Source: Streptomyces sp. Edi2 (GTDB lineage Bacteria; Actinomycetota; Actinomycetes; Streptomycetales; Streptomycetaceae). Taken from it: a DNA stretch of 64,000 bases. The position numbers and the translations under genes were made by a program. This document shows, piece after piece, positions 1 through 64,000 of this stretch. The notes beneath the pieces are model-generated. The model ran no database searches. It was not told the DNA's origin and worked only from the letters and a program-made list of their open reading frames with translations. How positions within the stretch are numbered: position 1 is the first letter of the stretch; each line of letters opens with the position of its first letter. Location of the stretch: the NCBI RefSeq assembly GCF_040253635.1, contig NZ_JBEJGX010000003.1, positions 248,001 through 312,000 of the forward strand. Reading direction: 5' to 3'.

Positions 1-137
1 AGCCTGCCCAGGGTGACGTAGATCTGGCCGACATTTGGCTGAGGGTATGCCGCGCCCAGAAGGTTCTCAAGGGCCTGTTTGAGTTCGTAGCCGTGTGCGG
101 GGCCGCTGACCAACAGTGCCAGGAGTGGCAGCCGCAC
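1..137 (-). CDS. PadR-family transcriptional regulator, N-terminal part (runs off the window)
   Basis: Reading leftward from a GTG at 137, the translation gives a typical PadR winged-helix start: a short hydrophobic helix, then GPAHGYELKQAL, then a QIYVTLGRL segment. This matches the helix-turn-helix of PadR proteins, which bind DNA and sense small ligands, often controlling transporters. Only about 45 residues lie in the window; the rest is beyond base 1. The purine-rich stretch just upstream of the GTG could be the ribosome site. It is divergent from the solute-binding protein gene at 365, and the palindromes between them are the natural place for its operator. The family call rests on the pattern alone. 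Confidence 0.75.
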   Translation of the reverse strand, partial: MRLPLLALLVSGPAHGYELKQALENLLGAAYPQPNVGQIYVTLGR

Positions 138-176
138 GCTCTCGCTCTCCCTCTTCCGCCCTGGGGCGTATCCGTC

Positions 177-202
177 GGATCGCCGCGGGCCCGCGGCGAT
201 CC
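177..202. repeat. 26-bp perfect palindrome
   Basis: The half GGATCGCCGCGGG (177-189) is followed directly by its exact reverse complement (190-202) with no spacer. It lies between the divergent PadR gene and the solute-binding protein gene. It could be an operator or a cruciform/terminator-like element; no T-tract follows. Confidence 0.7.
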
Positions 203-272
203 GGAAGATACGACCTAGTTGACGGTCATCTGCACTCATCCGGCTGTGAGCCGGGTCGCCGTCGTATCTTCC
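203..272. promoter_or_regulatory. 12-bp inverted repeat in the divergent PadR / solute-binding protein promoter region
   Basis: GGAAGATACGAC (203-214) is repeated exactly in inverse orientation (261-272), 46 bp apart, immediately after the 26-bp palindrome. Spaced identical half sites between a regulator gene and its divergent neighbour are typical of cooperative or looping repression. PadR as the binder is an inference from position only. Confidence 0.5.
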
Positions 273-364
273 TGCACCATCTAGTATCCCGCATGGCTAA
301 CAGGTATACATGGGGTGGGTTGTCGGCCCCGTACCCCGTCGACGCCTGGTGCGAGGAGGAGCCC

Positions 365-1636
365 ATGCGGTGGAAGCGTGCCGCGGGAAGGGCTCTGCTG
401 GTCTGCTCGCTGCTGTTCGCGGGCCATACCGGTGCGCAGGCCGGGGAGCCGGCCGGCGGTTCGGACGGGCGGGGCCCGATCACCCTGGTGACGGGCGGCG
501 ACCTCACGGGCTATTTGCGCGGCGTCCTCGACGGCTGGAACGACCGGCACCCGCGCGAGAAGGTCACGCTGGTCGAGCTGCCGGACGCGGCCGACGAGGT
601 GCGGGCCCAGATGGTCACCGAGCTGCGCTCGCACAGTGACCGCTTCGACGTGCTGAACATCGACGTGGCATGGACCTCGGAGTTCGCTGCCGCGGGCTGG
701 ATCAAGCCCGTGAACGCCGACCGGTTTCCGCTGAAGCACTTCCTTCCTCCCGTGGTGGACACCGCCACCTTCCGGGGGCGGCTCTATGCGGTCCCGTATG
801 TGACGAACGCGGGGCTGCTCTACTACCGCAAGGACGTGCTCGCCCGGGAGGGTGCGCGGCCGCCGCGCACCTGGGCCGAGTTGGAGCAGCTGGCGAAGAC
901 TGTCGCGCCCAAGTACGGGATGGACGGTTACGCGGGCCAGTTCCTGCCGTACGAAGGGCTGACCGCCAATGTCGGCGAGGCCGTCCAGTCGGCGGGCGGC
1001 ACGGTGCTCGCGGGCGAGGGCTCGCGCGTGACGGTGGACTCCCTCGCGGCCCGCCGGGGCCTGTCCTTCCTGCTCGACGGGGTGCGCGAGGGCTGGATCC
1101 CGCAGCGGGCGCTGACGTACAAGGAAGAGGAGTCCCGCAAGGCCTTCCAGGACGGCCGGCTGCTGTTCCTGCGGAACTGGCCGTATGCGTACGCGCTGGC
1201 CAACGCCCGGCCGTCGAAGGTGGCGGGGAAGTTCGGCGCGGTGCCGCTGCCGGGCCCCGGCGGGCCGGGGTCCAGCGCGCTGGGCGGCTCCAACCTTGCG
1301 GTCAACGCGCAGTCGCGGCACCAGAAGACCGCCACCGAGCTGATCTCCTATCTGACGTCCGAGTCGGTCCAGCGCCGGGTCCTCACCAAGGGCGCGCTGC
1401 CACCGGTATGGGCCGATCTGTACGCGGATCCGGAGCTGGTGCGTCGCTTCCCGTACCTTCCGACGCTGAAGCGGGCCGTCCTGGCGGCCAAGCCGCGCCT
1501 CAAGAGCCCGCACTACGACCAGGTGAGCCTGGCGGTGCAGGCAGTCATGCACGATGCGCTGGTGCATCGCCGGAGCACGGACGCCACCGTCGCGCGGCTG
1601 ACGCGGGAGCTGCGGGCCATCGTCGGCCGCGGCTGA
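365..1636 (+). CDS. Extracellular solute-binding protein of a sugar ABC transporter
   Basis: A 423-residue family 1 solute-binding protein for carbohydrate ABC import. The start at 365 is chosen because GAGGAGGA lies just upstream and because it gives a clean Sec signal peptide (basic n-region, hydrophobic core, cleavage near AQA around residue 25); no lipobox follows, so lipid anchoring is not indicated. The mature protein has the usual features: a variable N-terminal lobe, the RLYAVPYVTNAGLLYYRKD segment seen in maltose/trehalose binders, and a LISYLTSE segment. No permease follows directly; the nearest are at 5059-7340, in an operon with its own binding protein, so this may be an alternative receptor or a stand-alone gene. 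Confidence 0.88.
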   Translation: MRWKRAAGRALLVCSLLFAGHTGAQAGEPAGGSDGRGPITLVTGGDLTGYLRGVLDGWNDRHPREKVTLVELPDAADEVRAQMVTELRSHSDRFDVLNIDVAWTSEFAAAGWIKPVNADRFPLKHFLPPVVDTATFRGRLYAVPYVTNAGLLYYRKDVLAREGARPPRTWAELEQLAKTVAPKYGMDGYAGQFLPYEGLTANVGEAVQSAGGTVLAGEGSRVTVDSLAARRGLSFLLDGVREGWIPQRALTYKEEESRKAFQDGRLLFLRNWPYAYALANARPSKVAGKFGAVPLPGPGGPGSSALGGSNLAVNAQSRHQKTATELISYLTSESVQRRVLTKGALPPVWADLYADPELVRRFPYLPTLKRAVLAAKPRLKSPHYDQVSLAVQAVMHDALVHRRSTDATVARLTRELRAIVGRG

Positions 1637-1672
1637 CCCTGCCAAGCTCCCCGCGGCCCCACACCCCACTCC

Positions 1673-1782
1673 TACTTACATGTTAAGTACAGGAGAGCTG
1701 CGCAATCTCCCATAAATCCGGGCATCTCACAGCGAGTTTCGACCATTTCGTTGACACCCAAAAGACATCCCTACTTAACATG
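1673..1782. promoter_or_regulatory. Promoter and operator-like repeats ahead of the glucosidase operon
   Basis: CATGTTAAGTA (1679-1689) recurs as its exact inverse TACTTAACATG (1772-1782). The left copy sits in a small dyad with arms TACTTA (1673-1678) and TAAGTA (1684-1689). A -35-like TTGACA lies at 1751-1756, and the right copy falls about 18 bp downstream, where the -10 should be. Binding there would block transcription toward 1842. This fits a sugar-responsive repressor, but no LacI- or ROK-type regulator gene is in the window, so the binder is unknown. Confidence 0.5.
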
Positions 1783-1841
1783 CATGCATAACAGCGATCG
1801 CAGCCGCACGGCATGCCCATGCAAGAACGGGATCACGGCAG

Positions 1842-3596
1842 ATGCTCATAGCCACGGCAGGGAACGGCTCCTCCGCCGACTCCGCGCCCTCTCCCTCCCT
1901 CCCCGGTCCGGCCTCCCCCACGGCCGCCACCGGAACCCCGTCCCAGGACCCGGCACAGCGCTGGTGGCGCGATGCGGTGATCTACCAGGTCTACGTCCGC
2001 AGCTTCCTCGACAGCACCGGCGACGGCATCGGCGATCTGGCCGGCGTCCGCACGGGGCTGGCGTACCTCAAGAAGCTCGGGGTGGACGGCATCTGGCTCA
2101 GCCCCTTCTACCCCTCCCCGCAGCACGACCACGGGTACGACGTCGCGGACTACCGCGAGGTGGACCCCGTCTACGGCGACCTCGCCGAATTCGACCGCCT
2201 GGTGGCCGACGCCCACCGGCTGGGCCTGAAAGTGCTCCTGGACATCGTCCCCAACCACTGCTCCAGCGAGCACCCGTGGTTCCGGGCCGCCCTCGAGGAC
2301 GGTCCCCGCAGCCCGGCACGGTCGCTGTTCCACTTCGCCGACGGGCGCGGCGAGGCCGGCGAGCTGCCGCCCAACAACTGGCGGGCGATGTTCGGCGGCC
2401 CCGCCTGGTCCCGGGTCAAGGAGGCGGACGGGAGCGAGGGCCAGTGGTACCTCCACATGTTCACGCCCGAGCAGCCCGACCTGAACTGGCGCAACCCCGC
2501 CGTGGCCGCCGACTTCGACCAGGTGCTGCGCTTCTGGCTGGACCGCGGTGTCGACGGCTTCCGTATCGATGTGGCCGCCGGGCTGTTCAAGCACCCCGAG
2601 CTCCCCGACTCCCCCGACCCCGCGGCCGACGAGCGGACCCGCGACTCGGTCAACCCGCTGGCCTGGAACCAGCCCGAGGTGCACCAGGTGTGGCGCGACT
2701 GGCGCGCGGTGTGCGAGGAGTACACGGCCCGCGACGGCCACGACCGGCTGCTGGTCGGCGAGGTCTCCGTACGGACACCGAGCGAGCAGGCGGCATACGT
2801 CCGGCCCGACGAGCTGCACCAGGCGTTCTTCTTCCACCTGCTGACCGCGCGCTGGGACGTCGACACCTTCCGCCGGGTCATCTCCGAGGCGCTGACCGAT
2901 ATCGCGGACACCGGTTCCACCGTCACCTGGGTGCTCAACAACCATGACCAGGTCCGGACGGTTACCCGGTACGCGGCCGCCCCGGGGAGCGCCGGGCCGG
3001 CGGAGTCCGCGGGCGCGCTGGGCCCTGCGCGCGCCCGCGCCGGCGCCCTGCTGATGCTGGCCCTGCCCGGCGCCGCGTACATCTACCAGGGCGAAGAGCT
3101 GGGCCTGCCGGAGGTCGTCGACCTGCCCGACGAGGTCCTCACCGACCCGATCTTCCACCGCACGGGCAGCCGGGAGCACATCCGCGACGGCTGCCGGGTC
3201 CCGCTGCCCTGGTCCGGCCACGCCTCCCCGTTCGGCTTCACCTCCGGTACCGACGCGGCGCGGCCCTGGCTGCCGCAGCCCGAGTGGTTCGCCGACCACG
3301 CCACGGACCGGGCGCTCGCCGACACCCGGTCGTTCTGGCACCTGTACCGCGAGGGGCTGCAGCTGCGCCGCAGCCTTCCGCAGCTCGGCGAAGGCACCCT
3401 GCGCTGGCTGGAGTCCCCGCCGCAGGTGCTGGCGTTCGTCCGTGGCGACGGTCTGGTCTGCGCCGTCAACTTCGGCACCGATCCGGTGCCGGCTCCCGTA
3501 CCCGGTGTCCCGCTCTTGGCGAGCGGTGACTGCCCGGCGGGCACGCTCCCGGGCTCCACCGCCGCCTGGTGGATGCACGCGCCCGCACACCCTTAG
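1842..3596 (+). CDS. GH13 alpha-glucosidase (cytoplasmic)
   Basis: A 584-residue glycoside hydrolase family 13 enzyme of the alpha-glucosidase / oligo-1,6-glucosidase type. After a Pro/Ser-rich head of about 38 residues comes WWRDAVIYQVYVRSF. The four conserved GH13 regions are present: DIVPNH (134-139), GFRIDVA with nucleophile Asp243, LVGEV with acid/base Glu307, and NNHDQ with the stabilising His368/Asp369. There is no export signal, so it should hydrolyse imported alpha-glucosides to glucose in the cytoplasm. It heads an operon with a sugar-binding lipoprotein and two permeases, the usual arrangement for oligosaccharide uptake and hydrolysis. Substrate (maltose, isomaltose, sucrose or trehalose type) cannot be fixed from sequence alone. 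Confidence 0.92.
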   Translation: MLIATAGNGSSADSAPSPSLPGPASPTAATGTPSQDPAQRWWRDAVIYQVYVRSFLDSTGDGIGDLAGVRTGLAYLKKLGVDGIWLSPFYPSPQHDHGYDVADYREVDPVYGDLAEFDRLVADAHRLGLKVLLDIVPNHCSSEHPWFRAALEDGPRSPARSLFHFADGRGEAGELPPNNWRAMFGGPAWSRVKEADGSEGQWYLHMFTPEQPDLNWRNPAVAADFDQVLRFWLDRGVDGFRIDVAAGLFKHPELPDSPDPAADERTRDSVNPLAWNQPEVHQVWRDWRAVCEEYTARDGHDRLLVGEVSVRTPSEQAAYVRPDELHQAFFFHLLTARWDVDTFRRVISEALTDIADTGSTVTWVLNNHDQVRTVTRYAAAPGSAGPAESAGALGPARARAGALLMLALPGAAYIYQGEELGLPEVVDLPDEVLTDPIFHRTGSREHIRDGCRVPLPWSGHASPFGFTSGTDAARPWLPQPEWFADHATDRALADTRSFWHLYREGLQLRRSLPQLGEGTLRWLESPPQVLAFVRGDGLVCAVNFGTDPVPAPVPGVPLLASGDCPAGTLPGSTAAWWMHAPAHP

Positions 3597-3706
3597 CACC
3601 CGCTCCCGCCGGCGCCCGCTTCCCGTTGCGCCCCCGTTAGCGGCTTCTCCCCGTCAGCCCTCCCCCTCCCCCACCCTCCCCGTCAGTCCTCCGAAGGGAA
3701 CCCACG

Positions 3707-5041
3707 ATGAGACGACCCGCAGTACGACACACCCGAGCCGCCGTGTCCGGCGCCGCCGTGCTCGGTCTGGCGCTCGGCGCCACCGCATGCGGCGGCAATG
3801 TGGCCGCCGGGGGCAAGAAGCAGGAACTCACCGGCCAGACCGTGACCGTGGCGGGCGTCTGGACCGGCGTGGAACAGCAGAACTTCAAGAAGGTCCTGGA
3901 CGCCTTCTCCGAGAAGACCGGTGCGAAGGTCACCTTCGCCTCCACCGGCGACAATGTCTCGACGGTCATCGGCAGCCAGGTCGAAGGCGGCAACGCCCCC
4001 GATGTGGTGATGGTCCCCCAGGTCGGCGTGCTCCAGCAGTTCGCCAAGAAGGGCTGGCTGGCACCGCTGTCGGCACAGGTCGGCGCCGAGGCCGACAAGA
4101 ACTTCGCGAAAGTCTGGAAGGACTACGGCACGGTCGGCAACAAGTACTACGGCCTGTACTTCAAGGCCTCGCACAAGTCGACGGTCTGGTACAGCCCGGA
4201 GGCGTTCGGCCAGGCCGGCGTCACCCCCGCGAAGACGTACCAGGAGCTGCTGAAGTCGGGACGTACGCTGTCCGACTCGGGTGTGCCGGCCTTCTCCGTC
4301 GCGGGTGAGGCGGGCTGGCCGCTGACCGACTGGTTCGAGAACATCTACCTCTCCCAGGCCGGTCAGGAGAAGTACGACCGGCTCGCGGCCCACAAGATCC
4401 CGTGGACCGACCCCAGCGTGGTCAAGGCGCTCACCGCGCTCGGCAAGGTGTTCAGCGACAAGAACCTGGTGGCGGGCGGCGGTTCGGGCGCCCTGCGCAC
4501 CGATTTCCCCGAGTCCGTCCAGCAGGTCTTCGGCCCCGAGCCGAAGGCGGCCATGGTCTACGAGGGCGACTTCGTCAGCGCGCTGGTCACCGATGAGCTC
4601 CACAAGGAAGTCGGCAAGGACGCCAAGTTCTTCCCCTTCCCCGCGGTCGACGGCGGCAAGGCCCCGGTGGTCAGTGGCGGCGACGCCGCGGTGGTGCTCA
4701 AGGCGGGGAAGAACAAGAAGGCCGCGATGGAGCTGGTGAAGTACCTGGCCACTCCCGAGGCGTCCAGCGTCTGGGCCAAGGCGGGCGGCTATATCTCGCC
4801 CAACAAGAAGGTTCCCGCGGACGCGTACCACGACGAGGTCGCCCGCAAGGCCGCCAAGTCCCTCACCGACGCCGGGAACTCCGTGCGCTTCGACATGTCC
4901 GACCAGGCCCCCGCTGCGTTCGGCGGCACCCAGGGCGCCGGTGAATGGAAGCTGCTCCAGGACTTCCTGCGCGACCCCTCGGACCCCGAAGGCACGGCCC
5001 ACAAGCTCGAGGCCGCCGCGGCCAAGGCGTACGGAAAGTAA
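3707..5041 (+). CDS. Sugar ABC transporter substrate-binding lipoprotein
   Basis: A 444-residue family 1 carbohydrate-binding protein. The N-terminus carries basic residues, a hydrophobic segment and LGATACGG, a usable lipobox with Cys at about residue 28, so it should be anchored on the outer face of the membrane. GNAPDVVMVPQ and the later GGDAAVVLKAGKNKKAAMELVKYL-type region (not a domain boundary, but typical of the MalE/UgpB class) support the call. It lies 110 bp after the glucosidase gene and 17 bp before the first permease. It is the binding protein most likely to serve these permeases. Confidence 0.92.
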   Translation: MRRPAVRHTRAAVSGAAVLGLALGATACGGNVAAGGKKQELTGQTVTVAGVWTGVEQQNFKKVLDAFSEKTGAKVTFASTGDNVSTVIGSQVEGGNAPDVVMVPQVGVLQQFAKKGWLAPLSAQVGAEADKNFAKVWKDYGTVGNKYYGLYFKASHKSTVWYSPEAFGQAGVTPAKTYQELLKSGRTLSDSGVPAFSVAGEAGWPLTDWFENIYLSQAGQEKYDRLAAHKIPWTDPSVVKALTALGKVFSDKNLVAGGGSGALRTDFPESVQQVFGPEPKAAMVYEGDFVSALVTDELHKEVGKDAKFFPFPAVDGGKAPVVSGGDAAVVLKAGKNKKAAMELVKYLATPEASSVWAKAGGYISPNKKVPADAYHDEVARKAAKSLTDAGNSVRFDMSDQAPAAFGGTQGAGEWKLLQDFLRDPSDPEGTAHKLEAAAAKAYGK

Positions 5042-5058
5042 GGACCAGGGCCCGATCC

Positions 5059-6462
5059 ATGCCTGTCACCACTCCCGCGGCGGCGCCCGCCACCTCGCGC
5101 GCCGCCGCGCCCCGCCCTCCGGGCGGCACCCCCGGCAGCACCACCGACCCCGTGCGGCGCGCCGTCCGGCGCCGCCGCCGGATCGCCGCGCTGTTCCTGT
5201 TCCCCGCCCTGTTGCTGCTGGGTGCACTGGTCGCGTACCCCATCGTCTTCTCGGTCGTCCGCAGCCTGTACGACGCCTCCGGCAGCACCTTCGTCGGCGC
5301 CGGCAACTACACCGCGATGTTCCAGGACCCCGCCACCCTCCGGGCCATCCGCAACAGCGCGATCTGGGTCGTCTTCGCCCCCGCGCTGCTCACCGGACTC
5401 GGTCTGGTCCTCGCCGTGCTGACCGAGAAGATCCGCTGGAAGACGGCGTTCAAACTGCTGATGTTCATGCCCATGGCGATCTCTTTCCTCGCCGCGGGCA
5501 TCATCTTCCGCCTCGCCTACGAGCAGGATCCGCAGCGCGGTGTGCTCAACGCGATCACGGTCGGCATCCACGACAAGGTCCAGGGGGAGTCCGTCTCGTT
5601 CCCCACCGCCAAGGCCCGTCTCGGCGACAAGCGGCTGGCCAAGGGGCATGACGGTTCCTACCGCACGGCGCACCGCACCGGCCCGGGGAACACCGTCAAC
5701 CTCGGCCTGGTCGGCGTCGCGCCCAAGGACATGCCGGCGCAGGCGCGGCCGGCGGCCGAGGCCGCCAAATCCCCGGCCGGCAAGGGGGAGCTGCGGGGCG
5801 TGGTCTACCTGGACTTCACCCCCGGCGGGGGCGGCACACCCGGCACGGTGGATCCCCGCGAACGCGGTCTGCCGAAGCTCGCCGTCGAGGCCGTCGACTC
5901 GCACGGCAAGGTCGTGGCGACGGCCACCACCGCGGCGGACGGCTCCTACCGGCTGCCCCGTCTGGCTCCGGGGTCGTACGCCGTCCAGCTCCCCGCGAAG
6001 GACTTCGCCCCGCCGTACGAGGGCATCTCCTGGCTCGGCCCGGCCCTCATCACGCCCGCCATCATCGGCGCGTATATGTGGATCTGGACCGGCTTCGCGC
6101 TCGTCCTGATCGGCGCGGGGCTCTCCTCGATGCCGCGTGACGTCCTGGAGGCGGCACGGATGGACGGCGCGAACGAGTGGCAGGTCTTCCGCAGGATCAC
6201 CGTGCCGCTGCTCGGCCCCGTACTGGGCGTGGTGTTCGTGACGATGGTGATCAATGTGATGAAGGTCTTCGACCTCGTCTACATCATCGCCCCCGGTCCC
6301 GTACAGCAGGACGCCAATGTCCTGGCCCTGCAGATGTGGCTGGTCTCCTTCGGCGGCGGCAACAACCAGGGCCTCGGCAGCGCCCTCGGTGTCCTGTTGC
6401 TGCTCCTGGTGGTCCCGGCCATGTTCCTCAACATCCGACGTTTCCGCAGGAGCCAGTCATGA
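5059..6462 (+). CDS. Sugar ABC transporter permease (MalF type) with a large extracytoplasmic insert
   Basis: Start taken at 5059, giving 467 residues, against about 300 for most actinobacterial homologues. Membrane segments lie near 42-66, 100-120 and 132-151; then residues about 156-322 form a soluble, non-hydrophobic insert before the membrane segments resume at about 326. Within the insert, residues 243-312 (GELRGVVYLDF ... GSYRLPRLAPGSYAVQL) look like a Cna-B / prealbumin-like beta-sandwich. The cytoplasmic EAA loop that docks on the ATPase is present (EAARMDGANEW, about 365-375). Escherichia coli MalF also carries a large loop domain that touches the binding protein, so a similar docking role is a reasonable inference. 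No ATPase gene is nearby; shared MsiK is expected. Confidence 0.9.
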   Translation: MPVTTPAAAPATSRAAAPRPPGGTPGSTTDPVRRAVRRRRRIAALFLFPALLLLGALVAYPIVFSVVRSLYDASGSTFVGAGNYTAMFQDPATLRAIRNSAIWVVFAPALLTGLGLVLAVLTEKIRWKTAFKLLMFMPMAISFLAAGIIFRLAYEQDPQRGVLNAITVGIHDKVQGESVSFPTAKARLGDKRLAKGHDGSYRTAHRTGPGNTVNLGLVGVAPKDMPAQARPAAEAAKSPAGKGELRGVVYLDFTPGGGGTPGTVDPRERGLPKLAVEAVDSHGKVVATATTAADGSYRLPRLAPGSYAVQLPAKDFAPPYEGISWLGPALITPAIIGAYMWIWTGFALVLIGAGLSSMPRDVLEAARMDGANEWQVFRRITVPLLGPVLGVVFVTMVINVMKVFDLVYIIAPGPVQQDANVLALQMWLVSFGGGNNQGLGSALGVLLLLLVVPAMFLNIRRFRRSQS

Positions 6463-7340
6463 CCACCGTCCCCGGTACCGCAGCGTCCCGCCGGCGGGCG
6501 ACGGCACGGCCGGTGAAGCGTCTCAGCCGTGGCGCGATCCAGCTGTTCCTGCTCCTCATCGGCCTGGTCTGGCTCACCCCTGCCGCGGGACTCTTCCTCT
6601 CCTCCCTGCGTACGGAGGAGAAGAACGCGAGCAGCGGCTGGTGGACCGCCCTCACCGCGCCCGGCCAGCTGTCGCTGGACAACTACACGGCGCTGCTGAA
6701 GGACTCGGGCATCGTCCAGGCGTTCTGGAACACCGTGCTGATCTCGGTGCCCACCACCCTCGCCGTGGTCGTGATCGCCGCGCTGGCCGGATACGCCTTC
6801 GCCTGGCTGGAGTTCCCCGGCCGGGACTGGATCTTCCTGGTGGTGGTCGCCATGCTGGTGGTGCCGGTCCAGATCGGACTGCTGCCGGTGGCCAAGCTGT
6901 TCGGCGCGCTCGGCCTGTTCGGCTCCATCCCGGGTGTGGTCCTCTTCCACACCGCCTACGGCCTGCCGTTCGCCATCTTCCTGCTGCGCAACTACTTCGC
7001 GGAGATCCCCAAGGAGATGCTGGAGGCGGCCCGTATGGACGGCGGCGGGGAGTGGCGCATCTTCTCCCAGCTGATCCTGCCGCTGGGCCGCCCCGCCATC
7101 GCCAGCCTGGCCATCTTCCAGTTCCTGTGGGTCTGGAACGACATGCTGGTCGCGCTGCTCTTCGCCGACAACGCGTCACAGCCGCTGACGGTGGCCCTGC
7201 AGTCGCAGATGCGACAGTTCGGCAGCAACATCGGGGTACTCGCCCCCGGCGCCTTCCTGTCGCTGATCGTGCCGCTGATCGTGTTCTTCGCCTTCCAACG
7301 GCACTTCGTGCAGGGGATCATGGCCGGTTCGGTCAAGTAG
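6459..7340 (+). CDS. Sugar ABC transporter permease (MalG type)
   Basis: A 293-residue inner-membrane permease. The ATG at 6459 overlaps the preceding stop (ATGA) with AGGAG just upstream, so the two permeases are translationally coupled. Six membrane segments are visible, beginning with the hydrophobic stretch near residue 25, and the EAA motif EAARMDGGGEWRIF precedes the last two segments. The C-terminus ends in the usual FFAFQRHFVQGIMAGSVK-like tail of the MalG group. It should form a heterodimer with the 5059 permease. It ends the operon; direct repeats but no obvious hairpin follow. Confidence 0.92.
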   Translation: MTTVPGTAASRRRATARPVKRLSRGAIQLFLLLIGLVWLTPAAGLFLSSLRTEEKNASSGWWTALTAPGQLSLDNYTALLKDSGIVQAFWNTVLISVPTTLAVVVIAALAGYAFAWLEFPGRDWIFLVVVAMLVVPVQIGLLPVAKLFGALGLFGSIPGVVLFHTAYGLPFAIFLLRNYFAEIPKEMLEAARMDGGGEWRIFSQLILPLGRPAIASLAIFQFLWVWNDMLVALLFADNASQPLTVALQSQMRQFGSNIGVLAPGAFLSLIVPLIVFFAFQRHFVQGIMAGSVK

Positions 7341-7406
7341 GCCCTCCAGTGAGGGGATGGTGACCGGGCCGTACGGAGGGGGCCTCGGCGCGGGCGGGTT
7401 CGGGCT

Positions 7407-7449
7407 GTCCGGAAGGGCCGTGGCAGCCGTCCGGAAGGGCTGTGGCAGC
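7407..7449. repeat. Tandem 21-bp direct repeat
   Basis: Two copies of GTCCGGAAGGGC-Y-GTGGCAGC at 7407-7427 and 7429-7449 differ at one base and are 22 bp apart. They lie between the permease operon and the acetyltransferase gene. Possible regulatory direct repeats; nothing else in this gap. Confidence 0.5.
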
Positions 7450-7532
7450 GCGGGCGGGCCGGCCCCCGTCCGCGCTGCCTGCATCGCGGTTAATCGCTCG
7501 CCTCCCCCGCCCGGCGGAGTTAGGTTGGCCCG

Positions 7533-8090
7533 ATGTCTGCACTGCAAACCGAGCGTCTGCTGCTGCGTGCGTGGCGGCCTGCCGACCTTGCGCCCTGGGC
7601 GGCGATGAACGCCGATCCCGAAGTCCGCCGGTACTTCCCGGAAGTGCTGACGCGTGAGCAGAGCGAGGCCTCCGCCGCTCGTTTCCAGGCCTGTCTCGAT
7701 GAGCGCGGCTGGGGGTGGTGGGCGGTCGAGGTGCGCGCCACCGGCGAGTTCATCGGGTTCACCGGACTCGATCCGGTGGACGAGGACATGCCCTTCACGG
7801 GAGTGGAGGCCGGCTGGCGTCTGACCCGGTCGGCCTGGGGGCACGGCTACGCCACCGAGGCCGCCGAGGCCGCTCTGGCCTTCGGCTTCACCACCCTCGG
7901 TCTGCCGGAGATCCTTGCGGTGACGACCGCCACCAACCTCCGGTCCCAGGCCGTGATGCGCCGCATCGGTATGGTCCGCGACCCCGCGGACGACTTCGAC
8001 GATCCCGATGTACCGGACGGGCCGCTGCGCCGGTGCGTGGTGTACCGGATCTCCGGCGAAGCGCAGCGGGTCAGGAAACAGCGGACGTAG
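7533..8090 (+). CDS. GNAT-family N-acetyltransferase (RimJ/RimL-like)
   Basis: A 185-residue acetyltransferase that would move acetyl from acetyl-CoA to an amine. The fold markers are LQTERLLLRAW at the start, the central beta strand GWRLTRSAWGHGYATEAAEAAL, which contains the CoA pyrophosphate-binding R/Q-x-x-G-x-G/A-type loop, and NLRSQAVMRRIGM, the late segment typical of the RimJ/RimL (Acetyltransf_3) branch. Length is normal. It stands alone, convergent with the helD-like gene. The acceptor substrate cannot be told. Confidence 0.88.
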   Translation: MSALQTERLLLRAWRPADLAPWAAMNADPEVRRYFPEVLTREQSEASAARFQACLDERGWGWWAVEVRATGEFIGFTGLDPVDEDMPFTGVEAGWRLTRSAWGHGYATEAAEAALAFGFTTLGLPEILAVTTATNLRSQAVMRRIGMVRDPADDFDDPDVPDGPLRRCVVYRISGEAQRVRKQRT

Positions 8091-8123
8091 CGCCGACCGC
8101 GCAACCGGCTCCGGCTCCGGCTC

Positions 8124-8156
8124 CGGCTCCGGCACTGTGACCGGCTGCCGGAGCCG
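8124..8156. terminator. Bidirectional terminator between convergent genes
   Basis: CGGCTCCGGCA (8124-8134) pairs exactly with TGCCGGAGCCG (8146-8156), an 11-bp stem with an 11-nt loop. Its left arm is the end of a short GGCTCC tandem run (8106-8130). It lies between the acetyltransferase (+) and the helD-like gene (-). Confidence 0.55.
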
Positions 8157-8225
8157 ACACCGCCCGTCCACCGCGGCCCGCCCGTGGCGCCGCGATGCGG
8201 CCGTACGGCGCCCCGGCGACCTGCG

Positions 8226-10481
8226 TCACCGGCCGGAGGATGCGGTGGCCGGCGGCGACAGCATCTCCAGGCCCGCCGGCAAGGGCGCCGTGTGCACGAC
8301 GCCGAGCCGTTGCGTCGCCCGGGTGAGGGCGACGTAGAGGTCGCTGGCCCCGAATTCGGCCGGTTCCACCACGATCACCGTGTCGAATTCCAGGCCCTTG
8401 GCCTGCCGTGGGTCGATGAGGACCACCGGGCGGGTCAGGTCCGGGAAGGAACCGGCGGAGGCGGCCGGGAGGGCGGCGGACAGGGCCTCGTGACGGGATC
8501 GCGGGGCGATCACGGCGAGGCGGCCTTCCTCATGGGCGTCCCGCGCGACCGCCTCGGCGACGGTGCGCGCGCAGTCGCCGGTGCGCTGCGCCCATGGGGG
8601 GACACCGGTGGAACGGATCGAGCGCGGCGGTTCGAACGCGGGGTCCGTGGACCGGGGCACCTGCGCCGCGATGTCCATGATCTCGCTCGGCGTACGGTAG
8701 TTGACCCCGAGCCTGACATGGTGCCGGCGCTCCCCGGTGTACGGCGCGAGGATGGCCTCCCACGAGCCCAGGCCGCCCGGTTCGGCGGTCTGGGCCGGGT
8801 CGCCGACCAGGGTCATCGAGCGGGTGGGGCAGCGGCGCATCAGCAACCGCCACATCATGGCGGAGAGCTCTTGAGCCTCGTCCACGATGATGTGGCCGAA
8901 CGCCCAGGTCCGGTCGGCTGCCGCGCGCTCGGCGGCGGTGCGGTGGTCGGCCTCCTCGTGGCGGTCGGCGAGCCGTTCCGCATCCAGCAGATCGTGCGCG
9001 GCCAGTACCTCGGAGTCCTCGTCCACCCGGTCCTCGAACTCCTGGGTACGGGAGCCGTAGGAGAGTTCGAGCACGCCCTTGGCGTACGCGATCTGCTCCT
9101 GTCGTTCCGCCTCGGCCGCGGCGCGGGCCGCCGAGTCGTCCTCGCCGAGGAGTTCGGCCGCCTCGTCCAGCAGGGGGATGTCCGCGGGAGTCCAGTCGCC
9201 GTCCGCGCGGCGGATCAGGTCCGCGTCGGCGTCCGGAAGGTGGGCGGGGTCGGCGAGGAAGCCGGCGACCAGCCCCTGAGGCGTGAGGTCGGGCCACAAC
9301 TCCTCGATGGCGCGGTGCACTTCGGGGCTGGTGGCGATCGCCTTGCCGAGCTGGGCGAGATCGTCGGGGCCGAGGAAGTTCGGCCCGCCGAAGGGGTCGG
9401 CGCCGAGCTGGTCGGCCAGTTGTGCGGTGAGCGCGTCGATGATGCGGAAGGCGAAGTGGGGGCGGGCGAGGTTGTGCGGCAGCTTGGTCTCACGCGCGAG
9501 GCGGCGTGCCTCGTGCGCCATGTCCGCGTCCAGCCGCAGTTCGCCGTCCTCGTGGTCGATCACGATCTCGGGGTCGGGCAGGGTCTGCCGGTCCCGTACG
9601 TACGCCGCCAGAGCCTCCGCCATCTCCGCACGGCCCTTGATCCCGGCGGCCTCGGCGGTGTCGGTTCCGGTCGCGGTCACGCCGGGGAAGAGCTCACCGG
9701 GTGTGGCGAGCAGGACGCCCGTCTCGCCGAGCGAGGGCAGCACCTCCTCGATATAGCTGAGGAACGCGGGGTTGGGTCCGACGATCAGCACGGCACGGCG
9801 GGCGAGCAGTTCGCGGTGCGCATAGAGCAGGTACGCGGCGCGGTGCAGCGCGACGACGGTCTTGCCGGTGCCGGGCCCGCCCTCCACGACGAGGACGCCG
9901 CGGTGCGGGGCACGGATGATCGCGTCCTGTTCCGCCTGGATGGTCTGCACGATGTCGTGCATCCGTCCGGTGCGCGCCGCGTCCAGCGCGGACAGCAGGA
10001 CGGCGTCCGCGTCGGCGCTCTCGTACCCGGTGCATTCGGTGTCGTCGAGGTCGAGGATCTCGTCATGGAGGGCGGTGACGACCCGGCCTTCGGTCGTGAG
10101 GTGACGCCTGCGGCGCAGCCCCATCGGGGTGTGCCCGGTGGCGAGGTAGAACGGGCGGGCGACCTCGGCCCGCCAGTCGAGGACCAGTGGGGTCCGGTCC
10201 GCGTCGTCGCGCCGGATGCCGATGCGGCCGATGTGGTGATCGCGCCCGTCCCGGAAGACCAGCCGGCCGAAGCACAGGCCGTTCTCGCCGGAGTCGAAGG
10301 CAGCCAGCAGGCCCGAGTGCTCGGCCACCAGTACATCGCGCTCCAGCCGTGCCTGGGCGTGGTTCCCGTCCAGCGGCAGGGCCGCGTTCACCGCCCTCTC
10401 GGATCCGGCCCGCAGTTCGGCGAGGCGTTCATAGAGCAGATCAATGAATTCCTGCTCGTGCCGCATTTCCTCGTTTGACAA
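8226..10481 (-). CDS. helR: HelD/HelR-like UvrD-type ATPase that recycles RNA polymerase
   Basis: A 751-residue superfamily 1 ATPase of the actinobacterial HelD group. The N-terminal coiled-coil (EQEFIDLLYERL ...) is the part that inserts in RNA polymerase in known HelD structures. The Walker A is GGPGTGKT (201-208), IIVDEAQELS is the Walker B, and TLVGDPAQT and VNYRTPSEIM are helicase motifs III and IV. Known HelD proteins release stalled RNA polymerase; HelR of Streptomyces also displaces rifamycins. The start at 10481 is TTG with GGAG about 6 bp upstream; an internal ATG at 10466 is the alternative. Monocistronic. The helR symbol is by family resemblance; rifamycin resistance is not shown by sequence. 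Confidence 0.8.
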   Translation of the reverse strand: MSNEEMRHEQEFIDLLYERLAELRAGSERAVNAALPLDGNHAQARLERDVLVAEHSGLLAAFDSGENGLCFGRLVFRDGRDHHIGRIGIRRDDADRTPLVLDWRAEVARPFYLATGHTPMGLRRRRHLTTEGRVVTALHDEILDLDDTECTGYESADADAVLLSALDAARTGRMHDIVQTIQAEQDAIIRAPHRGVLVVEGGPGTGKTVVALHRAAYLLYAHRELLARRAVLIVGPNPAFLSYIEEVLPSLGETGVLLATPGELFPGVTATGTDTAEAAGIKGRAEMAEALAAYVRDRQTLPDPEIVIDHEDGELRLDADMAHEARRLARETKLPHNLARPHFAFRIIDALTAQLADQLGADPFGGPNFLGPDDLAQLGKAIATSPEVHRAIEELWPDLTPQGLVAGFLADPAHLPDADADLIRRADGDWTPADIPLLDEAAELLGEDDSAARAAAEAERQEQIAYAKGVLELSYGSRTQEFEDRVDEDSEVLAAHDLLDAERLADRHEEADHRTAAERAAADRTWAFGHIIVDEAQELSAMMWRLLMRRCPTRSMTLVGDPAQTAEPGGLGSWEAILAPYTGERRHHVRLGVNYRTPSEIMDIAAQVPRSTDPAFEPPRSIRSTGVPPWAQRTGDCARTVAEAVARDAHEEGRLAVIAPRSRHEALSAALPAASAGSFPDLTRPVVLIDPRQAKGLEFDTVIVVEPAEFGASDLYVALTRATQRLGVVHTAPLPAGLEMLSPPATASSGR

Positions 10482-10508
10482 TTCAGCTCCGCTCGGGTAA
10501 TGTTCGGT

Positions 10509-10531
10509 AATGAAGTTGGGCTCACTTCATT
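10509..10531. promoter_or_regulatory. Inverted repeat upstream of the helD-like gene
   Basis: AATGAAGT (10509-10516) and ACTTCATT (10524-10531) form a perfect dyad with a 7-bp spacer, 28 bp upstream of the TTG start. It is well placed as an operator or promoter element. Streptomyces helR genes can carry a rifamycin-associated element; I cannot confirm that this is that motif. Confidence 0.5.
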
Positions 10532-10574
10532 GCTTGACGAAGAGACAGCTTGAAGACACAGAAGCCCTCAATAT

Positions 10575-10625
10575 ACACAGAGAAATACCCCGGCCGTCAA
10601 TTCGGACCGGGGTATTTCTCTGTGT
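10575..10625. terminator. Strong hairpin terminator
   Basis: Arms 10575-10593 and 10607-10625 (ACACAGAGAAATACCCCGG and its exact complement) form a 19-bp perfect stem with a 13-nt loop. It follows the leftward secreted AMIN-like gene and precedes the helD-like promoter, so it should stop transcription of the former. Confidence 0.75.
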
Positions 10626-10708
10626 GCCGCCGGAGCTTTTACCCGGGCGTCAGGCGGGTTGCCGCATCCCTCCCGGCGAACCGGGCCGGGCGCCCACGAC
10701 CAGCCGGT

Positions 10709-11278
10709 TCACCACTTGTGGGCGACATCCACGATCAGCTCGTGACCGGACTGGACCACCCGGAACGGCAGCTTGGCGCGCAGGCCCAGGCCGACCTGGG
10801 TCTGCCCTTCGAAGCTCGCCCCGAACTTGGTGTCCGTGAACGTCTTGTATCCGGTGATGTTCACCCCCGGGAGCGGCTTGCCGACCGTCCCCGCATAGGT
10901 CTGCTTACCGGTCACCGGGTCGTGGCTGGGCGCGGACACGAATATCTGCAGGATCGCGCCGCCCTTGACGGGTATCGGCTCGCCCGAACCGTCCTGATGG
11001 AACGCATCGACATAACCGACGTGGTAGCCGAGCTTGCCGTGTGCGCCGCTGATATCGAAGACCATCCGGTCATAGCAAGCGGTCCGACTGGTCTTGACGT
11101 CCGTCAAGGGCTTGATATTCGCGGTCGTCGCCGACTTGTTGCCGCTGCCCCAGGCGGTCGAGCAGGCCGCGGGGGCCTTGTCCGCCGGGCCGGTCACAGC
11201 ATTGGCCGCCGTGGCCGTGCCCGCCACCCCGGCTCCCGCCAGCACGAGCGCCGCGGCCGCTGTCCCCAACCGTCGCAT
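10709..11278 (-). CDS. Secreted AMIN-like domain protein
   Basis: A 189-residue protein with a Sec signal peptide (MRRLGTAAAALVLAGAG, cleavage near ANA about residue 28). The start at 11278 has a good GGAGGT upstream. The mature part has CYDRMVFDISG ... GYHVGYVD and a KGGAILQIFVSAP strand pattern, matching the AMIN-like domain of actinobacterial exoproteins. AMIN domains of cell-wall amidases localise proteins at the envelope; this one has no attached enzyme. Two Cys (ACSTAWG and TACYDR) may form a disulfide. Monocistronic, ended by the hairpin at 10575. Function unknown. Confidence 0.75.
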   Translation of the reverse strand: MRRLGTAAAALVLAGAGVAGTATAANAVTGPADKAPAACSTAWGSGNKSATTANIKPLTDVKTSRTACYDRMVFDISGAHGKLGYHVGYVDAFHQDGSGEPIPVKGGAILQIFVSAPSHDPVTGKQTYAGTVGKPLPGVNITGYKTFTDTKFGASFEGQTQVGLGLRAKLPFRVVQSGHELIVDVAHKW

Positions 11279-11477
11279 GAATAACCTCCGAAGAAGAGTG
11301 CCTACAGATGCGTGCGGTAGGACGGATGGGGTTGCGGGAGAGTTGTCCGCCGGCCGGTATGTGGCCGACGGACGGGCCACGTTGTCGCGAAATCGGAGTG
11401 GTCAAGCAGTCGCGCTGTCCGTCCGGGGCGCCGCCGCGCTCAGTTCCTCCACCGGCCGGCCCTCGCCCCCCGCCTCC

Positions 11478-12368
11478 CTACCGGTCGGCGAGGTGTCGCA
11501 CCCGCACGGCGACGTCGTTCCAGACCGGTTCCGGCAGGTCGTGGCCGACCCCGGGCAAGGGGACGAACTGCGCACCGGGGATACGGGCCGCAACGGCGCG
11601 CCCGGCAGCGGGTTTGACCAGGGGGTCGTCCGCGCCGTGCAGGACCAGGGTCGGCACCGTGATCCGGCTGATGGCAAGGCCATGCCACGTTGCCCCGATC
11701 TGCCGGCTCTGGCTGTGCCCGTCGCGGACCCCGGTATCCGCCAAGCTGGTGACCGAGTCCCTGACGGCTTGCTCATCGAACGGATATGCGGGCGAGTGCA
11801 GGAGTCGGGCGAGGGCGATTCCGGCCTCGATATCACCTTCGGGAGTGTCCGGGTACGTCATCCGAGCGAGCTTGCCCAGCGTCCGCAGCCGGATGTAACG
11901 CAGGGCGCCCAGGCCCGCGGCGTCGCCGGGGACGGCCGACACCGACGTCAGCGTCCGTACCCGCCCGGGGTGGCGCAGCGCGATGCGTTGGGCCACCGCG
12001 CCGCCGAGCGACTGGCCGAAGAGATGGGCCGAATCCCAGCCCAGCGCATCCATCACGGCGACCGCGTCGTCGGTCATGCCCTCGGCGGTGTACGACGCGC
12101 CGCGCTTGCGGACGAGCGCCGTGATGGGGTTGCCGGTCGCGGTGGGCGGCAGACGGGTCGATTCTCCCGCGTCGCGCTGGTCGTAGCGGGCCACCGCGAA
12201 GCCCTGCGCGGCCAGGGCCTGCGCCAGTCCACCGGGCCACCAGAATCGCGAAACGCCCAGGCCGGTCACCAACAGCAGTGGCTCGTTGCCTTGATGGCTC
12301 GTCAACTGGTCATAGGCAAGCTCCACTTCGCCGTTGTGGGCCCAGTGGGTCGGTGTCCATGTGGTCAT
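11478..12368 (-). CDS. Alpha/beta hydrolase
   Basis: A 296-residue single-domain hydrolase. The nucleophile elbow is GQSLGG, and the likely acid and base are in HGADDPL and GVGHDLP. An oxyanion-hole region VTGLGVSRFWWPGG and the DQRDAGES segment resemble the esterase / proline-iminopeptidase-like branch. The start at 12368 follows GAGGGGG; the extra N-terminal codons to 12392 would run into the operator and lack a ribosome site. It is divergent from a TetR gene with a clean operator between, so it is probably its target. The substrate is unknown. Confidence 0.88.
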   Translation of the reverse strand: MTTWTPTHWAHNGEVELAYDQLTSHQGNEPLLLVTGLGVSRFWWPGGLAQALAAQGFAVARYDQRDAGESTRLPPTATGNPITALVRKRGASYTAEGMTDDAVAVMDALGWDSAHLFGQSLGGAVAQRIALRHPGRVRTLTSVSAVPGDAAGLGALRYIRLRTLGKLARMTYPDTPEGDIEAGIALARLLHSPAYPFDEQAVRDSVTSLADTGVRDGHSQSRQIGATWHGLAISRITVPTLVLHGADDPLVKPAAGRAVAARIPGAQFVPLPGVGHDLPEPVWNDVAVRVRHLADR

Positions 12369-12381
12369 GATCCCCCTCAAT

Positions 12382-12402
12382 ACTGCGATCACTGTTCGCA
12401 GT
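12382..12402. promoter_or_regulatory. TetR-type operator
   Basis: ACTGCGA (12382-12388) and TCGCAGT (12396-12402) are perfect inverted arms around a 7-bp spacer, midway between the divergent hydrolase and TetR starts. The layout predicts autoregulation and repression of the hydrolase. Confidence 0.7.
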
Positions 12403-12437
12403 TATTAGCATAGCGGCCGGACGAGAGAGAGGGGCAG

Positions 12438-13184
12438 GTGAGGGGCTCGGTGGCCGAGGAGCCAGTAGTGGTGTGGAAACGTCCCGAGCGGGGAGCTCGA
12501 GGGCCGGCACCCGAGCGCAGCCGTGGGCAGATCACCCGGGCCGCGGTCCGGCTGGCCGATGCCGGCGGGTTGGCCGCCGTGTCCGTACGGCAGGTGGCCA
12601 AGGAACTGGGCACCGGCCCCGCGTCCCTCTACCGCTATGTCGCCGGCCGTGATGATCTGGTGGATCTGATGGTGGACGCCGTGACCGGCAAGATCGACCT
12701 CACGGTGACCTTGACCGGGGAACCGGTGACGGATCTGGTGGCGCTGGCCACCCGTACCCGGGAGGTCCAACTCCGCCACCCCTGGCTGCTCGAGGTGACG
12801 CCGGAGGCGATGCGGGTGGGTCCCTGCGGACTGGACTACCTCGAATTCGCGCTCGGGGCCCTGGCGCCGGTGCGGATGACGGGCCCGGCCAAGCTGGAGG
12901 CGGTCGCCGTGCTGAGCGCGCTGGTCGCGATGCTCTCCCGTGCCGCCCTGCAAAGCTGCCGGTCATCCACTGCGCGCCAGTCGGCACAGGCCGCCTATCT
13001 CGCCACCGCGGCCCGGGAAGGTGCTCATCCACTCCTCGCGGAGGCCCTCGCCGCCCCCCCGGCGGCCCACCCAGAGGCCGACCGGGCGCAGGAAGCTCCA
13101 GAACTATTCGAGCGGGTGCTCCGCCGGGTGCTCGCGGGCCTGCTCGCCCCCGGCCCGGAGTCACCGCAGCCTCCCCGGGGATGA
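12438..13184 (+). CDS. TetR/AcrR-family repressor
   Basis: A 248-residue regulator with a GTG start. The helix-turn-helix is GGLAAVSVRQVAKELGTGPASLYRYV (recognition helix ending in SLYRYV), followed by a GRDDLVDLMVDAV helix and a ligand-binding C-terminal part of the TetR_C type. A basic tail-like head of about 25 residues precedes the DNA-binding domain, and the protein ends in a Pro-rich stretch. It is divergent from the alpha/beta hydrolase at 12368 with the 12382-12402 dyad between, its likely site. The inducing ligand is unknown. Confidence 0.88.
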   Translation: MRGSVAEEPVVVWKRPERGARGPAPERSRGQITRAAVRLADAGGLAAVSVRQVAKELGTGPASLYRYVAGRDDLVDLMVDAVTGKIDLTVTLTGEPVTDLVALATRTREVQLRHPWLLEVTPEAMRVGPCGLDYLEFALGALAPVRMTGPAKLEAVAVLSALVAMLSRAALQSCRSSTARQSAQAAYLATAAREGAHPLLAEALAAPPAAHPEADRAQEAPELFERVLRRVLAGLLAPGPESPQPPRG

Positions 13185-13260
13185 GGTTCGGCGCAGGCCC
13201 GGCGGGTGGGGGGGGGAGCCCCGGCGGGTGGGGCCGGTACCGCTCCACTGCGGCGTACCG

Positions 13261-14049
13261 TCAGGCGTCGACCACGTCGACGGCCACTCCCCTGCGGCGC
13301 AGTTCGGCGAGTTCCCCGGCCGGCGCACCGCGGTCGGTGACGACCCGGTCGTAGCGGGCGATGTCGCTGTAGGCATGGGTGGCGGTCTTGCCGAACTTGG
13401 TGTGGTCCACCAGCAGCAGCGACCGCTCGGCGCAGTCCAGCATGGCTTCCTTGACCTCGGCGTAGTCGCGTATCGGGTGGAAGAGTCGGCCGCCGAGTAC
13501 GGACACCGCGGACATCACCGCGAGGTCGGCGCGGAGCCGGCCGAGGGCGCGGAGTACTTCGGGGCCGACGCAGGAGCCGAACTCACCGCGGTAGCGGCCG
13601 CCGAGGAGGGTGACGTCGGCGCCCGGTGTCTCGTCGAACAGCCGGGCCACACCGAGGGAGTTGGTGATGACGGTGACCGCTTCGGTCCGCGCGATCCGGG
13701 CCGCAAGCGGGAAGACCGTGGTCGAGTCGTCCAGCACGAGGGTGCTGCCGGGCCGGATCTCGTCGGCGACGGCGGCACACAGCGCCTCCTTCACCCCGAG
13801 GTTCACGCCGATGCGGAAGCGGGTGGCGGTCTCCATGGTGAGGGTCGGGAAGGGCGCGGCCCGGCCGCGTTCCTTGCGCAGCAGGCGGCGTTCGGCGAGT
13901 TGGTCCAGATCGCGGTGCATGGTCGCGAGGCTGACCCCGAAGTGTCTGGCCAGGTCGTCGATGCGCACGTCGCCGTGCTCGACGACATGGGCCAGTACGT
14001 CCTGCCGTCGCCGGTCGACCTCGGCCAGCGACGACCGTGTGGAAGCCAT
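13261..14049 (-). CDS. DeoR-family sugar-metabolism repressor
   Basis: A 262-residue regulator. The N-terminal winged helix is seen in VRIDDLARHFGVSLATMHRDLDQL, the classic DeoR recognition helix. The C-terminal sensor is the sugar-phosphate isomerase-like fold with DDSTTVFPLA and VITNSLGVA (phosphosugar-binding loops) and LLVDHTKFGKTA. The start at 14049 has GAAGGGGG upstream. It lies 38 bp downstream of the dehydrogenase gene on the same strand, so it is probably cotranscribed with it. The ligand is expected to be a phosphorylated sugar or polyol. Confidence 0.9.
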   Translation of the reverse strand: MASTRSSLAEVDRRRQDVLAHVVEHGDVRIDDLARHFGVSLATMHRDLDQLAERRLLRKERGRAAPFPTLTMETATRFRIGVNLGVKEALCAAVADEIRPGSTLVLDDSTTVFPLAARIARTEAVTVITNSLGVARLFDETPGADVTLLGGRYRGEFGSCVGPEVLRALGRLRADLAVMSAVSVLGGRLFHPIRDYAEVKEAMLDCAERSLLLVDHTKFGKTATHAYSDIARYDRVVTDRGAPAGELAELRRRGVAVDVVDA

Positions 14050-14087
14050 CGGGGCCGCCCCCTTCCGTTCGGACAGCGGCAGCGCGG

Positions 14088-15128
14088 CTACCGCTGCGGG
14101 TAGATGACGGCCTTGACGGCAGTCGCGTCGTGGGTGGCGACGGTCAGTGCGCTCTCGGCCTCGGCAAGACCGTAACCGTGCGAGACCAGGGAGTCGAGCC
14201 GGACCCTTCCCGACTCCACCAGGGACATCGCGGTGGGCCAGGTATGGGCGTAGCGGAAGGTGCCGGTCAGTTCCAGTTCGTAGTTCTGCAGCCGGCTCAC
14301 GGGCAGCGGGACCTCGGACCCGCCCATCCCGATGAGCACCACCCGTCCGGCCCGGCCCACGGTACGGATCGCCTCGCCGCTCACGGCGGGGACGCCGGAG
14401 CACTCCAGGAGGACGGTGGGGGTGTACTCCGCCTCGGACAACGGGGTACGGGAGACATCGAGGGCCGTGGCGCCGGCGGCGCGGGCGAGTTCGAGGCGGT
14501 GCGGCAGGACATCGGTGACCAGTACCTCCCGTGCCCCGAAGGCCCGTGCCGTCTGGGCGGCGACCAGGCCGATGGGCCCGGCGCCGGTGATCAGCACCCG
14601 GTCGCCGGGGGCCACGCGGGCCTTGCGGCAGGCCCAGACCGCCACGGAGAGCGGTTCCAGCAGGGCGGCCTCCTCGATGGTGAGGGCGTCGGGGACCTCG
14701 TGGGCGAAGCCCTCGCGGACGGCGAGGTATTCGCAGAAGGCGCCGTCCACGGGCGGCGTGGCGAGGAAGCTCATGTCCGGGCACAGGTTGTAGCGCCCCG
14801 GACGGCATTCACCGCAGCTGCCGCAGGGCGTACCGGGCTCGATGGACACCCGCCGACCCATCCGGCGCTCGTCGGTGCCCGGACCGCAGGCGACGACCGT
14901 GCCGGCCGCCTCGTGCCCCAGCACGAGGGGTGCGCGTACGACGAAGTCACCGATCCGCCCCTCCCGGTAGTAGTGCACGTCCGAGCCGCAGGTCCCGACC
15001 GCCTCGACGCGGACCAGGACCTCTCCCGGGCCGGGGGCGGGAGCGGGGCGTTCCTCGATGCTCAGCTGCCCGGGTCCGTTCAGTACGGCGGCACGCATGG
15101 TGGTGGGAATCCCGGATGTGGTGGTCAT
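14088..15128 (-). CDS. Zinc-dependent medium-chain (polyol-type) dehydrogenase
   Basis: A 346-residue MDR-family enzyme. The catalytic zinc ligands are in GTCGSDVHYY and LGHEAAG, and the structural zinc site is CGSCGECRPGRYNLC. The NAD(P) loop is GAGPIGLVAAQ. The closest known group is sorbitol / L-iditol / xylitol dehydrogenase, which oxidises polyols to ketoses. The start at 15128 follows GAGGGAG and keeps the operator region free. With the DeoR repressor downstream and a polyol-type MFS carrier divergent, a polyol-utilisation locus is likely. Exact substrate not determined. Confidence 0.88.
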   Translation of the reverse strand: MTTTSGIPTTMRAAVLNGPGQLSIEERPAPAPGPGEVLVRVEAVGTCGSDVHYYREGRIGDFVVRAPLVLGHEAAGTVVACGPGTDERRMGRRVSIEPGTPCGSCGECRPGRYNLCPDMSFLATPPVDGAFCEYLAVREGFAHEVPDALTIEEAALLEPLSVAVWACRKARVAPGDRVLITGAGPIGLVAAQTARAFGAREVLVTDVLPHRLELARAAGATALDVSRTPLSEAEYTPTVLLECSGVPAVSGEAIRTVGRAGRVVLIGMGGSEVPLPVSRLQNYELELTGTFRYAHTWPTAMSLVESGRVRLDSLVSHGYGLAEAESALTVATHDATAVKAVIYPQR

Positions 15129-15357
15129 GGCGGGGTCACGGCTCCCTCGGTGCGGGGGTGGGGCGGGGCCGTGCACGATCCGGTTCCGGACCGGCGCGTC
15201 CCTGGATGTCAGCACGGTACCGCTTCTTTTTTTATCAGAGGAGCCTTGACTTCGCACAAAATACGAGAAGACTTGCCCCGGCTCACCGTCTGCCGACGCG
15301 GCCGGCGGTGCGGCCTCCCCCTTGCTCACCGATCACGCCCAGCCCCCTGGAGAGCCC
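15129..15357. promoter_or_regulatory. Divergent promoter region of the polyol locus
   Basis: Leftward, TTGTGC and GATAAA are spaced 17 bp (within 15226-15259), a fair -35/-10 pair for the dehydrogenase. Rightward, TTGACT at 15246-15251 may serve the MFS gene. The two overlap around the AT-rich stretch 15228-15270, where a DeoR operator would affect both. No clear dyad is seen. Confidence 0.4.
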
Positions 15358-16707
15358 ATGAGCAGCCCCGCTCACCCCCGGCCGGCGCCGGCACCGGCCA
15401 CCGGCTGCCCGCCGGCCGTCAGCAGCCACTCCCGATGTGCCCGCCTGGGCATACCTCCGGCTCTGGCCTGGGGATTCCTGGGTGTACTGCTGTTCATGAC
15501 CGGCGACGGCGTGGAGACCGGTTTCTTCTCGAAGTACCTGGCCGATCAGGGCCTGGCCAAGGCCGATGCTGCGGCGGTCATCGCCGTCTACGGCATCACC
15601 GTCGCCCTCGGTGCCTGGCTCTCGGGGGCCCTCTCGGACCTGTGGGGGCCACGGCGGGTGATGACCGCCGGATTCGCCATCTGGCTGGTCTTCCAGCTGC
15701 TGATGCTGACGGTGGCACTGCCCAGCATGAACTATCCGCTGCTGATGCTCATCTACGGGCTGCGCGGATTCGGATACCCGTTGTTCGCCTACGGGTTCCT
15801 GGTGTGGGTCACCGCGGCGACCCCGCCGCAGCGGCTGGGAACGGCGGTCGGCTGGTACTGGTTCGCGTTCACCGGCGGCCTGCCGACCCTGGGCTCACTC
15901 GTCGCCAGCGCCACGATCCCGATGGTCGGCTCCTACCGGACCCTGTGGTGCGCGCTCGGCCTGGTGCTGCTCGGCGGCCTGCTCACCCTGCTGCTGGTGC
16001 GCGAGCCCACCGGCCGTAGCGGACTCGCTCCCGACCGGGGGCATCCGCTCGCGACCCTGGCGGGCAGCGTCTCGATCATGCGGCGCCGCCCCCGCGTGGC
16101 CATCGGCGCCGCGGTCCGCGTCGTCAGCACCGGTTCCCAATTCGGCTTCCTGGTCTGCCTGCCGTTCTTCTTCACCGAGACGGTCGGCTTCAGCACCTCG
16201 GCCTGGCTGCGCCTGCTCAGCGTGATGTTCGCCGCGAACATCTTCGCCAACCTGTTCTTCGGAGCCGTCGGCGACCGCCTCGGCTGGCAGCGCACCATGA
16301 CCTGGTTCGGCGCCGTGGCCTGCGCCCTCACCTGTCTGGCGCTGTACTACGTACCGGTCCTGGCGGGCCCGCACTTCCTTGCCGCCGCGGTGGCCGCCGC
16401 CCTCTACGGCATCGCCCTGGCCGGCTACGTCCCCATCTCGGCGCTGATCCCCGCCCTGGCGCCACGCCACAAGGGGCAGGCGATGTCCGCACTCAACCTG
16501 GGCGCCGGAGCGAGCACCTTCGCCGGCCCCGCCATCGTCGCCCTCGCCCTGGGCCCGCTCGGTGTGGAGGGCATCGTCTGGATCTTCGCCGGCCTGCACC
16601 TCGCCACCGCCGTCGCCATCCGGTTCCTCGAACCCGACCCGGAGTTCCTGACGGCCGACGCCCCGCCGGCCGTGGAGGACACCGGTCTGCCCGCGGGACA
16701 GCACTGA
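15358..16707 (+). CDS. MFS transporter, polyol permease type
   Basis: A 449-residue, 12-segment major facilitator. After a Pro-rich cytoplasmic head of about 35 residues come GFLGVLLFMTGDGVETGFFSKYL and the loop-2/3 motif GALSDLWGPRRVMTAG. The conserved acidic residues in the first segment (TGDGVETG) match the ribitol/arabitol/mannitol carriers of this family. RBS CTGGAGAG lies about 8 bp upstream of the ATG. Divergent from the zinc dehydrogenase gene, so uptake and oxidation of one polyol is the simplest reading. Confidence 0.88.
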   Translation: MSSPAHPRPAPAPATGCPPAVSSHSRCARLGIPPALAWGFLGVLLFMTGDGVETGFFSKYLADQGLAKADAAAVIAVYGITVALGAWLSGALSDLWGPRRVMTAGFAIWLVFQLLMLTVALPSMNYPLLMLIYGLRGFGYPLFAYGFLVWVTAATPPQRLGTAVGWYWFAFTGGLPTLGSLVASATIPMVGSYRTLWCALGLVLLGGLLTLLLVREPTGRSGLAPDRGHPLATLAGSVSIMRRRPRVAIGAAVRVVSTGSQFGFLVCLPFFFTETVGFSTSAWLRLLSVMFAANIFANLFFGAVGDRLGWQRTMTWFGAVACALTCLALYYVPVLAGPHFLAAAVAAALYGIALAGYVPISALIPALAPRHKGQAMSALNLGAGASTFAGPAIVALALGPLGVEGIVWIFAGLHLATAVAIRFLEPDPEFLTADAPPAVEDTGLPAGQH

Positions 16708-16726
16708 CACCCGGACGTATCGCCCG

Positions 16727-18121
16727 TTACGCGGATGCCTGCGCGGCCGCGCGTTCGTGGGCGGCCGCGGCCCGTGCCGAGTCGCCGAGCTGTTCCTCGA
16801 GCCGGGCCTTGGCCGACCAGTTGTACGGGCAGACCGGGCGCAGCTGAATCCGTTCGCTGAGCAGGGTCCGCGCCAGGTCGGCCCGGCCCGAGCGGAGGGA
16901 AGCCTCGACGAGGGTGCGCTGGATCGCGTCCCGCTGGGCGTGGCTGCCGCCGAAGGTGTGCAGGCGGTGACGGACGGGCAGCAGCAGATCGACGGCCCGG
17001 CCGTAGTCCTGCCGGCCGTAGGCGATCAGTGCGCGGCAGACGGGCAGTCCGACCTCGGCGGTCATGACACGGTTGGCGATGCTTCCCTCCGCCGCCAGCC
17101 AGTTCTCCCGGTCCCGGACGAGGCGCTGGGCCTGGGTGAAACGGCCTGCCCCCACATACGCCATGACCGCGTGTGCGTCGTTGAAGGCATAGTGCGGGCC
17201 GTCCTGACGGCTCTCCCAGGCATCGGCGAGCGGGGCCCACCGCGCGCTCTGTTCCTCCTCTGCCAGGTACAGCCGCCACAACAGCGCCGCGGCGTCCAGC
17301 AGTTCCATCGCCACACCGGCCGAGGCGTCGTGGTGGAGCGCGGAGTCGTAGATCTCCAGGACCCGGTCGGTGGCGCCGAGCTCCAGTGTGTAGAGGGCGT
17401 AGTGCCACCAGTTGTGGACGGTGAGCAGGCTGCCCCGGGCCCAGTCGTCCGTACGGGCGTCAAGAAAGCGGATCCCGTCCGCGAACCGTCCCCGCATCTC
17501 GTAGGTGTGCACCACGCTGTGGATGCCCCACACATCGCCCGGATGCTGCCCAAGGGCCGCCAGACCGACCTCCTCCGCCCGTTCGTAGTGGCCCGACTCC
17601 TCCAGGCCGAAGGCATACATGCCGAGCAACGGACCGCGGTGGGGGTCGTCCTCGTCCCAGACGTCCAGCGCTCCGCCGACGCGGTCGCGCAGGCGCTGGG
17701 CGTCCCCGGTGAGGAAGTCGTGCTGGTGGCCGGCGAACAGTGCCAGCGCATCGCGCGGGAAGGCGACGGAGAGGTCGCCGAGGATGCGGCCGCCGCCGTG
17801 CAGGTCGCCGTCCAGCCATGCCGTAGCGGCGGCGATATGCATACGTTCACGGGGCGTCAGGCGCTCGGTGTCCAGGCCGGAGCGGAAACGGACGAAGCGG
17901 TCCCGTGCCGCGGCCGCGTCCTTCTCCTCGGTGCCCAGCACCCCCAGATAGGCGGCCAGCGTCTGCCCCATCACCGACCGCGGCGAGGCAGCCAGTACCG
18001 CCTGGGACGTCTCCGCGACCCGGGGCCGGAAGAACAGCAGGTCGTCCAGGGCCTGTTCGTACCGGTGGCCGGCCTCGGCGCCGGTATCGCTCATCAGGTG
18101 CCCGTGTCGGTCCGCTGTCAT
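16727..18121 (-). CDS. TTC38-like tetratricopeptide protein
   Basis: A 464-residue all-helical protein resembling the TPR-38 (TTC38) family found in actinobacteria and animals. It has no signal peptide or membrane segment. Signature segments include the central GIHSVVHTYEMRGRFADGIRF and VHNWWHYALYTLELG, and the YNWSAKARLEEQLGD end. GGAGG lies 4 bp upstream of the ATG at 18121. It converges with the MFS gene, with only 19 bp between, and is divergent from the NCS1 permease. The biochemical role of this family is unknown. Confidence 0.82.
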   Translation of the reverse strand: MTADRHGHLMSDTGAEAGHRYEQALDDLLFFRPRVAETSQAVLAASPRSVMGQTLAAYLGVLGTEEKDAAAARDRFVRFRSGLDTERLTPRERMHIAAATAWLDGDLHGGGRILGDLSVAFPRDALALFAGHQHDFLTGDAQRLRDRVGGALDVWDEDDPHRGPLLGMYAFGLEESGHYERAEEVGLAALGQHPGDVWGIHSVVHTYEMRGRFADGIRFLDARTDDWARGSLLTVHNWWHYALYTLELGATDRVLEIYDSALHHDASAGVAMELLDAAALLWRLYLAEEEQSARWAPLADAWESRQDGPHYAFNDAHAVMAYVGAGRFTQAQRLVRDRENWLAAEGSIANRVMTAEVGLPVCRALIAYGRQDYGRAVDLLLPVRHRLHTFGGSHAQRDAIQRTLVEASLRSGRADLARTLLSERIQLRPVCPYNWSAKARLEEQLGDSARAAAAHERAAAQASA

Positions 18122-18461
18122 GGTGCCTCCTGCGGGTGAGTGGGGAGGGAGGGACGGGGCGAAGAGGGCTCGCCGGGCGGTGACAGGCGCCGGGTGCCGT
18201 CCCGGACTCCGCTCCGCCGTCGGCAGCTTCATGTCTACCCGCTCTCCCGGACGCGCAGCGAGCACATCGTGCTCATGGCGCCCGCCGTTCTCCCCCCGCC
18301 CCGGAAACACCCCCTTCACCGGGGAGGACGCTGCGGGAAACACGCGCTCCCTACTCTCCCCAGCACCGCACACCCGCCTCGCCGACGTCGGCACGCGCCG
18401 CACGGTCCCCTGTCGTGCGCGCGGCCGCACGGCGTATTCCCACTGCCCCAGGAGGTCCGGC
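18122..18461. other. Intergenic region between divergent TTC38-like and NCS1 genes
   Basis: 340 bp with no convincing coding sequence or dyad. It must contain both promoters; AGGAGG for the permease lies at its right end (18450-18455). Confidence 0.5.
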
Positions 18462-20144
18462 ATGAGCGTCGAGCCACAACTGACCGTCCCCGACAGCAGC
18501 CCTCGGCCCGCCCCCACCGAGACGCCGGCCGGCAAAGCGGCCGACGAGACCCTGGAGGACTACACCCTCCGGTTCGCCCCGCGCAGCTACCGCCGTTGGA
18601 CGCCGATGGTCGTGGCCACCACGGCGCTGGGCGGCATCGCCTACATGGCCGACTTCTCGATCGGTGCGGGCATCGGCCTCACCCACGGCACGGGGAACGC
18701 CCTGGCCGCGATCCTGGTCGCCGCGGTGGTCATCTTCATCACCGGCTTCCCCCTGGCCTACTACGCGGCGCGCTACAACATCGATCTGGACCTGATCACC
18801 CGGGGCTCGGGCTTCGGCTATTACGGCTCTGTCCTGACCAGCGTCATCTTCGCCAGCTTCACCTTCATCTTCTTCGCCCTCGAAGGCTCGATCATGGCGC
18901 AGGGCCTGAAACTGGGCTTCGGGCTTCCCCTGTGGCTGGGCTATGTGCTGTCCACCTGCATGGTCATCCCGTTGGTCATCTACGGCATGAAGGCACTGAG
19001 CAAGCTCCAGGTCTGGACGACCCCGGTCTGGCTGCTGCTGATGGTGGGCCCGCTGCTCTACCTGATCGCCACGGACCCCGGCACGGTGCACACGTTCCTC
19101 TCGTACCGGGGCACCCACGGCAACGGCACCGGCACCGGAGGGATCGACGCCGCGTCGGTGCTGCTGGGTGCGGGAGTGTGTCTGTCGCTGATCGCGCAGA
19201 TCGGCGAACAGGTCGACTACCTGCGCTTCATGCCGCCCAAGACCGAACAAAACCGGCGCAGTTGGTGGACGGCCGTGGTGATGGCCGGCCCCGGGTGGGT
19301 CGTGCTCGGCGCGCTCAAGCAGGCGATCGGTGTCTTCCTGGCCGTCTACGTCCTTTCGGAGGTGGGCGCGGCCTCGGCCACCGAGCCCATCCAGCAGTTC
19401 TCCGGCGCCTTTGCGGCCATGATGCCGTCGTGGCTGGTCATCCCGCTGGCCGTGGTTCTGGTCGTGATCAGTCAGATCAAGATCAACGTGACCAATGCCT
19501 ACTCCGGTTCGCTGGCCTGGACGAACTCGTTCACCCGGGTCACCAAGCGCTATCCGGGCCGGTTGGTGTTCGTGCTCGCCAACCTGACCTTCGCGCTGGT
19601 CCTGATGGAAGCGGACATGTTCAGCTTCCTCAACAGCGTCCTGGGGTTCTACTCGAATTGCGCCATCGCCTGGATCGTCACCGTCGCCACCGACATCATC
19701 GTCAACAAGTACCTGCTGAAACTCTCCCCGAAGGCCCCCGAGTTCCGCCGCGGCATGCTCTATGCGGTCAACCCTGTCGGTGTGGTGTCCTTCACCGCCG
19801 CGTCCGGCCTGTCGATCGCCCTGTACTTCCACGCTCTGGGTGACACGCTCCAGCCGTACTCACCTGTCGCGGCCGCAGTGATCGCCTTCGTGCTCACCCC
19901 CCTGACGGCCGTCCTGACCAAGGGCCGGTTCTACCTGCGGCGCACCACCGACGGAATTGACGCTCCGCTGCTGGACCCGGACGGCAACCCCAGTCCGGCC
20001 CGGTACGCATGCCATGTCTGCCGGCAGGAGTTCGAGCGCCCGGACGTCGCCGCCTGCCACCAGCACGCCGCGGTGATCTGCTCACTGTGCCTGAGCACCG
20101 ACCGGCCCGGCGCCCATGTCCTGCCGGCGGCGCCCGCTTCCTGA
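18462..20144 (+). CDS. NCS1 nucleobase/vitamin permease with a Cys/His-rich C-terminal tail
   Basis: A 560-residue purine-cytosine permease-family transporter with about 12 membrane segments between residues 45 and 500. Markers are LEDYTLRFAPRSYRRWTP before the first segment, and NVTNAYSGSLAWTNSF late in the protein. After the last segment, residues about 507-545 read YACHVCRQEF ... CHQHAAVICSLCLS. The CxxC, CHxH and CxxC spacing looks like a two-site zinc-binding module, and such a tail is absent from ordinary NCS1 carriers. It could be a cytoplasmic regulatory or docking domain. Substrate is not assignable. A 12-bp hairpin follows. Confidence 0.87.
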   Translation: MSVEPQLTVPDSSPRPAPTETPAGKAADETLEDYTLRFAPRSYRRWTPMVVATTALGGIAYMADFSIGAGIGLTHGTGNALAAILVAAVVIFITGFPLAYYAARYNIDLDLITRGSGFGYYGSVLTSVIFASFTFIFFALEGSIMAQGLKLGFGLPLWLGYVLSTCMVIPLVIYGMKALSKLQVWTTPVWLLLMVGPLLYLIATDPGTVHTFLSYRGTHGNGTGTGGIDAASVLLGAGVCLSLIAQIGEQVDYLRFMPPKTEQNRRSWWTAVVMAGPGWVVLGALKQAIGVFLAVYVLSEVGAASATEPIQQFSGAFAAMMPSWLVIPLAVVLVVISQIKINVTNAYSGSLAWTNSFTRVTKRYPGRLVFVLANLTFALVLMEADMFSFLNSVLGFYSNCAIAWIVTVATDIIVNKYLLKLSPKAPEFRRGMLYAVNPVGVVSFTAASGLSIALYFHALGDTLQPYSPVAAAVIAFVLTPLTAVLTKGRFYLRRTTDGIDAPLLDPDGNPSPARYACHVCRQEFERPDVAACHQHAAVICSLCLSTDRPGAHVLPAAPAS

Positions 20145-20154
20145 GGCCGCGGCA

Positions 20155-20200
20155 GGCCGTGCCTCGCTGACGGCCCGTCGCCTGCCACCGAGGCACGGCC
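20155..20200 (+). terminator. Hairpin terminator after the NCS1 permease
   Basis: GGCCGTGCCTCG (20155-20166) pairs exactly with CGAGGCACGGCC (20189-20200); 12-bp stem, 22-nt loop, 10 bp after the stop codon. Confidence 0.6.
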
Positions 20201-20342
20201 CGGGCGCTGCCGTCGCGGGCGGCGAGGTCCTCTTCCCGGGTACGCACCACCAGAAGTGGCCCCCGACATGCGCTTCCCGGGGGCGACTTCGGCCCGGAAA
20301 ATGCCATGCCCGGCGTCGTCGGCCCGGATAGCCTCACCGCTC

Positions 20343-20855
20343 ATGACCCCATCTCGTATTCGTCCTCCTTTCGACGCCGATGAGCGGAACCAGCTTGTCG
20401 GGTGGCTCGATATGCAGCGCGCGATCATCCACTACAAATGTGACGGGCTGTCGGGCACCGACACCCACCGTCCCGTCCTGCCGCAGTCCCCCCTGATGAC
20501 GATGGCGGGGCTCGTCTCCCACTTGCGCTGGGCCGAGCACGGCTGGTTCGAGGTCGTGTTTCTCGGCCGGCCGGCCGTGGGGCCGCAGTTCGACGACGGG
20601 CCCGAGGATGCCGATATGAGGGTCGACGACATCCCCCTCGCGCAGCTCCTTGCCGAGTACGACCGGCAGTGTGCCGTGTCGAACGAGATCATCGCCGCCC
20701 ATGCGCTCGATGACGTCGGCTCCCACCCCGACTTCGGGATTTCCGCCGCGAACCTGCGATGGGTCGTGTTCCACATGATCGAGGAAACAGCCCGGCACGC
20801 AGGCCATATGGACGCCATCCGGGAGCTCGTCGACGGCAAGAAGGGTCACTACTGA
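20343..20855 (+). CDS. DinB-like (DUF664) four-helix protein
   Basis: A 170-residue DinB/MST-superfamily protein. The metal-site histidines are apparent in SHLRWAEHGWF and in HMIEETARHAGHMDAIRE, the usual HxxxH pair plus one upstream His. Actinobacterial members are often mycothiol- or bacillithiol-dependent transferases. The start at 20343 is preferred because the long upstream extension is not homologous in character. Monocistronic; convergent with the rho-like gene. The exact reaction is unknown. Confidence 0.85.
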   Translation: MTPSRIRPPFDADERNQLVGWLDMQRAIIHYKCDGLSGTDTHRPVLPQSPLMTMAGLVSHLRWAEHGWFEVVFLGRPAVGPQFDDGPEDADMRVDDIPLAQLLAEYDRQCAVSNEIIAAHALDDVGSHPDFGISAANLRWVVFHMIEETARHAGHMDAIRELVDGKKGHY

Positions 20856-20950
20856 CCCGTTCCGGAGGGTCATTCCGGCGCCGGCCACCCGGCCTCACAG
20901 TCACCCGGTCGCCCCGCCACCCGCCCATCACGGTCACCCGGCCGTCACGG

Positions 20951-22243
20951 TCATCCGGCCGGGGCGGTGTGCCGCACCTGTCGCAGGAATGTCGCGTTGT
21001 CGGGCGTACGCCGGACCGTTTCGAGCAGGGATTCCGTGTTCGCCTGGCCGTCTCCGGCCCGAAGGGCGCGGCGCAGTCGACGGACGGCCGTCAACTCGGC
21101 TTCGGGGAGCAGCAGTTCCTCCCGCCGGGTGCCCGAGGCGGTGACATTGACCGCGGGATAGCACCGCTTGTCCGCGAGCGCACGGTCCAGGCGGAGTTCC
21201 ATGTTCCCGGTGCTCTTCAATTCCTCGAAGAAGTAGTCGTCGGCCCGGGAACCGGTCTCCACCAGAGCCGTGGCGAGAATGGTCAGGGAACCGCCTTCCT
21301 CCGCGAGCCGTGCCGCGCCGAAGAGCCTCTTGGGGCGGTACAGCGCGGCGGCGTCGACGCCTCCGCTCAGGGTGCGGCCCCCCGAAGCGGCGGCGTTGTT
21401 GTGCGCCCGGCACAGGCGGGTGAGGGAGTCGAAGAGGATGACGACGTCCTGCCCGTGCTCGACGAGTCGCTTGGCGCGTTCCACGGCCAGTTCGGCGAGG
21501 GCGATGTGCTCCTTCGCCGGCCGGTCGAAGGTGGAGGCAAGCACCTCTCCGCGTACCGAGCGGCGCATATCGGTAACTTCCTCGGGTCGTTCATCGATCA
21601 GCACGACCATCAGCCGGGACGCGGGGTAGTTCTCGGCAATGGCGGCGGCGAATTGTTGCAGCAGCACCGTCTTACCCGTCTTCGGGGGTGCCACGATCAG
21701 GCCCCGTTGCCCCTTGCCAACCGGTGCGATCAGATCGACGACACGCGGTGCCAGTGCGCCGGTCGCACTCTCCAGGCGCATGCGGTGGCGTGGGTGGAGA
21801 GGCGTGAGGTCACGGAAATGCGGCCGTCCGCGGACGGCCTCCGGCCGGTGCCCATTGACCGACTCGATCCGTGCGAGCACCCGCGGCCGCGAGCACGTTC
21901 CTACGACGAAATCCCCTTGGCGCAGGCCCGCTTGGCGGATCAGCGCAGCGGGCACCCGCACATCGCCGGACGCAGCAAGGCAGCCTTCCGCGCGGAGAAA
22001 ACCGGCTTCTTGCCGGTCGTTCGCGAAATCCAGAACCCCGGCAGCCGCCACTTCGGATTCCTCGCCGGCCACGGGCGCGGGCACAGGAGCGGGCTGTTCA
22101 ACGATGCGAGACACAGAAGGGGAAGCGGAAGGAGAATGAGAAGGGGAGTGGGAGCGGGAGTGGGAATGTGAAGAGGAAAGGGAACGGGAAGCAGGAACAG
22201 TGGCCTTGGCGGGCCGCCTGCTGACATGAGTGCCAGTGGTCAT
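20951..22243 (-). CDS. Rho transcription-termination factor paralogue, short form
   Basis: A 430-residue Rho homologue, much shorter than the usual Streptomyces Rho (about 650-700 residues), which has a long basic N-terminal insert. Here the head is a Ser/His repeat (SSSHSHSRSHSPSHSPSASP, residues 23-42), then the cold-shock RNA-binding fold (GVLDFANDRQEAGFLR). The ATPase core is intact: Walker A APPKTGKT (185-192, with Thr for the usual Ala), LIDERPEEVTDM, Walker B DVVILFDSLTRL (266-277). Start at 22243 follows GAGAGGAC. A canonical rho is expected elsewhere, so this is probably a second Rho. Its role (specialised termination, or drug tolerance) is not evident. Confidence 0.88.
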   Translation of the reverse strand: MTTGTHVSRRPAKATVPASRSLSSSHSHSRSHSPSHSPSASPSVSRIVEQPAPVPAPVAGEESEVAAAGVLDFANDRQEAGFLRAEGCLAASGDVRVPAALIRQAGLRQGDFVVGTCSRPRVLARIESVNGHRPEAVRGRPHFRDLTPLHPRHRMRLESATGALAPRVVDLIAPVGKGQRGLIVAPPKTGKTVLLQQFAAAIAENYPASRLMVVLIDERPEEVTDMRRSVRGEVLASTFDRPAKEHIALAELAVERAKRLVEHGQDVVILFDSLTRLCRAHNNAAASGGRTLSGGVDAAALYRPKRLFGAARLAEEGGSLTILATALVETGSRADDYFFEELKSTGNMELRLDRALADKRCYPAVNVTASGTRREELLLPEAELTAVRRLRRALRAGDGQANTESLLETVRRTPDNATFLRQVRHTAPAG

Positions 22244-22563
22244 GAGGGTAGGTCCTCTCGGGAGGTTCGTCTGCGGGTCGACGGGGAGGGGAATCCGGCA
22301 GGAAAGGGCGGTGAGTTCACGCCCTGCCGGAGGCCGGAAATGCCCGCGACCGGAAGGAAAGGGGATGTCGCCTCGCCGGACGTGCCTATCGACCAGCCGG
22401 TACCTGCCGGCTCGGCGGTCGAGAAGGGCGGGCGCAACAGCGATGCGCAAGCGAAGGAAAAGAAACGACGTACGGGCGCCGGAAGGGCGGCGAGCACACA
22501 TACGTTCTGTTCGGACGGTACCACACAGCGCGGCCGATGCGGCGCCAGGTGCGGACGAGTTCT
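22244..22563. other. Divergent leader region between rho-like and methyltransferase genes
   Basis: 320 bp, purine-rich on the plus strand near 22290-22470. The leftward leader is therefore pyrimidine-rich and C-rich in places, as Rho-loading leaders often are. Autoregulation by Rho is possible but not demonstrable. No ORF is convincing. Confidence 0.35.
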
Positions 22564-23373
22564 ATGCTGAGGGCAATGTTCGCACCCCAGGGCCCCACCT
22601 TCCGTGAACTCGCCGTGCAGGCACTGTCCTCCGTCGAGCGCGGCTACGACCTGCTCTCGCCGGCATTCGACCACACCCCGTTCCGCACCCCGGACGCGAT
22701 CCTGACGCCCGTGTCGCGGGCGCTGCAGAGACTGGGGCCGTTCGACAGCGGCCTCGACCTGTGCTGCGGCACCGGCGCGGGTATGGACGTACTGCGGCAG
22801 ACCTGCCGGGAGCGGGTCACCGGAGTCGACCTCAGCGCGGGAATGCTCGCGCAGGGGCGCGCCCGTGAGCGCCCGGCCGCGGGCGCACCACGGACCACTT
22901 GGGTGCGCGCGGACGCACGGGCGCTCCCCTTCGGACCGGTCTTCGACCTCGTGGTGAGCTTCGGTGCGTTCGGGCATTTCCTGCCCCGGGAACGGCCGGG
23001 GCTGTTCTCGCAGGTGCACTCCGTGCTGCGCCCCGGCGGCCGGTTCGTCTTCCCGATCGGGGCTCCGGCACGGCCGGGGTCACCCGGCTACTGGGCGCTG
23101 CTGGCTTTCGACACGGCGATGCGGGTCCGCAACGCCGTATGGCGGCCGCGCTTCGTCATGTACTACCGGACCTTCCGGCTCGCCGACGTGCGGACGGAAC
23201 TGATCCGGGCCGGATTTGATGTGCGGCTGCACGCCCTGCCGGAGCTCGGCCGACGCCCCGACGGCAGCCCCCGGTGCCGGCTGGTGGTGGCCACGCTGCC
23301 TTCACGGCAACGTTCTGCTCTCGCAGCAGGACGACAGGCGGAGCATGCGCCTGGGCCTGCCGAGGCACCCTGA
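22564..23373 (+). CDS. Class I SAM-dependent methyltransferase
   Basis: About 269 residues. Motif I, LDLCCGTGAGMDVL, binds S-adenosylmethionine; VTGVDLSAGML is motif II; DLVVSFGAFGHF and LRPGGRFVF are motifs IV and V. It is most like small-molecule / lipid methyltransferases (Methyltransf_11/25). The ATG at 22564 and a second ATG at 22576 (GAGGG close upstream) are both possible starts. The C-terminal 20 residues are low-complexity. No neighbour reveals a substrate. Confidence 0.85.
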   Translation: MLRAMFAPQGPTFRELAVQALSSVERGYDLLSPAFDHTPFRTPDAILTPVSRALQRLGPFDSGLDLCCGTGAGMDVLRQTCRERVTGVDLSAGMLAQGRARERPAAGAPRTTWVRADARALPFGPVFDLVVSFGAFGHFLPRERPGLFSQVHSVLRPGGRFVFPIGAPARPGSPGYWALLAFDTAMRVRNAVWRPRFVMYYRTFRLADVRTELIRAGFDVRLHALPELGRRPDGSPRCRLVVATLPSRQRSALAAGRQAEHAPGPAEAP

Positions 23374-23450
23374 TCCAGGAATCCGGTAAGGGCCGTCCGG
23401 TAACGATCACGCAGGACGGCGCCGCAGCTGGTGGCCGACCAGCTGCGGAG

Positions 23451-23999
23451 TCAGCCAAGGGCGGTTGCCCATGCCCTCAGCGCGGCGAAGTCGTCGCTGG
23501 TCAGGCCACGTCGTGGGTCGACCCGGTGCAGCAAGGCGGGACCGTCGTGGTGGTCCTTCACCCAGGTGCGATCCCCCTCTGTGATTTCGTCGTCGACCCA
23601 GGCGAACGCGCGGCCTTTCGCCCACGCGACGATCTCAGGAGTCTTCCAGAACACACCGTCCCCGGGCTCGGGTCGCGGCGAGGGCCAGGGGACGAAGGGC
23701 AGCTCGGGCAAACCCAGGACTGGCGCAACGAAGGCGTTGGCTTGCTCCTCCCACGTTGTCGCCCACACGAGGTCGAAAGGAAGCGCGTCCAGCGCCGGGC
23801 CGTGATCCGGGTTGAGCCACACCCGCAGCGGCTTTACGGGCTTGTTCGGCAGCCCCCACTCAGTCAGCCGGCGCCGCTCGGCGGCTTCCCAGCGAGGGGT
23901 CAGCAGGCGCTGCGTCTGATAGCCCTCGGGCCGACGGTGCGGCTTCGCGGCGTACGGGTTCAGCGGTCCGTCCACATCCACCAACAGCACTGGGCGCAC
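23451..23999 (-). CDS. HAD-like domain protein
   Basis: A 182-residue protein with GTG start at 23999 and GAGGGGG upstream. It opens with RPVLLVDVDGPLNPYAA, the HAD motif I DxDG with the nucleophile Asp. WATTWEEQAN is the motif II region, and FAWVDDEI near the end matches the motif IV acidic pair. This is the stand-alone HAD group common in actinobacteria, probably a phosphatase-like enzyme with unknown substrate. The reading frame stays open much further upstream, but that part has no homology-like features. Confidence 0.8.
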   Translation of the reverse strand: MRPVLLVDVDGPLNPYAAKPHRRPEGYQTQRLLTPRWEAAERRRLTEWGLPNKPVKPLRVWLNPDHGPALDALPFDLVWATTWEEQANAFVAPVLGLPELPFVPWPSPRPEPGDGVFWKTPEIVAWAKGRAFAWVDDEITEGDRTWVKDHHDGPALLHRVDPRRGLTSDDFAALRAWATALG

Positions 24000-24217
24000 C
24001 AGCTCATCCCCCTCGGTACCGTGTCGCACGGTACCGGTCGGTGACGAGACCGCCCAACTAATTTCTGGCCGTTGTTCGGAATCTCGAAGTCTGCGGCCGA
24101 CCGCTTCCTTGCCGGCATCGCCTGCGCCCTGATCTGCCGTCGGTAACTCACGAAATGAGAGCTTCTCTTTGCTCACGTTGGTCCGGCGCGCGTCGGCCCC
24201 CGCCCTCCCTGCGCGAT

Positions 24218-24691
24218 TCAAGTGGCCGTCCGGCACGCGGCGGACAGCCTGCGGAGGGTTACCCGCATGCCGGCGCGGTTGTACGCGGCGCGCCGGGCCG
24301 CCGGGGTGCCGGTGAAGACCAGGCCCAGCATCTCGGCGGCCCAACGGCGCCACCCGTGGCGGCGGCGGTCGGTCCAGTATTCGGTGACCAGCGTGCCGTG
24401 CTCCGTCGGGGTGAGGCGGTAGCCCCAACGCGCCACCGGGAGGCCGAACGTGGTGTTGTCGAAGGCGAACTCCCGGCCGGGGTCGGCGATGACGATCCGG
24501 CAGGTGGCGAACCAGATCCAGCAGGCCTTGCGGTTGATCCCGACGAAGCGTTCCCCGCGGGGCCACACCCAGATGACCTCGGGGCTCCACTCCTTCATCC
24601 GCCGGATGTCCGCCAGGGCCGCATAGACGGCGTGCGGCGGGAAGGGGATTTCCAGGGATTCTTCCAGGCTCCATATGCGGGCGGCGGTCAC
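24218..24691 (-). CDS. SRPBCC-family (START-like) protein
   Basis: A 157-residue polyketide-cyclase/dehydrase-like fold protein. The start is the GTG at 24691, which overlaps the stop of the upstream hydrolase (GTGA); LEESLEIPFPPHAVYAALADI is the typical first strand and helix, and VTEYWTDRRRHG lies near the last strand before the C-terminal helix. SRPBCC proteins bind hydrophobic ligands in a deep cavity. Translational coupling to the hydrolase suggests they act together. Function otherwise unknown. Confidence 0.8.
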   Translation of the reverse strand: MTAARIWSLEESLEIPFPPHAVYAALADIRRMKEWSPEVIWVWPRGERFVGINRKACWIWFATCRIVIADPGREFAFDNTTFGLPVARWGYRLTPTEHGTLVTEYWTDRRRHGWRRWAAEMLGLVFTGTPAARRAAYNRAGMRVTLRRLSAACRTAT

Positions 24692-25452
24692 TGCATTCCC
24701 TCCGGTATCGACGTGCCGTGGCTCCGGGCGGCGACGACCGTGGCGGCATCGCGGATATGGCGGGTGAGGTCCGCCGTGTCGCTGAGGCTGGTGACGTGTC
24801 CGCACCCCGGCCGGATGACGAGGCGACCGTCGCGGCAGGAGCGGAGGAAGAGGCGTTCATGGCGGCGGAAGTGGTCGCGCTCGCCGTTCACCAGCCAGAC
24901 CGGGCCCGGGTACGCGGAGAGCAACGCCGGCGGGTCCATCTCGGACACGGCCTTGATGATGCTCGGTGTGATGTCGCAGCTCAGGCCGCCGGAGACCATG
25001 GCCCGCGCTTGAGGAGGGGGCAGGGTACGGCGGAACGCGAACGTGCTGAGCCGGTCGGCCTGTCGGGGGTGCCGGGCCGCGAGCCGTGCCGCTCCCCGGT
25101 AGGCGGCGCCGAACACGCCGCGCGGGAGCGCCGTACAGCCCATCGCGACCGTGCCGAGGACACGGTCGGGGTGGGCGGCGGCGGTGGCGATCGCGACATA
25201 GCCGCCCAGGGACAGGCCGACGAGCATGGCCCGGCCGCCGAGTGCGTCCACGGCTTCGGTCACCGCCGCCACGGCGCCGGGGATGCTGAACGGCTCGCCC
25301 TGCCGGTCCCCGTGACCGGGCAGGTCGGGCGCGGCCGTGGGATGACGCTGACCGATGGCGCGGATCACGGGGCGCCACATCGTGCCGCTCAGCCGCATGC
25401 CGTGCACAAATACGAGGGGCAGGCCGGCCTTCTTGGATTCCATGCCTGGCAC
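24688..25452 (-). CDS. Alpha/beta hydrolase of a TetR-controlled pair
   Basis: A 254-residue hydrolase with the nucleophile elbow GLSLGG, acid in NGERDHF and base in GCGHVTSL. The oxyanion-hole segment is VFVHGMRLSGTMW. GTG at 25452 is preferred to ATG at 25443, since GAGG stands 5 bp before the GTG. It heads a two-gene leftward operon with the SRPBCC gene and is divergent from a TetR gene with an 18-bp palindrome between. Substrate unknown. Confidence 0.87.
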   Translation of the reverse strand: MPGMESKKAGLPLVFVHGMRLSGTMWRPVIRAIGQRHPTAAPDLPGHGDRQGEPFSIPGAVAAVTEAVDALGGRAMLVGLSLGGYVAIATAAAHPDRVLGTVAMGCTALPRGVFGAAYRGAARLAARHPRQADRLSTFAFRRTLPPPQARAMVSGGLSCDITPSIIKAVSEMDPPALLSAYPGPVWLVNGERDHFRRHERLFLRSCRDGRLVIRPGCGHVTSLSDTADLTRHIRDAATVVAARSHGTSIPEGMQ

Positions 25453-25465
25453 GCTACCTCAAATG

Positions 25466-25483
25466 CAACGCAACGTTGCGTTG
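25466..25483. promoter_or_regulatory. TetR operator, perfect 18-bp palindrome
   Basis: CAACGCAACGTTGCGTTG is its own reverse complement. It is 13 bp from the hydrolase start and 24 bp from the TetR start, so binding would block both. Confidence 0.8.
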
Positions 25484-25507
25484 TTTTCTGCTGCTACTCT
25501 CCCCTTC

Positions 25508-26098
25508 ATGAGCGAGGAGCGGAACGGAACACGACGCAGCGGCGGCCCACGGAAAGCGCAGGAGATCTTCGACGCCACACTGGATCTGCTGGCGGAAAAG
25601 GGCTACGAGGGGCTGACCATCGAGGGGGTCGCCCAGCGGTCCGGCGTCAACAAGACCACGCTCTACCGCTGGTGGCCGTCCAAGGGGGCCCTCCTCGGCG
25701 CCGCACTCATCGGCGCACGCCAACTGGAGCTCACGCCTCCCGACACCGGCAGTCTCGAAGGGGACCTGGAGGCCCTTCTGGGCACGATGACGACCCTCCT
25801 CACCACGCGACCGGCCTCCGACATCGCCGTCGCCGCACTGGGAGCCGTCACCCACAGCCCCGAACTCGCCTCACACGTCAAGGACTTCTTCGCCGACCGG
25901 ATCGCCCGCGAGCAGGCCGTTTTCGACCGGGCCGTCGCGCGCGGCGAAATCCCGGCGGACACCGACCCCATGCTGCTGATGGACCTGCTGGCCGGGGCCG
26001 CGTGGGTGCGTGTCGTACTGCGGCGGCTCCCGCTCGAGAAGGACTTCGTGGCGCGGACCGTACGCACTGTTCTCCACGGGGCGTGCGGCGCCGGCTGA
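25508..26098 (+). CDS. TetR/AcrR-family repressor
   Basis: A 196-residue regulator. The DNA-binding domain is FDATLDLLAEKGYEGLTIEG, then VAQRSGVNKTTLYRWWPSKG with the recognition helix in NKTTLYRWW. The C-terminal ligand domain has the TetR_C_16-like pattern ending in RTVLHGACG. It should repress itself and the divergent hydrolase/SRPBCC operon through the palindrome at 25466. The ligand is unknown. Confidence 0.9.
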   Translation: MSEERNGTRRSGGPRKAQEIFDATLDLLAEKGYEGLTIEGVAQRSGVNKTTLYRWWPSKGALLGAALIGARQLELTPPDTGSLEGDLEALLGTMTTLLTTRPASDIAVAALGAVTHSPELASHVKDFFADRIAREQAVFDRAVARGEIPADTDPMLLMDLLAGAAWVRVVLRRLPLEKDFVARTVRTVLHGACGAG

Positions 26099-26224
26099 GG
26101 CGGAGGCGGCCTCCTGCGGACACGGCGGGAGATGAGCCTTCCGTCGAGCGGAGGTAACCCTTCCACTGAGCGGGAGGTGATGCTGCCTCCGTTTCGGTCC
26201 GCTGTAAAGGGCCTGTTTCACTAT

Positions 26225-26257
26225 CAACTACAACTTTGCCAACTCTTGGTGTAGTTG
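26225..26257. promoter_or_regulatory. Inverted repeat upstream of the secreted beta-rich protein
   Basis: CAACTACA (26225-26232) and TGTAGTTG (26250-26257) are exact inverse arms 17 bp apart in an AT-rich stretch, about 95 bp before the start at 26351. A likely regulator site or 5' leader hairpin. Confidence 0.45.
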
Positions 26258-26350
26258 CAACAGATTTCACACCAGTCTCATACGCAACAGCGACGCATCC
26301 CCCACATGGACTCGTCGCATCCACAAGGCTGGGCGAGAGGCAAGAGCACG

Positions 26351-27025
26351 ATGACAAAGAGCAGAACGATCCGCCACGGAAGCCGGCTGCTGGCACTGTC
26401 CACGGCGTCCCTGGGTCTGGTCGCGGCGATGGCCATACCGGCTGCCGCGGACGACGGGCCCACCCGGGAGCAGCTCAAGGCCGACTGCGCTTCCGGTGAA
26501 GGGAAGTGCAGCTTCAACGAGCCGACTCTCGGCAAGGCGTACCTCGGGGACTTCCGTCAGGTATCCAACTCCCTCTACAACTGCAGCACTTCGGATGCCA
26601 CCCAGTCGATGGGCTGGGCGGACACGGTGGGTTCCACGGACTCCGCCGGTGTCTCCGTCACCGCGGGCGGAAACATCGCCGGCCTCATCGATCTGAGTGT
26701 CACCGCGACCTACAGCCACACCTGGACGAGCTCGCACACCGAGAACAGCTCCCTGAACATGACGGTGAAGCCCGGCGAGGTGGGCTGGATCTCCCGCGCC
26801 CAGGTCATGCAGACCGTCTCCGGCACCTGGCAGACGCACTACGACAGCCCGAAGTGGGGTCACTACTTCTGGTTCGTGCCGGACAAGGTCACCGGGCCCG
26901 CGCCCAACGGAACGGACGGGCAGAGCAATGCGGTAACCGTCAAGACGCGCAAGATGACCACGGCGGAGAAGAACTCCTGCTCCGCCGACTCGAAGAAGGG
27001 CAAGTCGTTCGTGGTCAAGCGCTGA
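26351..27025 (+). CDS. Secreted beta-rich protein, possible aerolysin-type fold
   Basis: A 224-residue exported protein with a signal peptide ending near AAA-D (about residue 34). The start at 26351 follows GAGAGG. The mature chain has long alternating polar/hydrophobic, Ser/Thr-rich strands (SVTAGGNIAGLIDLSVTATY, TWTSSHTENSSLNMTVKPGE) and then GWISRAQVMQTVSGTW. Ser/Thr-rich amphipathic strand pairs followed by a VKPGE-type turn resemble the insertion region of aerolysin / ETX-MTX2 toxins, but no diagnostic signature is present. Two to four Cys could be disulfide-bonded. Function unknown; monocistronic with a downstream terminator. Confidence 0.6.
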   Translation: MTKSRTIRHGSRLLALSTASLGLVAAMAIPAAADDGPTREQLKADCASGEGKCSFNEPTLGKAYLGDFRQVSNSLYNCSTSDATQSMGWADTVGSTDSAGVSVTAGGNIAGLIDLSVTATYSHTWTSSHTENSSLNMTVKPGEVGWISRAQVMQTVSGTWQTHYDSPKWGHYFWFVPDKVTGPAPNGTDGQSNAVTVKTRKMTTAEKNSCSADSKKGKSFVVKR

Positions 27026-27112
27026 ACTGACCACAGCGCCGCCGCACGGTTGCACCGGGGGGCTGCCCCGCGCCTTCGGGCACGGGACAGACGACCGCAG
27101 CCGTCGGCCACC

Positions 27113-27148
27113 GTGCCTCCCGGCTCGTGGGAACGGGCCGGGAGGCAC
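27113..27148 (+). terminator. Hairpin terminator
   Basis: GTGCCTCCCGGC (27113-27124) pairs exactly with GCCGGGAGGCAC (27137-27148), 12-bp stem, followed closely by ACTTT. Ends the secreted protein transcript. Confidence 0.65.
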
Positions 27149-27236
27149 ACTTTCCCGCAACTGCCCCGCCCGCTGAACTGTCCCTGAGGACGCTGTCCAC
27201 GGCGCCGCGCGCGCCACCCGTCCGTAGGCTCCGGCT

Positions 27237-28094
27237 GTGCACTCTTCACGCTTCCTCGCCGTCGGCGCCTTCGTCCTGGTCATGGCGCTCGGTACGGCAT
27301 GCTCCGCCGCCCGCGCTCCGCACCCCGCCGGCTCCAGCGCACCGGCGCCGTCCGGCGGGGCGAAGGTCCCGGCCACGGTACGGCCACCGACGGCGAACGC
27401 CGCCTTCGACTACCAGCTCGGCGGCGCCTATCCCCCGCCCGCCGGGGCCCGGGCCGTGTCCCGCGACCGCACGGCCGAGCCGGCGCCCGGTCTCTACAAC
27501 ATTTGCTACGTCAACGCCTTCCAGGCCCAGCCCGACGCGACCGGCCTCTGGAAGGACCGCCACCCCGAGCTGCTGTTGCGGGACGGGGACGGAAAGCCCG
27601 TCATCGACAAGGACTGGGACGAGCCCCTGTTCGACATCTCCACCGGTGCCAAACGACGGGCGCTCATGGACATCGTCGGTCCATGGATCGACGGCTGCGC
27701 CCAGGCCGGTTTCGACGCCGTGGAACCCGACAACCTCGACTCCTACGAGCGGTCCGGCGGCAGGCTCACCGCCGGGCATGCCGCGGCCTTCGCGCAGCTC
27801 CTGGCCCGCCGCGCCCACCAGCAGCACCTGGCCGTCGCCCAGAAGAACACCACCGACCTGCTGCCGCAACGCCGTCGCATCGGCTTCGACTTCGCCGTCG
27901 TCGAGGAGTGCGCCCGCTACCACGAGTGCACCGAGTTCGCCGAGGCCTATGCCGACAAGATCTTCGTCATCGAATACGAGTCGAAGGACTTCGCCGCGGC
28001 CTGCCGCGCCTGGGGGAAGACGCTCTCCCTCTCCCTGCGCGATCGCGATGTCCGCCCCGCCGGCGCCGAGGGCCATGTCGCGGAGCGCTGCTGA
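27237..28094 (+). CDS. GH114-family (endo-alpha-1,4-polygalactosaminidase-like) lipoprotein
   Basis: A 285-residue lipoprotein with a GTG start; signal VGAFVLVMALGTACS has a lipobox Cys at about residue 22. The mature domain is the GH114 barrel: NAAFDYQLGGAYPPPAG, LYNICYVNAFQ, the acidic stretch GFDAVEPDNLDSY, which holds the likely catalytic acids, and FVIEYESKDF near the end. Known members cut galactosaminogalactan-like polymers. It is surface-anchored and stands alone, converging with cydB. Confidence 0.85.
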   Translation: MHSSRFLAVGAFVLVMALGTACSAARAPHPAGSSAPAPSGGAKVPATVRPPTANAAFDYQLGGAYPPPAGARAVSRDRTAEPAPGLYNICYVNAFQAQPDATGLWKDRHPELLLRDGDGKPVIDKDWDEPLFDISTGAKRRALMDIVGPWIDGCAQAGFDAVEPDNLDSYERSGGRLTAGHAAAFAQLLARRAHQQHLAVAQKNTTDLLPQRRRIGFDFAVVEECARYHECTEFAEAYADKIFVIEYESKDFAAACRAWGKTLSLSLRDRDVRPAGAEGHVAERC

Positions 28095-28141
28095 CGGCGT
28101 GCCGCGCAACGGCGTCGCCCACGCAGGGCGGCGCCGGTGGC

Positions 28142-29407
28142 TCAGTTGCGCTCGGTCGGTTCGCCGCGGCCCGGGCCGGACGGCTTGTCACGGAGCGGAT
28201 CGGTCGCGCCGCCGGCTGATGGATCGGTGGCGCCACCGGCCGGTCGAGCGGTGGCGCCACCGTATCCAGGATCGGTAGCGGCGTCGCGTCCGGGATCCGT
28301 AGCGCCGCCGTGTCCCGGACCCGTGGTTCCGTCATGCCCCCGAGACGGCTTGGCGCGTCCCGGTCCGGGCGGGTCGTCGCGGCCCGGCCGGGTCCGTTGC
28401 AGGTCGGTACCGGAGAGCGGTTCCAGCTCGCCGTGGGTGTCCAGCCAGTACAGGCACGCCACTGCCGGGCAGACGAGCACAACAGCCACGAGGGTGACCA
28501 GGCCCACCCACCGCAGGCTGCTGGGTGCGCCGGCGCCCTCGGCGACGGTCAGCGAGGTGGGGATGAGATAGGGGCGTTGGGCGACTCCCCAGGCGATAAC
28601 CGCCGCGGCGACCACGCCGACGGCGGTCAACCGGGACCAGGCCCCGGACCGGCGCAGCAGGAGCCACCCCGTGGCGAGGGAACAGACTCCGGCCAGGATG
28701 ACGAGGCCCAGGCCGGCGCCGTGGGTGAGTCCGTGCCAGACGTGCGGGGCGTCGCTCCGGGTGACGGTCAGCATGACCGCCGCGAGTACGGCGAGCGCGA
28801 CGACGCTGCCCAGCGCCCGCCGCCGGAAGTAGCCGACGAGGTCGGGCGCTTCGAAGCGGGCGGCGTCGGCGGCGAGGAACACGGCGCCGAGGAAGGCCGT
28901 GGCCACGATGGCGATCAGTCCGAAGAGGATGGAGGTCGGGTTGGCCCAGGCATGAGCCGACGCCTCCGTTCCCGGTACCGCCCGTCCCGAGGCGATACCG
29001 CCGACGGCCGCGCCGAGGAAGAACGGGGTGAGCAACGAGGAGAGGGCGAAGACCGCACCGTAGAGGCGCCGACCCGCGATGCGGCGGACGGGCTTGCGCA
29101 GCGCGAAGCCGGCACCGCGCAGGACCAGGCCGACGGCGGCCAGGGCCAGGGGGAGCCACATCGCGGAGAACACGGTCTGGAAGAGGACCGGGAACCCGGT
29201 CCACATGATGACGAAGAGGAAGACCAGCCAGACGTTGTTGACCTCCCATACGGGGGCCATCGCATGGTCGATGAGCCACCGCGGCCGCTTGCCGCGCTCC
29301 GCGCCCCCGGCGGTCAGGTCCCAGAACCCGGCTCCGTAGTCGGTGCCGCCGGCGCAGGCGTAGGCGGCCACGGCGAGCAGCATCACCACGGCGATCACGG
29401 CGGCCAT
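28142..29407 (-). CDS. cydB: Cytochrome bd ubiquinol oxidase subunit II with a repetitive C-terminal tail
   Basis: A 421-residue CydB. About nine membrane segments are present, starting with VMLLAVAAYACAGGTDYGAGFWDL, which contains the conserved GxDxGxG-type segment. After the last segment (about residue 342), roughly 75 residues form a Gly/Asp/Pro-rich tail with GGATDP-like repeats (encoded 28142-28370) that is not part of the family. The ATG at 29407 overlaps the cydA stop (TGATG); GTG at 29410 is an alternative. It stabilises CydA and helps quinol oxidation with O2 as acceptor. Confidence 0.9.
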   Translation of the reverse strand: MAAVIAVVMLLAVAAYACAGGTDYGAGFWDLTAGGAERGKRPRWLIDHAMAPVWEVNNVWLVFLFVIMWTGFPVLFQTVFSAMWLPLALAAVGLVLRGAGFALRKPVRRIAGRRLYGAVFALSSLLTPFFLGAAVGGIASGRAVPGTEASAHAWANPTSILFGLIAIVATAFLGAVFLAADAARFEAPDLVGYFRRRALGSVVALAVLAAVMLTVTRSDAPHVWHGLTHGAGLGLVILAGVCSLATGWLLLRRSGAWSRLTAVGVVAAAVIAWGVAQRPYLIPTSLTVAEGAGAPSSLRWVGLVTLVAVVLVCPAVACLYWLDTHGELEPLSGTDLQRTRPGRDDPPGPGRAKPSRGHDGTTGPGHGGATDPGRDAATDPGYGGATARPAGGATDPSAGGATDPLRDKPSGPGRGEPTERN

Positions 29408-30891
29408 CACGGTCGGCCGTCCTCGGCCGGGTCGGGCCCCGTTGGGCCGGACGACGGTGGGTCACCGGCCGGCACCGGCGCGCGCGGCCCGTAGGGAGTG
29501 TCGGCTTCCGGTTCCTCGTGCCGCTCCCCCGCTGCGGGTCGCGCGTCGGCGAGCCGCCAGCCGGTACGCATCTTGAGCAGCACGGCGAGCAGCGAGCCGA
29601 AGATGAACACATACACCACCATCACCAGGCCGAGCATGATCCACAGACTGGTGGACCGGGTGGCCGTCACCGCCTCGCCGATCCGCATGTGCCGGTAGAC
29701 GATCCAGGGCTGGCGGCCCACTTCGGCGGTGATCCAGCCGCATTCGACGGCGACGACGGAGGCGACACCCGCGCAGGCCGCACCGCGGAAGAACCACGGT
29801 GACCGGGGGAGCCGGTGGCGCCGCAGCCGGCACCAGCCGTACCAGAGAGCGAGGAGGAGCAGCAGCGAGCCGAGCACGACCATGAGGTCGAAGGCCCCGT
29901 GGGCGATGGTGGCCTGGGCCGCCGTCGGCCGGTCGCTCGCCGGGACGGAGGTCAGTCCGGTCACCTTGGTCCCGGGTGTGAACCCGGCCAGTACGGAGTC
30001 GAGTTGGGGGATCTTGATGCCGCCGGAGACGGTGCCGTCGGGGTGCAGACGGCCGAAAATGTACTCCGGCACGTGGGTGCCGGTCCGCCAGACGATCTCC
30101 GTCGCGGCGAACTTCACCGGCTGCTTGTGGAAGACCGACCGGGCAATGGAGTCGCCGAGCAGCATCTGCACCGGGGTGAACACCGCGGCAAGGGTGAAGG
30201 GAACGGTGAAGCCGAGCCGGTGATAGCGGTCGCGGCGGCCGCGCAGCCAGCCGACGGCGTAGACGCCTGCGACGACGTAGCCAGCGGTGACCAGCATCGC
30301 CACGACGAAGTGCCAGTACTGGGGGCCGAACATGGGGGTGAAGATCGCCGACCAGATGTGGACGTCCACCGGTTTGCCGTCGGCATCGAGGGTGAAGCCT
30401 TGGGGCGTGTTCATCCACGAGTTGGCCGCCAGGATTCCGAACGCGCCGAGCAGCGCGGCAGCCGGGAGGGGCAGGCCGAGCAGGAAGTGGGTGCGGGGTT
30501 TCAGCCTGCGCCAGCCGTAGAGGTAGATGGCGATGAGCACCGCTTCGAGGAAGAACGCCCAGGCCTCGACGCCGAACCCGATGCCGAAGACGCCGCCCCA
30601 GGTGCCCATCAGGCCGGGCCACAGCAGCCCGAACTCGAAGGACAGCACGGTGCCGGTGACGACACCGACCGCGAACTGCACCGCCATGACCGCCGACCAG
30701 CGCCGGGCGAGGAGCAGTGCCACGGGGTCGTTCCGGCGGAGGCCGCGGTGGTGCATCACCAGGGTGATCAGCGGCAGCGCCACGCCGAGCGGCACCAGGA
30801 TGATGTGGGAAGCCAGGGTGAACGCCATCAGCTGCCTGGCCGGGAGCAGTTGGGCCGGAGCGTCCGCCAGCAGTGTGACCGTGGTGTGCAT
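29407..30891 (-). CDS. cydA: Cytochrome bd ubiquinol oxidase subunit I
   Basis: A 494-residue CydA with nine membrane segments. FTLASHIILVPLGV holds the His ligand of heme b595, and GRQPWIVY is the quinol-loop motif; the Q-loop is short, as in the cyanide-insensitive type. The start at 30891 has GGAGG-like sequence just upstream. It reduces O2 to water using quinol, without proton pumping. cydB overlaps it. No cydCD exporter genes are adjacent, so they may be elsewhere. I did not find a convincing Rex operator upstream. Confidence 0.92.
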   Translation of the reverse strand: MHTTVTLLADAPAQLLPARQLMAFTLASHIILVPLGVALPLITLVMHHRGLRRNDPVALLLARRWSAVMAVQFAVGVVTGTVLSFEFGLLWPGLMGTWGGVFGIGFGVEAWAFFLEAVLIAIYLYGWRRLKPRTHFLLGLPLPAAALLGAFGILAANSWMNTPQGFTLDADGKPVDVHIWSAIFTPMFGPQYWHFVVAMLVTAGYVVAGVYAVGWLRGRRDRYHRLGFTVPFTLAAVFTPVQMLLGDSIARSVFHKQPVKFAATEIVWRTGTHVPEYIFGRLHPDGTVSGGIKIPQLDSVLAGFTPGTKVTGLTSVPASDRPTAAQATIAHGAFDLMVVLGSLLLLLALWYGWCRLRRHRLPRSPWFFRGAACAGVASVVAVECGWITAEVGRQPWIVYRHMRIGEAVTATRSTSLWIMLGLVMVVYVFIFGSLLAVLLKMRTGWRLADARPAAGERHEEPEADTPYGPRAPVPAGDPPSSGPTGPDPAEDGRP

Positions 30892-31225
30892 GCCTCCGTG
30901 CCTTTGCTGCTCGGGACGTTCAGGAGCGGGCCGCCTCGGGGTCGTTGACGGGCGGGGCACGCCCCCGGCCCGGTCCGCCGGGCGGGACGTCCCGTGCCTG
31001 CACCGGCCTCGGCTCTCGTGCCGCACCGGTGGTGGAGTTCACGATGGCCCGCCTCCTCGGTGCTCGGCCCCGCCGCGCGGACTCGGCCCCGTCCCGCGGG
31101 CCCAGCGCCGGTCGTGCCCGGCTCGTCACAGAAGCACCGACGGGCCCGGGCGGCACGCACCGCGGGCCCGCGTTGAGCCGTTGGGCCGATGATCTTCGCT
31201 CGGTCGGCCCAGCGGGCACGGAGAA
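30892..31225. other. Intergenic region upstream of cydA
   Basis: 334 bp without a convincing gene. It must hold the leftward cydA promoter. I looked for the TGTGAA-N6-TTCACA Rex dyad and saw only isolated TTCAC. Confidence 0.4.
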
Positions 31226-31268
31226 GGGCAGGGGGTCCGGCAGTTCAGGACTGCCGGACCCCCTGCCC
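31226..31268 (-). terminator. Strong hairpin terminator after the vdc operon
   Basis: GGGCAGGGGGTCCGGCAGT (31226-31244) pairs perfectly with 31250-31268, a 19-bp stem with a 5-nt loop (TCAGG), 50 bp past the stop of the last leftward gene. Confidence 0.8.
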
Positions 31269-31318
31269 CAGGGGACCAGGACTCTTCTCTTCGCCGCCCT
31301 CCTCAGTGCGGCGCCGCG

Positions 31319-31657
31319 CTACGCCGTCTCATGAGCGGTGGTGCCGTTGATCTTCTCTATCGCTTGGCGGGCCTGCTCCTGAGGGGAACGGGACGGCAGG
31401 GGCGACACCGTGGTGGACGCCACGGCGGGCTGCGCCCGTTCCTGTGTCACCGTCTTGGCATGGGTGGCCGGCGGGCGGATGCGCAGCCGCTGGCTGGCGG
31501 CCTCGTCCAGAGTCACCGGGCGCTTCCAACGGGCAGCCAGCCTGGCGGCGTCCTGACCGAGCGCGGCAACATCCTCCCACTGCAGACGAATCACCAGGGA
31601 TACTTCGGCGTCTCCCTCCGGCAAGGCCTGGAGCTGCGGGATACCAGGGTCAGTCAT
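31319..31657 (-). CDS. Small protein of unknown function, last gene of the vdc operon
   Basis: A 112-residue cytoplasmic protein; the ATG at 31657 has a good GAGGAGGG upstream. LQALPEGDAEVSLVIRLQWEDVAALGQ-type residues (mixed alpha/beta start), an Arg/Ala-rich centre and a Ser/Pro-rich tail ending in helix RQAIEKINGTT. No family recognised. It lies 77 bp after vdcD, the same strand, and just before a strong terminator, so it is likely a fourth member of the decarboxylase operon. Confidence 0.75.
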   Translation of the reverse strand: MTDPGIPQLQALPEGDAEVSLVIRLQWEDVAALGQDAARLAARWKRPVTLDEAASQRLRIRPPATHAKTVTQERAQPAVASTTVSPLPSRSPQEQARQAIEKINGTTAHETA

Positions 31658-31734
31658 GATGCCCTCCTCACATCGCGGACCGGTGCCCCACGGGGCACGG
31701 ATATGGAGAGATACGGAGCGGCCGCCGCGGCTGT

Positions 31735-32061
31735 TCAAATCCCGCCACCGGAAGGTGATTTCCGTGGCATCTTGCTGATGTCCGTGGGCGACGGCGCCTG
31801 CCGACGGTGCCGGCTGCCGGGCCGGCTCAGGGGCGGAACGGCAGGTACCTCCGGGGCGTTGTCGATGTCGTCGACGGTCAGCTTGAAGCTGTCGGGGTAG
31901 GCATCGCGCCGGGTGCGGCGGTCGGGTTCGGCGGTGCGCCAGCAGTACAGGCACCGCCCGCACTGCAGAACGTCCCAGACGCCGGGGACGGGTGAGGTGA
32001 ACAAGTGCTCGATGACGGTGTGCGCACAGCGGGGGCAGCAGGTGGCGGCAGCATCGGTCAT
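31735..32061 (-). CDS. vdcD: Non-oxidative hydroxyarylic acid decarboxylase subunit D
   Basis: A 108-residue protein; family members have about 75-80 residues. The VdcD core is clear: CPRCAHTVIEHLFTSPVPGVWDVLQC, then GRCLYCWRTAEPDRRT, with two CxxC pairs likely to bind a metal, and YPDSFKLTVDDIDNAPEVP. The last 30 residues (SRPGSRHRRQAPSPT on) are an unusual extension. VdcD is needed with VdcB and VdcC for vanillate or 4-hydroxybenzoate decarboxylation in Streptomyces and bacilli. Confidence 0.9.
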   Translation of the reverse strand: MTDAAATCCPRCAHTVIEHLFTSPVPGVWDVLQCGRCLYCWRTAEPDRRTRRDAYPDSFKLTVDDIDNAPEVPAVPPLSRPGSRHRRQAPSPTDISKMPRKSPSGGGI

Positions 32062-32184
32062 GGCGTGCTGTCCCTTTCGTGAAGTGGGAGGGGCGGGACG
32101 TGGGAAGGGCGGTATGCGGGAGGGACGGGACGTGGTGGGTGTGGTGGGGACAGGCCGGACGTGAAGTGCGCCGTACGGTTTCCC

Positions 32185-33627
32185 TCAGCGGCGGGCGGCA
32201 GCGGCTGCGCCGGCGGCGAGCTGCTGGAGCTTGGTGAGCCAGGCGGCCGTCTCGGGCAAGTCGCGGACCTGGTTGCCGTAGGTGCCGCGGCCGTCAGGGG
32301 GGACGGGGGTGGTGGCGTCGATGATGAGCTTGTCGACGATGCCGGGCGGCTGCGCCTGTGGGGCCAGTTCGAGGACGGGCATACGAGGCACCTGGACGAG
32401 GTCGCCCGCCGGATTCATCTTGGTGGACAGGGCCCACATCACCTGCGGCAGGTTGAAGGGGTCGACATCCTCGTCGACGACGATGACGGTGGTGGCGTAA
32501 CCGAGGCCGTGCGGCGTGGTCAGCACCCGCGTACCGACCGCCTTGGCGAAGCCTCCGTAGCGCTTCTTCGTCGAGACGATGACGACCAGACCGTGGGTGT
32601 ACATGGCGTTGACCGCCTGGACCTCGGGGAAGTCCGCCTTCAGCTGCTGATACAGCGGCACGCAGGTGTTGGCGGCGATCAGGTAGTCGATCTCGGTCCA
32701 CGGCATGCCGAGGTAAAGGTGCTCGAAGACGGGGTCGGTGCGGTAGGAGATCTTGTCGATGCGGAGGACGGGCAGCCTGCGGCCGCCGGAGTAGTGGCCG
32801 GTGAACTCGCCGAACGGGCCCTCGATTTCGCGTCGCCGGCCCTCGATGACACCTTCGATGACCACTTCCGACCCCCACGGCACCGGGAGGCCGGTCAGCG
32901 GCGCCTTCGCGAGTGGTGCCGGGGCGCCGCGCAGGGCTCCGGCCAGCTCGTACTCGTTCTCGTCGTACTTCATCGGGGTCGAGGCGACGAGGGAGATGAC
33001 CGGGTCGTTGCCGAGGGCGAGGGCGACCGGCAGGTCCTCGCCGGCCTCCTCGGCCTTGCGGAGATGCTGCGCGATGTCGTGCATCGGCACCGGCTGCAGC
33101 GCGAGCCTGCGCTTGCCCTTGACCTCGATGCGGTAGATGCCAACGTTCTGTTTGCCGCTGTGGCCGGGGTCCTCGGGATCCTTGGAGACCACCGCGGCTT
33201 TGTCGAGGTAGAAGCCTCCGTCGCCGTCGTTGAGGCGGATCAGCGGGAGCACCTGGAAGATGTCGGCCGCCTCGCCGTCCATAGTGTTCGCGGCCCATGG
33301 CGGATCGCTGCGCCACTCGGGCGCGACGGGGAACCTGGCCCAGCGGCGGATAAACTCCGCCACCTGCTCCTTGGTGCCGGTCTCCTTCGGCAGGCCCAGG
33401 GCGAGGGCGTGATTGGCCCAGGAGCCGTGCACATTCATGGCGATACGGGCATTGCTGAAGCCCTGTACACGGTCGAAGTACAGTGCCGGCGCCGCGTCGC
33501 CCAGACGCGGGGCCGCGTTGGCGGCCGCGGCGATATCGGGCTCGGGCCGCACCTCTTCGGTGATGCGCAGCAGCTGCCCCTCCTTGTCGAGGGTCGCCAG
33601 AAAGCTGCGGAGGTCGTCGTATGCCAT
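32185..33627 (-). CDS. vdcC: Non-oxidative hydroxyarylic acid decarboxylase subunit C (UbiD family)
   Basis: A 480-residue UbiD-family decarboxylase. MAYDDLRSFLATLDKEGQLLRI is the family start; GPFGEFTGHYSG carries the catalytic Glu region and prFMN-binding surroundings, and VDEDVDPFNLPQVMWAL is the C-terminal metal/FMN motif. It removes CO2 from 4-hydroxybenzoate or vanillate using prenylated FMN from the neighbouring VdcB. ATG at 33627 has GAAGGAG upstream. Divergent AraC (34621) is the probable activator. Confidence 0.93.
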   Translation of the reverse strand: MAYDDLRSFLATLDKEGQLLRITEEVRPEPDIAAAANAAPRLGDAAPALYFDRVQGFSNARIAMNVHGSWANHALALGLPKETGTKEQVAEFIRRWARFPVAPEWRSDPPWAANTMDGEAADIFQVLPLIRLNDGDGGFYLDKAAVVSKDPEDPGHSGKQNVGIYRIEVKGKRRLALQPVPMHDIAQHLRKAEEAGEDLPVALALGNDPVISLVASTPMKYDENEYELAGALRGAPAPLAKAPLTGLPVPWGSEVVIEGVIEGRRREIEGPFGEFTGHYSGGRRLPVLRIDKISYRTDPVFEHLYLGMPWTEIDYLIAANTCVPLYQQLKADFPEVQAVNAMYTHGLVVIVSTKKRYGGFAKAVGTRVLTTPHGLGYATTVIVVDEDVDPFNLPQVMWALSTKMNPAGDLVQVPRMPVLELAPQAQPPGIVDKLIIDATTPVPPDGRGTYGNQVRDLPETAAWLTKLQQLAAGAAAAARR

Positions 33628-33695
33628 GGGGGCTCCTTCGTGAGTGGGGGTGCCGGGAGTGCCGGGGGTCCCAGGGATATCGGGGATGCCGGAGG

Positions 33696-34286
33696 TCAGG
33701 CGGTGGGCTTGACCGCTCGGGCGGCGCGCATGCCGTCCCACCGCTTGGCATCGGGCACGGACAGGCCGAACTGGTCCAGGATCCGGGCCGTGAGGTGGCC
33801 GACGAGGTCGTCCACCGACTGCGGGTGGTGGTAAAAGGCGGGCATGGGCGGCACCATCTGCACGCCGTTGCGCGCGAGAGCGAGCATGTTCTCCAGATGG
33901 ATCTCGCTCAGCGGTGTCTCGCGCGGGACGAGCACGAGCGGGCGGCGCTCCTTGAGCACCACGTCCGCCGCCCGCCCTAGCAGTCCGTCGGCACAGCCGG
34001 CCCGGATACCCGCCAGGGTCTTCATCGAGCAGGGCGCAATCACCATGCCGTCCGTCCTGAAGGAGCCCGACGAGATCGTCGCTCCCAGGTCGTCGGGCCG
34101 GTGGGTGACATCGGCGAGTGCGCTCACCTCGGCGACGGAGCGACTGGTCTCCAGCTCGATCGTGGCCCGCGCCCAGCGGGAGAGGACGAGATGGGTCTCG
34201 ACGTCCGGCAGCCCGGCCAGTGCCTCCAGCAGCCGGACGCCGAACACGGCACCCGTCGCTCCCGTCATTCCCACGATCAGTCGCAC
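33696..34286 (-). CDS. vdcB: Flavin prenyltransferase (UbiX / VdcB)
   Basis: A 196-residue UbiX-type enzyme. LIVGMTGATGAVFGVRLLE is the FMN-binding start, SRWARATIELE follows, and APCSMKTLAGIRAG is the conserved centre. It prenylates FMN to make the cofactor for VdcC. Start is GTG at 34286 with GAGGGAGC about 9 bp upstream. First gene of the leftward vdcB-vdcC-vdcD-small gene operon, and divergent from an AraC regulator. Confidence 0.92.
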   Translation of the reverse strand: MRLIVGMTGATGAVFGVRLLEALAGLPDVETHLVLSRWARATIELETSRSVAEVSALADVTHRPDDLGATISSGSFRTDGMVIAPCSMKTLAGIRAGCADGLLGRAADVVLKERRPLVLVPRETPLSEIHLENMLALARNGVQMVPPMPAFYHHPQSVDDLVGHLTARILDQFGLSVPDAKRWDGMRAARAVKPTA

Positions 34287-34620
34287 AGTGGTCAGCTCCC
34301 TCGGTTCATCGGTCGTCCGCAACGGCCCGTGCCACGCCGGCACACGGCTGGCAAGGCCCGCCGCGCCGGTGCGCGAAAGGTGGTCAAGGCCGGTCGGCAC
34401 GTCAGGGCCGGCAGGCAGGCCAAGCCATTGGGCAGGTCATGGCCGCCAGGCAGCAGATGAGAGCGCAGCACCGAAATTTTCGGTCACTGCGTCGCCACAC
34501 CGACACCGCCTCGTCACACCGGATTTACGCCCGGTAAGCCCGCACGCTGCCTGACCGGCCCTGTCACCCCTCACGCTAGGCGCGAGACAGCCCATCGGAG
34601 CGGTACGCTGAGGACACGCT
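34287..34620. promoter_or_regulatory. Divergent control region of the vdc operon and araC-type gene
   Basis: 334 bp. ACCGAAA (34470-34476) and TTTCGGT (34478-34484) form a 15-bp near-perfect dyad, 137 bp before the AraC start. The left part, 34340-34450, has several GGCAAG/GGCAGG-like direct repeats. These are the places to look for AraC sites. Confidence 0.45.
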
Positions 34621-35511
34621 ATGGACAAAAACGGACCCGCTGACATCACCGAGGTCCCCTTCCGGGCCTCCGCGGGAGCCCCGCCCGGCGCGGAGGTCTT
34701 CGGCTTCGGCGATCTGCTCGCCCGCGCACGGGGGCATGACATCGACCCGTACGCCACCAAGCGCCTGGCCTTCCACGAGCTGATCGCCGTGCGCACCGGC
34801 ACCCTGCGCTGCTCCGTCGACTTCACCGAGCACGAGCTCACCCCGGGCAGCTGGCTGTGGGTGCGCCCCGGCCAGATCAGTCAGTACCGCTCCGACCTGA
34901 CCCTGGCCGAGGGCAGCATCGTCCTCTTCCTGCCGGGCTTCCTGAGCCCCGCCACCGCGGAGGCCGCCCGCGTCGACCAGTACGACGAAACGCTGCCACT
35001 GGTCCCTCAGGGCGCGGAGGGGGATGCCGTACGCCGGGTCCTGGAGCTGCTGGAGAGCGAGTACCGGCAGCTCGCCGACCTGCCCCTGGAGGTACATATC
35101 GAGGTGGTGCGCCATCTGCTCGCCGTCCTCGTCCTGCGGCTGGCCCAGGTGCGCGGCGCGCGGAGCGGCGATGAGGCGGGCGATGCCGCCTTCCGGAGTT
35201 TTCAGCGGGCCGTGGAACGTGACTTCGCCCGCACCCACCGGGTGGACGACTATGCCAAGCAGCTCGGCTACAGCGTCCGCACGCTCACCCGCGCCACCCA
35301 CGCCGCCGCCGGGTGCGGCGCCAAACGCTATATCGACGACCGGGTGCTCCTGGAGGCCAAGCGCCTGCTGGTGCACACCGGCCTCACCTCCACCGCCATC
35401 GGCGACCGGCTCGGCTTCCCGGACGCCACGGTATTCACCAAGTTCTTCCGCCAACGGGCCGGCGAGACCCCGGCAACCTTCCGCAACCGAGCACGGGGGA
35501 ACCGGCCATGA
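34621..35511 (+). CDS. AraC/XylS-family transcriptional regulator
   Basis: A 296-residue regulator. The N-terminal half is a cupin-type effector domain (FHELIAVRTGTLRCSVDFTEH). The C-terminal pair of helix-turn-helices is VDDYAKQLGYSVRTLTRATHAAAG and STAIGDRLGFPDATVFTKFFRQRAGETPATFR, the second being the standard AraC signature. It is divergent from vdcB, so it probably activates the aromatic acid decarboxylase operon in response to 4-hydroxybenzoate or vanillate (inference). GAGGA precedes the ATG. Confidence 0.92.
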   Translation: MDKNGPADITEVPFRASAGAPPGAEVFGFGDLLARARGHDIDPYATKRLAFHELIAVRTGTLRCSVDFTEHELTPGSWLWVRPGQISQYRSDLTLAEGSIVLFLPGFLSPATAEAARVDQYDETLPLVPQGAEGDAVRRVLELLESEYRQLADLPLEVHIEVVRHLLAVLVLRLAQVRGARSGDEAGDAAFRSFQRAVERDFARTHRVDDYAKQLGYSVRTLTRATHAAAGCGAKRYIDDRVLLEAKRLLVHTGLTSTAIGDRLGFPDATVFTKFFRQRAGETPATFRNRARGNRP

Positions 35512-35900
35512 GCCGGCGCGCTGCCCGTCCGTGAAGGCCGCGGATCTGCCCCCCAAGGTGCCGGGCCGCTCCCCCGTCGGCGGCTGAGCCTCGCCGCGGT
35601 CTGCGTGTTGTCCCTGGCGGCCTCCTCCACTCCGGTGCGGTCGCCGCCCGCAACAGCGGTGTGCTCAATCTGCACGAGCCGGGCGTGGTCCGCCGGATCT
35701 TCGACGAGGTGGCCGCACAAGGCCATGTGCCGGCCCCTGCCAAGGAACAGGAGCTGGATGGCCGGCCGCTCTACGATGCGCTCGTAGCGCGCGAGGACAG
35801 CTGAACGCGCCGAACACGGGGGCCGGGTACGGAAGTTCACCGCCGGCCAGGAGGGCTGGACGGCCACAACCTCGTGCCGAGCGGTCCGACGACCGGCCAG
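35512..35900 (+). pseudogene. Possible degenerate gene, perhaps a DJ-1/PfpI remnant
   Basis: Plus-strand frames here contain protein-like segments split between frames: RVVPGGLLHSGAVAARNSG and VVRRIFDEVAAQGHVPAP in one (stop near 35803), then GLDGHNLVPSGPTTGQAVA in another, ending at a TAG at 35910-35912. PGG, DGxNLV..GP and the order resemble DJ-1/PfpI amidotransferase-like proteins, but the active-site CHG segment is not found. If real, it is a frameshifted remnant. The weak resemblance makes this tentative. Confidence 0.3.
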
Positions 35901-35964
35901 GCCGTGGCTTAGGGGGTGTCTCCCTGATCCGGCATGATCGGGGAGACACCCCCTAAGCCACGGC
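35901..35964. terminator. Long perfect hairpin, 24-bp stem
   Basis: Bases 35901-35924 and 35941-35964 are exact inverse complements (24 bp) around a 16-bp loop with internal GATC pairs. The right arm contains the last codons and the stop of the LuxR gene, and the left arm is an inverted copy that ends the upstream plus-strand frame. It should terminate transcription from both sides. Confidence 0.7.
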
Positions 35965-37212
35965 ATGGAACAGCGCCGCCGCCTCGCCCCGTGACTCGAC
36001 GCCCAGTTTGGTGAGGATCTTCGCGACGTGGAACTTCACCGTCGACTCGCTGATGTGCAGCTCCTGCGCGATCGCCCGGTTGCGGTGCCCGAGCGCCAGC
36101 CGCGCCAGCACCTGGAGTTCCCGTTCGCCCAGCGTGGTGAGCGGGTCGGAGGCCGGGTCCTGGGACACTCGCAGCGGGATCGTCGCCGACACCGTGGTCC
36201 CCCACCCGGGTACGGCGTCGACGTCCAGCCGCCCGTTCAGCACCTCGAGTCGCCCGGTGAGCCCGCCGTCGGCCAGGCTGCCGTGGGTGAGGGCGCCGGG
36301 CCCGTCGTCGCGTACCGTCGCGCGCAGTGCGTCGTCGGTGATCTGCCAGCCGACGTGGACCCGGCTCACCGCCTCCTGCTCCAGAACCTTCAGCAGCAGC
36401 GTCCGGACGATGACCCTCGCGGTGTGTGCCACGTCGGCGGCCACCGTCCGCGCGGAGTCGGGCGCGCCCAACTCCAGCCGCACGGGACCGTATCGCACCA
36501 GCGGCCGCAGGGAGTCGGCGAGCCGGGCGAAGGCCTGGCCGGCCGGTTCCTCGGCGATCTCCTGGTCCCGTTCCGCCTCCGCACGCAGCTCGACCAGGGC
36601 CGAGACCGCGAGATCCGTGGCGGTGGCACGGGCCGCCGCATCGTCGAGGGTGCGACTGCGCAGGACGCCCAGCACTCCGGTGAGCGCGGCCGCGTAGGCC
36701 TCGCCCAGCTCCGCGATCACCCGCGCCCGGGTCCCGGCGGCGGTCCGTGAGCGGGCCAGTGCACCGGGCAGAGCCTCGGCCGCCAACCGGTCGAAGTGGC
36801 TGGTGACCACGTCCCACAACGCCTGCACAAGGGCGGCTGCGGGGGCGTCGACAGGGGCGGCACCGGCGTCCCGCACCAGCAGCAGGACGGCGCCCCGGAT
36901 CGTCGCATGGCTCGTCACGGCGAGGACGCGCCACTCGGAACCGGCGAGGGCGAGGGTGCCTTGCCACGGGCGGCCCGGGATGCCGGAGGCGAGCAGCGGC
37001 GCCAAGTGAGCGGTGGACAGCCTGCCGCTGAGCTCGGCGTCGCCATACGTCTTGAACGGGGAGTGTGCACAGTGCGTGGAGAGTTCCGCGGCCGCCCGGT
37101 GCGGCACCAGCTCGGTCAGGACGGCGGACAGCCGGGGCAGGATCTCGCCCAGGGGCTGGCGGATCACCTCGTAGGCGGCGGTCAGGGCGGGCACGGATCC
37201 GGTCAACTCCAT
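35953..37212 (-). CDS. LuxR-type regulator with a central HATPase-like region
   Basis: A 419-residue protein. The C-terminus is a LuxR/FixJ helix-turn-helix (TTLGERELQVLARLALGHRN, then ELHISESTVKFHVAKILTKLGV). The middle, residues about 260-340, reads VHVGWQITDDALRATVRDDGPGALTHGSLADGGLTGRLEVLNGRLDV in pieces, which resembles the ATP-binding domain of histidine kinases with the G1 box DDGPG. There is no receiver domain, no membrane segment, and no conserved His-kinase H-box noted. The N-terminus is a GAF-like sensor possibly. ATG at 37212 has GAGG upstream. Neighbours give no target. Confidence 0.78.
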   Translation of the reverse strand: MELTGSVPALTAAYEVIRQPLGEILPRLSAVLTELVPHRAAAELSTHCAHSPFKTYGDAELSGRLSTAHLAPLLASGIPGRPWQGTLALAGSEWRVLAVTSHATIRGAVLLLVRDAGAAPVDAPAAALVQALWDVVTSHFDRLAAEALPGALARSRTAAGTRARVIAELGEAYAAALTGVLGVLRSRTLDDAAARATATDLAVSALVELRAEAERDQEIAEEPAGQAFARLADSLRPLVRYGPVRLELGAPDSARTVAADVAHTARVIVRTLLLKVLEQEAVSRVHVGWQITDDALRATVRDDGPGALTHGSLADGGLTGRLEVLNGRLDVDAVPGWGTTVSATIPLRVSQDPASDPLTTLGERELQVLARLALGHRNRAIAQELHISESTVKFHVAKILTKLGVESRGEAAALFHAVA

Positions 37213-37449
37213 GTGCCTCAGCGTAACCAGGGGCACCCCGGCCGGTGCTGGCCTTTCGACCAGGCCGGACTGTCCCGATGGCGGGCGCCGCGCCTCATGT
37301 CGGAGACGAAGCTGAGACCGTCAGCCCCGCCCGTCTACGGGACTCAGACACCCCATCCACCTCGTCCACACTCGATCCACCTCATACGCCCCATCTGCCT
37401 CGTCCACCCCATCCACCATACATTTCATGCCTTGAACAGGGAGACCGAT

Positions 37450-38385
37450 ATGCGAGCGATCCTCTACAACGAATTCGGCGGGCCCGAAGTGCTCGCTCTC
37501 GGGCACACCGACAAGCCGGTGCCCGGACCGGGGCAAGTACGCGTGAAGGTGGTGACAGCCGGCGTCAATCCACTGGACCACAAGCAGCGTTACGGGTGGG
37601 TGGAGCAGTTCTACCCGACGACGTTCCCCGCCGTGCCGGGGCTGGAGTTCGCCGGGGTGGTGGACGCACTCGGCGAAGGGGGCGACACCGGCCCGATCCC
37701 GGGGGAAAATCTCGCCGTCGGCGACGAGGTCTTCGGCTGGTCCAGCACCGGTTCCTACGCGGAGTACGCCCTCGCGGGAGATATCGTGCGCAAGCCCGCC
37801 GCGCTCCCCTTCGACGCCGCGGCGACCCTCCCGGTGGCCGGTGAGACGGCGCAGCGCGTCCTCGGCCTACTGGGGCTGAAGGAGGGCGAGACCGTGCTGT
37901 TGCACGGTGCGGCCGGCGCCGTCGGCCAGGTCGCGATCCAGCTCGCGGTGGCGGGCGGCGCCACGGTTGTGGGCACGGCGTCCCCGGCCAATCACGACTT
38001 CCTGCGCTCGCTGGGCGCGGTGCCGGTGGCGTACGGGGCGGGCCTTGCCGACCGGGTCCGGGCGGCCGCCCCGCAAGGCATCGACGCGGTCTTCGACGCG
38101 GCCGGACAGGACGCGCTGCCGGTTTCGATCGCCCTGCTCGGCGGAACGACCGACCGCATCGTCACCATCGCCGATATGCACGCCGCCGATCATGGTGTGG
38201 TCTTCTCCGCGGGCGGCACACCGCCGGAGCAGGTCCGGGCGGTCATGGCCGCCCACGCCCGCCTGGCGGTTGAGGGGAAGCTCGCCGTGCCCGTCGTCGA
38301 GACCTTCGCACTCGCCGACACCGCGAAGGCACAGGAGCTGAGCGAGGCGGGGCATGTGCGGGGAAAACTGATCCTCAAGGTCTGA
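37450..38385 (+). CDS. Zinc-independent quinone oxidoreductase-like MDR enzyme
   Basis: A 311-residue medium-chain reductase lacking the zinc-binding Cys clusters. Features: NEFGGPEVL (quinone reductase start), GVNPLDHKQRYGW, and the NADPH loop GAAGAVGQVAIQLA; it ends in EAGHVRGKLILKV, the usual QOR tail. It should reduce quinones or enones with NADPH. GGGAG lies upstream of ATG at 37450. Single gene between the LuxR gene (divergent) and a convergent terminator. Confidence 0.88.
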   Translation: MRAILYNEFGGPEVLALGHTDKPVPGPGQVRVKVVTAGVNPLDHKQRYGWVEQFYPTTFPAVPGLEFAGVVDALGEGGDTGPIPGENLAVGDEVFGWSSTGSYAEYALAGDIVRKPAALPFDAAATLPVAGETAQRVLGLLGLKEGETVLLHGAAGAVGQVAIQLAVAGGATVVGTASPANHDFLRSLGAVPVAYGAGLADRVRAAAPQGIDAVFDAAGQDALPVSIALLGGTTDRIVTIADMHAADHGVVFSAGGTPPEQVRAVMAAHARLAVEGKLAVPVVETFALADTAKAQELSEAGHVRGKLILKV

Positions 38386-38442
38386 GCCGCGCAGCGTTCC
38401 GCGACTCCCCCGGCGCCCTGCTCCCTGCACCCTGCACATGGC

Positions 38443-38475
38443 GGTGCGCCACAGACAGGCTGCCTGTGGCGCACC
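38443..38475. terminator. Bidirectional terminator between convergent genes
   Basis: GGTGCGCCACAG (38443-38454) pairs exactly with CTGTGGCGCACC (38464-38475); 12-bp stem and 9-nt loop between the quinone reductase (+) and lamin-tail protein (-). Confidence 0.7.
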
Positions 38476-38536
38476 GGGTGGCGGAGCTCCGGCCGGTGAG
38501 GGAGGGCGTCCCCTCACCGGTCACGTCCGTGCGGGG

Positions 38537-38998
38537 TCAGTGACGGCGCCCCCACGCCTCGGTGTCGATGACACGGTGGCGGTCGTTGCGCAGGGTCGCT
38601 TCGTCCCTGCTGTTGTCCCAGACGTAGTTCCGGCGGTCCTGGTAGACGTCATTGCGGCTGTCGCGGCCGATGCCGGTGTGGACGCGGACCTGGCTGTGGC
38701 CGTTCAGACGCACGTTGCCGAATCGGTAGGCGTGCCCGCTCTTGTCGGACAGGCTCCAGCCCTTGATGTTGACGGGTGTGCGGCCGGTGTTCTTCACCGT
38801 GACCCACTCCGCGTTCAGGCTCCGGTTCGAGCGGTCGTCCCGTCCGGGGCTGTCGTACTGGATCGTCCCGAGCACCACCGCGGACCGCGTGGGGTGCGGA
38901 GCGTGGTGGCCGGCCGCGCTGGCCGGAAGGGCTGCGGTCACTGCCAGGGCCGCGGAGCCCAGCACCGCCATGGCTACACGCGAGGGATGAAGAAACAT
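38537..38998 (-). CDS. Secreted lamin-tail-domain protein
   Basis: A 153-residue exoprotein. Sec signal: MFLHPSRVAMAVLGSAALAV, cleavage about residue 28 (ASA). The mature part is one lamin-tail (LTD) beta-sandwich: LNAEWVTVKNTGRTPVNIKGWSLSD, then a HAYRFGNVRLNGHSQVRVHTG, and WDNSRDEATLRN. GGAGG upstream of the ATG. LTD domains in actinobacterial exoproteins are thought to bind surfaces or nucleases; this one has no enzyme attached. Confidence 0.87.
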   Translation of the reverse strand: MFLHPSRVAMAVLGSAALAVTAALPASAAGHHAPHPTRSAVVLGTIQYDSPGRDDRSNRSLNAEWVTVKNTGRTPVNIKGWSLSDKSGHAYRFGNVRLNGHSQVRVHTGIGRDSRNDVYQDRRNYVWDNSRDEATLRNDRHRVIDTEAWGRRH

Positions 38999-39450
38999 CG
39001 AACCTCCTGCAAGGGGACACCCGTGTGGGACGCCCAAAAACCGGACACCCGGCCGGTTTGACCGGGCCCCCACAGATTGACCGCCCGTCACCCCTTGGTG
39101 GAGGAAATCCATTTTGGTGTGACAAAACGCAGACATATACACAACCACATCACGCCAGGCGCGCACGCCCCGGCGCTCACACTGCCGCCCACAACGCCCC
39201 TTACACGTATCCGGCCTGGGGACCGGTGGGCCCGCATGGCGAGGGGTTCGCGTATTCCAAGAGAACCGCCAAGGAGCAAGGAGCAAGGAACCAGAAGTTG
39301 GTTGCCACCCCCGCCGCTCCCCCAACTCAGGTGTCCGGTCGGTCACTTCGGCATCATTCGTTGCCTGTGGCCTCTGGAGCATCTACGTTGAGCGCGCCTG
39401 AATTCAGCTCAGCCCGCCGCTTCTGCGTCGGGCTTCGGGAGGGACCCCAC
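38999..39450. other. Divergent intergenic region between LTD protein and M64 peptidase genes
   Basis: 452 bp; holds both promoters. GGAGCAAGGAGCAAGGAA near 39274 is a short direct repeat (AGGAGCA). No regulator dyad or convincing ORF was seen. Confidence 0.4.
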
Positions 39451-40791
39451 ATGCGCTCACGCACCTCCACCGACATCTGCAGACGCTTTTCCCTACGCAC
39501 CGCGGTGACCGCCGGCCTCGCCGCGGCGGCGCTGGCTGCGACGGCCGCCGCGGCCACGGCAGCCCCAGCCCAGGGCGCCGTCACCCCGCCCCCGCACGGA
39601 AACCGCACCCAACAGGTCGAGTACTTCACCGGAGCGGCCGGTCACCCCCGGCACACCACCGTCCCGGCCTCGAAACCGGTCTCCCCCTCCGACAGGGCCG
39701 CGATCGCCGGCGACGGCGACGTCACCTCGATCGTGCAGAACGGCCCGGTCGGCGCCAAGCTCGATGTGGTCTTCGTCGGGGACGGCTACACCACCGCCCA
39801 GCAGGAGGACTTCCACGCGGACGTCCGCGCCAAGTGGGCCAAGATCTCTGCCGTCGAGCCCTATGCCTCGTACGCCGGACTGTTCAACGTCTGGGCCGTC
39901 GACGCCGTCTCCAACGAGTCCGGCGTCTCCGGGGACCCGACGCAGGACGTGGTCCGCGACACCGCCCTCGACTCCGCCTTCTTCTGCGACGGCACCGAGC
40001 GGCTGCTGTGCGTCGACACCGGCAAGGTCGAGGCGTACGCCTCCAAGGCCCCCGCGGCCGACCTCGTCGTGGTGCTCGCCAACTCCACCAAATACGGCGG
40101 CGCGGGGTACAACGACATCTCCTCGCAGGTCGGTTACGACGGGATCGCCACCGCCTCCTCGGACAACGACCGGTCCGACCAGATCGCGGTGCACGAGACG
40201 GGCCATTCACTCGGCAAGCTCGCCGACGAGTACGACTACGGCCAGTCCGGCACCTACTCCGGCCCCGAACCGGCCGAGGCCAACCTGACCACGCTCTCCG
40301 CCGACCAGATGACCGCTCAGCGGCAGAAGTGGTACCGCTGGATCGGCCAGGAATCGCCGGACGGCGGAGCGGTCGGCGCGTTCGAGGGCGGCGGCTACTA
40401 CCAGTACGGGCTCAACCGCCCCACCGAGAACTCGATCATGCGGACACTCGGCCAGAAGTTCAACCTCCCCGGCCGCGAGGCGATGATCGCGGGCTTCTAC
40501 CGCTATGCGAGCGTGCTGAGCAGCACCGTGGCCACCGACCGCGCCATACCGCGCAGGACGCGCCTCCATGTCGGCGCACCCGCCTCCGCAAAGGTGACGT
40601 GGTATGTCGACGGCCGCGAGCGCAGGGCCGCACGCGGCAGGTACACGGTCGTGGTGCGGGCCCTCGGCGTCCCGGCCGACGGCCGCACCCATACGGTCAC
40701 GGCCAGGGCCACCGACCGTACGGCTGCCGTCCGTGACCCGGCACTGCGCAAGCAGCTCTCCGGGAAGCTGAGCTGGCGGGTCTCCCCCTGA
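39451..40791 (+). CDS. Secreted M64-family zinc metallopeptidase
   Basis: A 446-residue secreted peptidase (M64, IgA-peptidase family). Signal peptide about 45 residues with an Ala-rich core. The zinc and catalytic site is HETGHSLGKLADEY, with His248, Glu249 and His252 and the metal Asp259. The C-terminal 120 residues form a beta-rich domain beginning at PRRTRLHVGAPAS. RBS GGGAGGG upstream of the ATG. It should be exported and Zn-dependent; the substrate is unknown. Convergent with the sigma-CAP gene. Confidence 0.9.
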   Translation: MRSRTSTDICRRFSLRTAVTAGLAAAALAATAAAATAAPAQGAVTPPPHGNRTQQVEYFTGAAGHPRHTTVPASKPVSPSDRAAIAGDGDVTSIVQNGPVGAKLDVVFVGDGYTTAQQEDFHADVRAKWAKISAVEPYASYAGLFNVWAVDAVSNESGVSGDPTQDVVRDTALDSAFFCDGTERLLCVDTGKVEAYASKAPAADLVVVLANSTKYGGAGYNDISSQVGYDGIATASSDNDRSDQIAVHETGHSLGKLADEYDYGQSGTYSGPEPAEANLTTLSADQMTAQRQKWYRWIGQESPDGGAVGAFEGGGYYQYGLNRPTENSIMRTLGQKFNLPGREAMIAGFYRYASVLSSTVATDRAIPRRTRLHVGAPASAKVTWYVDGRERRAARGRYTVVVRALGVPADGRTHTVTARATDRTAAVRDPALRKQLSGKLSWRVSP

Positions 40792-41204
40792 CGGCCAATT
40801 GGTCGTTGATTCCTTGTCGTTGCCCTTCGGACCGGCCGGATCTCTTCCATGCTGCCGGTGGCGTCTCCGGGGTGCCGCACCCGGAAGGCGGACGCACTAC
40901 GGCCGGTGCGGTCGGGGGCGCGACGTTCTTGAGGGCGAGGTCGCTCAAGCCTCCCCAGGGGAAGACTTGGGCGGCGGCGTTCTGTCGACGTCGACGTTGC
41001 CGAAAGGTTTCAGCGCAGCGGACCGAGCAGACGGAGCAAGCAGAGCGGGCGGAGTGAGGCGGAGCGAGGAAGACCTGGCGGGCCCACGGCCGGACGTGAC
41101 CGGACCGGACGGGACCGAACCGGACCGGACGGGACCGAACCGGACGGGATCGAACCGGACTGAACCGGACTGGACAGGCAGCCGGTGCCCCGGAGCAGCA
41201 CGGG
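40792..41204. other. Convergent intergenic region with tandem repeats
   Basis: 413 bp between the M64 gene and the sigma-CAP gene. CGGACCGGACGGGACCGAAC occurs twice in perfect tandem (41101-41120, 41121-41140) and then decays through CGGACGGGATCGAAC and CGGACTGAAC copies to about 41177. The first 300 bp shows no gene. Confidence 0.55.
41101..41177. repeat. 20-bp tandem repeat array with decayed copies
   Basis: Two exact 20-bp copies followed by partial copies of the CGGAC-GGGAC-GAAC block. Bounded on the right by the end of the sigma-CAP gene. It lies downstream of both flanking genes, so it could affect termination, or be simple slippage. Confidence 0.7.
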
Positions 41205-42803
41205 TCAGCGCGGTGCCGCGAGGTCCTGGGTCCACCAGGGCCCGCCCGCTCCCTGGACGACACCGATGCCGACCGATGTGAACTTGCAGTTCAGCAAGTT
41301 GTCGCGGTGCATGGCGTCGCCCATCCAGTCGTTCACCGCCGCGGCGGCAGTGCGCGGGCCCCGGTCGAGGTTCTCGCCCCAGCTGCTCCACTGATATCCG
41401 GCGGCGGTGATCCGCTCGTCGGGGCCGGTGCCGTCCGGGGCGTTGTGCTCGTAGTACTGACGTGCCGCCATGTCGGAGGAGTGGCGCCGCGCCGCGGTGT
41501 GCAGTCTCCGGTCGATGTGCAGCGGCCCGCAGCCGGCCCGGGCCCGCCGGCGGTTGATGAGCGAGGTGGCCTGTTCTTCCAGGCTGGGCGGGGCGGGGGT
41601 CGGCCGGGCGGACGGGGTGGGCGAGGCGGTGGCGGTCCGCGACGGGGTCGGGGTGGGTGTGGGGGTGGGAGTGGGTGTAGGGGTGGGGTCCGGCGTCGGC
41701 GGGGGTGAGGGCACGGTACGGGCCGCCTTCGGCTCGGCCCTCCGTTCGTCCTTCCGCTCGGCCGGCGGCGTAGCGGTCGACCACCACAAGGCGACGGTGA
41801 CGGCCACGGCGAGCGTGGCGGTACCCGTTACGGCAGTGCCCTTCTTCACTCGGCGGGGCCGGGGAAGCCGCTTCGGCAGTGGGTGTGAGCCGGGCACACC
41901 GGATGCTCCGGGTACTCCGGACGCCCCGGACGCCCCGGACGCCCCGGACGCCCCGGACGCCCCGGGCACAGGGTGCGCAGGCGCCGCGGTCGCCGACGCC
42001 GTTGCGGCGGTGGGGGCCAGGGCGGCCGGCGGAGCGAGGTGCGCAGGCAGCGGCAGCAGGGCGAGGCCGGCCAGCAGTCCTTCCGCGGGCAGGAGGTCGT
42101 TCCAGTGCCCGGAGCAGGCCGCGCACCGGCGGGCATGGCGGGATATGCGTTTGCGCCACAGGGCGCAGGGTTTGTTGTCCCACGTGACGGTCACCTGGGC
42201 CAGCTCGGGACATGGGGGACTCGCCGAGAGCGCACGGACCACCACGCGCCCGGCCTCCAGCTGCTCCTTCATCCGCTGCACCCGCACCGCCGCGTGGCGG
42301 GAGTCGATGCCGACGGCGGCGACCAGCTCCGGCCTGGTGATCTCCCCGGCGGCCTCCAGCCACCACAGGGACAGCAGTGACCGGTCCCCCTCGTCCAGCC
42401 ACCGGGTGGCCGCGGCCACTTCACGACGCTGGCCGGACAGTCCGAGTTTCAGGATGGTCAGGTCCACGAAATCGGCGGAGCGGTCGGCCCGTTCCGGCGC
42501 CTGGTCCCAGCCGACAACGGGCGTCTTGCGGTCGGCGGTCCACCGGCGGCGCACCTGGTTCATGGCGATCGCCACCAGCCAGGAGCGGAAGGAGGCCGGC
42601 TCCCGCAGGTCGGACAGCGACTCCAGGACGCGCAGCATGGTCTCCTGCACCACGTCGTCGACGTCCGCATGGCCGTCCAGTGCACGTCCCACGACGTTGT
42701 AGATCAGCGGCAGGTAGGAGGCGATCAGCTCCTCCCGGGCATGTTCGTCCCCGGCCTTGGCGGCCTCGACAGCCGCCGTCCCGTTTTCCTGCTTCACGCC
42801 CAT
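41205..42803 (-). CDS. Membrane-spanning ECF sigma factor fused to an extracellular CAP domain
   Basis: One 532-residue chain. Residues about 15-90 are sigma region 2 (HADVDDVVQETMLRVLESL), about 120-185 are region 4 (ITRPELVAAVGIDSRHAAVRVQRM). H223-A-R-R-C227-A-A-C230 is a HX3CX2C zinc anti-sigma motif. GASGAS repeats (281-306) precede one membrane segment (about 322-342), then a (PT)n linker and a CAP/SCP domain (about 408-530) with His441, Glu452, Glu477 and His499 in place. Orientation implies sigma inside and CAP outside. It probably works by regulated release or sequestration. ATG at 42803 has AGGA upstream. Confidence 0.88.
   Translation of the reverse strand: MGVKQENGTAAVEAAKAGDEHAREELIASYLPLIYNVVGRALDGHADVDDVVQETMLRVLESLSDLREPASFRSWLVAIAMNQVRRRWTADRKTPVVGWDQAPERADRSADFVDLTILKLGLSGQRREVAAATRWLDEGDRSLLSLWWLEAAGEITRPELVAAVGIDSRHAAVRVQRMKEQLEAGRVVVRALSASPPCPELAQVTVTWDNKPCALWRKRISRHARRCAACSGHWNDLLPAEGLLAGLALLPLPAHLAPPAALAPTAATASATAAPAHPVPGASGASGASGASGASGVPGASGVPGSHPLPKRLPRPRRVKKGTAVTGTATLAVAVTVALWWSTATPPAERKDERRAEPKAARTVPSPPPTPDPTPTPTPTPTPTPTPSRTATASPTPSARPTPAPPSLEEQATSLINRRRARAGCGPLHIDRRLHTAARRHSSDMAARQYYEHNAPDGTGPDERITAAGYQWSSWGENLDRGPRTAAAAVNDWMGDAMHRDNLLNCKFTSVGIGVVQGAGGPWWTQDLAAPR
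41917..41961. repeat. 9-bp tandem repeat inside the sigma-CAP gene
   Basis: CCGGACGCC is repeated five times exactly and encodes the Gly-Ala-Ser linker repeats before the membrane segment. Copy number may vary among strains, changing linker length. Confidence 0.75.
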
Positions 42804-43238
42804 TCATCCTGTTCATTCGTGCGTACTCGTAGCCCCCGCACTCAGGTGACCCCGCGAGCCCGTCGCAATAACAGAAAAACCTACGTGGATCCGGGAAGCG
42901 GCCGGGCGCCGGGCCACGCGCGGGGCTCAGTCCGGTGCCGGCGGCTCGGCCACGCGCCGCGGCAGGCGGCCCGCGGCATGACCGCTGAGGCGTTGCTGCA
43001 CGACTGCCGAAGGGCGCGGCACAACCGTTGAACAGGAGCAGAGCGACCCGGCACGACCGCCGAAAAGGCCGCTGAGGGGGCTGCCAATGGCGCCACCGAG
43101 CAGGCCGCGAAAAATTCTTGCGAGCTTTTCGTTATCGGGCCCCGCCCCCGGGCTCTCCCATGTGTCGGCCCCCACGGACCACGCGCCACGCGGCACCACC
43201 CGGCCGGCAGATCCCCAGCCCCCACAGGAAACGGAACC
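42804..43238. promoter_or_regulatory. Divergent promoter region between sigma-CAP and CAP genes
   Basis: 435 bp. AT-rich pockets stand out in GC-rich DNA: CAATAACAGAAAAACCTACG near 42866-42885 on the sigma side, and AAAAATTCTTGCGAGC near 43110-43125 on the CAP side. These are the probable promoters. An autoregulated ECF promoter would be expected at one or both, but no motif can be confirmed by eye. Confidence 0.45.
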
Positions 43239-44165
43239 ATGAACAACGACCACCTGCAGACGGAGTTCCACGACGAGGCCCCGACGGAGGGCGGCCGCCG
43301 GGCGAACGGCTCCGCCGCACCCGGGCGTTCCGGCTCGTCCGGCCCCGGCGGCCGCTCGGGAGGCCGGCACGGACGGAACGGCGGTCAGCACCGCGGCGGC
43401 AGCCATCCCCGGCGGAAGGCGACACTGATCGCGGTGGCCTCGGTGATCGTCGTGGGCGCCTCCGGCGTGGCGCTGATACGTCCCGACTCCGGGACCGACC
43501 AGGCGCTCGCGGCAGACCAGTCCGCACCGGCGGCCCCGACCGCGACGACCTCCACTCCCCCGGCGCCGACCGCCTCGCGCCCGTCCAAGAGCCAGAAGCC
43601 GTCGGCCTCCCCGTCCAAGGCGAAACAACACGCCAAGCCGCACTCCACGCCCCGGCCGCACACCTCCCGCACCGGCCACAGCGCGGACACCGCCAAGAGC
43701 GCAGAGCCCCGCGCGGCCCGCCCCGAGTCGGCAACGGGGGACTCCGCCCCGGCCGGGACCCGGGCCGCGACAGGCACCGCCGCGGCGTTCGCGCAGAAGA
43801 TCGTCGAGCTGGTCAACGCCCAGCGGGCGCAGCACGGTTGTGGTCCGCTCAGCGTCGACTCCCGGCTGCAGGCCGCGGCGCAGGCCCACTCGGACGACAT
43901 GGCCGCCCGCAACTACTACGAGCACAACACCCCGGAGGGCGTGGACCCGGGAACCCGGATGACCAAGGCCGGTTTCCCGTGGGGTAGTTGGGCCGAGAAC
44001 ATCTTCAAGAGCCCCAAGGACCCGTCGACGGCGATGAAGGGCTGGATGGACAGCCCGGGCCACCGCGACAACATCCTCAACTGCTCCTACAAATCCACCG
44101 GGGTGGGCGTCAACCTCAGCGCCAACGGCCCGTGGTGGACCCAGGACTTCGCCACCCACTCCTGA
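43239..44165 (+). CDS. Membrane-anchored extracellular CAP/SCP-domain protein
   Basis: A 308-residue protein, paralogous in its last 120 residues to the CAP domain of the sigma fusion. The first 60 residues are cytoplasmic, basic and Gly-rich; one membrane segment spans about 61-80; a Ser/Pro/Lys linker runs to about 180; the CAP domain then has His217, Glu228, Glu253 and His275. The chain ends in GPWWTQDF, as does the sigma fusion. GGAAACGG precedes the ATG. It is divergent from the sigma gene, hence a candidate partner or target. Confidence 0.9.
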   Translation: MNNDHLQTEFHDEAPTEGGRRANGSAAPGRSGSSGPGGRSGGRHGRNGGQHRGGSHPRRKATLIAVASVIVVGASGVALIRPDSGTDQALAADQSAPAAPTATTSTPPAPTASRPSKSQKPSASPSKAKQHAKPHSTPRPHTSRTGHSADTAKSAEPRAARPESATGDSAPAGTRAATGTAAAFAQKIVELVNAQRAQHGCGPLSVDSRLQAAAQAHSDDMAARNYYEHNTPEGVDPGTRMTKAGFPWGSWAENIFKSPKDPSTAMKGWMDSPGHRDNILNCSYKSTGVGVNLSANGPWWTQDFATHS

Positions 44166-44184
44166 CCGGACCGGCGGCCCGACG

Positions 44185-44230
44185 CCCCGGCGCCGCCCCC
44201 GCCACTGCTGCGGCCGGGGCGGCGCCGGGG
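44185..44230. terminator. Strong bidirectional terminator
   Basis: CCCCGGCGCCGCCCC (44185-44199) pairs exactly with 44216-44230, a 15-bp stem between the convergent CAP (+) and hydrolase (-) genes. Confidence 0.75.
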
Positions 44231-44287
44231 GTCGAGAATCCAAAGGCCGGGGCCGGACCGGACGGCGAGAACCAGCAACCCCGGAGG

Positions 44288-45097
44288 TCAGCCGCCCGCC
44301 GTGGCAAAGGTGCGCCCGAGGAAGCCGTCCAGGCTGCGGCGGGCCGCCTCGCCGTGCGGACCGGCGAAGATCTCGGCGGCGTGGAGGGTACCGGGCAGGA
44401 CAGTGGCCTGGGCCTTCGGGAAGCCGTGGGCGACCTCGCGCAGCTTTCCTTCGTCGGAGAGCGGATCGTCGGTGGTCCCCAGGATCAGTAGTTCGCCGTC
44501 GTAGGACGTACCGCTCCCGGCGGTGAATCCGCCCAGCGAGGCCAGCGGGCTGATGCCGGCGACTCCGGCGGGGCGGGCGGTGCGGTCCGTGAGCATGCCG
44601 AGCATGAGCGTGCCGCCCAGACAACCGCCCACCCACGCCACGCTCGTGGTGCCCCGCGACCGCAGCAACCGGGTCGCGTCGGCCACGGTCCGGCTGCGGT
44701 CCCCGCCCCAGTCGAAGGTGACGACGTGGTAGCCGCCGGCCGCGAGCCGCTTGGCCTCGGCCGCCCATTCACAGGCATCGCCCCAGGAGATGGGGGCGAA
44801 GACGACACCGTGCGGACCGCTGCCCACAGTGACCAGACGGCCGCGCCCCGCGGAACCGGGCAGACGGTACGCGGTGGCGCCCCGGATGCCGTGGAAGCAC
44901 GACGGCAGCCGGTCCGGGTCGGCGCTGAACTCTGCCATTCCGACGGTTCCTTCCTCCGTGGATCGATGGGTTCGCGCCATCGCGTTCCCTTGTGGGGCCG
45001 TGTCTCCGGTGCGGCCGGCACAGGCGGAGGTGCCGGTCAGCGCCAGAACCAGGACCGCCGCCATGGCCAGAGCACGCTTCGACTCACGCTCAATCAT
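44288..45097 (-). CDS. Dienelactone-hydrolase-like lipoprotein
   Basis: A 269-residue alpha/beta hydrolase. The signal MIERESKRALAMAAVLVLAL ends in a lipobox with Cys near residue 26, so it should be anchored outside. The nucleophile elbow is GGCLGG, a Cys nucleophile as in dienelactone hydrolase, with acid in GTTDDPL and base in GTLHAAEIF. The start at 45097 is preferred for the signal peptide; 45121 is also possible, and no strong ribosome site is seen for either. Divergent from a MarR gene with an AAAGC-rich operator between. Substrate unknown. Confidence 0.82.
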   Translation of the reverse strand: MIERESKRALAMAAVLVLALTGTSACAGRTGDTAPQGNAMARTHRSTEEGTVGMAEFSADPDRLPSCFHGIRGATAYRLPGSAGRGRLVTVGSGPHGVVFAPISWGDACEWAAEAKRLAAGGYHVVTFDWGGDRSRTVADATRLLRSRGTTSVAWVGGCLGGTLMLGMLTDRTARPAGVAGISPLASLGGFTAGSGTSYDGELLILGTTDDPLSDEGKLREVAHGFPKAQATVLPGTLHAAEIFAGPHGEAARRSLDGFLGRTFATAGG

Positions 45098-45101
45098 GAG
45101 C

Positions 45102-45158
45102 AAAGCATAGAGAGAAAGCATTAGAAAAAGCTATATTAAAAGGTATATGGAAAGCTTT
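45102..45158. promoter_or_regulatory. AAAGC direct repeats and AAAGCTTT dyad, likely MarR operator
   Basis: AAAGC occurs at 45102-45106, 45115-45119 and 45127-45131, spaced 13 and 12 bp, and AAAGCTTT lies at 45151-45158. The AT-rich stretch also contains the -10-like TATATTAAAA. It lies between the divergent hydrolase and MarR genes. The same AAAGCTTT block recurs upstream of the flavoprotein gene at 54028. Confidence 0.55.
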
Positions 45159-45269
45159 TCACCATGTCCACATCTGGCGGTCACACAGTCTCCCCAGGTC
45201 AGAAGGTGCCTGTCCGGGCGGTGGGATATCTTTGGACTGAGCTATGAGGAAGAGGGAAGGCGGTTCGCG

Positions 45270-45779
45270 GTGGAGCCTGACCACGTAGACGAGATCATCT
45301 CGGCATGGGGACACGAGCTGCCCGAAATCGCCGGTCTCCCGCTGGAACTCGCCAAGCGGACCGCCCTGTTGGTTTCGGCTTTCGACGTCGCGGCAAGTGC
45401 CGAGCTGGAGAAGCTGGGGCTGACCCAGGCCGAGTACGGAGTGCTCGCCACCCTGCGACGGATCGGCGCGCCCTACCGCCTGAAGCCGACCGATCTCACG
45501 CATGCGCTCCTGCTGTCCTCCGGTGGGACCAGCAATGTCGTCAAGCGCTTGGTGGCCGCCGGCTATGTCACGCGCGCGGCGGCCGAGGACGATGCGCGCA
45601 GCAGCTGGGTGCAGCTCACACCGAGCGGGGTGGAGACCGCCGAGGCGGCGGTGCGCGCCACCACCGCCGTGCACGCCCGGCTCGTCGACCGCATTCCGGA
45701 ACGTACCGCGAAGGCCCTCAGCGAGCAGCTGCGGATCGCGCTCGCCGCCATCGAGGAAGGCGTGCTGATCCGCCGCTGA
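45270..45779 (+). CDS. MarR-family transcriptional regulator
   Basis: A 169-residue regulator with GTG start at 45270 and GAGGGAAGG upstream. An ATG at 45147 is also open but sits in the operator. The winged helix is seen in LTQAEYGVLATLRRIG, LKPTDLTHALLLSSGGTSNVVKRLVAAGYVTR, and the wing with DDARSSWVQLTPSG. The stop lies in the left arm of a hairpin. It probably represses itself and the divergent lipoprotein hydrolase. The ligand is unknown. Confidence 0.88.
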   Translation: MEPDHVDEIISAWGHELPEIAGLPLELAKRTALLVSAFDVAASAELEKLGLTQAEYGVLATLRRIGAPYRLKPTDLTHALLLSSGGTSNVVKRLVAAGYVTRAAAEDDARSSWVQLTPSGVETAEAAVRATTAVHARLVDRIPERTAKALSEQLRIALAAIEEGVLIRR

Positions 45780-45805
45780 CGCAGCGGCGTCAGCGGCGGA
45801 TCAGC
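45764..45805. terminator. 19-bp hairpin overlapping the end of the MarR gene
   Basis: Arms 45764-45782 and 45787-45805 (GCTGATCCGCCGCTGACGC and complement) with a 4-nt loop. It includes the MarR stop codon and lies 5 bp before the end of the convergent amidohydrolase gene, so it can end both transcripts. Confidence 0.7.
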
Positions 45806-45809
45806 GGCG

Positions 45810-47072
45810 TCAGCGGTCGGCCAGGCGGTCGCCCAGGTCCTGTGCCTGTGCCAGCAACCGCGGCAACCCGGCGTACACCAGCTTCCCCTGCCGCTTGGCG
45901 ATCCGCCCGGCGACCATCACGGTGTCGACATCCGCGCGGTCCATCGACGACACGACAGCCGCGGTGGCGTCATGGACCGGCGCCACACCGGGCCGGTCGG
46001 TCCGCAGCACGATCACATCGGCCTGCTTGCCCGGGGCCAGCGAACCGATGCGGTCCGCCATCCCGAGCGCTTCGGCGCCGCCGAGCGTGGCGAACTCCAG
46101 GACCTCCTGCGTCGTGAGCAAGGGTGCGTCCGGGCCCGCGTGGCCTTGCAGGGCCGCGAAGCGCCCGATCTGGAAAGCGGCCCGCAGCTGGGTGAACATA
46201 TCGCTGGGCGCGGCGACTTCGACGTCCACGCTGAGGCTGGGCCGCAGGCCGGCGGCCGCGGCCTCGGCGAACGGGGGCAGCCCGTGGCCCATGGTCATTT
46301 CGATGGCGGGCGCGACCGACAGCGCCGCACCGCTGTCGTGGATCAGTCGCAGCTCACCGGCGTCCATCCCGGTGCCGTGGATGAACACCGCTCCCGGCCG
46401 CAGCACGCCCAGGCGGCGCAGCCGGGAGACCGTACTGCCGCCCCGGATGTGCAGGGCGGTCGGCACCTCCAGTTCACGGGCCAGGCCCCAGCCGTGCCGG
46501 ATGGTTTCGTCGCTGCCGGCCTCGGCGTTGAGCGCCATGGTCACCAGGGCGTCCTTGGCGTGCAGCCTGCGGGTGCGGACCCGGCGGGCGTCCTGCGCCG
46601 TGCCGTGTCCGTAGGCGAAGACGCTGCGCAGCCCCGAGTCGGTGAGCGCGTCGAGCAGGGCGTCGGTGTGCTCCTCGGTCGGCTTGGCGACGTTGGAGAT
46701 GTCCTGGACGGTGGTCACCCCCGCGTCCAGGGCACCCAGCGCACTCAGCAGGTTTCCCAGGTGGAGATCGTCGGCGGTGAGCCGGGGTGCGAGGGTGTGC
46801 AGAACGGTCGCGAAGTACTGGTCGAGGGTCTGGTCGGCGCCGATGCCGCGCAGCGCCGCCTGCCACATGTGCCGGTGGGTGTCGATGAAGCCGGGGAGCA
46901 CGAGGCACCCGTGGGCATCGATGCGCTCGTCCACCCCCGAGGCGTCGATGCCGGGGCGTACGGCGGCGATCCGGCCGTCCTCCACCAGGATGTCGGCGGA
47001 CGGCAGTTCACCGAGGGCCGGGTCCATGGTGAGGACGCGGCCCCCGGTGATCAGCGAACGAGCGGTGCTCAT
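45810..47072 (-). CDS. Amidohydrolase-superfamily enzyme, last gene of the biosynthetic operon
   Basis: A 420-residue TRZ/ATZ-type metal-dependent hydrolase (deaminase-like). GFIDTHRHMW contains the metal HxH, LHIRGG and VFIHGTGM hold further His, and SVDVEVAAPSD the metal-site Asp. The N- and C-terminal beta-sandwich segments (DILVEDGRIAAV; GKQADVIVLRTDRPG) are typical. ATG overlaps the stop of the SnoaL-like gene (ATGA). It may trim a C-N bond or amine in the pathway; the substrate is not known. Confidence 0.9.
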   Translation of the reverse strand: MSTARSLITGGRVLTMDPALGELPSADILVEDGRIAAVRPGIDASGVDERIDAHGCLVLPGFIDTHRHMWQAALRGIGADQTLDQYFATVLHTLAPRLTADDLHLGNLLSALGALDAGVTTVQDISNVAKPTEEHTDALLDALTDSGLRSVFAYGHGTAQDARRVRTRRLHAKDALVTMALNAEAGSDETIRHGWGLARELEVPTALHIRGGSTVSRLRRLGVLRPGAVFIHGTGMDAGELRLIHDSGAALSVAPAIEMTMGHGLPPFAEAAAAGLRPSLSVDVEVAAPSDMFTQLRAAFQIGRFAALQGHAGPDAPLLTTQEVLEFATLGGAEALGMADRIGSLAPGKQADVIVLRTDRPGVAPVHDATAAVVSSMDRADVDTVMVAGRIAKRQGKLVYAGLPRLLAQAQDLGDRLADR

Positions 47073-47596
47073 GCAGTGCCCCACCCCTGGGGCGGTGCCA
47101 GGCGGCCCATCTGGAGGTTCCAGTATTCGGTGTTGCGCCGGCAGCGGCCGTCGGGGGCGAAGAGCAGGATGTTGGTCTCCAGGAAGGTCACCCAGTGGTC
47201 GCCGTCGGGGTTGATGGCGGGGGCCCGCAGCGTCACCCAGAGTTCGACGGCCGCCCGGTTCCCGGTGACGACCGGGGCGCCGTGACGGCCGGTCATCTCG
47301 CTCTGGCCCGCGGTGATGTCGCGCCAGTAGCGGCCGATGGCCTCGCGCCCGCGGAAGGTCTGCGCCGGGACGCCGGGCACCGCCTCGTACACGGCGTCTA
47401 ACGTGAACAGCCGGACCGCGGCGGTGTCGTTCTTGGTCCGCCAGGCCTCCAGATAGGCATCGGTCCAGCGGGAGACATCGGCGACGGTGAGCCGGCCGGT
47501 CCGCTCGGTGGCGTGTGCGGCCGGGGTCACCGCCGCCAGGGGCAGCGCGGCGAGGCCGGCCCGGAGAAGGCTGCGGCGCTGGGTGCGGGGGTTCAC
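47069..47596 (-). CDS. SnoaL-like (NTF2-fold) protein with an exported-type N-terminus
   Basis: A 175-residue protein with GTG start overlapping the methyltransferase stop (GTGA). QRRSLLRAGLAALPLAAV resembles a Tat/Sec signal (RRSLLRA), unusual for SnoaL proteins, which normally act inside the cell; it may be genuinely exported. The NTF2 core includes YLEAWRTKNDTAAVRLFTLDAVYE, FRGREAIGRYWRDI and ETNILLFAPDGRC. Such folds act as cyclases, hydroxylases, isomerases or simple binders. Role in this operon is unknown. Confidence 0.82.
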   Translation of the reverse strand: MNPRTQRRSLLRAGLAALPLAAVTPAAHATERTGRLTVADVSRWTDAYLEAWRTKNDTAAVRLFTLDAVYEAVPGVPAQTFRGREAIGRYWRDITAGQSEMTGRHGAPVVTGNRAAVELWVTLRAPAINPDGDHWVTFLETNILLFAPDGRCRRNTEYWNLQMGRLAPPQGWGTA

Positions 47597-48351
47597 GTGT
47601 CTTCAGTGCCCTTTCGGTGCGTACGGGGCCGCGCGCCGGCCGGCGCGCGCTCGGGGCCCGGTCGGCGGCGGCGTCCTGCCGCCTCCTGCAGGCGGAGGGA
47701 GAATTCGATGCCGTCGCCCAGCGGAAGCTGCTGGGAGAGGTAGCCGTTGGCGGCGGTGCGGACGTGGTCGGTGAACTCGGGCGGCAGCATCGGCAGGTTG
47801 TCGGACACGACCAGGGAGCCGGCCCGCAGTGCGGGTTCGAGCACCTTGAGGACCGGGAGATAGAGCTCCTTCCATCCGTCCAGCAGCACCAGATCGACCG
47901 GACCGGGAAGCGCGGCGAGCCGGTCGCGGGCGTCGCCGGTCCTGACCTCGGCGTAGGCACCGAGCCCCGCGCGCTCCAGGTGGCCGCGTGCACGGTCGGC
48001 CTTGCCGGGGTGCAGCTCCGATCCGATGATGCGGCCGCCGCCATTGTCGCGCAGTGCCGCCGCCGCATAGAGCGTCGAAGCGCCGAAGGAGGTGCCGAAC
48101 TCCACCACGAGGGCCGGCCGCAGGCTCCGTACGAGCTGGTACAGGAAGGTGCCGACCTGCGGGTGCACGGGCAGCGCTGCCTGAGCACAGAGGTCGGCGG
48201 CCTCCTGGGCGGTGGGCGGCTGCGGCCAGTCGGCCGCGGTGGCGTAGGCGCGCTTCATCACGTCCGGGTCGTGGTGCTCGGCGGTGCGGGCGATCTCGTC
48301 CAGGACGGCGCGCACCCGTACGTCGTCGAGCCCGGCGGGTGAGGGGGTCAT
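47593..48351 (-). CDS. O-methyltransferase, family 3 (CCoAOMT-like)
   Basis: A 252-residue SAM-dependent methyltransferase. VEFGTSFGASTLYAAAAL is motif I, RIIGSELHPGKADRA motif II, and LVLLDGWKELYLPVLKVLEP with VSDN the metal-site region. The C-terminal 30 residues are Arg/Pro-rich. Start overlaps the oxygenase stop (ATGA). It is a magnesium-type catechol/hydroxy methyltransferase by family; one of two methyltransferases in the operon. Confidence 0.88.
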   Translation of the reverse strand: MTPSPAGLDDVRVRAVLDEIARTAEHHDPDVMKRAYATAADWPQPPTAQEAADLCAQAALPVHPQVGTFLYQLVRSLRPALVVEFGTSFGASTLYAAAALRDNGGGRIIGSELHPGKADRARGHLERAGLGAYAEVRTGDARDRLAALPGPVDLVLLDGWKELYLPVLKVLEPALRAGSLVVSDNLPMLPPEFTDHVRTAANGYLSQQLPLGDGIEFSLRLQEAAGRRRRPGPERAPAGARPRTHRKGTEDT

Positions 48352-49289
48352 CGCCGCGCCTTCCCGTCCCGCACCGCGGCCTGCAGCGCGGGGGCGAGGT
48401 AGCTCTGTGCGTTGTAGACGGTCCGGTCGGTGTCGAGGATTTCGCGCCGGCCGTGCATCACCCGGGTGTTGTCGATCAGCGCCAGGTCGCCGTCCTGCCA
48501 GTCGATCTCCTCGGTCAGTTCGGTGGTGAGCCGGCGGAATTCGGCGAGGAGTTCGGCGGGTATCCCGGTGCCGTCGGCGAAGGTGATGCGCGGGGCCTCG
48601 TAGTTGTACGAGGGGCCGAAGATGCTGTTGGCCCAGGCGAGCCGGCTGCCGAAGAGCGTGGCACGGGCGGCGCCGGTGCGGAACGCGTAGTGGAGGGAAC
48701 CGTCGTCATCGAGCCGGAGGGTGGTGGACACGTTCCTGCCCACCAGTTCCTTCATATCGGCGAAGGTGATGTCGTCGAGCTTCTTGCGGCCCTCGGTCTG
48801 GTGGCAGACGAACGCCTTCCACTTGGGCTCCTCCACCCGGCGGCTGTACATGATGTCCTTGATGCCGAAGACCGCGCGGGCCGTGTCGCCGGCCGCGTCC
48901 CAGACGCGGTAGCCGTCGCAGACCGTGGTCTGCGAGCCCCTGGCGGCGGCCTTCTCGCAGAGGAACCAGGTCAGGTCGGGGCCGAAGGGGCTGTTGCCAT
49001 TCTCCAGGTGGAGGCCGACGGCGCCGGTGCCCGCGTCGACCTTCTGCGCGACCTCACCGCCGTGGAAGGAGCGCGCCGGGTCGAGGGTGATCCGGCTGGA
49101 GTGCGCCTTCACGAACGAGGTGAACTCCTCCAGGCCGGTGTGGAAGCCGCGGAAGAGCAGGAAGCCGGCGTCGGCGAGCAACCCGGTGACCCAGGCGGGG
49201 TCCAGCGTACGCAGCGAGCGGTCCCCGGCCGGTTGCACCAGCCGGCCGGAGGCGGCGCCGTAGGGCCGGACGTCAGCGATCGTGGTCAT
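48348..49289 (-). CDS. Fe(II)/2-oxoglutarate-dependent oxygenase (TauD/clavaminate-synthase type)
   Basis: A 313-residue TauD/TfdA-fold oxygenase. The iron ligands read H94-L-E96 (GLHLENG) and His279 (DNTRVMHGRRE), an HxE...H triad, as in clavaminate synthase rather than the usual HxD. Arg281 or 282 would hold 2-oxoglutarate. GFLLFRGF and the DWQDGDLALIDNTR segment are typical. It should hydroxylate, desaturate or cyclise a pathway intermediate. Overlaps the ligase gene by 4 bp. Confidence 0.88.
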   Translation of the reverse strand: MTTIADVRPYGAASGRLVQPAGDRSLRTLDPAWVTGLLADAGFLLFRGFHTGLEEFTSFVKAHSSRITLDPARSFHGGEVAQKVDAGTGAVGLHLENGNSPFGPDLTWFLCEKAAARGSQTTVCDGYRVWDAAGDTARAVFGIKDIMYSRRVEEPKWKAFVCHQTEGRKKLDDITFADMKELVGRNVSTTLRLDDDGSLHYAFRTGAARATLFGSRLAWANSIFGPSYNYEAPRITFADGTGIPAELLAEFRRLTTELTEEIDWQDGDLALIDNTRVMHGRREILDTDRTVYNAQSYLAPALQAAVRDGKARR

Positions 49290-50854
49290 GCGTCAGCTCC
49301 TTGGTGGTCGTGCAGCGTTCCCTCGGTCAGAGCGGTGCGGACGGCTGCCCGCATGGGCCTGCCGGTGACGGTGAAGAACCTGCGGTAGAGGCGGTCGCCG
49401 GCCACCACGAGGTGCGGTACGGCGACCCGCTCCACCTCGGAGAGGTGTGCCTCGCCGAACTCCCTGACGGCGGCCTCGGCCGCCGCGAGGTCGGTGGACT
49501 CGTCGACGAGGAAGAGTCCGTGCAGAACGGTGAGTCCGTCGCCGACCACCGCGACGGCGCGGACGAACGGAAGTCGGGCGTATTGCGCCTCGACCCACTC
49601 GGGGGCCACGTTGCGACCCGCCGCGGTGATGATGACGTTCTTCTTGCGTCCGGTGATGCGGAGGAACCCCTCCTCGTCGAGGTGGGCCAGGTCGCCGGTG
49701 CGGAGCCAGCCGTCGGCGTCGAGGAGGAGGCTGGAGGGGTCGTCCCGGGTGTAGCCGGCGAACAGCGAGGTGCTGCTGACCAGGAGTTCACCGTCGTCGG
49801 CGATCTTGACGCGGACGTGCGGCAGCGGGCGGCCCACGGTGCCCAGGCGGCGGGCGGCCGGGGTGTTCCAGCTGACCACGGAGCTGTTCTCGGAGAGGCC
49901 GTACCCCTCGTGGACGGGGAGGCCGTGCTCCTCCAAGCGGTGCAGCAGATCGGGGTGCACGGGCGCACCGCCGCAGCAGATGAGCGGTGCGCCGGGAGTC
50001 CCGAACAGGGCCGGTGCGACCGCCCGTCCGCCCTCCGCGGCCTCGTCGGCGGCGGTGGCGAAGGCATCGATGAGCGCGGGGGTGGCGACCATCGCGGTCG
50101 GGCGGGACGCGGCCACATACGGCAGGGCGTCCACTACGGCCGCCGCTGCGGTGCCGACCAGGGCCTTGCCCGGCGGCATCAGGACGAGCGTCCCACCGTC
50201 GAGCAGAACCATGTAGAGGCCGGTGACCTGCTCGATGAGCAGGCTGAACGGGACGAGGGAGAGATAGCGGGTGAAGGCCCCGCGGGGCATCACCGACCGC
50301 AGCGATCCCAGCAGTTCATTCAGTGCCGCCGCCCGGATCCGCACGCCTTTGGGGCGTGAGGTGGTGCCGGAGGTGTGGATGACCTTGCACTCCCAGTCCG
50401 TTACGGCGCCGTCCGGCTCCAGCACCAACGGCGCGGACGGCACGGGCTCGTCCGCGGACAGCGGCAGCACCGTGCAGTGCGGGCCCAGGACCCGGTCCCT
50501 CCCCCACTGCGTCAGACGCTCCTGCCCGGCCGCGTCCGCCAGGCACAGATCGGTCTCCTCCAGCAGGCCGGCGGCCTGTTCGGCGGAGAAGGCGAGCGGG
50601 ACCGGCACCTCGATGGCGTGTGCGGCGATCAGCGCGAGGTCGGCGACCACGAATTCGGGGGTGTTGCCGCAGACCACACCGATGCGCAGCGGCCGTCCGT
50701 CCCCCTGCCCGATCCGGTGGGCGAGGCCCGCGGCCCGGCGGGTGACCTCCCGGTAGCTGAGGGTCCGGGCCGGGACGCCGTCCTCCCCCAGTACCTCGAT
50801 CATCGGGTGTGCCGACTCACCGAACCTGACCAGGCTCTCACTGATGGCCCGCAT
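49286..50854 (-). CDS. AMP-dependent acyl/carboxylate ligase
   Basis: A 522-residue adenylate-forming enzyme. The core motifs are HTSGTTSRPKG (A3), YGLSENSS (A5) and GWLRTGDLAHLDEEGF, then GRKKN (A7/A8). The C-terminus ends in FFTVTGRPMR, where acyl-CoA ligases usually have a TGK or LKLR motif with the catalytic lysine; here it is Arg. It presumably activates a carboxylic acid as the adenylate for transfer to an amine or CoA. Overlaps the hemolysin-like gene by 17 bp. Confidence 0.9.
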   Translation of the reverse strand: MRAISESLVRFGESAHPMIEVLGEDGVPARTLSYREVTRRAAGLAHRIGQGDGRPLRIGVVCGNTPEFVVADLALIAAHAIEVPVPLAFSAEQAAGLLEETDLCLADAAGQERLTQWGRDRVLGPHCTVLPLSADEPVPSAPLVLEPDGAVTDWECKVIHTSGTTSRPKGVRIRAAALNELLGSLRSVMPRGAFTRYLSLVPFSLLIEQVTGLYMVLLDGGTLVLMPPGKALVGTAAAAVVDALPYVAASRPTAMVATPALIDAFATAADEAAEGGRAVAPALFGTPGAPLICCGGAPVHPDLLHRLEEHGLPVHEGYGLSENSSVVSWNTPAARRLGTVGRPLPHVRVKIADDGELLVSSTSLFAGYTRDDPSSLLLDADGWLRTGDLAHLDEEGFLRITGRKKNVIITAAGRNVAPEWVEAQYARLPFVRAVAVVGDGLTVLHGLFLVDESTDLAAAEAAVREFGEAHLSEVERVAVPHLVVAGDRLYRRFFTVTGRPMRAAVRTALTEGTLHDHQGADA

Positions 50855-51491
50855 GACCGGCCACCTCCATGGCGCTGATGCTCAGTTGGAGATCGGTGAC
50901 CGAGTAACGCCCGGTGGTGTCGGAGAACAGCCGGTCCAGGGCGTTCAGCGCGATGACACCGACCTGCGGCTGGTGGTCGTAGTACGAGCCCCAGCGCGCC
51001 GCCTCGTCCGGGGACAGCCGGCCCGGGTCGGCGGGCCCGAAGGGCACGAAGCAGATGCCGGTACGGCCCAGCGTCGTGATCAGGCTCCGGGTGACGGTGC
51101 ACAGGATGTATTCCATGCCCAGGCACCAGGAGATGATCGGGGTGGCTCTGATCAGTTCGCGGCCGACCGAGACGCGGCGGGTGGCCAGTGCCCCCACCTC
51201 CACCACCCGCCTGCGGTCCACCGTGACCCCGAGGTGGGCCAGTACGGCGGCCTCGACTCCGGTGTCGAGATACCGCTCGGAGAACAGCTCCTGCTCCCTG
51301 CCGAAGGTGAGCCCCGCGCAGGCCAGTGGCGGGCAGGGCTCCGCCGCCCCGCCGCAGGCCGGACGGGCGACGATGAACGAGTCGGGCCGGGGCGCCACCT
51401 CGGCGCCATATGCCTGGGCGTACACCTCACGAGCGAGGTCCGCGGCGTCCAGCCATGCGCTGGTCGCCCGGTGTGCCAGATCGATCTGCAC
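50838..51491 (-). CDS. Thermostable-hemolysin-family protein
   Basis: A 217-residue protein of the thermostable hemolysin (delta-VPH) family. FSERYLDTGVEAAVLAHLG, VEVGALATRR and RTGICFVPFGPADPGRL are the family markers. GTG start at 51491 has GGGGGGAG upstream. The family appears next to AMP ligases and TauD oxygenases in vibrios as well as here, so it may be an acyltransferase-like pathway enzyme (the fold resembles GNAT/autoinducer-synthase), not a toxin. This is an inference. Confidence 0.75.
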   Translation of the reverse strand: MQIDLAHRATSAWLDAADLAREVYAQAYGAEVAPRPDSFIVARPACGGAAEPCPPLACAGLTFGREQELFSERYLDTGVEAAVLAHLGVTVDRRRVVEVGALATRRVSVGRELIRATPIISWCLGMEYILCTVTRSLITTLGRTGICFVPFGPADPGRLSPDEAARWGSYYDHQPQVGVIALNALDRLFSDTTGRYSVTDLQLSISAMEVAGHAGHQ

Positions 51492-51520
51492 GGTGCTCCC
51501 CCCTTCCCCGGCTGCCGGCG

Positions 51521-52525
51521 TTACTTGGTGCCGACGACCAGAGAGACGGATGAGGGCAGTGCGATCCGCTCGACGGTCTTCAGGCCCGCCCCGGTGAGCC
51601 ACCCGGAGATCTCCGGCAGGCTGTAGGTGCGGTCGCCGGAGCAGGCGTACATCGCCAGGGAGAACGCCGCGTTGTGCTCGTCGAGCTGTTCGCCGCGGAC
51701 GTCTTCCAGCACCACGATCCGGCCCCCGGGCCGCAGCGCCTTCGCGGCCCGCGCGATCAGGTCCCGGTTCTCCTCGTCGGTGTGGTTGTGCACGATCTCG
51801 AAGAGGAAGACCACGTCATATCCGGTGCCGAGGTCGCCGGTCAGGAAGCTGCCGCGCTGGAGGCTGATCCGGTCGGCCAGCCCCGCCTTCTCGATCGCGG
51901 CTCCGGTGTCGGCAAGCGCCTCGGGCAGGTCGACGATGGTCGCGGAGAGTCCGGGGTGCCGTTCGCACATGGCCATCGCGTGCAGACCGTGCGAACCGCC
52001 CAGGTCCAGCAGGCGCCGCGCCCCCTCCGGCAGCGGCACGGCATCGACGATGGACTGCACCGTCAGACGCGACTTGACCCGCATGTACGCGGAGAAGTCC
52101 CGCCCGGCCTCGGGGTTATTGGCCCAGCGCTCCCACAGCGACCGGGCGGGCTTGCCGTCCCGTACGGCCTGCGGCAGATCCCACATGACGTTGGTGAGTT
52201 CATACGCCCACAGCAGTGCCGGGGTGAAGTCGTACTCGGCGTCCTTGCCCAGCCAGCGTTCGGCGAGCGGGCCGTTGCGGTAGCGCCCGTCCTCCAGGGT
52301 GAGCCAGCCCAGGACGGCGGCGACGTCGGCCACCGCGCGGGTGCCGTCCGTACTCGCGCCGATGGCCTTGGCCAGCTCGTCGAGGGTCTGGGGACCGCCC
52401 TCCTCCAGAGCGGTGAAGATGCCGAGCTTGGCGGCGGAGGTGAGCGCCGCGTAGCGGATGGTGGAACCGATCACCTCGTCGATCGGGTTGCCCGCCAGCT
52501 CGGCGTCGGTGGTGGTCTTGAACAT
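51521..52525 (-). CDS. O-methyltransferase, family 2 (acetylserotonin-type); first gene of the operon
   Basis: A 334-residue SAM-dependent small-molecule methyltransferase. The N-terminal dimerisation helix-turn domain has LGIFTALEEGGPQTLDELAKAIG; motif I is LLDLGGSHGLHAMAMC, with DLPEAL and FEIVHNHTDEENRDLI after it (catalytic His in HNH). GAGGAG lies upstream of ATG at 52525. It starts the leftward seven-gene operon; 29 bp separate it from the hemolysin-like gene. Substrate unknown. Confidence 0.9.
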   Translation of the reverse strand: MFKTTTDAELAGNPIDEVIGSTIRYAALTSAAKLGIFTALEEGGPQTLDELAKAIGASTDGTRAVADVAAVLGWLTLEDGRYRNGPLAERWLGKDAEYDFTPALLWAYELTNVMWDLPQAVRDGKPARSLWERWANNPEAGRDFSAYMRVKSRLTVQSIVDAVPLPEGARRLLDLGGSHGLHAMAMCERHPGLSATIVDLPEALADTGAAIEKAGLADRISLQRGSFLTGDLGTGYDVVFLFEIVHNHTDEENRDLIARAAKALRPGGRIVVLEDVRGEQLDEHNAAFSLAMYACSGDRTYSLPEISGWLTGAGLKTVERIALPSSVSLVVGTK

Positions 52526-53360
52526 GGCTGGTCTCCTCGGGATGGCAGGTGGCAACGGCCGCGCGGACGGCACGCGGCCAGGACATGCCGTGCTCACGGC
52601 GGCCCGCGGGCACGGTGCGGGTGATGGGGCTGCCGAACGGGGACGAGCTTCAGCCGGCCGGCCGGACCGGGGAGCGGATCCGTGTGGGGGGCGAACCGGC
52701 TCCGGCCGTGCCATGCGGGCGCGGCGGGGTGCCCCGCGCCGTGGCGGCCGTATTACTCCACGCCGTGGCGGCCGTGGTACTCCGCGCCGGTGGACGGGCC
52801 ACCGGGTGGGGTTTCGTTCCGGGCCCGGCCGCGGCGCACGATGACCCGTCCCGGCCGGATTCGGCATCTTCCGGCATCGCCATCGGGGCCGGCATCGGCG
52901 AAACCGCCGACCGGACGTCGCGGAACCCTCGGGTGTCGGGCCCGGTGGCGGCCTGCCGACTTCGGGTATGAGGCCGGTGCGGGGCCCGGCGGCGGTGTCT
53001 TCGGCGGGCGTGCGGTCGGGTGGGAAGGGTGCGGTGCAGGGGCGGGTGCTCAGGCGTGACGGCGCGATGCCGCGGCGCCGGCGCGTTCTCCCGGAACACG
53101 CCGGACCCGGCCGGCCCCGGACGGGAAGCGCCCAGGGCCGCACCTGAGCGGAGATCGGGGACCGCCACGGAATCCGCGACCGCGGTTGCGCCGCGAGCGC
53201 GCCATGCGACGGCCGCCCCGATCCCCCAGGCGTGACGGCTGAACGCTGCGCCCCGGGTTGCCCTCGGACCGCACGTCCGCGTGCGGCGCCACGGCCATCT
53301 GACGGCAGTTCATCGGGTCCCCCTCCCGGGCACAGCGGCCTCCGTACGCGTCGTGGACGG
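52526..53360. other. Long intergenic region upstream of the seven-gene operon
   Basis: 835 bp without a convincing gene. It should carry the operon promoter. GTGGCGGCCGTATTACTCCA-type 24-bp repeat copies lie at 52741-52764 and 52765-52788 (three mismatches). A plus-strand frame from GTG 52682, after GGGGAG, reads a Trp/Tyr/Pro-rich repeat PWRPYYSTPWRPWYSAP; this may be chance. Nothing else is evident. Confidence 0.5.
52741..52788. repeat. Imperfect 24-bp tandem repeat
   Basis: Two adjacent 24-bp units, each opening with GTGGCGGCCGT and with TACTCC at the same offset, differ at three positions. In one frame they encode WRP-Y/W-YS repeats. Confidence 0.6.
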
Positions 53361-53972
53361 TCAGGCGGAGACCTCATCGAACCCGACGGCCGCCCGGCCC
53401 GCCACGTGCACATGGGCGGTCTCGGCGATCCGGCGGCCGAGTGCCTCGGCCGTACGCAGATCGCTGGCACAGGGGGTGACGTCGGCCCCCTCGTCGTTGT
53501 TGGACTGCGACATGGCACCCAGCCAGCTGCCGAGCCGGTTGAGGTCCTCGGGGCTGCCGGAGGAGGTGTTCCAGCCGCCGTACTCGGCGAGACCGACCCA
53601 GATCATGCCGTGCTGGGCGGCGAACAGCGTGATGTCGATCAGCGCGTTGAGCTTGTCGCCCGCCATGTTGCCGCTGTTGGTGAAGCCACCCGCGATCTTG
53701 TTCTTCCAGCGCATGTTGTCGCCCCAGACCTGGCTGGTGGCCTCGACGAATGCGCGGAAGACGGCGCTGCTGCCGCCCATGTAGGTCGGCGTGCCGAAGA
53801 TCAGGGCGTCGGACTCCTGCAGCACCTCCCACAGTTCGTCGTTCAGCTCGGCGAGGGAGACCAGGCGTACCTGAGTGTCGGGAACCTTCTCCGCACCGGC
53901 CGCGACGGCCGCCGCCTGCTTTGCGGTGTGGCCGTATCCACTGTGGTACGCCACCGCAACCTTGATCTGCAT
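53361..53972 (-). CDS. NAD(P)H:quinone oxidoreductase-like flavodoxin (WrbA family)
   Basis: A 203-residue flavodoxin-fold protein. VAVAYHSGYGHTAKQA is the FMN phosphate loop, FGTPTYMGG the ring-binding segment, and LAEYGGWNTSSG the late loop. GGGAG precedes the ATG at 53972. It should reduce quinones two electrons at a time with NAD(P)H. It has its own AAAGCTTT-type operators upstream, resembling those at the MarR locus. Redox stress control is an inference. Confidence 0.88.
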   Translation of the reverse strand: MQIKVAVAYHSGYGHTAKQAAAVAAGAEKVPDTQVRLVSLAELNDELWEVLQESDALIFGTPTYMGGSSAVFRAFVEATSQVWGDNMRWKNKIAGGFTNSGNMAGDKLNALIDITLFAAQHGMIWVGLAEYGGWNTSSGSPEDLNRLGSWLGAMSQSNNDEGADVTPCASDLRTAEALGRRIAETAHVHVAGRAAVGFDEVSA

Positions 53973-54005
53973 GCTTCTCCCCCACCCGGGATCAATACGA
54001 TGTTT

Positions 54006-54037
54006 AGCTTTCACTAAAGCTGTTCAGAAAGCTTTAG
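54006..54037. promoter_or_regulatory. Operator cluster AGCTTT/AAAGCT upstream of the WrbA-like gene
   Basis: AGCTTT (54006-54011) and AAAGCT (54016-54021) form one dyad. CTAAAGCT (54014-54021) and AGCTTTAG (54030-54037) form a second with an 8-bp spacer, and AAAGCTTT lies at 54028-54035. All are within 66 bp of the start at 53972. They match the repeats at 45102-45158 beside the MarR gene. Confidence 0.6.
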
Positions 54038-54458
54038 GTGCCGGTTACGCTATCCATGCCCGCACGCCCAAGGCAAGCGACTCCGGACAACACCCTGAAA
54101 AGAACAGGTAAACCGGCAGGTCGGAATAGTTCACCCGGCCACCTCGCCTTCCGTCCTCCGAGCCCGCGCGCGAGGCGGCCAGACACCCCGGGGGCACCGA
54201 CACCTTCGATGGGCGGCGAAAACGGACACCGGGACACACATTGCGGCCAGGCGCACAGGGGCCTGGTTGCTGAACACTGGCGCTTCGTCAAATGATTTTG
54301 CAGCCGGGACACTTCGCCGCGGGTAACCCAAAGCAACCTCGCTTGCGCAGCGATGTGACGCGCGTCACATCGCCCCGTGTCATACGGCGAAGCGGCCTCA
54401 TCCGTGTGCAGGGTGACGGGCCCACGAGGGGCCCGCCGCTACGGGGAAAGGACATCAC
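54038..54458. other. Intergenic region with a Crp-type site
   Basis: 421 bp between the WrbA-like gene and the small secreted protein. The one clear element is the palindrome at 54350. The rest shows no gene or repeat that I can support. Confidence 0.5.
54350..54373. promoter_or_regulatory. Perfect 24-bp palindrome containing a Crp-type site
   Basis: GCGATGTGACGC (54350-54361) is followed by its exact complement (54362-54373). The core GTGACGCGCGTCAC fits the published Streptomyces Crp consensus GTG-N6-GNCAC and the general CRP half TGTGA. It lies 85 bp before the small secreted protein start at 54459, an activator position. Confidence 0.72.
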
Positions 54459-54755
54459 GTGCGTAACAGGCGAATTTTCACCACTGCGCTCGCTGCCGCC
54501 GCGCTCACGGTCATCGGACTGGGCGGCGCCGCTCAGGCACACGCCGCCACCGGGACCGAGGCGGCACCGGCCGCCGTCCACCTCCAGACCAAGCCGATGG
54601 ACGGCCCGCCCGGAACCGTGTGGACCGGCAAGAAGTTCTGGACCCTCGGCGGCTGCCAGGCGGCGGGCACCGACCTGGTCAGCAGCGGCAAGTGGGCCGA
54701 CCCCTTCTGCGACGGCTCGGGCCTCCAGTGGGACCTGTGGGCCCGGCCTCTGTAA
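54459..54755 (+). CDS. Small secreted protein
   Basis: 98 residues with GTG start; AAAGGAC lies 5-11 bp upstream. Signal RRIFTTALAAAALTVIGLGG ends at AQAHA (about residue 28). The mature part has two Cys (GGCQAAG and FCDGSG) that could pair, and many Trp and Gly. No family recognised. The Crp-type palindrome at 54350 probably controls it. Confidence 0.78.
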   Translation: MRNRRIFTTALAAAALTVIGLGGAAQAHAATGTEAAPAAVHLQTKPMDGPPGTVWTGKKFWTLGGCQAAGTDLVSSGKWADPFCDGSGLQWDLWARPL

Positions 54756-54829
54756 GCCGTCCGCCGATGCCGGCGGCTCAGGGGTAGTCGCAGACAGCAA
54801 ATCCGAACCGGGCGGTCCGTCCCGCGCAA

Positions 54830-55005
54830 GTCCGCGGTCACGGGGGAGGCGGCCGCCCGGTAACGAGGGGGAACGGCCGCCCGGCCGGTCACGAGGGGGA
54901 CGGCCGGGCGGCCAGGACGGACAGTCGGGGCCAGAAAGCACAGTCGGGGAGTCAGGAGGGACAGCCGTGGGGCCAGGACCGACAGTCGGGGCCAAGAGCG
55001 GACGT
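54830..55005. repeat. Degenerate short repeats
   Basis: ACGAGGGGGA-ACGGCC units occur at about 54863-54880 and 54891-54910, and GACAGTCGGGGCCA occurs near 54920 and again near 54980. The 277-bp gap 54756-55032 holds only these repeats; no gene seen. Confidence 0.45.
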
Positions 55006-55032
55006 CCACTCACGCCGGGTGAGAATGACGGC

Positions 55033-55362
55033 ATGACACGTACGACGGTCGTCAATCTCAAGGGCCACCGGGACGACCCGGAGTACGCCGACGTGGTCTA
55101 CGTAGGGCGTGCGATGCACCGGGGCGGCTGGCACCTCCCGGCGTCACCACTGGCCAGTCCATTCCGCCCGGGCCGGGACGGGTCCCGCGCGGAGGTGCTG
55201 GCGAAGTACCGCGCCTACCTGCTGGAGCGCCCTGACCTGCTCGCGCTCCTGCCCGCACTGCGCGGATGCCGGCTCGGCTGCTGGTGCGTCCCGGAGCCCT
55301 GCCACGCCCAGGTGATTGCCGAGATCGCCGACGCGACGGAGATCGCCGACTCGACGGAGTGA
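55033..55362 (+). CDS. DUF4326-domain protein
   Basis: 109 residues. VVYVGRAMHRGG, ASPLASPFRPGRDGS and ALRGCRLGCWCVPEPCH match DUF4326, in which the CWC.P..CH end may bind a metal. These small proteins occur in phages and actinobacteria, with unknown function. Weak GAGAATG upstream of the ATG at 55033. Confidence 0.8.
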   Translation: MTRTTVVNLKGHRDDPEYADVVYVGRAMHRGGWHLPASPLASPFRPGRDGSRAEVLAKYRAYLLERPDLLALLPALRGCRLGCWCVPEPCHAQVIAEIADATEIADSTE

Positions 55363-55434
55363 ACCGAGTGAGGAGCCCTGCGGGAAGCGGAGGGGGCGGC
55401 CGGGCTCGCCGGCTCGGCGAAGCCCGGCTCCTGG

Positions 55435-55830
55435 TCACCCCCAGGGGCCTGCGGCACCAGCGGGAATGTGCGCAAGGGCCGCGCTCGACACGCGATACCG
55501 GCCGTTCGGCACTTCGCCGAGGGTGACATGGACGGTCAGGGGGCCCGCCCACTCATATCCGCGCTCGGCGGCGTGCCGGTCCAGCACATCGGTCAGATGC
55601 CGCCCCACCTGCCCGCCGCGTGCGGCCAGTTCATCGTGCACCCTGTGTGCGAGCTCGACGGTGTAGTCATTGGGCACGAGGACGCGGCTCTCACTGCAGA
55701 CGACCGCGTGCTCATCGCACTCCTGACGTAGTGCGTCGAAGAGCTGAACCGGGTCGGTCCGGAAAACCTTGGCCAGCAGCGCACGCTCGCATTCCTCCAC
55801 CACACGTTCCCAACGCATCAGCCATCCCAT
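55435..55830 (-). CDS. Stand-alone FhaA N-terminal (DUF3662) domain protein
   Basis: 131 residues resembling the N-terminal domain of actinobacterial FhaA: ERALLAKVFRTDPVQLFDALRQECDEHA, VLVPNDYTVELA, and YEWAGPLTVHVTLGE. FhaA proteins normally carry a C-terminal FHA domain that binds phosphothreonine; here the chain ends without it. Start at 55830 is by similarity; its ribosome site is weak. It might compete with FhaA, in cell-wall control by PknB-type kinases (inference). Confidence 0.72.
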   Translation of the reverse strand: MGWLMRWERVVEECERALLAKVFRTDPVQLFDALRQECDEHAVVCSESRVLVPNDYTVELAHRVHDELAARGGQVGRHLTDVLDRHAAERGYEWAGPLTVHVTLGEVPNGRYRVSSAALAHIPAGAAGPWG

Positions 55831-56002
55831 GGAGATCGTCTGCCCTGGGACGGGGTGCGCATGCAGGCCTGGTGTCGGCCCTGGCTCGCCGGAGGCCCGC
55901 AGGAGACCAGGTCGCGGGCCAGGATCGGCACCAGGCCCTCCGGCCACCAGGAAATTCCTTGGCCCCTCTTGCGCGGACAGTCACAATGAACGGGTGCCGA
56001 TC

Positions 56003-56569
56003 ATGACCTTCCCGGAACCCGGTGTCCCGCCCGCGCTGCGTACGCAGGTGGCGGAGCTACGGGACGAGGCCTGGCCCCCGGACTCCGCTTCGGCGCCCGG
56101 TACGTTCGCCCACGACCCGGCCTTGCAGCCGGTCTCGATGCTGCTCGTGGACGGTGCCACGGTGCTCGCCGCACTGGACATCCTCACCAAGCAGATCGTC
56201 CATGACGGCGAGCGCTACCGGGCCGCGGGGCTGAGCACGGTGGTGACCCGTGGCTCCGCCCGCGGCCAGGGCCATGGTCGCCGTCTGGTGACGGCCGCTC
56301 ACGAGGCCATGGCAGCAAGCGGCCCGGACCTCGGCCTGTTCACCTGCGACCGCCCGCTTCAGCCCTTCTACGAAAGCGCGGGCTGGCATCATCTGCCCGG
56401 CGCGGTGCTGATCGGCGGGACGCCCCTGGCCCCGTTCCCCAGTGACCGCCCCGGCTTCGACAAGGTCACCATGGCCGACTTCTTCTCGCCCCGGAGCCGG
56501 CGGCACCGCTCCGCCTTCCCGCACTCCCGCATCGCGTTGTACCCGGGCGAGATCGACAAGCTCTGGTGA
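56003..56569 (+). CDS. GNAT-family acetyltransferase
   Basis: A 188-residue acetyltransferase. Acetyl-CoA loop: TRGSARGQGHGRRLVTAAHEA, with a RGQGHG core, and PFYESAGWHHLPG is the late GNAT strand. GTG at 55994 is an alternative start. The last 25 residues (RRHRSAFPHSRIAL) are basic. Substrate unknown. Close to the FhaA-like gene but divergent. Confidence 0.82.
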   Translation: MTFPEPGVPPALRTQVAELRDEAWPPDSASAPGTFAHDPALQPVSMLLVDGATVLAALDILTKQIVHDGERYRAAGLSTVVTRGSARGQGHGRRLVTAAHEAMAASGPDLGLFTCDRPLQPFYESAGWHHLPGAVLIGGTPLAPFPSDRPGFDKVTMADFFSPRSRRHRSAFPHSRIALYPGEIDKLW

Positions 56570-57129
56570 TTCCTCATGACGAGGGAGCGCCCGGGCTCAC
56601 CGCATGTCCGCGCCGTGCCTGGCTCAGCAGTTCCCGGCCGCGGCGCGTCTCCGCGGCGGCGACGGACCGCTCGGCCTCCCGGCCGCTGCGGGCGCAGGGG
56701 GTGTGGGCGAGCACCTTGACCCCACCATCGCGGCGGTGCCGAGCACCAGGGTGAGGATGACGACAGCGCTCTGATCCGGCGCCGGGTCCACATGCTCGCG
56801 CTCCGCGGGCATACTGCCGGCAGAATGCCCGCGGACGGCAGCGCAGACGGTGACCCCGAATCCGGACAAGTGGGCCTGACAGCAGGCGGGTTGTCCCTCT
56901 CCGAGTCCGAAGAACCGCTGCAGCAGACTGCCGCTGAACAGCGCGTCGAAGGCTACCCCGGCAACCAGGGTGGGCCACAGCGGAACGCCGCCGACTGGGC
57001 GGGGGCGCCGGGGGGGTACGACGTCGCGGCGTCATACGCGCACGGAACCCGCGCCGCTCGACGAACCGAGGGAAAACCTCCAAAACCACCCTGCCAACAC
57101 TGTGCCCGCCGAAACGATCACAGGGAGGT
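56570..57129. other. Intergenic region with possible decayed coding sequence
   Basis: 560 bp with no intact gene. On the minus strand, 56690-57000 reads a protein-like hydrophobic frame (LWPTLVAGVAFDALFSGSLL and VVILTLVLGTAAM) with no start or family match, so it may be a membrane protein remnant. An 11-bp hairpin lies at 56802-56835 (TCCGCGGGCAT with its complement). Confidence 0.35.
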
Positions 57130-57216
57130 ATGGAGGCGCAGACTGGCAGACGCGGTACGTGCTCCGGTGGCGGCCGCTTCTCCTCCGCGACCAACTGGTC
57201 GAACCGGACGAACTGA
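57130..57216 (+). CDS. 28-residue leader ORF coupled to fabV
   Basis: An ATG at 57130 sits directly after AGGGAGGT and starts a 28-codon frame ending in TGA at 57214-57216. The stop codon lies in TGAAGGAC, the ribosome site of fabV, whose ATG is 13 bp downstream. Close stop/ribosome-site overlap suggests translational coupling or attenuation-type control. Sequence is Gly/Ser/Thr-rich, with no recognised family. Expression is not shown. Confidence 0.45.
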   Translation: MEAQTGRRGTCSGGGRFSSATNWSNRTN

Positions 57217-57228
57217 AGGACGTGCGTC

Positions 57229-58437
57229 ATGAGCGAACGTGTCATCACCCCGCGCAGCCGCGGATTCCTCTTCCTCGACTCCCATCCGGCCGGCTGCGAG
57301 CGCCTGGTGCAGGAGATGTGGCAGGCCACCCCCTCGCCCACCCATGTCCCTGGCGACGCTCCGGTGGCACTCGTCGTCGGCTCCTCGGCCGGCTACGGGC
57401 TCGCCGCGATGATCGCCGGCCTCGCCCGGACGGGGATCCGCGGCATCGGCGTCTGCTTCGAGAAGGCCCCCACCGAGCGCCGTACCGCCACGGCCGGCTG
57501 GTACCGCACCGCTGCCACCGCTGAACTCGCCCGCCGGCACGGCCAGGAGATGGTGTTCCTCAACGGCGACGCGTTCTCCGACGAGATGAAGGAGCAGGTC
57601 GCCGATCTCCTCCGACAACGATTCGGCCGACTGGACCACCTGATCTACTCGGTTGCCGCCCCTCGGCGCACCGACCCGGAGACCGGTGCCGCCTACGCCT
57701 CGGTCCTCAAGCCCATCGGCGAGCCGTACCGCACCAAGACCCTCGTCTTCGACGCTGACGGAACTCCGGAGGTCAAGGAGGTGGAAACCCCGCCGGCCAA
57801 GGACGACGACATCGAGCAGACCGTGGCGGTGATGGGTGGCGCGGACTGGGAACGGTGGGTCGACCACCTCGCCGACCGCGGCCTGCTCGCCGACGGATTC
57901 ACCACGGCCGCCCTGTCGTACATCGGCTCCCCCCTGACGGACGGGATCTACCGGCAGGGGACCATCGGCGCCGCCAAGTCCCACCTCGAAGCGACCGCCC
58001 GCACGCTCGACGAGCGCCTGGACAAGCTGGTCGGCGGCCGCGCGGTGACCTCCGTCAACGGCGCGGCGGTCACCCAGTCCTCCACCGCCATTCCCGGCAT
58101 CGCCCTCTACGTCGGCCTGCTGCGCGGCGCGCTCGGCGAGGGAATGGTGCCGCCGATCGCCCAGTTGGCCGACCTGTGGGACCAACTGACCGGTGTCCGG
58201 CCGCTCGACACCGATGAGGACGGCAGGGTCCGGCTCGACGGCTGGGAACTCAACAGCGCGGTCCAGGCCGCCGTCACCGAAAGGTGGGAGTCGGCCACCA
58301 CCGAGACGATCGCCCGGCTCGCCGACCTCGACTGGTTCCACGCCGAGGTCCAGCGCCTCTACGGTTTCGCGGTACCGGGCATCGACTACGCGGCCCCGAC
58401 CACGATTCAGGTTCCCTGGCCGGACGCCACGTCCTGA
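57229..58437 (+). CDS. fabV: Enoyl-[ACP] / trans-2-enoyl-CoA reductase FabV
   Basis: A 402-residue FabV-type reductase, near the family norm of about 400. VVGSSAGYGLA is the NADH loop, YSVAAPRR the segment after strand 4, and SYIGSPLTDGIYRQGTIGAAK has the catalytic Tyr and Lys spaced as Y-x8-K family style. It reduces trans-2-enoyl-ACP or -CoA with NADH in fatty acid elongation, and FabV enzymes resist triclosan. Most actinobacteria use FabI/InhA, so this is probably a second ENR. GAAGGAC precedes the ATG. Confidence 0.92.
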   Translation: MSERVITPRSRGFLFLDSHPAGCERLVQEMWQATPSPTHVPGDAPVALVVGSSAGYGLAAMIAGLARTGIRGIGVCFEKAPTERRTATAGWYRTAATAELARRHGQEMVFLNGDAFSDEMKEQVADLLRQRFGRLDHLIYSVAAPRRTDPETGAAYASVLKPIGEPYRTKTLVFDADGTPEVKEVETPPAKDDDIEQTVAVMGGADWERWVDHLADRGLLADGFTTAALSYIGSPLTDGIYRQGTIGAAKSHLEATARTLDERLDKLVGGRAVTSVNGAAVTQSSTAIPGIALYVGLLRGALGEGMVPPIAQLADLWDQLTGVRPLDTDEDGRVRLDGWELNSAVQAAVTERWESATTETIARLADLDWFHAEVQRLYGFAVPGIDYAAPTTIQVPWPDATS

Positions 58438-58780
58438 CCGACTCCGGGTGGACGAGAGAGTGCGCGCTTCGTGTGGAAATCCCGCCGCGGCAAGGGCACT
58501 TTCCTCTGCTGACGGGCGGGGCCGGAGGGGGGCACCATGGCGCGATTCCCGGCTTGCGCGGCGCATTCGATTCCGTCATCAAGGAATTCGAGTGGAGGAC
58601 CGTTGGCCGCCGAGGCTGCCGACTCCCTCATACGGACGATCGGGCGGTCCATCGGTATCGACGGCAGTGATCGCGATCGCGATATCCACCGCGTCTCGCA
58701 TCGCGCATCTCATATCTCCGGGGATCGACCGGTCAAGCTCTCAATCCGGGCGGTCCGCCGCGCCAGACCGCTTCGCGCAC
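58438..58780. other. Intergenic region after fabV
   Basis: 343 bp without a convincing gene. A run GATCGCGATCGCGAT near 58668-58682 is a small dyad. No promoter is evident, and the two flanking genes converge. Confidence 0.4.
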
Positions 58781-58806
58781 AGGCCGTGGCTCATCGGCCA
58801 CGGCCT
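58781..58806. terminator. Hairpin terminator
   Basis: AGGCCGTGGC (58781-58790) pairs exactly with GCCACGGCCT (58797-58806); 10-bp stem, 6-nt loop, just past the end of the HATPase gene. Confidence 0.6.
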
Positions 58807-58812
58807 GGCCGG

Positions 58813-59250
58813 TCACGGTGCGTCGCGCCCCTGACAGGGAATGACCGCCGTCACGGTTTTACCGGCGAGCTCTTGCTTGATCTCTACGCTGCTGGCGATG
58901 CGGCAGACCATCGACCATCCAAAACCGCCGCCCTCACCGCTGACATCCGGGGTGCGGGGGCGAGGGAGGACCGGGCTGGCGTCGCCCACGTCAACCACCA
59001 CCGATTCCGGGCCCGCCCGCAGCCGCAGCGTGCACGTCTTTCCGCCCGCGTGCCGCACCGCATTGGTCACCAGCTCGGAGACGACCAGGATCACCGCCTC
59101 TTTGGTCTCCCTTTCCGTGGCGGGCTCCATTTGTTCCAGGAAGGTGGCGGCAAGGTGGCGTGCGGGTCCGACAGCCTCGGACCGGCAATCAAGTTGAAGC
59201 TCCAGCACCGGCGACGCCGTCATGGTGCGAGGAGCCTCGGCGGTGCTCAT
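58813..59250 (-). CDS. ATP-binding anti-sigma/serine-kinase-like protein (RsbW type)
   Basis: A 145-residue HATPase_c_2 protein of the Streptomyces RsbW/SpoIIAB group. The N box is VSELVTNAVRHAGG; G1 is VDVGDAS; the G2-like GEGGGFGWSMV follows. The start at 59250 has GAGGTGAG upstream. Such proteins phosphorylate an anti-anti-sigma partner or bind a sigma factor. No such partner lies beside it. Role in stress or development is an inference. Confidence 0.87.
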   Translation of the reverse strand: MSTAEAPRTMTASPVLELQLDCRSEAVGPARHLAATFLEQMEPATERETKEAVILVVSELVTNAVRHAGGKTCTLRLRAGPESVVVDVGDASPVLPRPRTPDVSGEGGGFGWSMVCRIASSVEIKQELAGKTVTAVIPCQGRDAP

Positions 59251-59736
59251 GATAAAGCTCACCTCATATCGCGTCGTCTTGCCTTCAGGCCGGAAAGAGT
59301 TCCCTCTTCCCGGGCTACCAACCACAATTTTCCGAGGTCGGACGAAATGGTTAGCTCGCCCTGGCGGCGAAAAGCCGGCCTCGCATCCGTCCCGAGCGGA
59401 CAAGGAAAAGCGGAGCGGTGTGGAACACCTCACGCCACCTCGGCAACCGGACGGCCAGGACGGTCACCGCCATGGCCATGAGGCCTGCCGCACACCGTCG
59501 GCGCCGAAATGATCAGCGCGAGAAGCGGCGTCGGCAAAAGCGGAACCACCGTCATCATCCTCCGGACAGTCGCGTGCCCGCATCCGCCGCAAACAATCGG
59601 ACATTACCCCTGTTTGCTTCACGGGCCGATGGGTACGGGCCGGTCTCGCCGTCGGCTATCGCGCCGGGCCCGGCACCGACCGGCGATCGCCTCTCCATCA
59701 ATACAGGCAAATGCGGACATAAATCTCTATATGCCC
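59251..59736. other. Intergenic region upstream of the HATPase gene
   Basis: 486 bp, AT-richer than its surroundings near 59265-59365 (CACAATTTTCCGAGG). It should hold the HATPase promoter. The remainder up to the CPBP stop shows no supportable gene. Confidence 0.4.
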
Positions 59737-60840
59737 CTAGGTGCCGCTACGTCGAATCACACGTGCCCCTGGGTCATGTGACGGCCACTCCCGTCCGACG
59801 CGTGACGTCCACACCCGCTCGACGCCGGAGTGCGGCCGCTCCCGTCCGGCCGGGACGAGCAGCGGGCCGGCGCCGGCGCCGGTCCAGACGCCCACGCTGT
59901 GCGTGGTCGCCGCGGACGGACGCCCGGGCCGAGGCGTCCGCGCCCTCACCCGGGATGACACCAGCCTCGCCCCGACGAAGACCATCGCCGTTGCCGCCAG
60001 ATACCCCAGTTCGAGCACCGCGGCATGGGTCGGGGCAACCCTCGCCGACCAGCCCGCGCCGCGCTGTACGCCCTCGAACACCACACGATTGACGCTCAGG
60101 AAGGCCACATGGGTGCCGATCGCCGCCCACAGCGGCGCAGGTCCCGGCGCCGTCCGGGCGGCCACCAGCGTGAGCCCGAAGACCGAGAGCAACACCAGGT
60201 AGGCGATGGGATCCTGCCCCTCGGGGGTGAGGCCCATCGGCGCGGACGCCACGCCCACGAGCCGGGACACCCCGGCCTGCACCACGGTGGAGGCCGCCGG
60301 CACCAGCAGGAAAACCGCAGTCACCCCCAGGGCGGAGACCACTCCGCCGAGCCGGTCGCGCAACGAGGCCCAGGCATAGCCGCGCAGCGTCGCCTCCTCG
60401 GGCAGCGCCTCCAGCAGCACGGCCACCACGGCGTTGCCCACCAGGAACGAGGCGAGGGCCGCCGGGTCCAGGCCGGACCAGCGGACCCACCCGAGCGCGG
60501 TGCCGGCCCCGAGCACGGCGGCAGCACAGGAGACGGTGACGGCCAGGCCGCGGAAGAAGCCGAGTGGCGCCGAGGAAAGGGGACCGAGCCCCAGCGGACA
60601 GCGCCTCGCCGACCGGGCGGCCCGCAACCCCAGGACGGTGGGCACGGCCAGCGCACTCACCAGCGCGGCAGGCAGCAGCTGCCGCACCAGACCGTCGGCA
60701 CCGAGCGCCCTGGCGAACACCTCCCCCAGCGCATTCCCCGCTCCCAGTGCGCACGCCATCACCGCGCCGCCCAGGAACGCTCTCCCCCAGGCCCGCCCCG
60801 CGGAGCCCCGAGCCGGCGTCGTGCCGTACGTCGTAGCCAT
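59737..60840 (-). CDS. CPBP-family intramembrane protease
   Basis: A 367-residue membrane protein with about eight segments. The CPBP motif is LLEALPEEATLRGYAWASL, with the EExxxR pair of catalytic residues. A further conserved histidine segment is IGTHVAFLSVNR. The last 60 residues form a basic, Ser/Thr-rich tail. CPBP proteases cleave or process membrane or peptide substrates, some in bacteriocin immunity. No precursor gene lies next to it. Confidence 0.87.
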   Translation of the reverse strand: MATTYGTTPARGSAGRAWGRAFLGGAVMACALGAGNALGEVFARALGADGLVRQLLPAALVSALAVPTVLGLRAARSARRCPLGLGPLSSAPLGFFRGLAVTVSCAAAVLGAGTALGWVRWSGLDPAALASFLVGNAVVAVLLEALPEEATLRGYAWASLRDRLGGVVSALGVTAVFLLVPAASTVVQAGVSRLVGVASAPMGLTPEGQDPIAYLVLLSVFGLTLVAARTAPGPAPLWAAIGTHVAFLSVNRVVFEGVQRGAGWSARVAPTHAAVLELGYLAATAMVFVGARLVSSRVRARTPRPGRPSAATTHSVGVWTGAGAGPLLVPAGRERPHSGVERVWTSRVGREWPSHDPGARVIRRSGT

Positions 60841-61260
60841 CGGCTCTCCCTTCGCGTTCGGCGGGAAAGGCGTCCGAGTTCATCCGGATACGCCCGGATG
60901 CATCCTGGTGTGTGCGCCGGAATCTTCCCCGCGCATCGAACCGGGCAGGTGGTGGGGTTCGTCACCCCGGTACCGGACGCCGGACACCGGACGGGTGCCG
61001 GACCGCCGCACCCCGCAAGCTCTTCGGGAGCTACGTGTGCCCGCGGCATCGACCATGAAGCCGCCCACCGGCGCGCCCGACACGAACGGCTCCCGAAACC
61101 CTCCTGCGGCATGACCTACCGCCGCCGGGGACTACATCCCTCGGCCCAGCGGCCGTACGCGAAGGGCGGAGAGGCCGTCCGATGACGGCGTGGAGGAGAA
61201 CGGCGTCCGGACGAGGGCCCGGCACATTCGCCCGCCCGCTCCCGGCGCAGCCACGGCGGG
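60841..61260. other. Intergenic region between CPBP and permease genes
   Basis: 420 bp. GGATGCATCC (60896-60905) is a 10-bp palindrome 56 bp before the CPBP start, with a nearby ATCCGGAT. No gene or terminator hairpin can be supported in the rest. Confidence 0.4.
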
Positions 61261-62658
61261 CTACTGCTCCGTGCGCCCCGTACCCGCCGTACGCGCACTC
61301 ACAAAGAGCCTCAACGGGGCATAGACCGCCACAGAAACGATGAACGCGACGTAGTAGGCGAGATCGGCGCCATGCAGTGCGGCAGCGACCGGGCCGACGA
61401 ACAGGGTCGTGTCCATGAAGGGCACGGCCGCGGCGAACGCGACGACAAAGGCGAGGCACGCGGGCCACCACGGCTGGGGACGGGCGAACTCGGCCCCGAC
61501 GTCGATCGGCGCGCCGTGACGGGCCTTGGCACGCAGCCTCGCGTCGACGAGCACAATGCCCACGAACCCGGGGATCCAGTAGCCCACGAACAACAGCAGG
61601 TTCTGGAAGCGCACCGCGGTGTCCGCGGCGTGCATCCACAGCACCAGCAGAAAACCGAGTACGGCCGCGGCCGCCGCGGCGAGCGGCCGGGGTATCCGTA
61701 TACCGGCCGTCTGGAGCGCCAGGGAGCCGCTGTAGTCGTTCATGGCGTTGCTGCACACCGCCGCGGCCGCAACGGCCAGCAGGCCGAAGGCGCCGAGGAC
61801 CCCGCCGCCCAGCAGTCCGTGCACCCCGGCAGCGGTCTGATCGGTGAACAGCTCGGCTCCCCACAGCCCCAGCGCCTGCACCCAGGCGAACGAGAGCACC
61901 ATGCCGAGCATGGAGTACCAGAACATCCTGGGCCGGGAGGTCTCACGCGGCAGGTAGCGGCTGAAGTCCGACGCATAGGGGGCCCACGAGATGGCCAGAC
62001 TGAGCGCAATGGTGCTGGTCAGGACAAAGGCACCCAGACGATCAGCGCCGTGTGCGGAGCTCGATACGGGAAGCGGCACCCCGGACAGCAGCTTGACGCT
62101 CAGGACCACGAATGCGGCACCCAGCACAAAGGTCATCACCGTTTGGAGCTGATGGAGCGCCTCGTAGCCGAAGACGCCGACGGCTCCCTGGAGCAGCAGG
62201 ACCACCAGCGCGCCCAGCCAGAACGGCCAGCCGAGCAGCTGGGCCAGCGCCTCACCGCCGAAGAGGCCGATCAGCGCGTCCCAGGCGACGGAGGAGAGCC
62301 ACTGCATGATGCCGGGCAGTGCCACACCACGGCCGAAGGCCAGCCGCGACAGCGGTAGCTGACCGGTCCCGGTCTGGCTGCCCCAGGTGCCGAGGTAGGC
62401 GGCGGGCACCGCGCCGACGACGGTGCCGAGCACCATGGCCGTGAGAGCCGTCCAGAAGTCCAGCCCCAGGGAGATGCCCACGGTGCCGGAGAAGACTCCG
62501 GTCATCGTGAGGTTGGGGGCGAACCACACGGTGAAAAGGCGGGCAGATTTGCCGTAACGGTTGCTTTCGGGCACCGGCTCGATACCGTGCCGCTCGACCG
62601 CCAGGTCACCGGGATGGGCAGGCATCCGCCCTCGGAAGGCGGATTCTTCGATGGTCAT
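61261..62658 (-). CDS. Purine/cytosine permease (NCS1, CodB-like)
   Basis: A 465-residue NCS1 transporter with about 12 membrane segments. PESNRYGKSARLFTVWFAPNL begins the first segment, GQLPLSRLAFGRG lies in the loop after segment 3, and ISWAPYASDFSRYLP is the substrate-site segment. NAMNDYSGSLALQ follows. It takes up cytosine, purines or related bases with H+ or Na+. No deaminase is beside it; the amidohydrolase at 45810 is 14 kb away. A normal carrier without the Cys/His tail of 18462-20144. Confidence 0.9.
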   Translation of the reverse strand: MTIEESAFRGRMPAHPGDLAVERHGIEPVPESNRYGKSARLFTVWFAPNLTMTGVFSGTVGISLGLDFWTALTAMVLGTVVGAVPAAYLGTWGSQTGTGQLPLSRLAFGRGVALPGIMQWLSSVAWDALIGLFGGEALAQLLGWPFWLGALVVLLLQGAVGVFGYEALHQLQTVMTFVLGAAFVVLSVKLLSGVPLPVSSSAHGADRLGAFVLTSTIALSLAISWAPYASDFSRYLPRETSRPRMFWYSMLGMVLSFAWVQALGLWGAELFTDQTAAGVHGLLGGGVLGAFGLLAVAAAAVCSNAMNDYSGSLALQTAGIRIPRPLAAAAAAVLGFLLVLWMHAADTAVRFQNLLLFVGYWIPGFVGIVLVDARLRAKARHGAPIDVGAEFARPQPWWPACLAFVVAFAAAVPFMDTTLFVGPVAAALHGADLAYYVAFIVSVAVYAPLRLFVSARTAGTGRTEQ

Positions 62659-62858
62659 GACTCTCCAGGCTCAACGGATGCGCCGCCCTACGGTAGGCCG
62701 GGCGGTCGGCCCACCCGTCACGGCCCCCTGACGCAGCCCCCTGGCACGGTGCCGCCGGCCATGGCTGGACGGAGGCATACGCCGTCCCAGGGGGCGGTCG
62801 GTGATCACGACAATCCGAGAGACCCGATGGAGCGACCCGAGCGACCCGAGGTCAAGGA
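62659..62858. other. Intergenic region upstream of the permease gene
   Basis: 200 bp between the permease (-) and the beta-helix gene (-). GAGCGACCC occurs as a 9-bp tandem pair near 62831-62848. No gene. Confidence 0.45.
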
Positions 62859-64000
62859 TCAGGGATAGGACACCACCGTCGACGGCACCGTCGAGGTGCC
62901 CGAGGTGGGGGCGCCGACGCCGTTGATCACGTGCTCGTACTGCCCCTTGCCGCCGAGGGAGACCACGAGCAGATCGTGGAGCTTCACGCCCGGCTTCTCC
63001 GGGGCCTCGAAGCCGTGGTCCTGGCGGATGGTGGGATCCACGTTGTAGAAGCAGTAGCTGCCCAGGCCCCACCCTTCGTGCGTGGTCACCCCGTCGGCGA
63101 TCTTGTACGCGGCGTACCCCTTGGTGCTGCCGTTCTGCACCGCGGCCTGGTCGGGTGCGTCGTACGCCTTCTCATTCTGGAAGAAGACGGTGCGTCCCCG
63201 CTCACCGCGCCACTCCACGTCGTACTTGTTGAAGTGCTCGACGAAGAGCCCGGTCGCCAGGACGTCATCGCCGTTGACCCGGACCCCGTAGTCGGCCCGG
63301 TTGGTCTCCCAGCCCACACCGTCCCCGTGGTCGGCACGCCAGACCCAGGTGTGGTCGACGATGGTGTGGTGGCTGTTGATCACCATGCTGGTGGTCGCCT
63401 TGCCGGCGCCCGCCCCGCCGATCCGGATGAAGACGTCCTGCACCGTGGTCGGATTGGCGGCGTGGTCTGCAAAAGCGCCCTCGGGGCCGACCTCCAGCAG
63501 CGTGGTGGAGTTGACCGGTCCGGCATCGATCAGGAATCCGGCGAGCCGCACACCGTCGACGTCGGCGACCTTCACGGCCGTGACACCGTTGTCCGGAACG
63601 AGGGTCGCATACCCCAGCCCCAGGACCACGGTGTTCGGGCGCTGGACGTCTATCGGCCGGTCGAGGTGATAAATCCCGGGCGTGAGAAGCACGTTGAGGC
63701 CCTGCGCCAGCGCGGCGTTGAGGGTCGCCGCGGCCACGCCGGGCCTGGCCACATAGAACTGTCCGAGCGGCAGGGACCGGCCTCGTGGTGTGCCGCTTCC
63801 CCAGGTGGTGCCGCGCGCGTTGGTGCGCTGATCGGGCAGGAAGACCCGGTAGTCGGCCCCGTCGAGGTAGAGGAACGGCTTTTCGCGGGAGACCGGGGTG
63901 GTGTCGAGAGTGGTGTACGGGGGGTTGGGGAAGCTCTGCGCGGGGGCTCCCTCGACCCCCGAGAACACCATGTTCCACACGGCGTTGTTCCAGCCGCCCA
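62859..64000 (-). CDS. Secreted right-handed beta-helix protein (C-terminal part, runs off the window)
   Basis: At least 380 codons of a beta-helix protein of the pectate-lyase-like superfamily; the frame is still open at base 64000. Repeated coil segments: DGVRLAGFLIDAGPVNSTTL, TTVQDVFIRIGG, SHHTIVDHTWVWRADH, YGVRVNGDDVLATGLFVEH. In actinobacteria such proteins are often labelled adenylyl cyclase in error; they are extracellular sugar-binding or glycan-cutting proteins. No catalytic residues can be picked with confidence. The missing N-terminus should carry the signal peptide. Confidence 0.8.
   Translation of the reverse strand, partial: GGWNNAVWNMVFSGVEGAPAQSFPNPPYTTLDTTPVSREKPFLYLDGADYRVFLPDQRTNARGTTWGSGTPRGRSLPLGQFYVARPGVAAATLNAALAQGLNVLLTPGIYHLDRPIDVQRPNTVVLGLGYATLVPDNGVTAVKVADVDGVRLAGFLIDAGPVNSTTLLEVGPEGAFADHAANPTTVQDVFIRIGGAGAGKATTSMVINSHHTIVDHTWVWRADHGDGVGWETNRADYGVRVNGDDVLATGLFVEHFNKYDVEWRGERGRTVFFQNEKAYDAPDQAAVQNGSTKGYAAYKIADGVTTHEGWGLGSYCFYNVDPTIRQDHGFEAPEKPGVKLHDLLVVSLGGKGQYEHVINGVGAPTSGTSTVPSTVVSYP

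What the first reader, a model, noticed from the sequence alone, without database searches (positions are those of the whole stretch)
41205..42803. One-chain membrane sigma factor: ECF core, zinc anti-sigma motif, TM and extracellular CAP domain
A single reading frame joins sigma regions 2 and 4, a HX3CX2C zinc anti-sigma motif (H223, C227, C230), one membrane span and a complete CAP/SCP domain with His441, Glu452, Glu477 and His499. Normally sigma and anti-sigma are separate proteins and the sensor is the anti-sigma's outer part. Here the signal could pass straight from a CAP domain to a tethered sigma. Some ECF groups have C-terminal extensions; I know of no described CAP sensor of this kind.
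Basis: partly seen in the sequence, partly recalled or inferred. Interest (0 to 1): 0.92.

Follow-up and report, generated by a model that had tools for sequence, protein, structure and literature searches.

The report
One-chain sigma factor with CAP receptor
This Streptomyces-type gene codes for one protein that carries a gene switch inside the cell and a CAP-domain sensor outside, and it probably turns on itself and the neighbouring gene for a free-standing copy of that sensor, so it gives a way to find out what bacterial CAP domains detect.

Summary
The 532-aa frame at 41205-42803 (- strand) is real: sigma region 2, sigma region 4, a zinc anti-sigma (ZAS) motif, one membrane span, a Pro/Thr stalk and a CAP domain. 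It is not a frameshift: 70 of 74 aligned rows, window included, carry the sigma-CAP fusion. One-chain sigma/anti-sigma proteins with an outer domain are known (ECF48/52/53, IutY), so this is a new variant of a known kind. I found no described CAP version in the listings seen; two key classification papers were not held.

New here: a promoter, GTTATC-N16/17-NTCTCC, lies in 77 of 79 upstream regions (relaxed pattern) and in the window also before the divergent stand-alone CAP gene (43239-44165). The same chassis carries other outer domains (AbfB, GH99, GH catalytic core, ricin, beta-helix). Two paralogs on one contig are 63% identical through the membrane span but end in ricin versus CAP. Best reading: a ligand-triggered membrane-tethered sigma controlling itself and its neighbour. 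Ligand, proteolysis and inhibition are inferred.

The parts
41205..42803 (-). sigma-ZAS-TM-CAP gene, 532 aa
   Evidence: ORF; Pfam/NCBIfam; 70 of 74 aligned rows, window included, with CAP and all 74 with sigma region 2
42525..42728 (-). sigma region 2, residues 26-93
42249..42413 (-). sigma region 4, about residues 131-185
   Evidence: TIGR02937 match 21-183; VIA alignment to SigW over model residues 4-188; no Pfam region 4 hit
42054..42218 (-). zinc anti-sigma (ZAS) segment, about residues 196-250, likely ligands C198, H223, C227, C230
   Evidence: four columns invariant in 74 of 74 and in 107 of 107 chassis proteins; no Pfam zf-HC2 hit in this protein
41889..41963 (-). Gly-Ala-Ser collagen-like repeat, residues 281-305, between ZAS and TM
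   Evidence: Pfam Collagen E 0.0033, below cut-off
41784..41840 (-). predicted membrane span, residues 322-340
   Evidence: hydropathy and family charge bias; helix 327-340 in model
41589..41783 (-). Pro/Thr-rich stalk, predicted extracellular, residues 341-405
   Evidence: sequence; mostly low pLDDT
41223..41564 (-). CAP/SCP domain, residues 414-527, with H453, E477, H499
42845..42873 (-). predicted promoter of the sigma-CAP gene, TGTTATT-N16-GTCACC (family consensus GTTATC-N16/17-NTCTCC)
   Evidence: only match to TGTTATYN{15,17}TCWCC in the 9.8 Mb genome, backwards control 0
43131..43158 (+). predicted promoter of the divergent CAP gene, GTTATC-N17-TCTCC
   Evidence: one of 5 matches to GTTATCN{15,17}TCTCC in the genome, backwards control 0; conserved in sister loci
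43239..44165 (+). partner gene: stand-alone CAP protein, 308 aa, one N-terminal hydrophobic segment (exported or membrane-anchored, not resolved), stalk, CAP
   Evidence: Pfam CAP E 1e-25; a divergent CAP gene in all 8 of the nearest scan relatives

Best explanation
The protein is a membrane-tethered ECF-like sigma factor that carries its own zinc anti-sigma domain and an extracellular CAP receptor on a Pro/Thr stalk. At rest the ZAS helices hold the sigma inactive at the membrane. When the CAP domain meets its ligand (unknown; a lipid or envelope component is likely from what CAP domains elsewhere bind), the chain is cut or rearranged and the sigma part binds RNA polymerase. It then starts transcription at GTTATC-N16/17-NTCTCC promoters: its own, and in this lineage that of the adjacent stand-alone CAP gene, whose product is roughly the outer half of the receptor without the sigma. 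That product either acts on the same ligand or competes for it and damps the signal. Shown: the architecture, its conservation, and the shared conserved promoter-like sequence. Inferred: orientation, inhibition, ligand, proteolysis, use of the promoter by this sigma, and the feedback role.
For: Fusion kept in 70 of 74 aligned rows, window included. Strong hits to the sigma-ZAS part (E < 1e-40) in 26 of 31 genus genomes, own included. Likely ZAS ligands invariant. Family charge bias puts sigma inside. Promoter: of 79 upstream regions (window plus 78 loci; L016 had too little DNA), 77 have the relaxed pattern and 71 the strict one; mono-shuffle means 0.33 and 0.065; reversed-string control 0. 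6 also match strictly on the other strand, which fits the divergent CAP promoters. A relaxed form lies upstream of 18 of 30 extra CAP genes in 122 loci (L100 and L101 were fetched because a CAP gene was listed there) against about 0.28 expected, in divergent, tandem, downstream and convergent layouts, and once, strictly, far from the sigma gene before a CAP gene in genome G018. The 5 of 31 genomes without a strong sigma hit have 0 strict-pattern matches; all 33 lie in 20 of the other 26. Sister sigmas with another outer domain were found in 7 genomes; these 7, and none of the other 24, have the element before alginate-lyase-like or L209-type genes. Four AbfB-sigmas have a GH10-GH62 gene (L096, L172) or an annotated arabinofuranosidase (L094, L095) downstream. 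In the full-length model sigma regions 2 and 4 align together to anti-sigma-bound SigW and CnrH (rmsd 4.9 and 4.2 over 147 and 146 residues) better than to the RNAP complex 6jbq (24.6 over 143).
Against: 12 of 30 extra CAP genes, ten of them in the convergent clade and two about 3.7 kb away, lack a recognisable element. Most sigma-CAP loci have no extra CAP in the stretch seen (30 of 122 loci have one). The 14 sigma-CAP genes fetched from the second family (GTDB code f3) lack this promoter. Own-genome promoters deviate (GTTATT..GTCACC; CGTTATC..CTCTCC), and the strict pattern has 0 hits there. The closed sigma arrangement is weak evidence: pTM is 0.37, other anti-sigma complexes align poorly over both regions (4nqw rmsd 10.4 over 145), and the sigma-ZAS model alone (pTM 0.55) aligns to SigW over only 94 residues and to 1or7 at rmsd 10.8 over 161. 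Of 9 AbfB-sigmas, L097 is followed by a beta-helix protein and the other four were not scanned. Nothing here tests proteolysis, ligand or sigma activity.
Confidence: 0.58

Rival explanations
1. Redox or metal switch: the ZAS motif senses thiol or zinc stress in the cytoplasm, as RsrA does (recalled), and CAP is only a wall anchor or stabiliser.
For: Invariant C198, H223, C227, C230 with the spacing of ZAS proteins such as ChrR and RsrA (recalled).
Against: The outer domain is strongly conserved and differs with neighbouring genes (AbfB beside GH10-GH62 in L096 and L172, CAP beside CAP), which a cytoplasmic switch does not explain.
Confidence: 0.15
2. Self-sensing: the stand-alone CAP protein is the signal. 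CAP-CAP contact reports the density of CAP proteins in the envelope and the circuit is positive or negative homotypic feedback.
For: The partner CAP is beside the sigma in several arrangements and often shares the promoter (18 of 30).
Against: Most sigma-CAP loci have no extra CAP in the stretch seen; other outer domains are sugar-binding or sugar-cleaving types, which suggests ligand sensing.
Confidence: 0.15
3. The promoter element is read by another sigma or regulator; the one-chain protein controls other genes.
For: No binding data; the 14 sigma-CAP genes fetched from the second family lack the element.
Against: 0 of 5 genomes without a strong sigma hit have the strict element, 20 of 26 with one do; it is in 77 of 79 upstream regions of the scan set.
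Confidence: 0.15
4. The protein is a degenerate or non-functional fusion.
For: Four aligned relatives lack a CAP match through frame breaks or a transposase, and L150 also ends out of frame.
Against: Strong conservation of both ends and of the promoter over many species.
Confidence: 0.03

Closest known systems
ECF52, SCO4117 of Streptomyces coelicolor (PMC5826349, passages)
   Same: One chain: sigma, zinc finger, TM, Pro-rich stalk, extracellular ligand domain; proposed release by proteolysis
   Different: Carbohydrate-binding domain (smart00776) instead of CAP. An ECF52-like protein in a sampled genome (L178: sigma2, weak sigma4, zf-HC2, NPCBM) matches the query sigma-ZAS part at only 24.7%
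ECF53 and ECF48 (PMC8999054 and PMC10766802, passages)
   Same: C-terminal anti-sigma plus TM extension; some ECF53 have GH or CBM domains, which fits the sister proteins found here
   Different: No reference sequence or model was available, so membership is untested; no CAP domain is mentioned in the passages seen
SigI-RsgI of Clostridium thermocellum (PMC12203970, abstract start in search listing)
   Same: Substrate-sensing membrane anti-sigma factors, several for different substrates, with intramembrane cleavage
   Different: Sigma and anti-sigma are two proteins; sigma-I is another sigma type (recalled)
IutY (ECF243) of Pseudomonas putida (PMC8999054, passage)
   Same: Sigma and anti-sigma fused in one chain, freed by intramembrane proteolysis (experimental, per the passage)
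   Different: Iron-siderophore cell-surface signalling, no CAP named
CAP/SCP proteins (4ifa, 4d53, GAPR-1, Pry1)
   Different: The solved examples are not described as sigma fusions in the listing

Membership tests
ECF-type sigma-70 factor | regions 2 and 4, family model over cut-off | tested here: met
   TIGR02937 59.3 bits against a cut-off of 42.9, residues 21-183; fold; Pfam region 4 itself not hit
ZAS anti-sigma domain | zinc ligand motif with HX3CX2C and an upstream fourth ligand | tested here: met
   C198-x24-H223-x3-C227-x2-C230 invariant in 74 of 74 and 107 of 107; zinc binding itself not tested
ZAS anti-sigma domain | match to Pfam zf-HC2 or to a solved ZAS fold | tested here: inconclusive
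   no zf-HC2 hit at E 1; the fold listings barely cover this part
CAP superfamily | Pfam PF00188 over cut-off, alpha-beta-alpha fold, conserved His/Glu/His | tested here: met
ECF52 | carbohydrate-binding (NPCBM) C-terminal domain | tested here: not met
   CAP is found instead; the ECF52-like comparison protein L178 has NPCBM
ECF52 | sigma sequence of the group | tested here: inconclusive
   24.7% identity to one ECF52-like protein; no group model available
ECF53 / ECF48 | match to the published group model or reference protein | not testable with these tools
   no such model or reference sequence at hand; the two papers looked up are not held
SigI-RsgI | separate anti-sigma protein RsgI with sigma-I | tested here: not met
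   one chain

The most novel reading that the evidence does not exclude
Actinobacteria use one single-chain receptor chassis (sigma, built-in anti-sigma, membrane span) on which the outer domain is swapped for CAP, arabinan-binding, ricin, glycosidase-like or beta-helix modules. Each version drives genes that act on the ligand it senses. The CAP version drives a sigma-less copy of its own outer half, so that CAP domains are true signal receptors with built-in feedback.
Probability: 0.45. Interest if true: 0.78.

Novelty: new variant of a known kind. Interest (0 to 1): 0.62.

Why it matters
What bacterial CAP domains do is largely unknown (recalled). Here a CAP domain is wired to a transcription output with a predicted promoter and target, so a reporter strain could screen for its ligand. 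The wider chassis, with interchangeable outer domains that in several cases go with nearby or co-occurring target genes, offers a general way to predict what each sensor detects, and ready-made parts for engineered one-protein receptors.

Tried and rejected
Frameshift or sequencing error joining two genes: rejected (70 of 74 rows with the same fusion). The four rows without CAP (L038, L044, L047, L074) have broken frames or a transposase. CAP fixed to this sigma as the only sensor: rejected after sampling by the sigma end alone; 23 of 39 genes in the genus sample and 15 of 40 in the order sample carry CAP. The rest carry other domains, or end early or out of frame (L150, L174, L252, L260), and one is masked (L170). 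A single origin of CAP on this chassis: the first tree allowed one (support 91), the larger one needs 3 changes and starred branches force at least 2. Sensor homologous to its target in every class: not so; only CAP sensors matched a target (CAP) below E 1e-3, and neither the L162-168 sensors nor the AbfB or GH99 ones matched the targets given. A CAP partner everywhere: not so (30 of 122 loci). Own-genome extra promoter hits: of 5 matches to GTTATCN{15,17}TCTCC, 2 lie inside ORFs, 1 has no long ORF after it, 1 is 182 bases before a 351-aa frame (L088; no family scan run), and 1 is the partner CAP. Own-genome CAP loci L001, L003 and L004 have no element in the fetched DNA. Rows left out: the loci scan kept 80 of 182 relatives, one (L073) without a sigma hit; of window plus 79, 74 went into A1 (six cut by contig ends left out), 48 into A2 and 44 into A3. 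The first tree used 40 of the 79 scan relatives and 37 of 39 genus-sample genes, and counted L150 as CAP although its end is out of frame. The second tree left out L252, L260, L178, L150, L176, L177 and 15 further rows to thin it. Of 56 strong hits, 40 were fetched. No match to a solved ZAS domain was listed for the ZAS part, which the listings barely tested. Odds of the best explanation were lowered from 0.60 to 0.58 on re-reading.

Full report

Conservation. A scan of one genome for each of 84,980 species gave 182 relatives, of which 80 were kept, from Streptomyces, Kitasatospora and Streptantibioticus; some search patterns came from the CAP part, so this set is biased towards CAP. 79 of 80 encode the sigma end. 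Of 74 rows scanned (window included), 74 have Sigma70_r2 and 70 have CAP. To remove the bias I searched with the sigma-ZAS part alone: 26 of 31 genus genomes (own included) have at least one strong hit (E < 1e-40), 40 genes in all. Of the 39 other than the window's, 23 carry CAP. In 31 genomes of the order, strong hits also occur in all 14 genomes of a second family, coded f3. I fetched 40 of those 56 strong hits, 36 from f3 and 4 from the window's genus; 15 carry CAP, 14 of them in f3. In the window's own genome this is the only strong member; the next matches are at E 2.7e-6 or weaker and look by eye like other ECF sigmas without this extension.

Other outer domains on the same chassis. AbfB, GH99 and beta-helix; Glyco_hydro_cc, Pel9A-like beta-helix and AbfB; ricin, GH99, Glyco_hydro_cc and AbfB; and unassigned ones (L162-168 type, L227, L231). 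All four likely zinc ligands are invariant in 107 of 107 aligned chassis proteins. On the sigma tree the labels cluster: 11 changes against a minimum of 8 and a shuffled mean of 38.8 (quick method, SH-aLRT only; near-copies make such clustering easier). Two paralogs on one contig, L239 and L242, group with support 99; they are 63% identical over residues 1-367 and then differ, ricin versus CAP. This is a direct case of sensor exchange. AbfB-sigmas L096 and L172 are followed by a GH10-GH62 gene, and L094 and L095 have an arabinofuranosidase annotated downstream; L097 is followed by a beta-helix protein, and the other AbfB-sigmas' neighbours were not scanned.

Promoter. Aligning the intergenic DNA of the nearest relatives showed the same element before both divergent genes. 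Of 79 upstream regions (window plus 78 loci), 71 match GTTAT[CT]-N15-18-TCNCC and 77 a relaxed form; mono-shuffles give means of 0.065 and 0.33, the reversed string 0, and 6 match strictly on the other strand, in line with the divergent CAP promoters. The spacer to NTCNCC is 16 in 64 and 17 in 13. In the genus sample the relaxed pattern precedes 30 of 39 chassis genes; the 9 without it are L145 (which has a GTTATG variant), L154, L161, L169 and L171-L175. Genome-wide, TGTTATCN{16,17}RTCTCC has 33 matches in 31 genomes and 0 for the pattern read backwards. 21 of the 33 are just upstream of a chassis sigma (19 read, 2 by coordinates). The other 12 precede one CAP gene, five alginate-lyase-like genes (one in a locus fetched later, L216) and six L209-type genes. 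Pfam was run on one member of each: L210 Alginate_lyase, L213 CAP, L209 only a weak PATR repeat below its cut-off. The five genomes without a strong sigma hit have none; 20 of the other 26 do (one-sided hypergeometric about 0.003 by hand, ignoring kinship). The alginate-lyase-like and L209-type sites occur in exactly the seven genomes in which I found an L162-168-type sigma. In the window genome the strict pattern has 0 matches, but TGTTATYN{15,17}TCWCC has exactly one, the sigma promoter, and GTTATCN{15,17}TCTCC has five, one being the partner CAP promoter. The 14 f3 sigma-CAP genes fetched do not have the element.

Partner CAP gene. Window 43239-44165, divergent from sigma. A divergent CAP gene is there in all 8 of the nearest scan relatives and in S. 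angustmyceticus. A convergent layout occurs in another clade (10 loci), and tandem layouts in L044, L100 and L101. Of 122 loci, 30 have an extra CAP; 18 of these have a relaxed element upstream of it, against about 0.28 expected (L100 and L101 were chosen because a CAP gene was listed); 12 do not. The partner has one N-terminal hydrophobic segment (read from the sequence), so it may be secreted or anchored.

Mechanism. See the best explanation. In the full-length model the two sigma regions align together to anti-sigma-bound SigW and CnrH better than to the RNAP complex 6jbq, but pTM is 0.37, 4nqw fits poorly (rmsd 10.4), and the sigma-ZAS model alone (pTM 0.55) does not repeat it (SigW over 94 residues, 1or7 at rmsd 10.8). 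This is only a hint. CAP ligands are taken from eukaryotic work seen in search listings (sterol binding); nothing here identifies the bacterial ligand.

Comparison with the known. One-chain tethered sigmas are described: SCO4117/ECF52 (PMC5826349, passages), ECF48/53 and IutY (PMC8999054, passages), and GH or CBM domains in some ECF52/53 (PMC10766802, passage). An ECF52-like protein (L178; sigma2, weak sigma4, zf-HC2, NPCBM) is only 24.7% identical to this sigma-ZAS part, so this is not ECF52 by outer domain. Whether it is ECF53 could not be tested; the two papers looked up are not held. Searches for a CAP-bearing sigma gave none in the listings seen: 20 of 95 papers, 0 of 0, 20 of 194, open-licence papers only. 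SigI-RsgI of clostridia works alike with two proteins (PMC12203970, abstract start in search listing).

Verdict.

Noticed in passing
L162-L168 with targets L209-L212, L214-L216: Sister one-chain sigmas with an outer domain unknown to Pfam (L162, L164 scanned) share the promoter with alginate-lyase-like and L209-type genes; the two co-occur in exactly 7 of 31 genomes.
   Followed up: partly
L239 and L242: Paralogous one-chain sigmas on one contig with ricin versus CAP outer domains, 63% identical up to the stalk.
   Followed up: partly
L026, L028, L037 (gene after sigma): A secreted-looking protein gene, Peptidase_C1 in L028 by Pfam, has the same promoter just downstream of sigma-CAP genes with a divergent CAP; a related gene is near 11 loci in all.
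   Followed up: partly
41889-41963: Gly-Ala-Ser collagen-like repeat on the predicted cytoplasmic side, between the zinc motif and the membrane span.
   Followed up: no
39025-40791: M64-type peptidase gene converging on the sigma-CAP gene; also next to it in S. angustmyceticus (L092).
   Followed up: no
L038, L044, L047, L150, L074: Family copies broken after the zinc or membrane part (possibly assembly errors), and one (L074) interrupted by a transposase.
   Followed up: no
L218 (G000:C3:240000-248200): Another stand-alone CAP gene about 48 kb from the partner CAP in the same genome; no promoter element was found in its fetched DNA (L001).
   Followed up: partly
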